NCBI GenBank assembly: GCA_022644775.1
Contig: JALCHN010000016.1
Coordinates: 1 to 38,167, forward strand
Source of the DNA: Eggerthellaceae bacterium
Lineage (GTDB): Bacteria; Actinomycetota; Coriobacteriia; Coriobacteriales; Eggerthellaceae
Direction: 5' to 3'
Length of the DNA stretch: 38,167 nt
This document shows positions 1-38,167 of the stretch, one piece after another. The notes beneath the pieces are model-generated. The model had not been told where the DNA came from, made no database searches, and was given only the letters and a program-made list of their open reading frames with translations. The position numbers and the translations under genes were made by a program. Positions within the stretch are counted from its first letter, which is position 1. Each line of letters starts with the position of its first letter.

Positions 1-18
1 GTTGACACACGCGGCTGT

Positions 19-1476
19 CTACTTCTGCGCGCGCTCGCCCTCTTCCCAGGTGGGGCCTTCCAAGGGCAGTTCGTCGGCGTGCACGGCCGCGGTTTCGTCG
101 CCTTCCACCATGGTGCCGTCGACGCTGTAGATGGTCTCCTTGCCAGGCAGCACGATGTTGAGCACGATGCCCACGAGCGACCCCACGGCCAGGCCCGACA
201 GGGAAATCGTCACGTCGCCCGCCGGGATCACGATTGCGCCGGCGGTGCTGTAGGAAATGCCGATCGACAGCACGATGATGAGCGCCGTGATGATGATGTT
301 GCGCGACAGGGTGAAGTCGACGTGGTTTTCCACGAGGTTGCGGATGCCCACCGCCGAAATCATGCCGTAGAGCACGAGCGACACGCCGCCGATCACGCAG
401 GCGGGCATGACCTCGATGATCGCCGAAAACTTGGGGCAGAAGGAGAAGAGCACCGCGAAGCAGGCCGCGATGCGAATCACGCGGGGGTCGAAGACGCGCG
501 TGAGCGCGAGCACGCCGGTGTTCTCGCCGTAGGTGGTGTTGGCCGGCGCGCCGAAGAGCGACGCCAGAATCGTGGCAAGGCCGTCGCCCAACAGGGTGCG
601 ATGCAGGCCGGGCTCGGCGATGTAGTTGCGGTTGCAGGTGGAGCTGATGGCCGAAATGTCGCCGATGTGCTCGATCATCGTGGCGAAGGCGAGCGGCATG
701 ATCGTGATGATCGCCGTGATGGCCAGGCCCGTGTCGAACCCGGGGCCCGCGAGCGCGAACACCGTGTTCTCCCACAGCACCGGCAGGCCCACCCACGAGG
801 CTTCGGCCACGGGCGTGAAGTCCACCAGGCCCAGGGCCACGGCGCACACGTAGCCGGCGATCACGCCCAGCAGGATGGGGATGATCTTCAGCATGCCCTT
901 GCCCCAGATGTTGAACACGATGATCGTGACGATCGCGACCACGGCCACAAGCCAGTTGGTCTGGCAGTTGGCCACGGCCGACGACGACAGCGTGAGGCCG
1001 ATCGCGATCACGATGGGGCCGGTGACGACGGGCGGGAAGTAGCGCATGACGCGGGCGGCGCCGAACGCGCGGAAGAGGGCTGAAAGCACCAGGTAGAGCA
1101 GGCCGGCGCAGGCCACGCCCAGGCAGGCGTAGGGCAACAGCTCGGTGTTGGCCACGGTGAGGTTGCCGGCTTCGTCGGGCAGAAGGGGCGCCACGGCCGC
1201 GTAGCCCGCGATGAAGGCGAACGACGAGCCCAGGAAGGCGGGCACCTTCCCCTTCGAGATGAGGTGGAAGAGCAAGGTCCCCAGGCCGGCGAACAGGAGG
1301 GTGGCCGAAACGGAAAGGCCGGTGATCGTGGGCACGAGCACGGTGGCGCCGAACATGGCGAACATGTGCTGCAGGCCGAACACGAGCATCTTGGGACGGC
1401 CGAGCACGCGGGCGTCGTAGATGGCGTCGGGCGCGTCTTCGGCTCCCATCGTGGGCACGGCGATTTCGTCTTTCAT
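19..1476 (-). CDS. uraA: Uracil/xanthine permease (NCS2 family)
   Basis: This 485-residue polytopic membrane protein fits the nucleobase:cation symporter-2 family, which imports uracil or xanthine with protons. The N-terminal region (LVFGLQHMFAMFGATVLVP) matches the family's first membrane segment with its QH pair. A GxNTTYGENTGVLALT-like stretch near residue 315 (here PANTTYGENTGVLALT) is the conserved carboxylate and substrate-site motif typical of UraA-type members, and MIEHIGDI carries the other conserved Glu. About 12-14 hydrophobic segments are visible, followed by a short acidic tail. I chose the ATG at 1476 because GGGAGAGGAAG precedes it closely; the upstream extension is Arg/Pro-rich and not family-like. 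The gene is divergent from the aminotransferase gene. Uracil as the substrate is inferred from family resemblance; xanthine or another base is possible. Confidence 0.88.
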   Translation of the reverse strand: MKDEIAVPTMGAEDAPDAIYDARVLGRPKMLVFGLQHMFAMFGATVLVPTITGLSVSATLLFAGLGTLLFHLISKGKVPAFLGSSFAFIAGYAAVAPLLPDEAGNLTVANTELLPYACLGVACAGLLYLVLSALFRAFGAARVMRYFPPVVTGPIVIAIGLTLSSSAVANCQTNWLVAVVAIVTIIVFNIWGKGMLKIIPILLGVIAGYVCAVALGLVDFTPVAEASWVGLPVLWENTVFALAGPGFDTGLAITAIITIMPLAFATMIEHIGDISAISSTCNRNYIAEPGLHRTLLGDGLATILASLFGAPANTTYGENTGVLALTRVFDPRVIRIAACFAVLFSFCPKFSAIIEVMPACVIGGVSLVLYGMISAVGIRNLVENHVDFTLSRNIIITALIIVLSIGISYSTAGAIVIPAGDVTISLSGLAVGSLVGIVLNIVLPGKETIYSVDGTMVEGDETAAVHADELPLEGPTWEEGERAQK

Positions 1477-1619
1477 GGGCTTCCTCTCCCGGTTTTTGTG
1501 CACTCGGGTGCCTATTGTGCCATAGACGCGTGCCCCGCGAAGCCGCGCGCCGCCGTAGGGGGGCGGGCGTGCTAGGCTAGCGGGGATAACGATTACGCTT
1601 GCAGCGAAAGGGAGCTTGC

Positions 1620-2459
1620 ATGAAGACACTCGGCTACTACAACGGCACCTGGGGGCCGCTCGACGAGATGACCGTGCCCATGAACGACCGCGCGAGCTGG
1701 TTCGGCGACGGCGTCTACGACGCGGGCCCGGCGCGCAACTACCATATGTTCGCGATGGACGAGCACATCGACCGCTTCTTCCGCAGCGCGGCGGCTCTGG
1801 AAATCGAGGTGCCCGTGACCAAGGCCGATCTCGCCGACCTCTTATGCGACCTCATGCGCAAGATGGACACGGGCGACCTGCTCGTCTACTTCCAGGTCAC
1901 GCGCGGCACGGCCCCGCGCAGCCACGCCTTCTGCGACGGCCCCGCCAACCTGTGGGTCACGCTCGTTCCCTACGAAATCGATGAGGGCCGTACGCCCGTG
2001 AAGCTCGTTTCGGCCGAAGACACGCGCTTCTTCCACTGCAACGTGAAGACACTGAACCTCATTCCGTCGGTCATGGCCGCCGAAGCCGCCAAGCGCGCCG
2101 GCGCCTACGAAACCGTGCTCTACCGTCCGGGCGAGCGCGTGACCGAATGCGCCCACAGCAACGTGCACATCATCGAGGACGGGGCCTTCGTCACCGCGCC
2201 CGCCGACAACCTCATCCTGCCCGGCATCGGGCGGGCACACCTGATCGCGGCGTGCGGGCGCCTGGGGATTCCCGTGCGCGAGGAGCCCTACACGCTCGAC
2301 CGCCTGCGCGCGGCCGACGAGGTGATCGTGAGCAGCTCGGGCACGCCCTGCCTGCGCGCCTGCGAGCTCGACGGGGCGCCGGTGGGCGGCAAGGCCGGCG
2401 AGCTCGTCGAGTCCCTGCGTGCGAGCGTGGTCAACGAGCTCCTGATTGCGACCGAATAG
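1620..2459 (+). CDS. dat: D-amino-acid aminotransferase-like class IV PLP enzyme
   Basis: This 279-residue protein belongs to the fold-type IV PLP aminotransferases (branched-chain aminotransferase, D-alanine aminotransferase, aminodeoxychorismate lyase). Family marks visible are the N-terminal NDRASWFGDGVYD box and CNVKTLNLIPSV, where Lys143 is the expected Schiff-base lysine. Others are the TECAHSNVHII box, LILPGIGR, and a terminal SSSGTP phosphate-binding loop. The CNVKTLN context is closest to D-alanine aminotransferases, which make D-glutamate or D-alanine for peptidoglycan. The start is the ATG with GAAAGGGAG five bases upstream; an in-frame upstream ATG is less well placed. It is divergent from uraA with a 143-bp shared promoter region. 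PabC or a branched-chain role cannot be excluded from sequence alone. Confidence 0.78.
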   Translation: MKTLGYYNGTWGPLDEMTVPMNDRASWFGDGVYDAGPARNYHMFAMDEHIDRFFRSAAALEIEVPVTKADLADLLCDLMRKMDTGDLLVYFQVTRGTAPRSHAFCDGPANLWVTLVPYEIDEGRTPVKLVSAEDTRFFHCNVKTLNLIPSVMAAEAAKRAGAYETVLYRPGERVTECAHSNVHIIEDGAFVTAPADNLILPGIGRAHLIAACGRLGIPVREEPYTLDRLRAADEVIVSSSGTPCLRACELDGAPVGGKAGELVESLRASVVNELLIATE

Positions 2460-2522
2460 CGCCGCAGGTGCTTCGCGCGGGGTGAAGGGGCGCGTCTCTT
2501 CTGCCCCGCGCCGATCGGCTCA

Positions 2523-2555
2523 GTGAGTCAAAGAGATGTGACCCCTCTGACTCAC
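2523..2555. repeat. 33-bp palindromic repeat, copy 1
   Basis: A 33-nt element with perfect 8-bp arms (GTGAGTCA at 2523-2530, TGACTCAC at 2548-2555) and a 17-nt centre with AGAGAT and GACC. Two further elements of identical length lie at 2917 and 2951. It resembles a REP-type intergenic palindrome; its function is unknown. Confidence 0.85.
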
Positions 2556-2653
2556 GCCGCCCCTTCGGCTGCTCGAAGCGCACGGGAATTGCATGCCGAA
2601 CGGGAATCGGGCGGGTGAAAACTCGTTTTGCACGGTTGATGCAGCGGAATTCT

Positions 2654-2900
2654 GAAACGACCGTGCAAAATGAGCGGAGCCGTGCAACGACCGTGCGAAA
2701 CGAGCGGGATTTCCGCGTTCGGCGTGACATTACCGTGCGAAACGAGCAGAGGGCCTCCGTGCAAGGGGGTCGACTGCGAAATCTCCTGCAACGGCCGTGC
2801 GAAGCGAGCGGAATTCTGCAACGACCGTGCAAAGCGAGCGGGAGATTGCAACGCCCGTGCATTTCGAGCGGCGACGCGCAACGACCGTGCGAAACGAGCG
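2654..2900. repeat. Array of seven ~24-bp repeats, partly in 30-bp phase
   Basis: Seven degenerate copies of GCAACGACCGTGCGAAACGA followed by GCGG start near 2654, 2684, 2727, 2788, 2818, 2848 and 2878. The last four are exactly 30 bp apart, and the first two are also 30 bp apart. A further partial copy (CTCCGTGCAAGG) lies near 2756. Each unit has a weak dyad, CCGTGCG-AAA-CGAGCGG. Units are shorter than usual CRISPR repeats and the 6-bp gaps are too short to be spacers. The array lies about 180 bp upstream of the MFS gene. It could be a protein-binding array or a decayed tandem repeat. Confidence 0.8.
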
Positions 2901-2916
2901 CCGTCCGACGTGCGGA

Positions 2917-2949
2917 GCGAGTCAGAGAGATGCGACCTCTGTGACTCGC
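2917..2949. repeat. 33-bp palindromic repeat, copy 2
   Basis: Arms GCGAGTCA (2917-2924) and TGACTCGC (2942-2949). Compared with copy 1, base 2 is C instead of T and its partner is G instead of A. This paired change keeps the stem and suggests selection on the folded or dyad form. Confidence 0.85.
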
Positions 2950-2950
2950 G

Positions 2951-2983
2951 GTGAGTCACAGAGATTTGACCCCTTTGACTCGC
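2951..2983. repeat. 33-bp palindromic repeat, copy 3
   Basis: Arms GTGAGTCA (2951-2958) and TGACTCGC (2976-2983), with one G-T wobble in the stem. It is separated from copy 2 by a single base and has the same length and central AGAGAT...GACC pattern. Confidence 0.85.
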
Positions 2984-3078
2984 AGCAGTGTCTTTACACG
3001 CTTCACACGTTCGGCCGGGCGCAAAAGCGTACAATCGGGCCTGTTGTCATGAGAGATTCGGAATAGAAGGGGGCCCGC

Positions 3079-4314
3079 ATGAAACCGCGCACCAGCCCGT
3101 TCGGCTTCATCCTGTCCTTCGGCGTCGTGAGCATGCTCATGGACGTGGTCTACCAAGCCGCGCTTTCCGTGCAAGGCCCCTTGCTCGCCTCGCTCGGCGC
3201 GAGCGCCGCCGTCGTGGGCCTGGTGAGCGGCCTGGGCGAGGCCACCTCGCTCGCCGGTCGCCTGGTGAGCGGCCCGGCCGCCGACCGCACCGGCCGCTAC
3301 TGGATCTTCGCGATCGTAGGCTACGCGATCACGGGCCTCGCGGTCCCCGCCATGGGCTTCGCCGGAAGCGTCGTGGCCGTTTCGGCCCTCATCATCTTCG
3401 AGCGCTTCGGCAAATCGCTGCGCACGCCCTCGCGCGACGCGATGATCTCGCACGCTTCGGCGAAGGTGGGCCGCGGAAAGGGCTTCGCGATCCACGAGCT
3501 CATGGACCAGATCGGCGCCTTCGCGGGCCCGCTTGTGGTGGCAGCGATCCTGCAGGCCACCCACAACTCCTTCGGCAGCGCGCTCGGTGTGATGATCGTG
3601 CCCGGCGTGGCGGCGATCGTCGTCCTGCTCGTGCTGCGCCATCGCGTGCCCAACCCGGAGGCCTACGAGGAGGAAGGCGAAGCCGAAAGCCCCGCAGCGC
3701 CCGCCGGCGCCGCGTCCGCCGGCGCCGCGCCCGCTTCGGCCGCCCCTGCCGCGCCCGCCAAGCAGCCCCGCGTCAAGCTGCCCGCCCGCTTCTGGGCCTA
3801 TACGTGCTTCTGCGGGCTCGTGCTCGCTGGCGTGGGAACCTTCGGCGTGATGTCGTTCCACATGGTCGACGCCGGCCTCATGGACGCGTCGTTCGTGCCC
3901 GTGCTCTACGCGATCGCTCAGGCGGTCGACGCCGTGTTCGCCCTGATCACGGGCAACCTCTACGACAAGTACGGGGTGAAGGTCCTCTTCGTGCTGCCCA
4001 TCGTGTCGGCCCTTGTGCCGTTGTTCGCCTTCGCGTCGTCGGTGCCGATGGTCGCCGTGGGCGTGGCCCTGTGGGGCATGAGCCTGGGCGTGCAGGAATC
4101 GACGATGCGCGCGGCCGTGGCCGACATGGTGCCGGGCGGCAAGCGCGCCACGTCCTACGGCATGTTCAGCGTGGCCACGGGCATAGGCACCTTCATCGGC
4201 GCCACGGTGATCGGCCTGCTCTACCCGCTGGGCCAGCCGGCGATCGCCGTCTACGCGGTCGCCCTGCAGGTGGCGGCCTTCGTCCTGCTCGCCTGCCTCG
4301 TGCGGCGCGCGTAG
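3079..4314 (+). CDS. Major facilitator superfamily transporter
   Basis: This 411-residue protein has two six-helix bundles of the MFS type. The first half holds a loop 2-3 motif (GRLVSGPAADRTGRYW near residue 58-75) that matches the MFS motif A pattern, and a later conserved-looking ERFGKSLRTPSRDAMI segment. The halves are joined by a hydrophilic linker around residues 197-231 that is almost only Ala, Pro, Glu and Ser, unusually low in complexity. MFS motifs recur in the second half (GNLYDKYGVKVLF). The start is an ATG with AGAAGGGGG upstream. It lies downstream of the repeat block and appears to be a single-gene unit. The substrate cannot be told; export of a drug or metabolite is a guess by family. 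Confidence 0.82.
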   Translation: MKPRTSPFGFILSFGVVSMLMDVVYQAALSVQGPLLASLGASAAVVGLVSGLGEATSLAGRLVSGPAADRTGRYWIFAIVGYAITGLAVPAMGFAGSVVAVSALIIFERFGKSLRTPSRDAMISHASAKVGRGKGFAIHELMDQIGAFAGPLVVAAILQATHNSFGSALGVMIVPGVAAIVVLLVLRHRVPNPEAYEEEGEAESPAAPAGAASAGAAPASAAPAAPAKQPRVKLPARFWAYTCFCGLVLAGVGTFGVMSFHMVDAGLMDASFVPVLYAIAQAVDAVFALITGNLYDKYGVKVLFVLPIVSALVPLFAFASSVPMVAVGVALWGMSLGVQESTMRAAVADMVPGGKRATSYGMFSVATGIGTFIGATVIGLLYPLGQPAIAVYAVALQVAAFVLLACLVRRA

Positions 4315-4382
4315 GGAAGGGAAGCGGAAGGGCCCGCCCCGCTCTGCCCGGGAAATCCCTCCCGTAACGGGGAACTTTGTGC

Positions 4383-4406
4383 GCCCCGCCCGGCCGGCGG
4401 CGGGGC
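4383..4406. terminator. GC-rich hairpin after the MFS gene
   Basis: GCCCCGCC (4383-4390) pairs perfectly with GGCGGGGC (4399-4406) around an 8-nt loop. No T-run follows, so this may be a weak terminator or a leader structure of the ATP-grasp gene downstream. Confidence 0.4.
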
Positions 4407-4465
4407 AGGGCGGCCGCCGTGCTATCCTGCAGGCCACACACAAGTCCACCGACCAAGGAGCCGCC

Positions 4466-5818
4466 GTGAAAGAAGAGCGCCGGGAATACATCGACATAAT
4501 CCGCGAGCTGCAGGGCGACCTGCCGGGCCGTCGGGCCGCGCTCGACTTCATACGCGAGTCCGACGTCTACGTGCACGGCGAGCCGGCTCCCTTCCCCTAC
4601 GTGCCCTACCTGGTCAACGACGACGACTTGGCCTTCATTGGCGACCAGGTGCGCATGGCCCATCGCATCCTGTGCAAGGTCATCCGCCGCTACCTGGACG
4701 ACGCCTCCTACCGCGCCATGTTCAACCTGCCGCCCGAAGTGGAAAAACTCGTGCTTTTGCCCTGCGGCTACGACCAGCTGCTGCCCATGGGCCGCTTCGA
4801 CCTCTTCTTGGACGAAGACGATCGCTCCTACAAGTTCTGCGAGTTCAACACCGACGGAGCGGGCGCCGCATCGCGCGACTACATGATCGGCCGCGCCCTC
4901 ATGCAGGGCGAGGCCTTCAAGCGCTTTGCCGCCCGCCACACGGTGAGCCAGTTCGAGCTTTTCGATTCCTGGGTGCGCGCCTTCATGCGCATCTACCGAA
5001 GCGACGCCCACGCCGTGGCGCACCCCACGGTCTGCGTCACCGACTTCACGGAAAGCGGCGTCTTCAGCGACTTCAACCGCTTCATCGACGCCTTCAACCG
5101 CAACGGGATCCCCTGCCGCTTCGTGGACACGCGCAACTTCACCTTCGACGGCGAGCATTTGCGCGACGCTTCCGACGGCACGGTGATCGACGCCATCTAC
5201 CGCCGCGCCGTGACGAGCGAGCTGTTGGGCCACCTGGACGAATGCCAGCCCCTCATCGATGCGGTGGCGGCCGAAAAGGTCTGCCTCATCGGGCATTTCC
5301 GCACCACGGTCGCCCACTCGAAGATGGTCAACATCGCCCTGTTCGACGAGCGCACGCGGGCCTTCCTCACGCCCGAAGAATGCGCCTTCGTCGACGCCCG
5401 CGTGCCGCGTACCTACGTGCTTTCGGCCCAGCCGGCGGGCTACACGATCGACGAGGTCAAGGCGAACCGCGAGAAGTGGATCATCAAGCCGGCCGACGAC
5501 TACGGCGGACACGGCGTCTACCCGGGCGTCGACTTCGACGACGCCGCCTGGGCGCGCATCGTCGACGAGAACCTCGACGCGGGCGCGATCGTGCAGGAGT
5601 TCTACCCGCCCCATCACGTGGACATCGTGAAGACCGCCTTCGGCCCGGAAGAGGAGGCCGACCCCGCCAGCGCCGCCCGGGTGGAATCCTGGCAGTCGAT
5701 GCCGGGCGTCTATATGTACGACGGCGAGCCCGTGGGCTTCTACTGCCGCCTGGGCCAGGAAGGCGTGATCGCGATCGACCACGGGGGCTTGTGCGCGAAC
5801 ACGTTCAAGGTAGAGTAG
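4466..5818 (+). CDS. ATP-grasp ligase, glutathionylspermidine synthase-like
   Basis: This 450-residue soluble protein has ATP-grasp features: a KFCEFNTDGAGAASRDY block near residue 125 and a KWIIKPADDYGGHGVYPG block near residue 335, where the Lys and the Gly-rich loop would contact ATP. Near the C-terminus a CRLGQEGVIAIDHGG stretch could supply metal and phosphate ligands. This order is that of the circularly permuted ATP-grasp / glutathionylspermidine synthase-like proteins, which form amide bonds between a carboxylate and an amine. I chose GTG 4466 because AAGGAG lies five bases upstream; the longer form is Pro/Arg-rich. No peptidase (amidase) domain is fused, unlike the E. coli Gsp enzyme. 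The substrate is unknown and no biosynthetic partner lies beside it. Family call fairly sure, function open. Confidence 0.62.
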   Translation: MKEERREYIDIIRELQGDLPGRRAALDFIRESDVYVHGEPAPFPYVPYLVNDDDLAFIGDQVRMAHRILCKVIRRYLDDASYRAMFNLPPEVEKLVLLPCGYDQLLPMGRFDLFLDEDDRSYKFCEFNTDGAGAASRDYMIGRALMQGEAFKRFAARHTVSQFELFDSWVRAFMRIYRSDAHAVAHPTVCVTDFTESGVFSDFNRFIDAFNRNGIPCRFVDTRNFTFDGEHLRDASDGTVIDAIYRRAVTSELLGHLDECQPLIDAVAAEKVCLIGHFRTTVAHSKMVNIALFDERTRAFLTPEECAFVDARVPRTYVLSAQPAGYTIDEVKANREKWIIKPADDYGGHGVYPGVDFDDAAWARIVDENLDAGAIVQEFYPPHHVDIVKTAFGPEEEADPASAARVESWQSMPGVYMYDGEPVGFYCRLGQEGVIAIDHGGLCANTFKVE

Positions 5819-5880
5819 GGCATACGGAAACGGCTGCGGCGGCCCTGGGCGATGCGCCCGCGGGGCCGGCGCCGCCAAGC

Positions 5881-5922
5881 GCGCACGCGCGGGGCGAGTT
5901 TCGGCTCGTCTCGCGCGTGCGC
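5881..5922 (+). terminator. Long hairpin between ATP-grasp and SNF2 genes
   Basis: An 18-bp stem with two mismatches or wobbles (5881-5898 with 5905-5922) closes on TTTCGG. It is followed by CGTTTG, a poor U-tract. It probably separates the two transcription units. Confidence 0.55.
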
Positions 5923-5957
5923 CGTTTGAAAGCCGGGGAAAGGAAGCGGGCACGACC

Positions 5958-8900
5958 ATGATTTCGGCGCGCGAGCTACGCAACAACTGTCGCACGGCGA
6001 CCTACCAGCGGGGACGCGACATCGCCGACCGCCCCTCGTGCATCATCGCGCCCGTGGCCGAAGAGACCCAGGTGCGCGGGGTGCGCCGACTGCGCCTTGC
6101 CGCCCGCATGCGCGGCACCGACCCCGGCGACGTCTACGAAACCGAAGTCTTCATCGACCCCGTCGAAGGCGAGATCCTCGATTACGACTGCACCTGCCCG
6201 GCTTCCGACAACTTCAGCGGCATGTGCAAGCACGCGGTGGGCCTGGTGATGCGCTACAACGACGCGCCGCGCTCCTTCCGCGACGCGAGCGGCGCCCGCG
6301 CCCGCCAGACGTCGGGCGCCCTGTCGCTGATCATGGACCGCACGTCGGCCGGCCCCCGCCAGGCGCAGGCCAACGTCGATCTGGACATGCAGCTCAGCTA
6401 CTACTTCGACCAGTGGAAGCTCCAGTTCAAGATTGCCGGCCCCAAGGGCTCCTACGTGCTGAAGAACATCGGCGACTTTTTGGACCACATGCGCGCGGGC
6501 GACTACGTGTCCTACGGCAAGAAGCTCGCCTTCACCCACGTGCCGGGCAACCTCACGCCGCGGGCGCGCAAGATTTGGCGCTTCCTCGACGCGGCCGTCG
6601 AGGCGCGCCGCGAGCTCGCGCCGCTCGCTTCGTCGAGCTACAGCTACGGCTACAGCTACGGCTATTCGAATCCGGTGCGCGTGGGGCGCGAGATGCAGCT
6701 CGCCAATGCGGAACTGCTCGATCTGTTCGAAATCTTCGAAGGCGAGCAGATCGAAATCGTTGACGAAGAGCAGGCGATCGAAGCCCAGGGCGCCTACCTG
6801 ATGCGCACGGGCCGTTCGCGCGGGCGCCTGGCACGCGACATGGACCGCGTGGCCGTCACGGTGCGCGAAGGCAAGCCCGACCTGGGGATTTCCATCGCCG
6901 CGACCGACGGCGGCTTCGAAGTGGGCGCGCCCGAACCCGCCCGCATCGTTTCCGACGGCCAGCGCCTGGCCCTGTGGCGGGGCGACACCCTGTGGCTCTG
7001 CCCGCCTTCGTTCGCGTCGGCCCGCAAGGTGCTCGAAGCCCTCTACGGCGGCGACGGCGCGCTCTTCGTGTCGACGGCCGACGCCCCGCGCTTCGCGGCG
7101 ACCGTGCTGCCGCTCTTCGAAGACGTGCTCGGCGCCCAGGCGCCCGAAGAGCTCGACGCGCTCAAGCCGGTGCCCTGCGAGCTCGCCTTCTACCTCGACC
7201 GCACGCGCACGGCGGTGGTGTGCGACGCGCGCGCCGTCTACGGGGGCCAAAGCTTCCACGTGCTCGCCCCCATCACCCGCGAGGACGCTCACGTGCGCGA
7301 CCCCGAACAGGAAGCGGTGGGCGCCGAAGCGGTGCGCAGCTACTTTTCGGAATTCGCGGTGCCCAAGGGCGAGGCCGGCCGCACGGTGGGCACGATCGCG
7401 ATCGACGACGCCGACGCGATAGGCAACCTGCTCTTCGGCGGCTTGGCGGCCTTCCGCGAAGCGGGCCAGGTCTACACCACGCCGGCCTTCGACAAGCTGC
7501 TCTTCGACGGCCATCCCACCGTGCAGACGGGACTTTCCATTTCGGGCGACCTCATCAACTTGGACATTTCGGCCGACGAGCTCGACCCCGAAGAGGTCGC
7601 GCGCATCCTGGACAGCTACCGGCTGCGTCGCCGCTACCATCGCCTGAAGAACGGCGCCTTCCTCAACGTGGGCGACATGGACCTGGCCCAGCTCGACCGG
7701 CTTTCCAGCGACCTGGGTCTCTCCGGGCGCCAGCTGGGCGCAGGCGAGGTGGAACTGCCCCTCTACGAGGCCTTCTACCTGAAGGACCGCCTGCCCGGCG
7801 CCGACCGTGACGCGAGTTTCACCGCCTACCTGGACCGGTTCGACGAAGAGCGCGCCAAAAAACGCGTGCCGCCCGTCTCGCTTGCCAGCGTGCTGCGTCC
7901 CTACCAGGTGGAAGGCTTCGCCTGGCTGTCGCTGCTCGCGAGCTGCGGGTTCGGCGGAATCCTGGCCGACGAGATGGGCTTGGGCAAATCGGTGCAGCTG
8001 ATCAGCTGGCTGGTGAGCTGCGCCGACGAGGCCCACGAGCCCAGCCTGATCGTGTGCCCGGCGTCGTTGGTGTACAACTGGGCGGCCGAATTCGAGCGGT
8101 TCGCCCCGCAGATGCGCGTTGCCGCGCTCGTCGGCGCCAAGGCCCATCGGGCGGCGGAGCGGGCACGCGCGGCTGCCGGCGAGGTCGACGTGATGATCAC
8201 GAGCTACGACATCCTGCGCATCGACGTGGAAGATTTCGCGAAGATGAAGCTCTTCAGCTGCACGCTCGACGAGGCCCAGTACATCAAGAACCAGTCGACC
8301 AAGGTGGCCAAGGCCGCCAAGCGGGTGCGCGCCGAGCACCGGTTCGCGCTCACGGGCACGCCGGTGGAAAACCGCCCGAGCGAGCTGTGGAGCATCTTCG
8401 ACTTTTTGATGCCGGGGCTGTTAGGGTCGGCGATGCATTTCCGCGAACGGTTCGAGATCCCCGTGCTGGGCAACGACGAGGAAGCGCAGAAGAGCCTGCA
8501 GGCTCTGGTGGGGCCCTTCATCCTGCGGCGCCTGAAGGCCAACGTGCTCACCGATTTGCCCGACAAGATGGAATCGCGCGTGTACGCCCAGATGACGGGC
8601 CCGCAGGCCAAGGCCTACCAGGCGAGCGAGCAGCACCTGCGCGACGCGTTGAACGCCCAGAAGCGCGAATCGGCGTCGCGGTCGCACGAGCCCGGCAGCA
8701 ACGAGATGAGCAAGGTGCAGGTGCTCGCGCAGCTCACGCGCCTGCGACAGCTCTGCCTGGACCCGGCGCTCGTGTTCGAAAACTACAAGGGCGGCGCCGC
8801 CAAGCTCGACACGATCGTCGACCTGGTGGGCGAAGGCATCGAATCGGGACAGAAGATTCTGGTGTTCTCCCAGTTCACGAGCTTCTTGAAGCGCATCGCC

Positions 8901-9305
8901 GAACGGCTGGGCAAGTCCGGCGTGAGCTACTTCACGATCACGGGCGCCACGCCCAAGAAGCGGCGCCTGGAGTTGGTGAACGAGTTCAACGCCAACGACG
9001 TGCCGGTGTTCCTCATCTCGCTGAAGGCGGGCGGCACGGGCCTGAACCTCACGGGCGCGTCGATGGTGATCCACGCCGACCCCTGGTGGAACGCGGCGGC
9101 CGAAAACCAGGCGACCGACCGTGCCCATCGCATCGGCCAGCAGCGCACGGTGAGCGTGTACAAGGTGATCGCGAAGGGCACGATCGAAGAGCGCATCGTC
9201 GATTTGCAGGAGCGCAAGAGCGAGCTCGCGCACACCCTGCTGGCGGGTTCGGGGGCATCGCTTGCCAAGCTTTCGACCGACGACCTGATCGCCCTGCTGT
9301 CGTAG
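5958..9305 (+). CDS. SWIM zinc-finger SNF2-family helicase
   Basis: This 1115-residue protein is a SNF2/Rad54-type DNA translocase with an N-terminal SWIM finger. The SWIM motif is C78-x-C80-x9-C90-x-H92. The helicase part begins near residue 640. It shows Walker A (DEMGLGKS, Lys677), DEAQ (771-774), LTGTPVENR, VFSQFTSFL, SLKAGGTGLNLTGA, and motif VI (ATDRAHRIGQQRTV). The protein would couple ATP hydrolysis to movement on duplex DNA; bacterial members are linked to transcription recycling (RapA) or to repair and genome defence, and which applies here is unknown. A Ser/Tyr/Gly low-complexity stretch lies at about residues 224-238. The ATG has GGAAAGGAAG upstream at a rather long distance. It is flanked by a hairpin on the left and a palindrome cluster on the right, so it looks monocistronic. 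Confidence 0.93.
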   Translation: MISARELRNNCRTATYQRGRDIADRPSCIIAPVAEETQVRGVRRLRLAARMRGTDPGDVYETEVFIDPVEGEILDYDCTCPASDNFSGMCKHAVGLVMRYNDAPRSFRDASGARARQTSGALSLIMDRTSAGPRQAQANVDLDMQLSYYFDQWKLQFKIAGPKGSYVLKNIGDFLDHMRAGDYVSYGKKLAFTHVPGNLTPRARKIWRFLDAAVEARRELAPLASSSYSYGYSYGYSNPVRVGREMQLANAELLDLFEIFEGEQIEIVDEEQAIEAQGAYLMRTGRSRGRLARDMDRVAVTVREGKPDLGISIAATDGGFEVGAPEPARIVSDGQRLALWRGDTLWLCPPSFASARKVLEALYGGDGALFVSTADAPRFAATVLPLFEDVLGAQAPEELDALKPVPCELAFYLDRTRTAVVCDARAVYGGQSFHVLAPITREDAHVRDPEQEAVGAEAVRSYFSEFAVPKGEAGRTVGTIAIDDADAIGNLLFGGLAAFREAGQVYTTPAFDKLLFDGHPTVQTGLSISGDLINLDISADELDPEEVARILDSYRLRRRYHRLKNGAFLNVGDMDLAQLDRLSSDLGLSGRQLGAGEVELPLYEAFYLKDRLPGADRDASFTAYLDRFDEERAKKRVPPVSLASVLRPYQVEGFAWLSLLASCGFGGILADEMGLGKSVQLISWLVSCADEAHEPSLIVCPASLVYNWAAEFERFAPQMRVAALVGAKAHRAAERARAAAGEVDVMITSYDILRIDVEDFAKMKLFSCTLDEAQYIKNQSTKVAKAAKRVRAEHRFALTGTPVENRPSELWSIFDFLMPGLLGSAMHFRERFEIPVLGNDEEAQKSLQALVGPFILRRLKANVLTDLPDKMESRVYAQMTGPQAKAYQASEQHLRDALNAQKRESASRSHEPGSNEMSKVQVLAQLTRLRQLCLDPALVFENYKGGAAKLDTIVDLVGEGIESGQKILVFSQFTSFLKRIAERLGKSGVSYFTITGATPKKRRLELVNEFNANDVPVFLISLKAGGTGLNLTGASMVIHADPWWNAAAENQATDRAHRIGQQRTVSVYKVIAKGTIEERIVDLQERKSELAHTLLAGSGASLAKLSTDDLIALLS

Positions 9306-9307
9306 CG

Positions 9308-9418
9308 TGTGCCACACCCCCGTGTGTCACACCCCGGGGGTTTGGCACACGCGACCGACGACCTTGTGCCACACCCCGGGGGTTTGGCACATGTGCCAAG
9401 CCCCGGGGGTGTGGCACA
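9308..9418. repeat. Cluster of 27-bp palindromes (two direct, one inverted, one half copy)
   Basis: Three 27-nt units lie at 9323-9349, 9365-9391 and 9392-9418, plus a half unit at 9308-9322. Each has TGTGCCA-type arms around a CCCCGGGGG centre. The second and third units are in opposite orientation and abut each other. The cluster starts three bases after the helicase stop codon. It could act as a transcription end or be a mobile REP/MITE-like family. It is unrelated in sequence to the 33-bp elements at 2.5-3.0 kb. Confidence 0.82.
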
Positions 9419-9421
9419 CGC

Positions 9422-9493
9422 GATGCGGGCGCGGCCGACCTCATCGGCGTGGGGCGGGCGATGCTGAAGGACCCCGCCTCGTGGGGCGCATAG
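9422..9493 (+). pseudogene. C-terminal remnant of an NADH:flavin oxidoreductase-like gene
   Basis: A short open stretch ending in TAG encodes a 23-residue tail including ADLIGVGRAMLKDPASW. This closely resembles the C-terminal FMN-phosphate region of old-yellow-enzyme / NADH:flavin oxidoreductases (typically ADLIGVGRALLADPDW). No start codon or upstream body of such a gene is present; the palindrome cluster lies directly before it. I read it as the residue of a deletion. The match is from memory of the family, not a search. Confidence 0.5.
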
Positions 9494-9509
9494 TTCTTGA
9501 CGCATGGTG

Positions 9510-9563
9510 TTGAATGCTTGGGCACTGGGTGTATAAATTAGGCCTAAACAGGCACTAAACAGG
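9510..9563 (+). promoter_or_regulatory. Promoter and possible autoregulatory repeats of the antitoxin gene
   Basis: A -35-like TTGAAT (9510-9515) and a -10-like TATAAA (9532-9537) are separated by 16 bp. Two direct repeats of CTAAACAGG follow at 9544-9552 and 9555-9563, one helical turn apart (11 bp). The second overlaps the ribosome binding site. Such a layout fits an operator bound by the antitoxin itself, which is inference. Confidence 0.5.
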
Positions 9564-9571
9564 AGGCGACC

Positions 9572-9856
9572 ATGGCATCTCGAACGGCAGAAGTGAAGTC
9601 GTATGTGGAGCCTCGGACCAAGTCGGAGGCGTCGGAGGTGTATGCGCGTTGGGGCATGAGCCTTTCCGATGCGGTGAACACGTTCCTCATCAAATCGATC
9701 GAAGTGGGCGGGCTCCCGTTCGACATGCGCCCAGAGCCCAGCCCCGTCTATAAGGCGTCCACGGTGCTGCCCGCCAATCCGGCCTATGGGTCTAGCGTCC
9801 TGCCGTCAGAGATGGACGACGAGGAGGACGGTCTCTATGACGGTCTTGCCGAATAG
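9572..9856 (+). CDS. RelB/DinJ-family antitoxin
   Basis: This 94-residue protein begins with a ribbon-helix-helix segment (AEVKSYVEPRTKSEASEVYARWGMSLSDAVNTFL) that is the hallmark of RelB/DinJ antitoxins, including the VYARWGMSLSDAVN pattern. It is followed by GLPFDM, also family typical, and an acidic C-terminus. Such proteins dimerise, bind their own promoter and neutralise a RelE/YafQ-type mRNase. The start ATG has CAGGAGG upstream. No toxin-like gene follows, only a small gene overlapping the last 20 bases. It is therefore an orphan antitoxin or part of an unusual pair. Confidence 0.82.
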   Translation: MASRTAEVKSYVEPRTKSEASEVYARWGMSLSDAVNTFLIKSIEVGGLPFDMRPEPSPVYKASTVLPANPAYGSSVLPSEMDDEEDGLYDGLAE

Positions 9857-10076
9857 CGACGCAGACGAAAACAAGCCAGATCCGCATCTCGTAAATGCGC
9901 GGTTGTTCGGTATGAGACAGTCCTTCGTCGCGGATGGCGCGGAACAGGCGTCCTACGAGCAGCAATTGAAGAACGCTCTTTTGGAATCGCGGAACGATTT
10001 CGAACACGGACGGTGTTACACGTCCCGCGAGAGCCTGATGCAAGCGGTAAAGGCGAAAAGGGCAGCTCGCGCTTAG
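9837..10076 (+). CDS. Small protein overlapping the antitoxin gene
   Basis: This 79-residue gene starts 20 bases inside the antitoxin reading frame (ATG 9837, GAGGAGGA upstream), in the +1 frame. The overlap and spacing suggest translational coupling. The C-terminal part (LKNALLESRNDFEHGRCYTSRESLMQAVKAKR) resembles the tail of Phd/RelB-type antitoxins that read ...GR-x-YTSEEVMxxL. It does not resemble a RelE or YafQ toxin: it is short, acidic at the start and lacks the usual basic catalytic core. It may be a second antitoxin piece, for example the toxin-binding half of a split antitoxin. The function is not recognised with confidence. Confidence 0.6.
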   Translation: MTVLPNSDADENKPDPHLVNARLFGMRQSFVADGAEQASYEQQLKNALLESRNDFEHGRCYTSRESLMQAVKAKRAARA

Positions 10077-10110
10077 CGTGGCCTGCCCTTTCTTTGATGC
10101 ACGCCCGCGG

Positions 10111-10398
10111 TTAGATTTCCTCGTACACGTCGACTCGGGACGTGCCCGGAACCGCCATCTCGCCCAGCTGCGGGACGATTTCCTTGAAGTGCGCAGACGC
10201 CTGATGCGCTTCAAGTGTGGCGCGGTCGCGCCACACTTCCACGAAGCAGTAGCCCTGCGGGTCGTCGACCTTGCGGTTGAGCGTGTAGCTTGCGCATCCG
10301 TCCTCGGCGGTCGACGCGCGCACGAGCTCGCGGGCCAGCTGCTCGTAGGCGGCCGTGCATTCGGCGCGCACCGTGCGCGCAGCGACGATTCGAATCAT
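10111..10398 (-). CDS. ABM-domain (antibiotic biosynthesis monooxygenase-like) protein
   Basis: This 95-residue protein has the YgiN/ABM ferredoxin-like fold pattern: MIRIVAARTVRAECTAAYEQLARELVRAS at the start, a CASYTLNRKVDDPQGYCFVEVWRDRATLEAHQAS core, and the HFKEIVPQL segment. Members dimerise and act as quinol monooxygenases or heme-degrading or aldehyde-handling enzymes. The core GCASYxLxRxxDDP...F-x-EVWxD is well kept. The start ATG follows GAAAGGA. It lies just past the 3' end of hsdR on the same strand with a 25-bp gap, so it could be read through from the RM operon. It has no obvious functional tie to it. The substrate is unknown. Confidence 0.78.
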   Translation of the reverse strand: MIRIVAARTVRAECTAAYEQLARELVRASTAEDGCASYTLNRKVDDPQGYCFVEVWRDRATLEAHQASAHFKEIVPQLGEMAVPGTSRVDVYEEI

Positions 10399-10423
10399 GC
10401 GGGGTCCTTTCGCGGGACGAACT

Positions 10424-13400
10424 TTACTTGTCTTCGGAATTGCAGCGTGCGTACACGATTGGCAGCAGGTCGTTGTTCATGACGCGCAGATACGCATCGG
10501 GATTCTTGCTGAACGTATCGTACATATCGGTGCTGTCGGAAACGATGGCCGCAAGTGCGAGATTCACCACGTCGCCGAAAATGGCCCGCAAATCGCTCAT
10601 GCTGTTGGTGCGGGCTTTGGCGACGAAATCCTCGTCTTCGCAGATCTTGTCGGCGCATGCCTTGATAATTTTGTCTGCTTCGGTCCAATCTGCATCGAAT
10701 TCGCTGTTCAAGTGCTCGATGAGCACGCTCAGGCGCTCTTCTTCCTCTTCTTTGGCCACGCCCGCGTTCGCTCCGCCGTTATGCAGATCGGTGCTTTCAA
10801 GCTTGATGGACTCCGTGCCCTTGTCCTCGATGCGCAGGTATTCAAGCTCCACCTTGTCGCGCAGGTCGGGCGTGCTGCCCGTCTCGAGGAAGAGCTTCTT
10901 TACCAGGTAGCCCGCATAGACGAAGAAGCGGTGCAGGTCCTCGTCGCCTAGGCTGATCATCTGCGTGATGAACGAATACGAGCGCAGGAACTTGCGCAAC
11001 AGGGCCTTGAACTCGCGCTTGGGCGTGTCGTCCAAATCGCGCCACCGGTCGACGGCGGGCTGCAGTTTCGGCTCGATTTTGCTAAGCGCTTCTTCGGGAT
11101 TTTGCGTGTCGAAGTAGATGGTCGCAACGGCTTCGACTTCCGACTCTTCGTACACGTAATAGCCGTCCAGGCGTTCCTTCAGGTTGTAGATCACATCGGG
11201 GTCGGTCGCGGCATCGAGCTGCGTGGTCTCGTAGTAATCGGAAAAGCTGGCGCGAATGGCGTCCCACGTATTGGCGAAATCCAAACACGAAGGTGCGCTT
11301 GCCGGGGATGGTGCACGTGCGGTTCAAGCGGCTGAGCGTCTGCACGGCCGCCACGCCCGTGAGCATCTTGTCCACGTACATCGCGCAGAGTTTGGGCTGG
11401 TCGAAGCCCGTTTGGAACTTGTTGGCGCACACGATGATGCGCTTGCTGTCGGTGTTGAAGACGTCTGCCGTTTGCGTTTCGGCGACGCCGTTCAGCTTGG
11501 CTTCGGTGATTTCCTTCCCGTCGACTTCGAGCTTTCCCGAAAACGCCACCATTACCTCGCAGGCGTAGTGCTGCTCCTTGATGTAGCTGGTCATGGCAAG
11601 GTAGAGCCGGTAGGCCATCGGCCGGCTCCAGGTCACGACCATCGCTTTCGACTTGCCACCCAAAACGCCTTCCACGTCGTTCATGAAATGCTCGACGATG
11701 ATTTGCGCTTTCTGCTCGACCATCTTCGGACTCCAGTCGACGATGCTCATAAGGGCGCGGTTGGCCTTCATCTCCTTGTACTTGGGGTCGTCGGCGATGG
11801 TTTTCACCAGCTTGAAGTAGCTTTCGAAGCAGGTGTAGTTTTCGAGCACGTCCAGGATGAAGCCCTCTTCGATGGCCTGCTTCATGCTGTACAGATGGAA
11901 GGGGCGCGGAATGAGAATGCCGTTCGCGTCTCGCTTGCACAGCTCGTCGCGCGTGCCGAAGACCTCGAGCGTCGCGGGCTTGGGGGTTGCCGTGAACGCG
12001 AAGAAGCTGAGGTTGGGAATCGTCCCCTGCGCCTTCATCTCCTTGGCGAGCTCGTCTTCGTCGTCCCACGGTTCGTCGGGGTCGAGGTCGCGGTCGATCA
12101 AGGCGAGCTTCATCTTCGCGTTGGCCTTGCCGCTCTGCGAACTATGGGCTTCGTCGATGATGACGGCGAACTTTCGGCCGCTCACCCTGGTTTCGCTGCA
12201 GATGTAGGGGAACTTTTGAATGGTGCTCGTGATGATCTGCGATCCGGAATTCAGCGCTTCGCGCAGGCCTGCCGATCCGTCCTTTTCGGTCACGCAGACG
12301 ACGACGCCCCTCGTGTGGTCCACCGATTCGATGGTTTTGGAAAGCTGCGTGTCGAGGTTGCGCCGGTCGGTGAGTATGACCACGGTGTCGAACACGGGGT
12401 TGTCGGCATCGTCGTGAAGCGATTGCAGGTGGTGGGCCAACCAGGCGATGGTGTTCGACTTGCCCGATCCGGCCGAGTGCTGAATGAGGTAGCTTTTGCC
12501 GGCGCCGTTTGCCTTGGCGTCCGCCACGAGCTTGCGCACGGCATCGAGCTGGTGGTAACGCGGGAAGATGATCTTCTTCATCGTGTGCTCGTCGTCGTAT
12601 TCGACGCGCACGAACCGCTGGATGATGTCGAGCAGGCTGTCGGTAGCAAGGATGTTGCGGTAGAGGTATTCAGTGCGGTACCCGTGGGGGTTGGGCGGGT
12701 TGCCGGCTCCGTTCTTCCCGTTGCCCTTGTTGAACGGCATGAAATACGATTTCCCGTTTGCGAGCCAGGTGCACATCTCCACCGTTTCGGAATCGACGGC
12801 GAAGTGTACAATGGCCCTGCGGTTGGGCTTGAAGAGCAGCTCTTTGGGGCTGCGGCGCTGCTTGTATTCCTTCACGGCATGGTCGGTGCGCTGGCCGGAC
12901 AGGTTGTTCTTCAGCTCCATCGTGACCACGGGAATCCCGTTGAGGAAAAGCACCACGTCGACCGAATTGTTCAGGTCGTCGGGCAACGTTCCGTAGCGGA
13001 GCTGCCGCACCACTTCGAAACGGTTGGCCCGATAGTGCTTCAACGTGTCGGGGTTCTTATCGTTTGCCGGGCGGAAGTAGCACAGATTGAACTGCGCTCC
13101 CGGCGCCATTTTGATGCCATGGCGGAGCACGTTGATTACGCCGCCCCGTTCGTCGTGCGGTTCGAGCTCGTCGGTAAGGCGCTTCAGGAAGCGGTCGGTC
13201 GCATGCGCACCGTAGAGCTTTTCGATCTTGGCCCATTCCTGCGGTTGCGTTTCGCGCACGAACCCGATGAGGGAGTCCACCTTCAGGGCGAGCTTGCGGT
13301 CGTAGTCGGCTTGCCCCTCCGTGTTGTTGGCGAAGGTCGTCCATCCGACGTTGCCGAGCATGGCCGTGACGTCGTTTTCGAATTGCTTTTCATCGAGGTT

Positions 13401-13463
13401 CGGCGTAGTGGGGGAATAGTATTCCATCGTTTCGCTCGATGCGGTGTCGCGAGTGTCTTTCAT
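10424..13463 (-). pseudogene. hsdR: Type I restriction enzyme R subunit, frameshifted
   Basis: This is the DNA translocase/endonuclease subunit of a type I restriction system. The N-terminal nuclease domain shows a PD-(D/E)xK site (Asp169, Glu183-x-Lys185 in MELKNN). Walker A is HSAGSGKS with Lys335, the DEAH box is at 437-440, and FTATPKP follows. After Val726 (TFV) the frame is lost by one extra T in a TTT run (minus strand; AAA at 11283-11285 on the plus strand). Without it the text reads TFVLDFANTWDAIRASFSDYYE and continues as a normal HsdR C-terminus to 10424. Repaired length is 1012 residues, the family norm. As it stands, translation runs about 68 codons out of frame to a stop near 11082. 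The start ATG has CAGGAGA five bases upstream. A sequencing error is possible. Confidence 0.9.
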
Positions 13464-13477
13464 GGCGTCTCCTGTTG

Positions 13478-13741
13478 CTACGAGCGGCTGGAAAGCCCGT
13501 TGGCTGCAAGCTGGTCGAAGTCGGGCGTCCAAAGCGCGAGGGCAAGCGATCCAACGAGTTCCGAACAGCTCTCTTCGAGCTTGTGACTTGTCTGCGCTAG
13601 CGTTCTGTTGTCGAACACTCTCCGACCAGTTCCGCCAAACATGGCTTTGATATTATTGATGAAATCGTGTCGGACGGTTTTCGTGCTGTCGCCCAATGCT
13701 ATGTATTTGGCCTTCTTCTGCGATATTGAGTTATTTGCCAT
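13478..13741 (-). CDS. Small basic hypothetical protein in the RM operon
   Basis: This 87-residue protein starts with ATG directly after the TAG of the upstream gene (TAGATG), with GGTGGAG before it. It ends 14 bases before hsdR. The N-terminal half is basic and polar (SISQKKAKYIALGDSTKTVRHDFINNIKAMFGGTGRR), the C-terminal half helical with LEESCSELVGSLALALWTPDF. There is no signal peptide or known motif that I recognise. The coupling on both sides suggests it is made with the RM proteins, as a modifier of HsdR or a separate defence or immunity peptide. Real-gene status rests on the tight spacing and the ribosome binding site. Confidence 0.62.
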   Translation of the reverse strand: MANNSISQKKAKYIALGDSTKTVRHDFINNIKAMFGGTGRRVFDNRTLAQTSHKLEESCSELVGSLALALWTPDFDQLAANGLSSRS

Positions 13742-14335
13742 CTATAACTCCACCTTTGTCCATGCTTCTTGAAGCTGTAGCTGACGTTCTGCCCAGTTGC
13801 CTTCAAAAAACATAAGCGATGTCTCGTGGAGTTTGTCACGTTCGTCATAGTAGGAAATGCGTATCTCGTCGAATGATGCTTCGGCTAGATTGTTCGCGTT
13901 TTGGAAACTTGTGAAGAAGAAGTTCTCTTTCTTAATGCTCTTTGGCAAGGCAACGCAGGAATACGAGCTATTCTCATCGCCAAGCGCAAAGCTGTCCCGA
14001 TACTGAATTTCGCCGTTATGCTTATGCTCATGAATGATGCCCTCAGTTTGGTGCATACGCCTAACCAATGAGCCGTTTTTCCGTAGGGCAAGTGAAATGT
14101 CGCGTACGACTCTTGTGGTATTGCTTGAATTCCGAATCTCGAGTTCAAGTGGAAGAGCAAATGAAATCCTACCTTCGGTTTTTGAGAACCCCCAATATGT
14201 AAGGAATTGGGAATTAATGCGATAGTAGAAGTTAAGCTTCCCCCAGCGGTCCATTAGTCTTGTTGCAATCTGAATGCCCAAGCTAGAAAGGAAACCTATC
14301 AAGCCTCCTATTAGTGTGTTGATGTCTGGCTCCAT
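13742..14335 (-). CDS. Membrane-anchored hypothetical protein in the RM operon
   Basis: This 197-residue protein has one probable N-terminal membrane helix (NTLIGGLIGFLSSLGIQIATRL, residues 6-27). A soluble mostly beta-rich part follows, with LELEIRNSSNTTRVVRDISLALRKNGS near residue 65 and RISYYDERDKLHETSLMFF near 155. This strand-rich pattern with a preceding membrane helix resembles a cytoplasmic or sensory Ig-like domain, but I recognise no named family. The ATG lies four bases from the hsdS stop, after CAGGGG. The region is visibly AT-richer than its neighbours and uses codons such as AAT, TTT and AGA that are rare elsewhere here, pointing to recent acquisition. The function is unknown; a role in phage defence is inferred from location only. 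Confidence 0.7.
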   Translation of the reverse strand: MEPDINTLIGGLIGFLSSLGIQIATRLMDRWGKLNFYYRINSQFLTYWGFSKTEGRISFALPLELEIRNSSNTTRVVRDISLALRKNGSLVRRMHQTEGIIHEHKHNGEIQYRDSFALGDENSSYSCVALPKSIKKENFFFTSFQNANNLAEASFDEIRISYYDERDKLHETSLMFFEGNWAERQLQLQEAWTKVEL

Positions 14336-14339
14336 TGCA

Positions 14340-15632
14340 TTACACCCCTGGAACCTTGAATTTGCCCGTGACGGCTTCGGATATGAGAGACTTACGGTAT
14401 TCGCGCAGCTTGTCGGCCATGGTCTGTTTGTCTGTGATGAGCCCGTCGATTTCGGCGGTCTTGGTGTCGAGGTAAGCGACGATTCTGTTCTGTTCTTCTA
14501 TTGGTGCAATAACGAAAGGCGTTGTTGCTAGAATTCTGGTGTTTAGATTCTGGAGCGTTGTCCCTACACTCTTGAGCTCTAGGTAGCTTTTTACAAAGTC
14601 ACATCGAAGGTAATAGACAGCGAATTTTGGAACTACTGTTTCGTATAGCTCCATTTCTATACTTCCCGTGCCACAGAAAAGCCCGTCATGTTCGATGAGA
14701 GCGCAACGCCCCATTTCGCCGCGTCTTCCAAAGATAATTTCATTTCTTTTCATTAAGTGCTGGGAAAGCGCATTCGCGAGTTTCCTACAAATTCGGTTGC
14801 ATGTCGAAGGGACGATCTTCCCGTCAATAATGTTCGCGGGATTGACGACGCAGATCTCGCCGTCATCTGAATAATCTTTAGAGTGGAGCTGGCTACCGAA
14901 CGGTCCAGTTTGAATTGTCTTAATTGATTTTCCTAGGTTTGCACAGTGCCAGTTCTTGGGGATCTCGCCAATCCATTTGATGCCGGAGTCCTTCATGGGC
15001 ACGGTTGGGTCGAGGCCTTTGGTGACTGCTTCGGAGATGACCGATTTGCGGTACTCCTGTAGCAGCTCGACTTCTCGCTCGCAGTCTGCAATGAGCCCGT
15101 CGATCTTGCCAGTCTTGGCGTCAAGATAGTCGGCAATTGCTTGCTGTTCAGAGAATGGCGGGAAGGATACAAGAATGTTCTTCATCCGCGGCCAGTTGGT
15201 TGACCAAAGGTCGTCGACAATGCCGGTTCCCTGGCGATAATATTCGTCAGCAAATCCTTCACTACTGAAAAGGTAGGAATAGTATCGCCCGTCCATTGCA
15301 TGTTCGTTTTTCGGTGCAAGGACATTTGATATTAGCGTCACCGACCCGTCGAAGGCAGATATCCCACATGCCCCTCGCCTGTCTGAGCGGCTGTTTATTA
15401 CAAAATCCCCAGTTTTCACGAGCTTTCTGTTGTCGTTGTCTTGCGACTTGGCGGCCGTTTCGAGTTGCGGCACTACGCCCTGCATTGTCACTGAAAGTGG
15501 AGGGTAATCGCGATCGCTAACTTTCTCGTTTCTTGCGTCGTAGAGAGCAGATATCCTACGTACATTCCATCCCTCAGGAATCTCCCCGATCCATTCCACG
15601 CCCGAATCCTTGTACGCTTCGTACCGCTCCAT
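14340..15632 (-). CDS. hsdS: Type I restriction-modification specificity subunit
   Basis: This 430-residue protein sets the DNA target of the type I complex. It has two half-repeats. Each starts with a WIGEIP motif (GVEWIGEIPEGWN near residue 12, GIKWIGEIPKNWH near residue 219) and a variable target-recognition domain. Each ends in a conserved helix (EQQAIADYLDAKTGKIDGLI and EQNRIVAYLDTKTAEIDGLI) followed by a LLQEYRKSVISEAVT or KLREYRKSLISEAVT spacer. The two helices set the gap between half-sites. It starts two bases after the hsdM stop. The recognition domains are AT-richer than the conserved parts, as is usual for swapped domains. The target sequence cannot be predicted from this. Confidence 0.93.
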   Translation of the reverse strand: MERYEAYKDSGVEWIGEIPEGWNVRRISALYDARNEKVSDRDYPPLSVTMQGVVPQLETAAKSQDNDNRKLVKTGDFVINSRSDRRGACGISAFDGSVTLISNVLAPKNEHAMDGRYYSYLFSSEGFADEYYRQGTGIVDDLWSTNWPRMKNILVSFPPFSEQQAIADYLDAKTGKIDGLIADCEREVELLQEYRKSVISEAVTKGLDPTVPMKDSGIKWIGEIPKNWHCANLGKSIKTIQTGPFGSQLHSKDYSDDGEICVVNPANIIDGKIVPSTCNRICRKLANALSQHLMKRNEIIFGRRGEMGRCALIEHDGLFCGTGSIEMELYETVVPKFAVYYLRCDFVKSYLELKSVGTTLQNLNTRILATTPFVIAPIEEQNRIVAYLDTKTAEIDGLITDKQTMADKLREYRKSLISEAVTGKFKVPGV

Positions 15633-15634
15633 GG

Positions 15635-17395
15635 TTAGAGCCCTGCCTTTTCCAGCTTCTGGGCGATATCCGCTTCAAGGTCGCGAATTTCGGCAAGGAT
15701 TTCCTGGCTCGGTCGCAGGGGCGTGTATTCGTAGAAGTAACGGGTGAACGGAATCTCGTAGCCCACTACGCCTCCGTCTCTCAGCTCGAGCAGCTGCCCC
15801 TTCTTCTGCTTGCGCGGCTCGATCCAGGCGTCGGGCGCGTAGGGCAGTACCTCGCGGGCCATGTACTCGTTCACATCTTCTGTGAGCGGGATGTTTTCGG
15901 TGTCGTTCTTGTCTTTGTCGGCGATCAACTTGCCGCGGGCGGTCGTGAGCGGATTGCCTTCTTCGTCGAGCGTCGGGCGTCGCACGTCGACGGTGATGTA
16001 GCCGAACTCGTCTTTGTCGAACACCTTCGAAAGCTTCGGATCGGCGTCTTCGAAGGCCTGGTACATCCCTACGATCTGTTCGATTTGATCGTCGGTGAAT
16101 TCGTTGCGCTTGCTGCCCAGGCTTTTCCGCATCTTGCTGTAGATGCCGTTTGCGTTGATGAGCTGCACTTTGCCCTTGCGGCGCTCTTCCTTGGTGTTGT
16201 CGAGCACCCATATATAGGTAGCGATGCCCGTGTTGAAGAAGAAGTCGTTGGGCATGGCCACGATGGCGTCCACAAGGTCGTGCTGCAGCAGGTAGCGGCG
16301 CACTTCGCTTTCGCCCGATCCCGCCTGGCCGGTGAACAGGGGGCTGCCGTTCAGGAACACGGCAACGCGGCCGCCGCCTTGGTCGGCGGGGCGCATTTTG
16401 GCCACCATGTGCTGCACGAAGAGCAGCTGGCCGTCGGAAATGCGGGGCAGGCCCGCGCCGAAGCGGCCGGCGAAGCCCAGTTCGTCGTGCTCCTTGCGCA
16501 CGGCCGCCTGCGATTTCTTCCAGTCGACCCCGTAGGGCGGGTTCGAAATCTGGTAGCCGAAGGTTTCCCCGGGCATCTGGTCGTCGGCGAGCGTGTCGCC
16601 TAAGTGCACGTTGGCCACGTTGCCGCCCTTGAGGATGGTGTCGGACTTGCAGATCGCATACGACTGCGCGTTAATTTCCTGCGCATAGGTGACCACCGTC
16701 GCCTGCGGGTTGATTTGGGCAACGCGGTCGGCGAACACGGTGAGCGCGCCGCCGGTTCCCGCGCAGGGGTCGCAGACCTTCACGATACGGCTTGGCTGGG
16801 TGAGGTCGTCCATTTCGCCGGTGACGAGCAGCTCGGCGGCGAGGCGCAAGCCGTCGCGTGGGGAGAAGTGCTCGCCGGCCGTTTCGTTGGACACTTCGGA
16901 AAAGCGCCTGATCAGCTCTTCGTAGATATCGCCCATGTCGGCGTTGCTGATGGATGCGGGGCTCAGGTCGATACGCGGGTCGCAGAATCGTTCGACTACC
17001 AGGAAGAGCAGATCGTTGTCGGCAAGGTCTTTGATGCGGTCGAAGATCTTGAACTTGTCGAAGATGTCGGCGATTTCGGGGGAGAAGCAGGTGACGTATT
17101 TGGTGAGGTTCTCGCGAATGGCGTCGGGGTCATTCAGAAGGTCGTTCATCGTGAATTCGCTCGTGTTGTAGAAGTCGACGCCCGCCGCGCGCTTGAGCAT
17201 CGTGTCGCGCAGGGCGTCGGGAAGCTGCTTGGCGGCGGTGTCGAGCACGGCCTGTTTGGTGGGCTCCAGCACCACGTCGAGACGGCGCATTACGGTGAAG
17301 GGAAGGATGATGTCGCCGTATTCGTGCTGCTTGAAGCTCGATCGAAGAAGGTCGGCCGTTCCCCAAATAAAGCTCGAGATTTCCGAATGATTCAT
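15635..17395 (-). CDS. hsdM: Type I restriction-modification DNA methyltransferase subunit
   Basis: This 586-residue protein is the N6-adenine methyltransferase of the complex. It has an N-terminal helical HsdM_N domain (SSFIWGTADLLRSSFKQHEYGDIILPFTVMRRLD). The AdoMet motif I is VCDPCAGTGG (Asp209-Gly215), and the catalytic motif IV is NPPYG at residues 285-289, followed by VDWKK. The C-terminus carries the long helical arm that docks onto HsdS. It is somewhat longer than the E. coli K-12 subunit (529 aa). It is the first gene of the minus-strand operon and precedes hsdS by two bases. The ATG at 17395 has GAAAGGG upstream. With hsdR frameshifted, HsdM and HsdS could still work as a modification-only pair. 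Confidence 0.95.
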   Translation of the reverse strand: MNHSEISSFIWGTADLLRSSFKQHEYGDIILPFTVMRRLDVVLEPTKQAVLDTAAKQLPDALRDTMLKRAAGVDFYNTSEFTMNDLLNDPDAIRENLTKYVTCFSPEIADIFDKFKIFDRIKDLADNDLLFLVVERFCDPRIDLSPASISNADMGDIYEELIRRFSEVSNETAGEHFSPRDGLRLAAELLVTGEMDDLTQPSRIVKVCDPCAGTGGALTVFADRVAQINPQATVVTYAQEINAQSYAICKSDTILKGGNVANVHLGDTLADDQMPGETFGYQISNPPYGVDWKKSQAAVRKEHDELGFAGRFGAGLPRISDGQLLFVQHMVAKMRPADQGGGRVAVFLNGSPLFTGQAGSGESEVRRYLLQHDLVDAIVAMPNDFFFNTGIATYIWVLDNTKEERRKGKVQLINANGIYSKMRKSLGSKRNEFTDDQIEQIVGMYQAFEDADPKLSKVFDKDEFGYITVDVRRPTLDEEGNPLTTARGKLIADKDKNDTENIPLTEDVNEYMAREVLPYAPDAWIEPRKQKKGQLLELRDGGVVGYEIPFTRYFYEYTPLRPSQEILAEIRDLEADIAQKLEKAGL

Positions 17396-17434
17396 GCTCG
17401 CAAAGCCCTTTCAGCCATGTATACGACGGTGTCA

Positions 17435-17443
17435 ATCTTAGCA
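17435..17443 (-). promoter_or_regulatory. Possible extended -10 promoter of the hsdM operon
   Basis: On the minus strand TGCTAAGAT gives an extended -10 (TGnTAAGAT) about 40 bases before the hsdM start. No clear -35 is seen. It is the most promoter-like sequence between hsdM and the PAP2 gene. Confidence 0.35.
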
Positions 17444-17501
17444 GAGGGCCAGGAGGCGATTCGTAGCTGCGAGCTAATGCGGCCTGATGCGGGCGCGTCT
17501 T

Positions 17502-17518
17502 GCGGGGCTACTCCCCGC
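17502..17518 (-). terminator. Short hairpin holding the PAP2 stop codon
   Basis: GCGGGG and CCCCGC pair perfectly around a 5-nt loop that contains the TAG of the PAP2 gene. No U-tract follows on the minus strand. It is possibly a stability or weak termination element. Confidence 0.3.
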
Positions 17519-18257
17519 CGCTGCCAAGCGCTTCCGCTTCCGCCTGCGCGCCTTCCGTATCTGCATCGTCTTTCTCGGCGAGCAGCAGGGGAGCGATCGT
17601 GCGCGTGAACACGGCCAGCCAGGCGAGCGAGATGCAGAAGCCGGCGATCACGTCGCTCGCGTAGTGTACGCCCAGGTACACGCGGCTGAACCCGATGAGC
17701 GCGATCACCGCGGAAAAGCCCACGGCGCCGAACCAGCGCGTGAAGCGGTTGCGCCCGTAGTGCCACACCATCCACACCAACAGGCCGAAGAAGGCCATGG
17801 CCACCATCGAATGACCGCTGGGGAAGCTGTAGCCGGTTTCGGCCACCAAGCGGAAGCCGTCGGGGCGGGGCCGGGCCACGGCGAACTTGATCGCCTGGTT
17901 CAACACGATCACCAGCGCCAGGTTCACGGTGGCGCACAGGCCGGGCCGCCTGCCGGGCGCGAACGCCACGATGGCCAGCAGCAGCACCGCCAGCGACGTG
18001 ATCGACGCGATGTCGGAAATCGATTCCATAACGGGCGTAAGGGCGTCGTTGCGCAGGTAGGCCACGGCGAAGGTGTAAGCCAGGGTGTCGAGTTTCATGA
18101 TCTCGCCTTCGGCCACGTCTTCCAGCAGGGCCAAGAAGACGATCACCGCCACGGCGAAGATGATCCACCGCAGTTCCTTGCGGGCGATTTTCAAGAACCG
18201 GTGCCAGCCGCTGGCAATCTGGTCGCCAGCCTGCGGTGCGGGCGTCTGTGCGCTCAT
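17508..18257 (-). CDS. PAP2-family membrane phosphatase
   Basis: This 249-residue integral membrane protein carries the three phosphatase signatures of the PAP2 family: KFAVARPRP (K-x6-RP), PSGHS, and SRVYLGVHYASD (SR-x5-H-x3-D). About six membrane helices fit the family topology. Members dephosphorylate phosphatidate, phosphatidylglycerol phosphate or undecaprenyl pyrophosphate at the outer face of the membrane. The start is the ATG (MSAQTPAP) with GGAAGGGAA upstream; a longer version is Arg/Lys-rich and lacks a good site. The C-terminus is acidic (EKDDADTEGAQAEAEAL). It is divergent from the MFS gene at 18372. The exact lipid substrate cannot be named. Confidence 0.9.
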   Translation of the reverse strand: MSAQTPAPQAGDQIASGWHRFLKIARKELRWIIFAVAVIVFLALLEDVAEGEIMKLDTLAYTFAVAYLRNDALTPVMESISDIASITSLAVLLLAIVAFAPGRRPGLCATVNLALVIVLNQAIKFAVARPRPDGFRLVAETGYSFPSGHSMVAMAFFGLLVWMVWHYGRNRFTRWFGAVGFSAVIALIGFSRVYLGVHYASDVIAGFCISLAWLAVFTRTIAPLLLAEKDDADTEGAQAEAEALGSGGE

Positions 18258-18371
18258 GTCGTTTCCCTTCCTCTTTGCAACTTTGTCATCATGACACGTT
18301 TTTGCCTTCCGGCGCAGGTGCTGGGTAGAATAGGCGCCACCGAACACACGGCTGAAGGGGATATTCCGCAT

Positions 18372-19589
18372 ATGAATGACTGGTTGTGCATGCCGCAGCC
18401 GCGGCTGGGGGCCGCGGGCTTGCTCGTTCTGCTCGTGTTGGGGTCGCTTACCGCGCCTTTGTCGCTCGACATGTACACGCCGTCGATTCCCGGCATGGCG
18501 GCGTATTTCAACACCACCGACGACATCGTGAACCTCACGCTGGTGGGCTACTACCTCTTCATGGCCCTGGGGCTGTTGATTTTCGGGCCCCTGTCCGACA
18601 AGTTCGGCCGCCGCCCCGTGCTGCTCGCGGGGCTTGCGGTCTATGCGGCGGCGAGCCTGGCCTGCGCCCTTTCCGTGACCATTTGGATGCTCATCGTCGC
18701 CCGTTTGGCGCAGGCGTTGGGGTCGGGCGCGATGAACGCCGTGTGCACGGCAGTGGTGAAGGACGCCATCAAGCCCGCCTACCGCGAGCGCATGCTCGCG
18801 ATCGTGCAGATCATGTTCGTCATCGGCCCGGTGGGCGCCCCCATGGCGGGCGCGGCGATCCTGGCCTTTACCGACTGGCGCGGCGTGTTCGTGGTGCTCA
18901 CGGCCGTGGCCCTGGCGGAATTGGCCATGGCGCTCGCCTTCCGCGAAACCCTGCCCGCTGAAGATCGGCTCTCAGCGAGCATCCCCGCGACGCTCGGTCG
19001 CCTGGGGCATGTGGCGAAGAACCGCGCCTTCATGGCCTTCCTGCTCGTTTCGAGCGCGTGGGAGATCGGCTACATGGGCTACGTGTCGGTGGGCTCCTAC
19101 ATCTACATCGATTTCTTCGGGTTCAGTGCGTTCGGCTTCAGCCTCTTCTTTGCGGCGGCGGCGCTCATGGGCGCGGTGGGGCCGGCCGCCTGGCTGAAGA
19201 TCTCGAAGGGCGTGTCGCGGCGCAACTTCACCACGATCGCCCTGGTGTGTTCGACGGCGATCGGCGTGGCGGTGCTCGCGGTGGGCGCGGCGAACGCCTT
19301 CGTCTTCTGCGGCCTGTTTCTGGCTTTTGTCTTCTTCGAATCGGCCGTGCGCCCCTACGCGGTCAACGTCCTGCTCGCCCAGCAGGATTCCGACACCGGG
19401 TCGGCTTCGGCGCTCATCAACTGCGTGCGCGCTCTGGTCGGCGTGGTAGGCATGTTCCTCGTGGTGGTGCCCGTGTTCCCCAGCTACGTTGCCGCGACGG
19501 GCTGGATGATGGCGGGCGGTTTGGGCCTGGCGCTTGTCGCCTGGACCGTGATGCTGCGCTCGCCGGCGCCGCTGCGCGGGCTCGAGTAG
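18372..19589 (+). CDS. Bcr/CflA-type MFS efflux transporter
   Basis: This 405-residue membrane protein matches the drug-resistance MFS family with 12 helices, Bcr/CflA type. Marks are SLDMYTPSIPGMAAYF in helix 1 (family signature D-M-Y-x-P-x-x-P), GPLSDKFGRRPVLLAG in the loop 2-3 motif A, and RLAQALGSGAMNAVCTAVVKD in helix 4-5. It would export small hydrophobic drugs or amino-acid-like compounds by proton antiport. The ATG is 12 bases after AAGGGG, a longish spacing. It is divergent from PAP2 over a 114-bp gap. Substrate is inferred from family only. Confidence 0.85.
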   Translation: MNDWLCMPQPRLGAAGLLVLLVLGSLTAPLSLDMYTPSIPGMAAYFNTTDDIVNLTLVGYYLFMALGLLIFGPLSDKFGRRPVLLAGLAVYAAASLACALSVTIWMLIVARLAQALGSGAMNAVCTAVVKDAIKPAYRERMLAIVQIMFVIGPVGAPMAGAAILAFTDWRGVFVVLTAVALAELAMALAFRETLPAEDRLSASIPATLGRLGHVAKNRAFMAFLLVSSAWEIGYMGYVSVGSYIYIDFFGFSAFGFSLFFAAAALMGAVGPAAWLKISKGVSRRNFTTIALVCSTAIGVAVLAVGAANAFVFCGLFLAFVFFESAVRPYAVNVLLAQQDSDTGSASALINCVRALVGVVGMFLVVVPVFPSYVAATGWMMAGGLGLALVAWTVMLRSPAPLRGLE

Positions 19590-19640
19590 GGCGGGCGCCC
19601 GGCGGCGGAGCGTCAGCGGCCGGCAGGTCGGCGGCGCGAA

Positions 19641-19663
19641 GGTGGGCCGGCCGCGGCCCTACC
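19641..19663. terminator. Hairpin between convergent genes
   Basis: GGGCCG and CGGCCC flank a GCCG loop, with flanking GGT/ACC adding outer pairs. It sits between the convergent MFS and UDG-like genes and could end both transcripts. No T-run is present. Confidence 0.4.
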
Positions 19664-19665
19664 GC

Positions 19666-20250
19666 CTACTTAAGCGCGTCCGCCACGGCCTGCTGCAAAT
19701 CGGGCAGCGTCTCTTCCGCGAACCAGGGGTTCTTCTTCATCCAAATCTGGTTGCGCGGCGAGGGGTGCGCCAGGGGGAAGTAGCCGCGGGGCAGATAGCT
19801 TTTCCAGTCGTGCACGATGCCGGTGAGCGGCACCGACTGCTTCAGGCCCAGGTAGCGGTGGACGGCGTAGGTGCCCACCAGGATCGTGAGGTCGATGTCG
19901 GGCATCAGCTCGAGCAGGGCGGGGTGCCATTTTTCCGCGAAACCCGGCCGCGGCGGCAGGTCGCCCGATTTGCCCTTGCCGGGGAAGTAGAAGTCCATGG
20001 GCATGATCGCGATGCGGCTGGGGTCGTAGAAGGTGGCGCGGTCGATGCCCATCCAGTCGCGCAGCCGGTCGCCGCTCTTGTCGTCCCAGTAGCGGCGCTT
20101 CTCTTCGGCCACGCGGCCGGGCGCCTGGCCGATCACCAGGATGCGCGCGCTCGCGCTCGCGGCGTAGAGCGGGTCGATGCCGCGGGCGGTGTAGTCGGCG
20201 TTCTGCGGGTCGTTTTTGATGGCGTTGAAGATGTCGTCGAATGCGGGCAT
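19666..20250 (-). CDS. Uracil-DNA glycosylase-superfamily protein
   Basis: This 194-residue protein shows the UDG-superfamily pattern: an early VIGQAPGRVAEEKRRYWDD loop (motif A-like GQAPG, water-activating region), a central strand TILVGTYAVHRYL, and a late HPSPRNQIW motif B that would contact the DNA minor groove. These enzymes excise uracil or related bases. I chose the ATG 20250 because GGGAAGGA lies upstream; an in-frame ATG nine codons earlier overlaps that site. It is downstream of and on the same strand as the UvrA-like gene (212-bp gap), so a DNA-repair pairing is plausible. The active-site loop differs from the classic Ung GQDPY, so the substrate may not be plain uracil. Confidence 0.75.
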   Translation of the reverse strand: MPAFDDIFNAIKNDPQNADYTARGIDPLYAASASARILVIGQAPGRVAEEKRRYWDDKSGDRLRDWMGIDRATFYDPSRIAIMPMDFYFPGKGKSGDLPPRPGFAEKWHPALLELMPDIDLTILVGTYAVHRYLGLKQSVPLTGIVHDWKSYLPRGYFPLAHPSPRNQIWMKKNPWFAEETLPDLQQAVADALK

Positions 20251-20461
20251 GGGTTCGGTCCTTCCCTTTGGTTCCACCGCTCACTGTGCGCCGCGCGGGG
20301 CGGGATTTCCGTTGTTCTGGCAACGAACGGTGGGGAGGCGGGGCGCGAGCGGCGGGCTCGGGGCTGGCGGCCGCTCGCGGCGGGCGACCGTGTCGCAGCT
20401 CGCGGCGGCGCCTTCCTCATCGGGCCTTCCGCATCGCGCGTTCCGCCCGGTCCTTCCGCTT

Positions 20462-22960
20462 CTAGATGAACCGCCCCGTCACGCTTTCGGGGCAGGCGCT
20501 CACCTGGGCGGGCGTGCCGCAGGTCACGATGCGTCCGCCTTCCACGCCGCCGCCCGGGCCCATGTCGACCACGTAGTCGGCGTTGCGGATCACGTCGAGG
20601 TCGTGCTCGATCACGATCACGGTGGCGCCGGCGGTAACCAGGCGGTCGAAGACGGCGAGCAGGGTGCGCACGTCGAGCGGGTGCAGGCCGATGGTGGGCT
20701 CGTCGAACACGAAGACCGAATCGCCCTGGCTTTTGCCCATTTCGCTCGCCAGCTTCAGGCGCTGGGCCTCGCCGCCCGAAAGCCCCGGCGTTTCCTCGCC
20801 CAGAGTCAGGTAGCCCAGGCCCAGATCGTGCAGGACCGTCAGGCGTCGCTGCACGAGCTTCATGCCGCGCGTGGCGTCGAGCGCCTCGTCGACGCTCATA
20901 TTCATGAGGTCGGGAAGCGAAAGCGCACGCCCGTCTTTGCCGGTGCGCAGAATCGCATGGGCGTCGCGGCCGTAGCGCGACCCGCGGCAGTCGGGGCAGG
21001 TGATGTCCACGTCGGGCAGGAACTGCACGTCGAGGGAAATCTGCCCGGTGCCGTCGCAGGTGGGGCAGCGCAGGCTGCCGGTGTTGTAGGAGAAGTCGCC
21101 CGCCTTCAGGCCCCGCGCTTGGGCGCCTTCGGTGCGCGCGTAGGCCTTGCGCAGGGCGTCGTGCACGCCGGCGTAGGTGGCCACGGTCGAGCGGACGTTG
21201 ATGCCTATGGGCGTGGCGTCGATGAGCTTGACCGCTTCGATGCCGTCCGCAGCGATCGACTTCACGTGGGCGGGCGCGGGCGCGCTGCCCGAAAGCGAGG
21301 CCAGGGCCGGCACGAGGCTTTCCAGAACGAGCGTGGTCTTTCCCGAACCCGACACCCCGGTCACCACGGTCAGGCGCCCCTTCGGCAGCTCCACGTAGAG
21401 CGGGCGCACGGTGTGGATGGTGCCTGTTTCCAGGCAGATGCGGCCGAAGTCGAACAGGCGCAGCTCATCGGCGGTTTCGCGCACGCGGGTCGTCTTGCCG
21501 GCGAGGAAGGGGCCGATGCGCGAGTCGTCGTTGGCCTCGATATCTGCCACCGTGCCCTGGGCGACCACGGTGCCGCCGCGAGCGCCGGCTTCGGGCCCCA
21601 TTTCCACGATCCAGTCGGCGTGGCCGAGCACCTGGACGTCGTGGTCCACGAGCACCACCGAATTGCCGTCGGCCACCAGGTCGTCCATGACGCCGATGAG
21701 CCCGCGCAGGTTGAAGGGGTGCAGGCCGATCGACGGCTCGTCGAGCACGTAGAGGACGCCGGTGGTGCGGTTGCGCACGGCGCGCGCGAGCTGCACGCGC
21801 TGGCGCTCGCCGGTGGAAAGGGTGGCGCCCGGCCGGTCGAGCGACAGGTAGCCCAGGCCCAGGTCCATCAGGCGCCGCGAGGCGTCGAGGAAGGATTCGC
21901 AGATGCTTTGGGCCATGGGCCGCATGTCGGCGGGAAGCGACGCCGGCACGCCTTCCACCCAGGCGACCAGGTCGGAAAGCGTCATCGCGGTGGCCTGGTC
22001 GAGCCCGATGCCGCGCAGGCGGGGCGCGCGCGACGCCTGCGACAGGCGGGTGCCGTGGCAGTCGGGGCAGGTGCCTTCGGTGAGGAACTTCTCGACGCGC
22101 TTCATGCCGCGTTCGTCCTTTGCTTTGGCAAGCGCGTTCTTCACCGAATTCACGGCCGAATAGTAGGTGAAGTCGAGTTCCGATGACTGGCCGTTCTTGG
22201 GGTTCACGTAGTGCAGGTGGTGCTTTTCCATGGGGCCGTGGTAGACGATTTCCTTTTCCCGATCGGAAAGGTCGCGGAAGGGGACGTCGGTGCGCACGCC
22301 CAGGTCGCGGGCCATGTCGATCATAAGCGACCACATGAGGCTGCCCCAGGGGGCCACGGCGCCTTCGTCGATCGAAAGGCTGTCGTCGGGCACGAGCGTG
22401 GATTCGTCGACCGTGCGCACGATGCCCGTGCCGCCGCAGGTGGGGCAGGCGCCCGCGCTGTTGAAAGCGAGGTCCTCGGCGCCGGGGGCAAAGAAGCTCG
22501 TGCCGCATTCGGGGCAGACGAGCGGCTTGCCGGCGGCCACGAGCAGCGAGGGCGGGGCGTAGTGGCCGTTGGGGCAGCGGTGGCTCGCCAGGCGCGAGAA
22601 CATGAGGCGCAGGCTGTTCAGCAGCTCGCTCATGGTGCCGAAGGTGCTGCGGATGCCGGGCACGCCGGGGCGCTGGTGCAGAGCGAGGGCGGCGGGCACG
22701 TAGCGCACGTCGGTCACGTCGGCGCGTTCGGCCTGGGTTATGCGTCGGCGCGTGTAGGTGGAAAGCGATTCCAGATAGCGGCGCGAGCCTTCGGCGTAGA
22801 GGATGCCCAGGGCCAGCGACGACTTGCCCGACCCCGACACGCCGGCGATGCCCGTGATTCCGTTCAAGGGGACGTCGACGTCGATGTCCTTCAGGTTGTG
22901 CACGCGGGCGCCGCGCACTTCGATGGCGCGCGGGACGGTGGTGCGGTCGCGTTTGCTCAT
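20462..22960 (-). CDS. UvrA paralogue without UvrB-binding insertion (UvrA2-like ABC ATPase)
   Basis: This 832-residue protein has two ABC ATPase halves. The first Walker A is GVSGSGKSSLA (near residue 40-50), the second GVSGSGKTTL. Two LSxGExQR-type signatures are present (LSTGERQRVQLARA and LSGGEAQRLKLASEM). Zinc fingers are CPECG...CPTCGGTG near residue 150-180 and CPTCDGTG...CPDCRGSRY in the second half. Between CPNGH and CPECG only about 15 residues are present, where canonical UvrA (about 940 aa) has over 100 that include the UvrB-binding domain. This is the pattern of class II/UvrA2 and drug-resistance DrrC-like proteins. It may recognise bulky or intercalated lesions without UvrB. The start ATG follows AAAGGGG. 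Confidence 0.85.
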   Translation of the reverse strand: MSKRDRTTVPRAIEVRGARVHNLKDIDVDVPLNGITGIAGVSGSGKSSLALGILYAEGSRRYLESLSTYTRRRITQAERADVTDVRYVPAALALHQRPGVPGIRSTFGTMSELLNSLRLMFSRLASHRCPNGHYAPPSLLVAAGKPLVCPECGTSFFAPGAEDLAFNSAGACPTCGGTGIVRTVDESTLVPDDSLSIDEGAVAPWGSLMWSLMIDMARDLGVRTDVPFRDLSDREKEIVYHGPMEKHHLHYVNPKNGQSSELDFTYYSAVNSVKNALAKAKDERGMKRVEKFLTEGTCPDCHGTRLSQASRAPRLRGIGLDQATAMTLSDLVAWVEGVPASLPADMRPMAQSICESFLDASRRLMDLGLGYLSLDRPGATLSTGERQRVQLARAVRNRTTGVLYVLDEPSIGLHPFNLRGLIGVMDDLVADGNSVVLVDHDVQVLGHADWIVEMGPEAGARGGTVVAQGTVADIEANDDSRIGPFLAGKTTRVRETADELRLFDFGRICLETGTIHTVRPLYVELPKGRLTVVTGVSGSGKTTLVLESLVPALASLSGSAPAPAHVKSIAADGIEAVKLIDATPIGINVRSTVATYAGVHDALRKAYARTEGAQARGLKAGDFSYNTGSLRCPTCDGTGQISLDVQFLPDVDITCPDCRGSRYGRDAHAILRTGKDGRALSLPDLMNMSVDEALDATRGMKLVQRRLTVLHDLGLGYLTLGEETPGLSGGEAQRLKLASEMGKSQGDSVFVFDEPTIGLHPLDVRTLLAVFDRLVTAGATVIVIEHDLDVIRNADYVVDMGPGGGVEGGRIVTCGTPAQVSACPESVTGRFI

Positions 22961-23010
22961 GGGGCCCCTTTCGCGAATGGGCTGTTAATCCGATACGTTC
23001 CAGTGTAGGC

Positions 23011-23083
23011 GCATGACCGTGGAGTCGGGTGACGTTGCGTCATTTTGCGACAACATCACCCGACCCCCATGGTCACGTATACT
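23011..23083. promoter_or_regulatory. Long inverted repeat in the uvrA-like/cyuA divergent promoter
   Basis: GTCGGGTGACGTTG (23024-23037) and CAACATCACCCGAC (23051-23064) pair in 13 of 14 positions. Outside these, CATGACCGTGG and CCATGGTCACG continue the symmetry imperfectly. A TATACT -10-like box lies at 23078-23083, 40 bases before cyuA, with no good -35. It is a candidate regulator site shared by the two divergent genes. Confidence 0.55.
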
Positions 23084-23122
23084 GGTTCGCACCCTGTTCG
23101 CACGCGAAGAAAGCCGGAGCCT

Positions 23123-24424
23123 ATGATTTCCGTTGACGAGATGCTCGCCCTTCTCCATGCCGACGTGGTGCCGGCGGTCGGCTGCACCGAGCCCGCCTGC
23201 GTCGCGGTGGCCGCGGCCGATGCGGTTCGCACGGCCCGCAGCGACGGCGCCCGACCTGCGCCGATCGCCTCGATTCGCGTGCGTACGAGCCCCAACATCT
23301 ACAAGAACGGCATGTCGGTGGGAATTCCGGGCTACGCGGGCGTGGGACTCGACGCGGCCGCGGCCTTGGGCGCGCTCATCGCCGCGCCCGAAGCGGGGCT
23401 TGCGATTTTCGAAGGCGTGACGCCCGCGATCGCCGCGGCGGCCGAAGACCTGTGCGCCCGGGGCGCCGTCGAGGTGGCGATCGACGAGGGCGCGACGGGC
23501 GTCTACGCCTGCGTCGAGGTCGAAACGGGCGGTGCGACCGGGCGGTCGGTCGTGAGCGGGGGCCACACCAACGTGGTGGAGCGCTTCCGCAACGGGGAGC
23601 GCGTGTGGGAAGCTTCGGCGGAAGCGGCCGCGGCCGAAAACACGGTGCTCGATCGGCTGAGGGAAATGCGCATCGCCGACATCCTCCATCTGGTCGAAGC
23701 GGCGCCGGCGGCAAGCCTCGCCTTCGTGCTCGACGGGGTCGAGATGAACGAACGGGCCGCCCAAGCGGGTGCCACTGCGGACGTGGGCGTGGGCATTTCC
23801 CGCGTCTTGGAAGAAGACGACGCGGCGCAGGTGTTGGGCGAAGGACTTGCCCCGCGCATCGCCTGCAAGGTGGCCGCTGCGACCGAAGCGCGCCTGGGCG
23901 GCGGCATGCTGCCCTGCATGAGCAGTTCGGGCGCGGGCACCAAGGGGCTCGTCGTCACCATTCCCGTGGCCGAAGCGGCGCGCGCGGTGGGCGCGACGCC
24001 CGAGCGCACGGCGCAGGCGGTGGCCTTCGCCCACCTGGTCAACCGCTACATCAACCTGCATGTGGGCAAGCTCGCGGCGGTGTGCACCTGCGTGGCGGCT
24101 TCCGACACGGCGGCGGCCGCTGCGATGGCGTGGCTCTTCGGCGCCAACGAGGAAGGCGTGGGGCTTGCGATCCGTAACATGGTGGGTACGGTCACCGGCA
24201 TGGTGTGCGACGGCGGCAAGGTGGGCTGCGCCCTGAAGGTGTCGATGGCCTCTTCGGCCGCGGTGACGAGCGCCCTGCTTGCGGCCCGCGGGGTGGGCTT
24301 GCGCGCGAGCGACGGCGTCTGCGCCGAAACCCCCGAGCAGTCCATCCGCAACATGGCGCGCGTGGGCACCGTCGGCATGCGCGCGGCCGATGCCGAGATC
24401 CTCTCGATCATGATCGACAAGTAG
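23123..24424 (+). CDS. cyuA: L-cysteine desulfidase-like (CyuA/UPF0597) Fe-S enzyme
   Basis: This 433-residue protein matches the UPF0597/CdsB family of L-cysteine desulfidases, related to Fe-S serine dehydratase alpha subunits. It degrades cysteine to pyruvate, ammonia and sulfide. The N-terminal VVPAVGCTEPA holds Cys21; further conserved cysteines are Cys265 in MLPCMSSSGAGTKG, and Cys362 and Cys369 in VCDGGKVGCALK. These are plausible ligands of the oxygen-labile [4Fe-4S] cluster. The Gly-rich GAGTKG loop is also kept. I chose the ATG at 23123 because CGGAG lies just upstream and the CTEPA motif is then 20 residues in, as in relatives. It is monocistronic; the next gene follows after 146 bases. 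An L-serine or other beta-substituted amino acid substrate is possible. Confidence 0.85.
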   Translation: MISVDEMLALLHADVVPAVGCTEPACVAVAAADAVRTARSDGARPAPIASIRVRTSPNIYKNGMSVGIPGYAGVGLDAAAALGALIAAPEAGLAIFEGVTPAIAAAAEDLCARGAVEVAIDEGATGVYACVEVETGGATGRSVVSGGHTNVVERFRNGERVWEASAEAAAAENTVLDRLREMRIADILHLVEAAPAASLAFVLDGVEMNERAAQAGATADVGVGISRVLEEDDAAQVLGEGLAPRIACKVAAATEARLGGGMLPCMSSSGAGTKGLVVTIPVAEAARAVGATPERTAQAVAFAHLVNRYINLHVGKLAAVCTCVAASDTAAAAAMAWLFGANEEGVGLAIRNMVGTVTGMVCDGGKVGCALKVSMASSAAVTSALLAARGVGLRASDGVCAETPEQSIRNMARVGTVGMRAADAEILSIMIDK

Positions 24425-24498
24425 CTGACAACGGCGGCGCGTGATGTCAGGCATTATGAACCTCGCGTGAAGCCGCGGGCGCAGGTGGGACGCAGGGG

Positions 24499-24526
24499 TT
24501 CACAGGGCACTATCGTGTGCTAAAGT
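24499..24526 (+). promoter_or_regulatory. Possible promoter of the pseudo-LeuA/fusion operon
   Basis: TTCACA (24499-24504) and TAAAGT (24521-24526) are 16 bp apart, and the -10 is preceded by TGC (extended). A further TATAAA lies at 24536-24541. The gene starts at 24571. Confidence 0.4.
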
Positions 24527-24570
24527 GACCACACATATAAATTAGTCGGAACCGTACAGGAGTGTGGGCA

Positions 24571-25983
24571 ATGAGGGACATTCGCATTAGCGACACCACC
24601 ATGAAAGCCGCCAAGGACGCCAAGTCCATCGAACTTTCGTTCAAGGAAAAGCTTGAACTGTCGAAGCTCCTAAACCGACTGTCCGTTTCCGTGGTCGAAA
24701 TCGAAGGCATCGAAAAGCCCAAGGTCGACAGCCTCCGCATCAAGTCGATCGCCTCGATCGTGACCGATGCGGTGCTCGCCGTTCCCGTCAAGCTCGACGG
24801 GGAAGACGTCGACCAGATCTGGGAATGCCTGGCCGAAGCCAAGCACCCGCGCCTGCAGGTCATGGCGTCGGTGAGCCCCGCGCAGATGGAGTACATCTAC
24901 CATAAGAAGGCCCCCGCGATGCTCGACTCGATCGAGCAGACGGTCGCCGCGGCCGCCGCGCTCTGCCCCGACGTCGAATTCATCGCCGAAGACGCCACCC
25001 GCGCCGACCAGGACTACCTGGGCGAGGCCATCACGCGCGCCATCAAAGCCGGCGCCACCACGGTCACGATCTTCGACGAAGCGGGCAACATGCTCCCCGA
25101 AGAGTTCGGCGCCTTCGTCGACGATTTGGTGAAGTTCGTTCCCGAACTCAACGACATCTCGCTCGGCATCGCCTGCTCCGACGCCCTCTACATGGCCAAC
25201 GCCTGCGCCACCGCCGGCATCATGGCGGGCGTCGACGAAATCAAGGCCTCCATGTACTCCTTGGGCATCACCTCGGTCGAGAAGATGGCCAAGATCATCA
25301 CCGACAAGCGCGACCAGCTCGGCGTGACCACCGGCGTGCGCACCACCGAAATCAAGCGCGTGTCCGAACAGATCCGCCGCATCTGCGAGAGCGGCGACGC
25401 CCAGGGTCCCTCAATCGCGAGCACGAGCGAAGTCGACGGATCCATCCAGCTCGACGTGAACGACACGATCGAAACGGTGACCGCCTGCGCCGCCAAGCTC
25501 GGCTACGAGCTTTCGGCCGAAGACCAGGTCAACGTCTACGAAGCCTTCCGCCGCATCGCTGAAAAGAAGGACGTCGTGGGCAGCCGCGAGCTCGACACGA
25601 TCGTCGCCACGGCGGCCCTGCAGGTGCCCGCCACCTACGAAATCGTCGACTACGTGTTCAATTCGGGCAACCACATCCGCTCCACCGCCCGCGTCCACCT
25701 GAAGAAGGACGACGAGGACCTGGAATACGTGGGCATGGGCGACGGCCCGATCGACGCCGCCTTCGCCGCCGTCGAGCACCTGGTGGGCCAGCACTTCGAA
25801 CTCGACGACTTCCAAATCCAGTCCGTCACCGAAGGCCACGAGGCCATGGGCCACACGCTCGTGAAGCTCGCAGCCAACGGCAAGCTCTATTCCGGCCGCG
25901 GCATTTCCACCGACATCGTGGGCGCCGCCATCCGCGCCTTCGTGAGCGCCGTGAACAAGATCGTCTATGAGGAGCAGAACTAA
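24571..25983 (+). CDS. LeuA-like protein lacking catalytic motifs, with LeuA regulatory domain
   Basis: This 470-residue protein has the layout of 2-isopropylmalate synthase: an N-terminal TIM-barrel-like region (1-~300) and a C-terminal LeuA dimer/regulatory domain (~340-470, with a GDGPIDAAFAAVEHLVG pattern and SGRGISTDIVGAAIRAFVSAVNKIV). The catalytic motifs are absent. The canonical DTTLRDGEQ reads DTTMKAAKD (residues 8-16), so the metal Asp and its Arg are lost. The HCHND metal site reads GIACSD (199-204), and GLGERAGN is replaced by SLGITSVEK. The active LeuA in this window keeps all three. It may be a regulatory pseudoenzyme binding leucine or another acyl ligand, or an enzyme with new chemistry. 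The ATG 24571 has AGGAG eight bases upstream. Its stop overlaps the next start (TAATG). Confidence 0.85.
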   Translation: MRDIRISDTTMKAAKDAKSIELSFKEKLELSKLLNRLSVSVVEIEGIEKPKVDSLRIKSIASIVTDAVLAVPVKLDGEDVDQIWECLAEAKHPRLQVMASVSPAQMEYIYHKKAPAMLDSIEQTVAAAAALCPDVEFIAEDATRADQDYLGEAITRAIKAGATTVTIFDEAGNMLPEEFGAFVDDLVKFVPELNDISLGIACSDALYMANACATAGIMAGVDEIKASMYSLGITSVEKMAKIITDKRDQLGVTTGVRTTEIKRVSEQIRRICESGDAQGPSIASTSEVDGSIQLDVNDTIETVTACAAKLGYELSAEDQVNVYEAFRRIAEKKDVVGSRELDTIVATAALQVPATYEIVDYVFNSGNHIRSTARVHLKKDDEDLEYVGMGDGPIDAAFAAVEHLVGQHFELDDFQIQSVTEGHEAMGHTLVKLAANGKLYSGRGISTDIVGAAIRAFVSAVNKIVYEEQN

Positions 25984-28481
25984 TGAAGCTTTCGTTTTCC
26001 ACTCGAGGCTGGCAGAACCGTTCCTGGGACGAATTGGTCGGCCTCGCAACCGAAATGGAATTCAACGGCATCGAGGTGAGCGACGTCCAGGCCAACGAGT
26101 CCTTCTCGGGCAAGGGCGCTCCCTTCGACCCCTCGATTGCCCGCGCCACGGCCCGCGACCTGCGCGGCAAGGGGCTTGAGATCCCCGTCTTCGACACGAC
26201 GATCGACATTTCCGAAGACGTCGACCGCACCGAAGAGGTCAAACGGCTTATCGACCTTGCCGCCATCGCCGGCGCCCAGAGCGTGAGCGTGAAGGCCCAC
26301 CACGACAACGAAGACCGCGTGCGTGCCGCCCTTTCGGCGCTCATCGACTACGCCCGCGAGCGCAAGGTGGCCATCCTTTTGGAAACCACCGGCATCTACG
26401 CCGACACCGAGCGCCTGGTGAAGATGCTCGACGAATTCGCAAGCGACTACATCGCCGCCTTGTGGGACGTCCACCATCCCGTGCGCGACTTCGGCGAAAA
26501 GCCGGCCATCACCATCCGCAACCTGGGCGCCTACGTGCGCCACGTGCACATGCGCGACTCGTCCGACGACGGCGACTTCAACCTGGTGGGCGAGGGTACC
26601 CTGCCCATCGCCGACGTGATGCGCGCGCTCGCCTCGGTCAACTACGACGGCTTCGTCTCGATCGAATGCGAGCCCACCTGGATCGACGGCCTCGACGACC
26701 CGAGCGTCATCTTCCCCTACTACGTCAACTACATGAGCCGCTTCGACGACACGAAGAAGGCCCGCAACCCGCTGCTCTTGAACCACGACGGCACGGGACA
26801 GTACGTCTGGGAGAAAGACGAGCTCATCGACCTCACCTTCCCCCAGGTGCTCGACCGCATGGTGCAGGAATTCCCCGACCAGTACGCCTTCCGCTACACC
26901 ACGCTCGACTACACGCGCACCTACGAAGAGTTCCGCGACGACGTCGACAACTTCGCGCGTGCCCTGCTCTCGCTGGGCGTGAAGCCGGGCAGCAAGGTCG
27001 CCATCTGGGCCACCAACGTGCCGGCCTGGTTCATCACCTTCTGGGCCGCCACCAAGATCGGCGCCGTGCTCGTGACGGTCAACACCGCCTACAAGGTGCA
27101 CGAAGCCGAATACCTGCTGCGCCAGTCGGACACGCATACCCTCGTCATGATCGAGAGCGCGCTCGACTCCAACTACAAGGACATCATCAACGAGCTCTGC
27201 CCCGAAATCGCCGAAAGCACCCCGGGCGAGCCCCTGCACTGCAAGAAGCTGCCTTTCTTGCGCAACGTGATCACGGTCGACTTCAAGATGCCGGGCGCCC
27301 TCACGTTCGAAGAGGCCTTCGACCGCGCCGATCTGGTCCCGCGCGAAGAGGTGCAGCGCCTGGCCGACAAGGTCCAGCCCGACGACGTGTGCAACATGCA
27401 GTACACGAGCGGCACGACCGGCTTCCCTAAGGGCGTCATGCTCACCCATCGCAACGTGGTCAACGACGGCAAGTGCATCGGCGACCGCATGGGCCTTTCC
27501 ACGGCCGACCGCATGATGGTCCAGGTGCCCATGTTCCACTGCTTCGGCATGGTCCTTTCGATGACCTCGTCGATGACCCATGGCGCCACCCTGTGCCCCA
27601 TGCCCTACTTCAGCGCCCGCGCGTCGCTGTCCTGCATCACGCAGGAGCGCATCACCTGCTTCAACGGCGTGCCCACGATGTTCATCGCGATGTTCAACCA
27701 TCCCGACTACAAGAAGACCGACTTCTCGCATATGCGCACGGGCATCATGGCCGGTTCCGGCTGCCCGCCCGAGCTCATGCGCCGCGCCGCCCAGCCCGAC
27801 GAGATGAACATGCGCGGCATCGTGAGCGTCTACGGCCAGACCGAATCGTCGCCCGGCGCCACGATGTCGGCCTGGACCGATCCTTTGTGGCTGCGCACCG
27901 ACACGGTGGGCTACGCCTTCCCGCACGTGGAATGCAAGGTCATCGACCCCGACACGGGCGAGGAGCTGCCCGCCGGCGTCAACGGCGAGTTCTGCAGCCG
28001 CGGCTACAACACGATGAAGGGCTACTACAAGATGCCCGAAGCCACGCGCAGCACGATCGACGAAGAGCACTGGCTGCACTCCGGCGACATCGCCATGCAC
28101 GACGAGCAGGGCAACTACATCGTCACCGGTCGCCTGAAGGACATGATCATCCGCGGCGGCGAGAACCTCTACCCCAAGGAAATCGAAGAGTTCATCTACA
28201 CCCACCCCAAGGTGCAGGACGTCCAGGTCATCGGCGTGCCCGACAAGAAGTACGGCGAAGAGGCCGCGGCCTTCATCATCCTGAAGGCGGGGGAGGCCGT
28301 CACCGAAGACGAGATGCGCGAGTTCATCAAGACCCACATCGCCCGCCACAAGGTGCCCCGCTACATCCGCTTCGTCGACGAGTTCCCCATGAACGCCGCC
28401 GGCAAGGTGCTCAAGTACAAGATGCGCGAAGCCATGGCCAAGGAACTGGGCCTGGAAGACCTGCTCGACAAGAAGAAGTAA
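25983..28481 (+). CDS. Fusion: xylose-isomerase-like TIM barrel + acyl-CoA synthetase
   Basis: This 832-residue protein has two domains. Residues 1-~260 form a sugar-phosphate isomerase/epimerase-type TIM barrel with a likely metal site: Glu134 (LLETTG), Asp162-x-x-His165 (WDVHH), His187/His189 (HVHMRD) and Glu228 (SIECE). Residues ~285-832 are an AMP-forming acyl-CoA synthetase: YTSGTTGFPKG at 474-484, the SVYGQTESSPG acid-binding motif, HSGD, GRLKDMIIRGGENLYP (717-732) and the catalytic Lys808 in AAGKVLKYK. The ligase part is complete and of typical size. No stop or start separates the two. It overlaps the pseudo-LeuA stop by one base and is 109 bases before leuC. TIM-barrel relatives include isomerases, IolE-like and 3-dehydroshikimate dehydratase-type enzymes, so the acid that is made and activated is unknown. 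Confidence 0.88.
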   Translation: MKLSFSTRGWQNRSWDELVGLATEMEFNGIEVSDVQANESFSGKGAPFDPSIARATARDLRGKGLEIPVFDTTIDISEDVDRTEEVKRLIDLAAIAGAQSVSVKAHHDNEDRVRAALSALIDYARERKVAILLETTGIYADTERLVKMLDEFASDYIAALWDVHHPVRDFGEKPAITIRNLGAYVRHVHMRDSSDDGDFNLVGEGTLPIADVMRALASVNYDGFVSIECEPTWIDGLDDPSVIFPYYVNYMSRFDDTKKARNPLLLNHDGTGQYVWEKDELIDLTFPQVLDRMVQEFPDQYAFRYTTLDYTRTYEEFRDDVDNFARALLSLGVKPGSKVAIWATNVPAWFITFWAATKIGAVLVTVNTAYKVHEAEYLLRQSDTHTLVMIESALDSNYKDIINELCPEIAESTPGEPLHCKKLPFLRNVITVDFKMPGALTFEEAFDRADLVPREEVQRLADKVQPDDVCNMQYTSGTTGFPKGVMLTHRNVVNDGKCIGDRMGLSTADRMMVQVPMFHCFGMVLSMTSSMTHGATLCPMPYFSARASLSCITQERITCFNGVPTMFIAMFNHPDYKKTDFSHMRTGIMAGSGCPPELMRRAAQPDEMNMRGIVSVYGQTESSPGATMSAWTDPLWLRTDTVGYAFPHVECKVIDPDTGEELPAGVNGEFCSRGYNTMKGYYKMPEATRSTIDEEHWLHSGDIAMHDEQGNYIVTGRLKDMIIRGGENLYPKEIEEFIYTHPKVQDVQVIGVPDKKYGEEAAAFIILKAGEAVTEDEMREFIKTHIARHKVPRYIRFVDEFPMNAAGKVLKYKMREAMAKELGLEDLLDKKK

Positions 28482-28497
28482 GCGCCACCGTTATCCC

Positions 28498-28528
28498 GCG
28501 GGCGCGTTTCGCAACCCAACGCGCCCGC
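28498..28528 (+). terminator. Hairpin between the fusion gene and leuC
   Basis: A perfect 11-bp stem, GCGGGCGCGTT (28498-28508) with AACGCGCCCGC (28518-28528), closes a 9-nt loop. Only a broken T-tract follows (TTCATCCCCTTT). It suggests partial termination before leuC. Confidence 0.6.
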
Positions 28529-28590
28529 TTCATCCCCTTTCAATTAGATTGATTTACCAGCGTTTTTCCCTTGAAGGAGGAAGGCTTAGC

Positions 28591-29856
<1,266 letters not shown>

Positions 29857-29869
29857 AAAGGGAAGCGAA

Positions 29870-30379
29870 ATGAAGTTCGAAGGAAACGCGCACCGCTACG
29901 GGCGCGACATCGACACCGACGTGATTATCCCGGCGCGCTACCTGACCACCACGGTCCCCGAAGAGCTCGCCAAGCACTGCCTGGAAGACTTGGACCCCTC
30001 CTTCGCCTCGAAGGTGGAGCCGGGCGACATCCTGGTGGCCGAAGAGAACTTCGGCTGCGGCTCGTCGCGCGAGCACGCTCCGATTTCGATCAAGGCGGCG
30101 GGCGTGAGCGTGGTCATCGCCAAGAGCTTCGCCCGCATCTTCTACCGCAACTCGATCAACATCGGCCTGCCCATCATGGAATGCGCCGAAGCGGTCGACG
30201 GCATCAAAACCGGCGACAGGGTGGCGGTCGACGCCGACACGGGCACGATCAAAAACCTCACGACGGGCGAGGAATTCCACGCCCAGCCCTTCCCGCCCTT
30301 CATTCAGGAAATCATCGAATACGGCGGCCTTATCCCGCGCACCAAGGCCAAGCTCGCCAAGGAGCAGCAGGCTTCGTAA
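29870..30379 (+). CDS. leuD: 3-isopropylmalate dehydratase small subunit
   Basis: This 169-residue swivel-domain subunit completes the isopropylmalate isomerase with Leu[17 protein letters not shown] at the start and [41 protein letters not shown] in the middle are family signatures; the GSSRE loop binds the substrate carboxylate. Its length matches the short LeuD type, which pairs with short LeuC. GAAAGGGAAG precedes the ATG. It is 13 bases after leuC and 94 bases before leuA. Confidence 0.96.
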
Positions 30380-30423
30380 CGGGCCGCATTCCGTACGTTA
30401 AGAACCATACATGTGTGACAAAT

Positions 30424-30443
30424 CCCGTCCCAATCGGGGCGGG
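30424..30443 (+). promoter_or_regulatory. Hairpin in the leuD-leuA gap
   Basis: CCCGTCCC (30424-30431) pairs with GGGGCGGG (30436-30443), with one wobble, around AATC. It lies about 17 bases before the leuA ribosome binding site. A short in-frame upstream ATG (30411) precedes it. It may tune leuA expression or be an incidental structure. Confidence 0.35.
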
Positions 30444-30473
30444 CTTGGATACCTGCAACCAGTGGAGGCATCA

Positions 30474-32000
30474 ATGAGCAGGAAAATCGCAATTTTCGAC
30501 ACTACCTTGCGCGACGGCGAGCAGTCGCCTGGCGCCTCGATGAACACCCAGGAGAAGCTGGTCATCACCCGTCAGCTCCTCCGCTTGGGCGTCGACGTCA
30601 TCGAAGCCGGCTTCCCCATCTCGAGCCCGGGCGACTTCCAGTCGGTGCAGCGCATCGCCGCCGAAGTGGGCGACCGCGCCGTCACCTGCGCCCTTTCGCG
30701 CGCCGTCGACAAGGACATCGACGAATGCGGCCGCGCGCTGGCCGATTGCCCGCGTCCCCGCATCCACACCGGCATCGGCGTGAGCCCCCAGCATCTGAAG
30801 TACAAGTTCCGCGGCATGAGCCTGGAAGAGGCCATCGACCGCGGCGTGCACGCGGTCAAGCGCGCCCGCAAATACACCGACGACGTCGAGTTCTACGCCG
30901 AAGACGCCGGTCGCGCCCCCTTCGAGGACCTGGCCCGCATGATCGAGGCCGCCGTGAAGGCCGGCGCCACGGTCGTCAACATTCCCGACACCACCGGCTT
31001 CGAGATGCCCTGGGTCTTCGGCGAGCGCATCAAGTACCTGCGCGAGCACGTCGACGGCATCGAGGACGTCGATATCTCGGTGCACTGCCACAACGACCTG
31101 GGCATGGCCACCGCCCTTGCCATGGAAGGCGTGCGCAACGGCGCCACCCAGATCGAGTGCACGATCAACGGCCTGGGCGAGCGCGCCGGCAACACCGCCA
31201 TGGAAGAAGTGGTCATGGCGATCAAGATGCACGGCGAAGAGCTCGACGCCCATACCGACATCGACCCGTCAGAATTCCTGCAGGCCTCGCGCCTGGTGAG
31301 CTCGGTCACCGGCTTCCCCGTACCGCCCAACAAGGCCATCGTGGGCTCCAACGCCTTCTCGCATAGCTCGGGCATCCACCAGGACGGCGTGATCAAGGGC
31401 CGCGACACCTACGAGATCATCGACCCCGCGATCGTGGGCGCCAAGGGCTCGAGCATCGTGCTTTCGGCCCGTTCCGGCCATGCCGCCCTGCGCAAGCGCC
31501 TCGAGGATCTGGGCTACGATGTGGGCGACAAAGAGCACTTCGACAAGATCTACCGCGACTTCCTCGACCTGGCCGACCGCAAGAAGGAGGTCATGGACGA
31601 GGACCTGCACTCGCTCATGGGCGAGCGCGCCCGCAACGAGGACGCCCTCTACCAGCTCAAGGCCACCCAGATCAGTTGCGGCCAACCGCTGACCCCCACG
31701 GCGACCGTCACGATCGTTGACCCCGAAGGCAAAGAGCACATCGCCTGCGAGTACGGCACCGGCCCGATCGACGCTCTCTACAAGGCCATCGATAAGGTCG
31801 TGCAAGCCGATTGCGACCTGAGCGAGTTCATCGTGCAGTCGGTCACCCGCGGCATCGACGCCCTGGGCGAGGTCACCGTGCGCATCATGAGCGCCGACGG
31901 CGAGGTCTTCAGCGGCCGCGGTTCCGAATGCGACATCACGGTGAGCTCGGCCAAGGCCTACCTCAACGCCCTCAACCGCATGATCCGCAAAGAGCACTAG
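30474..32000 (+). CDS. leuA: 2-isopropylmalate synthase
   Basis: This 508-residue enzyme condenses acetyl-CoA with 2-oxoisovalerate, the first committed step of leucine synthesis. Motifs are intact: FDTTLRDGEQSPG (Arg13-Asp14), HCHNDLGMA (His204, His206) and INGLGERAGN. NAFSHSSGIHQDGV follows, then the C-terminal leucine-binding regulatory domain (about 370-508, GTGPIDALYKAIDKVV and SGRGSECDITVSSAKAYLNALNRMI). The ATG follows TGGAGG. The upstream in-frame ATG at 30411 would add 21 residues but has no good ribosome binding site. It sits between leuD and leuB, and the pseudo-LeuA at 24571 shares the regulatory domain. Confidence 0.95.
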   Translation: MSRKIAIFDTTLRDGEQSPGASMNTQEKLVITRQLLRLGVDVIEAGFPISSPGDFQSVQRIAAEVGDRAVTCALSRAVDKDIDECGRALADCPRPRIHTGIGVSPQHLKYKFRGMSLEEAIDRGVHAVKRARKYTDDVEFYAEDAGRAPFEDLARMIEAAVKAGATVVNIPDTTGFEMPWVFGERIKYLREHVDGIEDVDISVHCHNDLGMATALAMEGVRNGATQIECTINGLGERAGNTAMEEVVMAIKMHGEELDAHTDIDPSEFLQASRLVSSVTGFPVPPNKAIVGSNAFSHSSGIHQDGVIKGRDTYEIIDPAIVGAKGSSIVLSARSGHAALRKRLEDLGYDVGDKEHFDKIYRDFLDLADRKKEVMDEDLHSLMGERARNEDALYQLKATQISCGQPLTPTATVTIVDPEGKEHIACEYGTGPIDALYKAIDKVVQADCDLSEFIVQSVTRGIDALGEVTVRIMSADGEVFSGRGSECDITVSSAKAYLNALNRMIRKEH

Positions 32001-32009
32001 GGAGCGCAC

Positions 32010-33116
32010 GTGGAAACGAAGAAGATCTGCCTCTTGCCCGGCGACGGGATCGGCCCTGAAATCATCGCGGAAGGCGTGAAGGCGCTCGACGCGGTGGGGA
32101 AGAAGTACGGCGTCGCCTTCGACTACGAAGAGGCGCTCATCGGCGGAGTCGCCATCGATGCGGTGGGCAACCCCTTGCCCGAAGAGACGCTCGACGCGGC
32201 CCGCGCGAGCGACGCGGTGCTGCTCGCGGCCGTGGGCGGCCCCAAGTGGGACACCACCGACAGCAGCAAGCCCCGTCCCGAACAGGGCCTGCTGGGCATC
32301 CGCAAGCAGCTGGGCCTCTACACCAACCTGCGCCCCGTGCGCATCTTCGACGCCCTGCGCGACGCCTCGACCCTGAAGTCCGACGTGGTGGAAGGCGTCG
32401 ACCTGGTGATCGTCCGCGAGCTCACGGGCGGCCTCTACTTCGGCCGTCGCGAGCGCTTCTACGACGAAGAGGGCGCCGGCGCCAACGGCGGCCGCGGCCA
32501 GCGCGCCGTCGACACGCTCGAGTACCGCGAGTACGAAGTCGAGCGCATCGCCCGCCAGGCCTTCCGCGCCGCCCAGACCCGCCGCGGCCGCGTGCACAGC
32601 ATCGACAAGGCCAACGTGCTCGACACTTCGCGCATGTGGCGCGAAATCGTCCATCGCGTGCACGACGAGGAGTTCCCCGAAATCGAGCTCATCGACATGC
32701 TCGTCGACAACACGGCCATGCAGCTGGTGAACAACCCCCGCCAGTTCGACGTCATCGTGACCGAGAACATGTTCGGCGACATCCTCTCCGACGAAGCCGC
32801 TCAGATCGCAGGCAGCCTGGGAATGCTCGCGAGCGCCTCGCTCGGCGACGGGGTGGGGCTCTTCGAGCCGAGCCACGGGTCGGCGCCCGACATCGCCGGC
32901 CGCGGCATCGCCAACCCGCTCGCCCAGATCCTTTCGGTGGGCATGATGCTCCAGTACGCCTTCGGCATGACCGACGCCGCCGCTGACGTGACCCGCGCCG
33001 TGTCGCAGGTCCTCGACGAGGGCTGGCGCACGGGCGATCTGGCCACGAGCGCTACGCCGGCCGATCGCGTGGTCGGCACCGTCGCTATGGGCGATTTGGT
33101 GGCGGAGCGCATCTAG
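32010..33116 (+). CDS. leuB: 3-isopropylmalate dehydrogenase
   Basis: This 368-residue NAD-dependent dehydrogenase oxidises and decarboxylates 3-isopropylmalate to 2-oxoisocaproate. Family marks: [11 protein letters not shown] at the start, [22 protein letters not shown] (the LeuB-type substrate loop, with Leu rather than the Ser of isocitrate dehydrogenase), [11 protein letters not shown], and [18 protein letters not shown] near the C-terminus. The Asp cluster in [14 protein letters not shown] binds Mg. The start is GTG 32010 with GGGAG six bases upstream, nine bases after the leuA stop, so it is probably coupled. It is the last gene of the leucine cluster and is followed by a strong terminator. 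Confidence 0.96.
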
Positions 33117-33166
33117 GCGCGCTCGCATAGTCCGGGTCCGGCGTTGCGCCGCGCTCGCTGCGCGCA

Positions 33167-33207
33167 GGGGCGCGGCACGCGGAACGCTCCGCGGCCGCGC
33201 CCCTTTT
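33167..33207 (+). terminator. Rho-independent terminator after leuB
   Basis: A perfect 10-bp GC stem, GGGGCGCGGC (33167-33176) with GCCGCGCCCC (33194-33203), has an inner CGCGGA/TCCGCG hairpin in its loop. TTTT follows directly. It marks the end of the leu operon. Confidence 0.82.
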
Positions 33208-33314
33208 GCGTGCGTGCGGCCCGCCCGAGTTTTTCCGCACCCCGTTTCGTGCGCATGACCTGGCCTTAGCCGGCACAAGGCCCCTCTGGTCTGGCGCGTT
33301 ACCGTCCCGTCATG

Positions 33315-33365
33315 TTCCTGATACGTAAATTTTGCATTACAATGCCTTTCCGTGCCTAGGCACGG
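33315..33365 (+). promoter_or_regulatory. Promoter and perfect 16-bp palindrome upstream of the nucleoside hydrolase
   Basis: TTCCTG (33315-33320) and TACAAT (33338-33343) are 17 bp apart. The perfect palindrome CCGTGCCTAGGCACGG follows at 33350-33365, right where transcription would start, 35 bases before the gene. It looks like an operator for a dimeric repressor (LacI- or GntR-like). No regulator gene is next to it. Confidence 0.6.
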
Positions 33366-33399
33366 CAAACACACATTCGACCATGAAGAAGGTGCTCGC

Positions 33400-34341
33400 A
33401 TGACGAAGAAGATCATTCTCGATTGCGACCCCGGCCATGACGACGCGGTTGCCATCCTCCTTGCGGTGGGCAATCCCGAAATCGATCTGCTGGGAGTAAC
33501 GACGGTCGGCGGCAACCAGAGCCTCGACAAGGTAACCTACAACGCGCGCGCGGTGCTCGAAAAGGCCCACGCGACCGATATCCCCGTCTACGCCGGCTGC
33601 GACCGTCCGCTCATCCGTCCGCAGGAAGTCGCCGCGTCGATCCACGGCGAAACCGGTCTCGACGGCGTCGAGCTGCCCGTGCCCACCCGTCCGCTCGAGG
33701 ACATGCACGCGGTCAACTACATCGTGAAGACCATCATGGAACACGAGCCCGGCACGATCACCCTCGTGCCCACCGGCCCGCTCACCAACATCGCGATGGC
33801 CTGCCGCATGGAGCCCCGGATCGTCGACCGCGTGAAGGAAGTCGTCCTCATGGGCGGCGGCTACCACGTGGGCAACTGGAGCGCCGTGGCCGAATTCAAC
33901 ATCAAGGTCGACCCCGAAGCGGCCCATGTCGTCTTCAACGAGCCCTGGCCCCTCACGATGGTCGGCCTCGACCTCACCCATCAGGCCCTCTGCACGCCCG
34001 CTGTGCAGAAGCAGATCGAGTCGGTGGGCACCCCGCTCGCCACGTTCGTGAGCGGGCTCATGGACTTCTTCCGCAAGACCTACCAGGACAACCAGGACTT
34101 CGTGGACCCGCCGGTGCACGACCCCTGCACCGTCGCCTACCTGATCGACCCCACGTGCGTGCAGACGCGCCGCTGCCCGATCGACATCGAAATTCACGGC
34201 GAGCAGACCCTCGGCATGACCGTCTGCGACCTGCGCGGCCCCGAGCCCGCGGCCGATGAATGCCACACCCAGGTGGCCACCAAGCTCGACTTCAAGAAGT
34301 TCTGGGACCTCGTGACCGACGCAATCGAAAGGATCGGCTAA
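33400..34341 (+). CDS. Ribonucleoside hydrolase
   Basis: This 313-residue protein belongs to the inosine-uridine nucleoside N-ribohydrolase family (RihA/B/C). The signature DCDPGHDDA (Asp8, Asp10, Asp14, Asp15) forms the Ca2+/ribose site, and VPTGPLTNIA, VLMGGGY and DLTHQALCTP match the rest of the active site. The catalytic loop near HDPCTVAYLIDP (residues about 245) holds the late His-Asp. It splits a nucleoside to ribose plus base. The ATG has AAGAAGGTG upstream. It leads the cluster with an MFS gene (five bases later) and a ribokinase, a logical salvage route. Base preference cannot be read from the sequence. Confidence 0.92.
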   Translation: MTKKIILDCDPGHDDAVAILLAVGNPEIDLLGVTTVGGNQSLDKVTYNARAVLEKAHATDIPVYAGCDRPLIRPQEVAASIHGETGLDGVELPVPTRPLEDMHAVNYIVKTIMEHEPGTITLVPTGPLTNIAMACRMEPRIVDRVKEVVLMGGGYHVGNWSAVAEFNIKVDPEAAHVVFNEPWPLTMVGLDLTHQALCTPAVQKQIESVGTPLATFVSGLMDFFRKTYQDNQDFVDPPVHDPCTVAYLIDPTCVQTRRCPIDIEIHGEQTLGMTVCDLRGPEPAADECHTQVATKLDFKKFWDLVTDAIERIG

Positions 34342-34346
34342 CCCTT

Positions 34347-35750
34347 ATGCCCGCAACCGAAACCAAGAAGGGCTCCATCGTCTCGCTGATGGTCGCCCTG
34401 CTGGTGGCCATCTTCGCCTTCCAGCTCAACGCCTCCATGCTCTCGCCCGCCCTCGTGACCATGCAGGTCGAGCTCAACACCACCGAAGTTGCCATCGGCA
34501 ACACGCAGACCGTCTTCTTCACGGCCGCCGCGCTCTTCTCCCTGTTCCTTCCGCGCCTCGCCGACCTCGTGGGCCGCAAGAAGGTTCTCACCGGCATGCT
34601 CGCCATCACCGGCCTGGGCTGCATCGTGAGCGCCCTTGCCCCCAACGTCGACGTGCTCATGGTCGGCCGCGTCATGCAGGGCGTCGCCGGCCCGGTCGTG
34701 CCGATGTGCCTGATCATGCTCCACACCGAAGTCACCGAAGAGGCCCGCTACACCCGTCTGATGGCCATCCTCACCTCGGTCAACGGCGGTATCGCTGGCG
34801 TCGACGCCCTGCTCGGCGGGTGGCTTGCCGGCAACTTCGGCTTCCGTTCGGTCTTCGCCGTCATGGCCGCCATCGCGGTGCTCGCCGTGATCTTGATTAC
34901 GGTCTGCTGCAAGGAGAGCACGGCCGAAGAGACCCCCAAGATGGACTGGGCGGGCGTCTTCTCGCTCGGCATCGCCTTCCTGGCCGCCTACCTGGCGATC
35001 AACGAGATCCAGAAGCTGGCCGCCGCCAACTTCGGCATGGTCGCCGTCCTCGTGATCGTCGCGATCGTCTTCTTCGCGATCTTCTGGAACATCGAAAAGC
35101 GCAAGCAGCATCCCATGGTGTCCACGCACTACCTGCGCCAGCGCCGTACCTGGGGTTTGCTGCTCACCACGCTGCTCACGATGACGGGCGTCTTCGCGAT
35201 CATGAACGGCGTCGTGCCGGCCATCGCCCAGGACCCCGACATGGGCGTCAACATGGGCGCCGACGTCGTGTCGTTCGCGACGCTCACGCCCTACGCCCTG
35301 CTCGGCCTGTGCTTCGGCCCGGTCGCCGGCATCCTCGCGAGCAAGTTCGGCTACCACCGCGTCCTGCGCTGCGGCCTGCTCGTGAGCATCCTGGGCGTGC
35401 TCTTCGGCATCTTCCTGTGCAACAACGCGAGCATCGCCGGCCTCGTCGTGATTTCCGTGGTGCTCGGCATCGCCTACGCCGGCACCGCCAACATCATGCT
35501 CAACGGTCTGGGCATCGTGCTGTCGCCCAAGGACAACCCCGGCTACCTGCCCGGCATGAACGCCGGCGCCTTCAACCTGGGTGCGGGCCTGTCCTACGCT
35601 ATCCTGTACGCTGTCATGCAGCAGATGGCGCAGACCTCGGGCGTCGAGGCCGGCTACGCGTCGTCCATGATCGCAGCGGCGGTCCTGCTCGTGCTGGCTC
35701 TGCTCGTGTCGTTCCTCATCCCGAAAGAAGAGGACGCCGACAACAGCTAA
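34347..35750 (+). CDS. MFS transporter, probably for nucleosides or ribose
   Basis: This 467-residue membrane protein is an MFS member with 12-14 helices of the drug:proton antiporter type. LVGRKKVLTGMLAI (motif A, residues about 72-85) and MVGRVMQGVAGPVVPMCLI (motif B) are visible. The C-terminus ends in a short acidic tail. It begins five bases after the nucleoside hydrolase stop with AAAGGA some 13 bases upstream, so it is probably coupled. The neighbours suggest import of nucleosides or ribose, although the sequence type is common in exporters. The substrate is inferred from context. Confidence 0.82.
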   Translation: MPATETKKGSIVSLMVALLVAIFAFQLNASMLSPALVTMQVELNTTEVAIGNTQTVFFTAAALFSLFLPRLADLVGRKKVLTGMLAITGLGCIVSALAPNVDVLMVGRVMQGVAGPVVPMCLIMLHTEVTEEARYTRLMAILTSVNGGIAGVDALLGGWLAGNFGFRSVFAVMAAIAVLAVILITVCCKESTAEETPKMDWAGVFSLGIAFLAAYLAINEIQKLAAANFGMVAVLVIVAIVFFAIFWNIEKRKQHPMVSTHYLRQRRTWGLLLTTLLTMTGVFAIMNGVVPAIAQDPDMGVNMGADVVSFATLTPYALLGLCFGPVAGILASKFGYHRVLRCGLLVSILGVLFGIFLCNNASIAGLVVISVVLGIAYAGTANIMLNGLGIVLSPKDNPGYLPGMNAGAFNLGAGLSYAILYAVMQQMAQTSGVEAGYASSMIAAAVLLVLALLVSFLIPKEEDADNS

Positions 35751-35774
35751 GCGGCACCTTCCCAGGTGCTCTTC

Positions 35775-35807
35775 GCCGGCCGGGCCTGCGCGTTCGGCCG
35801 GCGTTTT
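35775..35807 (+). terminator. Terminator-like hairpin between MFS and ribokinase
   Basis: GCCGGCCG (35775-35782) pairs with CGGCCGGC (35795-35802), followed by GTTTTC. It may cause partial termination inside the salvage cluster, leaving ribokinase separately or less expressed. Confidence 0.6.
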
Positions 35808-35835
35808 CGTATCGAAGCGGAAAGAGGGAATTCCC

Positions 35836-36735
35836 GTGAGCAACGTAGTGGTATTCGGCAGCCTCAACATGGACCTGTCGATCGCAAGCGACCATATGCC
35901 CGTTCTGGGCGAAACGGTCATCGGGCGCGACTTCATCACCAATCCCGGCGGCAAGGGTGCCAACCAGGCGGTGGCCGCCGCCAAGCTGGGGGCCGACGTC
36001 ACGATGCTCGGCGCCGTGGGCACCGACGCTTTCGGCGACCAGATGATCGCGGCGCTCGCCGAATACGGGGTCCAGTGCGACCACTTGCTGCGCACCGCCG
36101 AAGCGTCCACCAGCGTCGCGCTCATCACCCGCGTGAACGGCGACAACTTCATCACGATCGATTCGGGCGCCAACATGGTGCCGCGCATCGACTGCGTGCG
36201 CCGTTCGATCGACGCGCTCGCCCGCGGCGGCGACGTCTTCCTCTGCCAGCTGGAATGCGATTTCGACACCACGATGGAGGCCCTGCGCTACGCGCACGAG
36301 CGCGGCATGTACACGGTGGTCAACCCCGCGCCCGCCCGCGAGCTCCCGCTCGACGTCTATCCCTTCATCGACCTGCTCGTGGTCAACGAATGCGAATGCG
36401 AAACGCTCACGAGCATCTTTCCCGACGACGAGCGCGCCATCCGCGCGGCCATGGAAGAACTCGCGAGCGCGGGCACGGGCGCCATGGCGATCACGCTCGG
36501 GGCGCGCGGGTCGATGGTCTACGACCAGGGCGCGATCATCGAATCGGTTCCGTCCGCGGTGCACGCCGTCGACACCACCTGTGCGGGCGACACTTACATC
36601 GGCGCTTTGGTGGCCGGCTACGCCCGCGGGCTCACCATGGAGGAGGCGGTAGCCATCGCCACGAAGGCGTCGGCGCTCGCCACCACCAAAGTGGGCGCCC
36701 AGCAGTCGATCCCCCTGCTCGCCGACGTCGAGTAG
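35836..36735 (+). CDS. rbsK: Ribokinase (PfkB family)
   Basis: This 299-residue kinase phosphorylates ribose to ribose-5-phosphate. The N-terminal GSLNMDLSI, the NPGGKGANQAVAAAKLG motif near residue 36 and the C-terminal DTTCAGDTYIGALVAGYARG (catalytic base Asp252) are PfkB-family signatures; the anion hole reads CAGD where GAGD or AAGD is usual. The length is typical. The start is GTG with GAGGGAA upstream, 85 bases after the MFS gene and behind a hairpin. It completes the path nucleoside -> ribose -> ribose-5-phosphate. Another PfkB sugar (for example deoxyribose) is possible. Confidence 0.87.
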   Translation: MSNVVVFGSLNMDLSIASDHMPVLGETVIGRDFITNPGGKGANQAVAAAKLGADVTMLGAVGTDAFGDQMIAALAEYGVQCDHLLRTAEASTSVALITRVNGDNFITIDSGANMVPRIDCVRRSIDALARGGDVFLCQLECDFDTTMEALRYAHERGMYTVVNPAPARELPLDVYPFIDLLVVNECECETLTSIFPDDERAIRAAMEELASAGTGAMAITLGARGSMVYDQGAIIESVPSAVHAVDTTCAGDTYIGALVAGYARGLTMEEAVAIATKASALATTKVGAQQSIPLLADVE

Positions 36736-36840
36736 GGCCGCCCCCTTCCGCCGATTCAGGGCCGTTCGCGCGTGTGCGCGGGCGGCCCTTTCCGTTTCCA
36801 GGTACCCTTGAAGGCAACGACCGGGCCGAAGGAGGCAGCT

Positions 36841-37815
36841 ATGGGCGCACGGGTGGCGGCAATCGATTTCTATCTGGAAAACGGCGATCTCATGCGGCGT
36901 CTCTTCGCCCAAGCGGGCATCGAGGTGGTGGAAGCCGACGCGCGCCAGGGCCAGGACGTGCAGGCGGCCATGCGCGGGGCCCAGGGCGTCATCACCTCCT
37001 ACGGCGACTTTTCGGCACGCGCGATCGACGCGCTCGACCCCACGGTCAAGGTCATCAGCCGCACCGGGGTGGGCTACGACAACATCGACGTCGAAGCGGC
37101 CACGCGCCGGGGCATCGCCGTCTGCTATGTGCCCGGGTACGCGACCGAAGTGGTGTCCACCCACGCGATCGCGCTTGCGCTCGCCGTTCTGCGCCGCATC
37201 CCCCAAGCCGACCGCAACGTGCGGGAGGGGAAGTGGAGCCTTGGCTATCTCGACCCGCTCGGTCAGGTCGCCGGGCGCACCTTCGGAATCGTGGGGTTCG
37301 GGGCGATCGGGCGCGCAACGGCCCGCAAGGCAGCCGGTCTCGGCTTCGACGTCGTCGTGTGGTCCCGCTCGCTCGAGCAGGCGGGCGCCTCCGCCGCGCT
37401 CGAAGGCTATCGCTGCCTGTCGCTCGACGACCTTCTGGCCGCATCCGACGTGGTGAGCCTGCATACGGCGCTCGTCCCTGCAACGCGCAATCTCATCGAC
37501 GCGCGCCGTTTGGCGCTCATGAAGCCGGGCGCCGTGCTAGTGAACACCGCCCGCGGCGGGCTCGTCGATGCGAACGCGCTCACGGCCGTCCTCGAAGAAG
37601 GGCGCCTGTTCGGCGCGGGCCTCGACGTTTTTCCCGAAGAGCCGCTCGACCCGGCGAGCCCTCTGGCCCGCGCGCCGCGCACGGTGCTCACGCCCCATGC
37701 CGCCTATCAATCCCAAGAGGCGGCGCGCGAGCTCTGCGAGCGTTCGGTGCAGGCGGTTATCGACGTGGTGCAGGGGAGGGCGCCTGCCGATTGCCTGAAC
37801 CCCTCTGTGTTGTAA
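36841..37815 (+). CDS. D-isomer-specific 2-hydroxyacid dehydrogenase
   Basis: This 324-residue NAD(P)-dependent dehydrogenase resembles 3-phosphoglycerate dehydrogenase and CtBP-like enzymes. The substrate Arg74 lies in SRTGVGYDNID, the Rossmann loop is GIVGFGAIG (149-157), and the catalytic pair is Glu267 (DVFPEEPL) and His286 (LTPHAAY). Residues AAIDFYLE at the start fit a short substrate-binding domain. No ACT domain follows, so it is shorter than the long SerA type. AAGGAGG precedes the ATG. It is 105 bases after ribokinase, perhaps in the same unit. The substrate (a 2-keto or 2-hydroxy acid) is unknown; a role in overflow redox balance is speculative. Confidence 0.85.
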   Translation: MGARVAAIDFYLENGDLMRRLFAQAGIEVVEADARQGQDVQAAMRGAQGVITSYGDFSARAIDALDPTVKVISRTGVGYDNIDVEAATRRGIAVCYVPGYATEVVSTHAIALALAVLRRIPQADRNVREGKWSLGYLDPLGQVAGRTFGIVGFGAIGRATARKAAGLGFDVVVWSRSLEQAGASAALEGYRCLSLDDLLAASDVVSLHTALVPATRNLIDARRLALMKPGAVLVNTARGGLVDANALTAVLEEGRLFGAGLDVFPEEPLDPASPLARAPRTVLTPHAAYQSQEAARELCERSVQAVIDVVQGRAPADCLNPSVL

Positions 37816-38023
37816 AGCGAGCGCTCGGCGAACGGCTGTATCCCTCGGTTGTGTGCAAACGGTGAAGGCTCATATTCGTACTTGCGCAGGGCCCAGGGGA
37901 TGCGTACTATACCGTCTTGCCGCTTGAAACGGGCGCTGCTCGACGGCCTGAGCAATTAGGCTTCTGAGCAGGGAAGATGCAAGTCTTTTCAAACAGGTTG
38001 AAAAATCTTTTTTGAAATCTTAC

Positions 38024-38052
38024 TTGACATTCTTCCTCGGTGAGCGTAAAGT
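38024..38052 (+). promoter_or_regulatory. Strong promoter, probably of an rRNA operon
   Basis: A consensus TTGACA (38024-38029) and TAAAGT (38047-38052) are separated by exactly 17 bp. Upstream lie A/T-rich tracts that look like an UP element. Nothing else in the window has such a strong promoter. Confidence 0.75.
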
Positions 38053-38059
38053 ACACCGA

Positions 38060-38167
38060 AGTCGAAAACAGCGGCAATCCTCCCCGAAAGGGGACGGGAG
38101 GACCTTGAGAACCGGATACTGCGAACGAGAGAATTCAAGCCAGACGAACCCCGTCGTTCCGCGGCGA
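38060..38167 (+). other. Probable rRNA leader
   Basis: The transcript would carry a CCTCCCC/GGGAGG hairpin with an internal CCCC-GAAA-GGGG tetraloop (38079-38102). A TTGAGAACCGGATACTGCGA segment follows, of the type common just before 16S and 23S genes in Gram-positive bacteria. No coding frame is supported. The 16S gene itself is not in the window. Confidence 0.5.

Follow-up and report, generated by a model that had tools for sequence, protein, structure and literature searches.

A dispersed intergenic element with putative protein-binding units in two genomes of the genus Hugonella

Results

The array in the window

The window, namely the whole stretch of 38,167 nucleotides analysed here, carries a class IV aminotransferase gene and an MFS transporter gene separated by an intergenic stretch (2460-3078) that contains an array of short sites and several palindromes, arranged as follows.

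1620-2459, plus strand: class IV aminotransferase gene, upstream of the array (Pfam PF01063)
2525-2553, no strand: 29-bp palindrome of a separate dispersed family (blastn and palindrome scan; none by chance)
2569-2905, plus strand: whole element, window copy (profile match at 2569-2750; blastn matches to other copies)
2571-2584, minus strand: inverted site U1', outermost left (weight matrix and core matches)
2594-2606, no strand: conserved block TGCCGAACGGGAA (alignment of copies), inverted partner of the 2711-2725 block, the arms not covarying
2621-2634, minus strand: inverted site U2' (weight matrix)
2662-2675, plus strand: direct site U1 (repeat search and weight matrix)
2692-2705, plus strand: direct site U2 (repeat search and weight matrix)
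2711-2725, no strand: conserved block TTCCGCGTTCGGCGT (alignment of copies)
2734-2747, plus strand: direct site U3 (alignment and weight matrix)
2796-2809, plus strand: direct site U4 (repeat search and weight matrix)
2826-2839, plus strand: direct site U5 (repeat search and weight matrix)
2856-2869, plus strand: direct site U6, tail (repeat search and weight matrix)
2886-2899, plus strand: direct site U7, tail (repeat search and weight matrix)
2919-2947, no strand: 29-bp palindrome, separate family (repeat search and palindrome scan; none by chance)
2953-2981, no strand: 29-bp palindrome, separate family (repeat search and palindrome scan; none by chance)
3079-4314, plus strand: MFS transporter gene, downstream of the array (Pfam PF07690)

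A repeat search of the window located, at 2651-2899, seven direct 25-nt repeats spaced by 30, 42, 62, 30, 30 and 30 bp, and TRF reported 2786-2900 with a period of 30 and 3.8 copies. The seven repeats described in an earlier note are real and far above chance, the intergenic stretch holding nine core matches (at most one mismatch, both strands) against a mean of 0.32 and a maximum of 3 in 2000 first-order Markov shuffles. The array contains seven exact occurrences of CCNTGCN5GAGC and the rest of the plus strand of the 38-kb window contains three; the weight matrix, built from 145 sites, scored above 8 bits only twice in 34 kb of the window outside the array. Two inverted units upstream, with 14-bp cores at 2571-2584 and 2621-2634, had been overlooked, and the window copy comprises nine sites (2571-2899), two inverted and seven direct. 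A simple scan of positions 2400-3150 detected neither a sigma-70-like promoter nor a terminator.

The palindromes that were said to bracket the array also exist, with a length of 29 bp, but do not belong to it: only 4 of the 26 array loci have a GAGTCA palindrome within 500 bp, and further members of that family are dispersed independently, the bracketing being a coincidence of the window locus. The sequence of the window palindromes, which are imperfect, is GAGTCANAGAGATNTGACCCCTNTGACTC, and their own genome contains over 20 additional short matches. Two other repeats were observed. One is a cluster with TGTGCCACACCCC / GGGGTGTGGCACA arms at 9302-9433 of the window, which lies where a long ORF ends and extends past it. 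The other, a third repeat family of palindromic form (GTGACAACGGGGGCGCG..TTGTCAC), fills intergenic gaps of the source genome (L320, L321, L024, L023), including loci that carry an array in the congener Hugonella massiliensis, and also flanks array fragments.

Copies and distribution

Searches by blastn with the window array returned repeated matches in the source genome (G000) and in H. massiliensis (G001), and none in the other 39 relatives. Full or near-full copies numbered 11 and 12, respectively, in addition to fragments. Of 119 family genomes scanned with a head profile, four gave matches, strong ones only in the two of the genus Hugonella; no convincing copy emerged from the profile scan of the other 117, the weak matches in G007 and G008 (E about 1e-3) being treated as chance. 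The profile added two partial H. massiliensis copies (C9:941807 and C9:1358051) which, like degenerate remnants in the source genome (C34:17048-17121, C36:9836 and C20:11678), stand outside the 23. Exact CNTGCRAAACGAGC gave 30 and 21 matches in the two Hugonella genomes and its reversed-pattern control gave none. The earlier note would have been refuted by unphased copies at random places; the other copies are instead phased arrays, and exact CNTGCRAAACGAGC cores are almost confined to them.

No match was detected in 50,697 phage or 72,556 plasmid records. A looser TGCGNNNCGAGC pair pattern occurred in 20 of 138 family genomes, outside the genus at about the control rate, and a tandem-core pattern gave, among the matches listed, mostly scattered single matches in both wider genome contigs and viral contigs; the richest of the listed matches outside, in Neolewinella (L099), was rejected as an unrelated tandem repeat. 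An Eggerthella-type array of TGCGCGTCGAGC units (L351, L370, L373 [G113:C9:142782-142909] and L097) has a similar skeleton with one 30-bp step at a single locus. No description of the element was found in the open-licence PMC text on Hugonella and Eggerthella repeats, and the available part of the Hugonella genome paper mentions no such repeat (PMC5552949). The element is confined, so far as seen, to the two Hugonella-genus genomes.

A nearly fixed head and a variable tail

Alignment of the 23 copies (11 from the source genome and 12 from H. massiliensis) and the weight matrix yielded the site consensus TG-N6-CC-N-TGC-R-N3-Y-GAGC-R-G, with CCNTGCNNNNNGAGC as core letters and TG upstream. The unit is not palindromic, and a copy consists of two inverted sites followed by direct ones; the head spacing is nearly fixed (50-41-30-42-61-30 bp) and is succeeded by a variable tail of 30/31-bp units. 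The two inverted sites stand 50 bp apart at the start of 22 of the 23 copies, only one being scored in C47, and the direct sites follow in steps of 41, 30, 42, 61 and 30 bp with few exceptions: C17 stops after the second direct site, C7 is without the 61-bp gap, 1344 has 41 instead of 42, and the 61-bp gap measures 60 in C7 of G001 and in 350 and 62 in the window copy and in 507. Each copy has 6 to 13 weight-matrix sites, a few extra calls at 13-25 bp from a neighbour being probably spurious. The outermost sites are inverted relative to each other, with a right end that varies with tail length, and none of the 23 copies contains a called gene. Indels in the head were rare: all head pairs together showed 131 gap openings and 14222 substitutions (0.9 per 100), whereas the two htpG flanks had 4 openings for 91 substitutions and 2 for 43.

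The exact 30-bp phase noted before holds for the four tail units of the window, whereas in the full set of copies the tail units follow one another at 30 or 31 bp. Such steps amount to 2.86-2.95 turns at 10.5 bp, so that successive sites drift by about 20-50 degrees; binding to one face of the helix, as suggested from the window, would therefore be approximate and not exact.

Genomic context

All copies are intergenic. Neighbour genes taken from coding-score calls placed the 26 array loci, which include orthologous pairs, in 10 convergent and 13 tandem gaps, none in divergent gaps (0 of 23 scorable loci) and three at contig ends; in these convergent and tandem gaps the same element adjoins many unrelated genes. 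GC skew along the array strand was positive at 17 of 25 loci, with no firm strand bias, and on contig 9 of H. massiliensis 11 of 13 first-strand profile matches lay on the minus strand.

This context bears on the two local roles suggested in the earlier note, an operator for the MFS gene or an iteron-like cluster serving a replicon. The window array does lie 173 bp upstream of the MFS gene, but over 20 unrelated loci, 10 convergent ones among them, carry the element too, and the operator was rejected. The iteron origin fared no better, given 23 copies, aminotransferase and MFS genes as neighbours of the window copy with no rep gene, dnaA on contigs in which no array was found, and no plasmid or phage match. 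We find either role scarcely credible.

Conserved cores and turnover between species

Four orthologous loci were compared between the two species; wherever one or both of the nearest flanking proteins were comparable, identity was 88-99.5%. Core letters differed by 3.3-8.2% and other array letters by 11-46%, namely 9/110 vs 50/253, 5/66 vs 53/176, 8/99 vs 106/232 and, at the paaK locus, 4/121 vs 31/273 (p<0.012 at each locus), with a core chosen from all copies and to that extent circular. When head columns were instead chosen from copies outside each pair, and for two pairs also outside the subfamily, the counts were 5/79 vs 25/105, 6/78 vs 39/106, 2/62 vs 57/122 and, at paaK, 0/58 vs 7/126 (p=0.10, not significant), summing to 13/277 vs 128/459 with three of four pairs significant. 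Against constraint at the paaK locus, non-core array letters changed more than the upstream flank (31/273 vs 20/433). Given the low core divergence and the rarity of gap openings, unit letters and spacing are evidently held and linkers are not.

Among 11 loci comparable between the species, four have arrays in both (C16/047, C22/433, C29/084 and C6/122), one has a full array in the source genome and a partial one in H. massiliensis (C1a/1358), and another a full array in H. massiliensis and a single unit in the source genome (402/C36). The remaining five have an array in one species only (C47, C1b and C7 in the source genome; 539 and 1319 in H. massiliensis), hence those copies are not essential in both. 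The H. massiliensis copies 047, 539 and 1319 group with C6/122 on short branches (support 100), a subfamily that has evidently spread recently. The earlier note would also have been refuted by a lack of the array in close relatives. The congener does have an array at the locus orthologous to that of the window copy, but this copy (047) is of the C6/122 subfamily, implying that the array there was replaced, converted or independently inserted.

The different subfamily at that locus, together with an array of which the other species has just one unit, could point to a neutral repeat whose similarity is due only to recent duplication and gene conversion. We consider this very improbable, because cores change several-fold less than other letters, yet conversion would preserve the linkers too.

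Absence of base-pair covariation

The head folds strongly in single copies and its profile matches on both strands owing to the inverted arrangement, as might be expected of a structured RNA in which inverted units pair with direct ones in a transcript. In the pairing written out, however, 76.3% of cells pair vs 75.7% in shuffles, and the covariation score of 0.124 (0.122 in shuffles) was reached by 201 of 500 shuffles. For two alternative pairings the observed score was reached by 114/500 and 311/500 shuffles, the former with a somewhat high number of cells changed on both sides (25/500). Sliding the partner strongly lowered pairing, a drop that reflects no more than the inverted-repeat nature of the arms. 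Variable columns thus lacked compensation in all three pairings, the RNAalifold covariation term was not favourable and Rfam gave no match. A structured RNA was rejected for want of compensatory base changes and seems to us improbable; absence of covariation makes the units read as sites for a protein on duplex DNA.

Interpretation

The window array is one copy of a dispersed, intergenic, non-coding element. Its near-fixed spacing, the conservation of cores at old loci and the lack of a pairing constraint suggest, with a probability that we put at about 0.55, that the units are sites at which a protein binds duplex DNA, and that they act where they stand. Each unit would be a binding site contacted about one turn apart at TG, then CCNTGC, then GAGC; several molecules would sit on almost one side of the helix, in a single nucleoprotein complex whose geometry the head spacing would set. 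We infer all that is said here of binding from sequence. Of the cluster of sites envisaged in the earlier note, sites for a structuring protein fit (conserved cores and spacings, free linkers, no covariation), and the MFS operator does not. This role in place, argued from old copies that keep their cores at their original loci, may lie, on the model put forward for BIMEs, in nucleoid docking or DNA topology on the downstream side of genes. A second property would be spread by copying or conversion, as indicated by the presence/absence differences and the recent burst.

Such spread could also mark a non-autonomous, MITE-like mobile element comparable to BrickBuilt, with units as transposase or recombinase sites, outer inverted units as terminal inverted repeats and the tail as a minisatellite. 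This possible, if rather unlikely, explanation accords with the mutual inversion of the outermost sites, the recent subfamily spread in H. massiliensis (047, 539 and 1319 with C6/122) and the orthologous loci without an array. It is weakened by the lack of a called gene in any of the 23 copies, of a target-site duplication evident by eye at the 23 ends (flanks of empty loci being too diverged) and of an autonomous relative or transposase candidate among the matches listed; Mu-transpos_C (Mu/Tn7-type) gave 0 matches, with an equally silent control. Moreover, intact cores in old orthologous copies would be unexpected of dead MITEs. Each genome has a single Y1-transposase (RAYT-like) gene (L323 1290-2300 and L324 1000-2060), flanked by other palindromes, namely GACGACGGGGACGGAGGGTGTCGTC in H. 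massiliensis and CTGACAAAT..TTTGTCAG in the source genome. No array unit was seen by eye beside this gene in either genome, and it was rejected as mobiliser, being single-copy and flanked by those other repeats.

We may speculate, with considerable doubt, on a genus-specific chromosome-organising system, in which a putative DNA-binding protein would assemble into a complex of several subunits, with a set geometry, on the dozen or so heads of each genome, tail units tuning its strength and sites moving between intergenic gaps over evolution. Dispersed repeats are common in bacteria, and letters and spacings under selection are rarely visible in them. Here, 23 copies from two genomes, with near-fixed spacing and a clear core, could allow the putative binder to be fished with one bait, and in a gut bacterium available in culture one can test whether repeats of this kind benefit their host cell or just themselves.

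Comparison with known repeats

Pneumococcal BOX elements have a modular boxA-boxB-boxC layout and are known for RNA hairpins, and the BIME/REP clusters of E. coli prefer convergent and tandem gaps, the two kinds in which the scorable Hugonella loci lie. Unlike BOX, the Hugonella element is without covariation; it differs from BIME/REP clusters in a non-palindromic unit, in the dominance of direct units over alternating orientation, in its about 12 copies vs over 100 and in showing no link to the RAYT-like gene of its genome. Like BOX, to judge from the accessible part of the source (PMC3049150), it is a modular repeat dispersed through intergenic DNA whose internal units vary in number, and it shares with BIME/REP clusters, which contain gyrase or IHF sites, the nature of extragenic arrays of sites, as far as the available text goes (PMC2817692, PMC6379681). 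The BrickBuilt MITE of Porphyromonas gingivalis, in the portion available, is described as species-restricted and always intergenic, with 19 copies per genome, each made of a leader, 23-nt units in tandem and a tail that has small inverted ends, and no internal transposase (PMC4596501). Measured against that partial description, the Hugonella element is likewise dispersed, intergenic and without coding sequence, but its head is built of inverted and direct unit copies at fixed spacing, variable linkers lie between its units, and neither a target duplication nor a parent IS was found for it. By analogy, we regard BrickBuilt as the nearest described kind and BIMEs as the nearest functional picture, and the element looks like a genus-restricted, BrickBuilt/BIME-like new relative of the known scattered repeats.

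Follow-up and report, generated by a model that had tools for sequence, protein, structure and literature searches.

A predicted membrane protein of an unannotated family is probable defense cargo between hsdS and hsdR in a type I restriction-modification locus of an Eggerthellaceae bacterium

What are the two small open reading frames (ORFs) that separate hsdS from hsdR in a type I restriction-modification (RM) locus of an Eggerthellaceae bacterium, and do they belong together? The locus lies on contig JALCHN010000016.1 (assembly GCA_022644775.1), within the 38,167-nucleotide stretch of DNA that was analyzed as a whole and is called the window here; the genome amounts to 1.96 Mb in 56 contigs. 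On the minus strand, the genes run in the order hsdM, hsdS, X, ORF2, and hsdR. Four bases separate hsdS from X (14336-14339), there is no gap between X and ORF2, which meet in the motif TAGATG (13739-13744), and 14 bases lie between ORF2 and hsdR (13464-13477). A preliminary description of this DNA had reported the same order and junctions, and the coordinates bear them out (Table 1). It had also called the first gene AT-richer than its surroundings, which is correct: the GC content of X is 44.9%, compared with 60.6% in hsdM, 58.6% in hsdR, and 64.5% in the whole window. Scans of the window for tRNAs and Rfam families gave no match. X sits among the hsd genes, on the same strand and with tight spacing, as cargo would. 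We propose that X is probably a membrane-anchored component of an abortive-infection response, carried as exchangeable cargo in the slot between hsdS and hsdR, and that ORF2 is the seam.

Table 1. Features of the type I RM locus in the window
Feature	Position	Strand	Description
hsdM	15635-17395	minus	Pfam HsdM; 84-89% amino acid identity to orthologues in G486 and G441
hsdS	14340-15632	minus	Pfam HsdS; last ~145 bp about 80% identical to orthologous locus
X (= ORF1, P0001)	13742-14335	minus	197 aa; predicted membrane-anchored beta-sandwich of an unnamed, defense-associated family
Predicted transmembrane helix of X	14261-14317	minus	Residues 7-25, hydrophobic stretch
ORF2	13478-13741	minus	87 aa
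ORF2 codons 1-53	13583-13741	minus	HsdR N-terminus-like fragment, GC 46.5%
ORF2 codons 54-87 + stop	13478-13582	minus	gmrSD gene tail, GC 61.0%
hsdR first reading frame (nuclease + helicase part)	11082-13463	minus	Pfam HsdR; ATG at 13463
hsdR remainder, other frame	10424-11284	minus	Orthologues unbroken at corresponding site

X looks foreign both in its composition (44.9% versus 58 to 61% GC) and in its distribution, in that orthologous loci carry gmrSD, other cargo, or no cargo. Two genomes, G486 and G441, share the window's locus, with amino acid identities of 84 to 89% for HsdM and 79 to 81% for HsdR, and in both of them (loci L015 and L016) a gene for a GmrSD type IV restriction enzyme lies between hsdS and hsdR. 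HsdR of the window's kind was found in 14 of 137 genomes of the window's taxonomic family, at 15 places; 14 of these were inspected, and the second place in G346 was left out. Cargo between hsdS and hsdR is present in 6 of the 14 loci (X in two, GmrSD in two, AbiJ_NTD4 in one, and SLFN_AlbA_2 in one), and a YhcG_C nuclease lies between hsdM and hsdS in another interval of 2 of the 14. The hsdS genes have a common tail (the last ~20 codons), which could plausibly act as a homology arm; in the window's hsdS, the last ~145 bp are ~80% identical to the orthologous locus. The slot itself is already in print: the available part of a study of the RRDM island of EPEC places DarTG2 between hsdS and hsdR and describes this position as a potential recombination hotspot for defense systems (PMC12255303). 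X shares this slot with DarTG2 but differs from what that part describes: it is a membrane protein whose family has no name, its host belongs to the Coriobacteriales, and it lies beside a visible exchange scar.

The interval between hsdM and hsdS is a second cargo slot, occupied by YhcG/DUF1016 PDDEXK nuclease genes in the two type I loci just counted, which are related to the window's (L063:8034-9164 and L066:7610-8950).

The composition of ORF2, a feature overlooked in the preliminary description, changes partway along the frame from a GC content close to that of X to one close to that of hsdR (Table 1). Over about 23 aligned residues, the tail of ORF2 is 74 to 78% identical to the C terminus of the GmrSD that precedes hsdR in G486 and G441, and the DNA of the tail is 78% identical to L016 over 63 bp. 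The front of ORF2 matched hsdR of G486, right after gmrSD, at an E value of 0.035 in 1 of 296 genomes. Three matches at 0.046 in the same search (G667, G678, and G693) were taken as chance; the one inspected by eye falls in a thioesterase-like ORF. Scored against a profile of the HsdR N terminus built from seven sequences, the window excluded, the first 59 residues of ORF2 reached 14.3 bits, compared with a best score of 12.1 in 20,000 shuffles. The single search match is weak, and the HsdR reading of the front draws on where this match lies, on the shuffle test, and on the change in GC content. No Pfam domain was found above the cut-off in the 87 residues, which contain neither the nuclease and helicase domains of HsdR nor GmrSD_N or GmrSD_C. 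Searches of 138 genomes of the window's taxonomic family and of plasmids returned no relative of ORF2 as a unit, the two matches in those genomes spanning the tail alone. Because no relative of the whole of ORF2 was found, its halves match the ends of HsdR and GmrSD, and the GC content breaks between them, we conclude from the sequence that ORF2 is probably a junction ORF, or scar, rather than a separate gene.

We postulate that X replaced the gmrSD gene that occupies the slot in relatives and that ORF2 is the right-hand seam of this replacement. The incoming low-GC DNA probably ran from hsdS through X into the first part of a foreign hsdR, which would have been fused, with the frame kept, to the final codons of the gmrSD already present, an order of events that we infer from the present arrangement. 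GmrSD fills the same slot in G486 and G441, and its tail survives here as the end of ORF2; only about 30 codons are left, with no nuclease domain.

An alternative hypothesis is that X and ORF2 form a genuine accessory pair, for example, a toxin with a small antidote, and the preliminary description had suggested looking for the same pair in other type I RM loci. The start of ORF2 abuts the stop of X with a GGAG a few bases upstream, and its frame stays open for 87 codons at operon-like spacing, all of which would suit a pair. However, ORF2 was found beside no X relative at any locus, it has no relative as a unit, its halves match the ends of HsdR and GmrSD with a GC break between them, and the operon-like spacing is explained by the spacing of X and hsdR in a donor such as G437, in which X is followed directly by hsdR. 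At L014, hsdR comes directly after X, with no ORF2 between. We consider a functional pair very improbable. The earlier idea of co-acquired defense or immunity genes in an RM operon therefore stands for X, for which 17 of 18 loci are defense associated, and falls for ORF2 as a junction ORF; the further remark that the second protein is basic applies only mildly, with 11 K/R versus 8 D/E counted from the translation.

G441 contains a 49-aa hybrid ORF (L016:9439-9588, minus strand) between gmrSD and hsdR, in which an hsdR-like start is fused to an hsdS tail. It is another scar of exchange at the hsdS-hsdR slot, independent of ORF2, and such exchanges therefore recur. Cargo swaps leave small hybrid ORFs of a sort that annotation pipelines would call genes, and the window shows the aftermath of one such swap and reveals the occupants of the slot.

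X is a genuine gene, and its family has no annotation. At E values up to 1, Pfam, PADLOC, and NCBIfam returned no family for X; the 16 aligned members of its family yielded no PADLOC match and, from Pfam and NCBIfam, only single weak, unrelated ones. A single-sequence search of 396 genomes of the phylum found relatives in 2, and a profile search of 396 genomes of the class found them in 5 (the window's own genome included in both counts); others came from nine Enterococcus plasmids, seven contig-database loci, and one viral contig. Eight of 395 genomes of the Streptococcus sobrinus order gave matches, one of which was taken as chance: this match, in G794 (E = 2e-4), sits in an ORF judged by eye to be PRD-type antiterminator-like.

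Once duplicates were merged, the family comprised 18 distinct loci. Loci of one genome were counted once (L001/L003, L002/L007/L011, L008/L012/L017, L009/L013/L018, L010/L014, and L021/L025, among others), as were the nine near-identical Enterococcus plasmids. L022, a truncated copy with an internal stop, and L041, whose match spans profile positions 35 to 193 only, were left out of the alignment but kept among the 18. X is 58 to 61% identical to the Olsenella-type copies, 24 to 33% identical to Firmicutes copies, and 21 to 24% identical to the G437 copy. Among the three Olsenella-type copies, dN/dS is 0.18 to 0.22, which indicates that the family is under purifying selection; the comparison of the window's X with these copies is saturated. 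The tree of the 16 members is poorly resolved and gives no count of the exchanges between RM and AbiTii settings. A phage family of unknown function, phrog_23349, matched X at 2.2e-4 and 4 of the 16 members (best, 2.9e-6). Annotated phage records held no match to X or to its Enterococcus, G437, and G861 relatives; viral contigs gave no match in a single-sequence scan and the same single locus in two profile scans.

The preliminary description had assigned the first protein one membrane helix and a strand-rich domain and had called for a structure prediction. The AlphaFold models of X (pLDDT 74) and of an S. sobrinus relative (pLDDT 83) agree with that assignment and with each other: one long helix is followed by an immunoglobulin (Ig)-like beta-sandwich. 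The single hydrophobic stretch of X, residues 7 to 25, lies within a modeled helix of residues 3 to 31 and shows small-xxx-small spacing from residues 10, 14, and 20 onward. One such stretch near the N terminus, with this spacing, occurs in all 16 aligned members. In X, the flanks of the helix have a net charge of -2 on the N side and +3 on the C side; the 15 residues C-terminal of the helix are net positive in 15 of the 16 members and have a net charge of 0 in L020, and in L037, as translated, the N side is likewise positive. The net positive charge after the helix suggests that the C-terminal domain is cytoplasmic.

A PDB sequence search with X gave nothing useful. Its structural matches (Foldseek/VIA) are generic Ig-, FN3-, or arrestin-like sandwiches, among them TRAP, TMEM106B, Af_0446, FixG, ApaG, and Spo0M, and the viral ones are unnamed phage proteins. 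The best Z score was 8.4, and values of 7 to 8 are usual without kinship. We drew no function from these matches. No catalytic motif, active site, pore, or toxin motif is evident in X. Effectors of CBASS of the Cap15 type combine a membrane part with a beta-rich soluble domain, a ligand-binding barrel. X resembles them in pairing a membrane helix with a beta-rich soluble domain but has one helix and an Ig-like sandwich instead of the barrel. Neither Cap15 nor a similar TM-beta effector family matched X in Pfam at E values up to 1, no Cap15 structure was among the structural matches listed, and no CD-NTase was found among the scanned neighbors of the X loci, which are part of all neighbors.

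Within the 6-kb flanks of each X locus, where the sequence reaches that far, recognized defense genes lie near X at 17 of the 18 loci, a count that includes two of the three Olsenella-type loci in which the partner was recognized by eye only. The exception is the truncated copy, L022, with no defense gene nearby. AbiTii, confirmed by Pfam at every one, lies directly upstream of X at eight loci (L006, L020, L023, L037, L039, L040, L041, and L042). Type I RM genes lie within 6 kb at five (the window, L014, L021, L023, and L038), L023 being counted in both groups; by a rough estimate that assumes one locus per 2 Mb, about 1% of random 12-kb stretches would have a type I locus near. The preliminary description had named a lack of homologues in any other RM locus as evidence against its idea, and these five loci, the window included, show that such homologues exist. 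X lies between hsdS and hsdR at L014, as in the window, between an AbiP2-type reverse transcriptase gene and hsdS at L021, and between hsdS and hsdM at L038, where HerA, SIR2, and Abi_2 genes surround it. At L024, an HATPase_c_4 (SLFN-type) gene and AbiH are near X. In three Olsenella-type genomes, X follows a large protein, which matched BnzB at 2e-30 in the one copy scanned (L011).

The tie also shows from the AbiTii side. Among 227 genomes of the Lactobacillales, AbiTii occurs in four, and all four are X genomes in which X comes directly after AbiTii. On the assumption that X is present in 5 or 6 of these genomes, and with kinship ignored, the probability of such co-occurrence by chance is about 1e-7. 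AbiT (AbiTi/AbiTii) was described in Lactococcus lactis. At 8 of the 18 loci, an X relative and AbiTii form a tight two-gene unit, but X differs from AbiTi in length, and the window has no AbiTii; none was found above the cut-off in the window's genome either. By sequence, X is not AbiTi: none of the 16 members matched the AbiTi model PDLC02333 (114 positions) at E values up to 1. In G845, G861, and G996, the best PDLC02333 matches fall elsewhere (3/3), and controls match too. One AbiTi homologue, from C. catus, is described in the accessible part of one study as toxic and not rescued by its own AbiTii (PMC3985639); we do not lean on this observation because X fails the AbiTi model. AbiT is poorly understood, and X, as a regular neighbor of stand-alone AbiTii in the Lactobacillales examined, is a testable partner.

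We propose that the N-terminal helix would anchor X in the inner membrane, with the Ig-like sandwich facing the cytoplasm. In its commonest setting, X would be translated together with AbiTii; elsewhere, its co-translated partner would be a BnzB-like protein, a DRT reverse transcriptase, or the product of a type I RM gene. The partner would sense infection, and X may act on the membrane side, as the effector or docking part by which the infected cell is stopped. In other bacteria, AbiTii is fused to HEPN domains, according to the part of a survey available to us (PMC3710099), and these fusions place X in the effector position. They resemble the AbiTii-X arrangement in coupling an AbiTii domain to a second part, but X is a separate membrane beta-sandwich protein and not an RNase. 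In the literature searched, no paper other than PMC3710099 and PMC3985639 was found on how AbiTi and AbiTii act, and papers on Bunzi yielded nothing. The lack of a toxin motif, the several partners, and the lack of AbiTii in the window's genome count against X as an abortive effector.

X could instead be a regulator or inhibitor of the neighboring gene product, that is, an anchor that restrains AbiTii, HsdS/HsdR, or another partner or that recruits the partner to where phage DNA enters. In favor of this reading, the partners of X are several and different, X has no enzyme-like motif, Ig-like sandwiches are typical of binding modules, and hsdS adjoins X at four loci (the window, L014, L021, and L038). 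One anchor would nevertheless have to recognize each of such different partners, and in the AbiTii-HEPN fusions, as far as the available part of that survey describes them, the effector lies downstream, where X does (PMC3710099). We regard a regulatory role as rather unlikely.

Could X instead be a functionless passenger? A single frameshift, also overlooked in the preliminary description, splits hsdR near 11270 to 11290, and the gene continues in another frame (Table 1). Five relatives (L015, L016, L063, L066, and L067) are unsplit at this site. Hitchhiking in a decaying type I system, with hsdR split and gmrSD gone, would agree with these intact orthologues, with ORF2 as debris, and with the missing AbiTii. 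Yet the window's X has its full length and retains the near-invariant residues of its family, members of the family lie inside type I RM loci in other genomes too, and the frameshift may be an assembly error. A real frameshift would cripple the RM enzyme in this genome and leave X on its own; with hsdR broken, the whole locus may be decaying. We think it unlikely, somewhat more so than a regulatory role, that X is such a passenger.

Abortive-infection cargo, the reading that we favor for X, has a broader form that we offer tentatively and think doubtful: X may found a family of interchangeable membrane effectors, in which AbiTii, BnzB-like proteins, an AbiP2-type reverse transcriptase, and type I RM systems separately recruited one Ig-like module. 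If so, X in an RM operon would be a fail-safe that halts the cell once restriction fails. As far as our literature and database searches show, what is new is the X family, along with its link to AbiTii and the exchange scar.

Several X loci have further features. At L019, an AbiTii remnant of about 50 residues (7826-7975) lies just upstream of the X relative, and an AAA_13 (RloC/PrrC-like) gene then follows. L038 (27-11700) is a type I RM locus with nested SIR2, HerA, X, Abi_2, and two hsdS-like genes. The partner at L011 (10091-12349) is a 752-aa glycine-rich protein that adjoins X and matches PADLOC BnzB and PDC-M09A; the Olsenella copies of this BnzB-like partner are 474-aa ORFs, whose front part may be lost or in another frame. 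The one Enterococcus plasmid inspected, which encodes AbiTii and X (L006:1-18486), also carries optrA and erm(A), so that the defense pair lies beside resistance genes.
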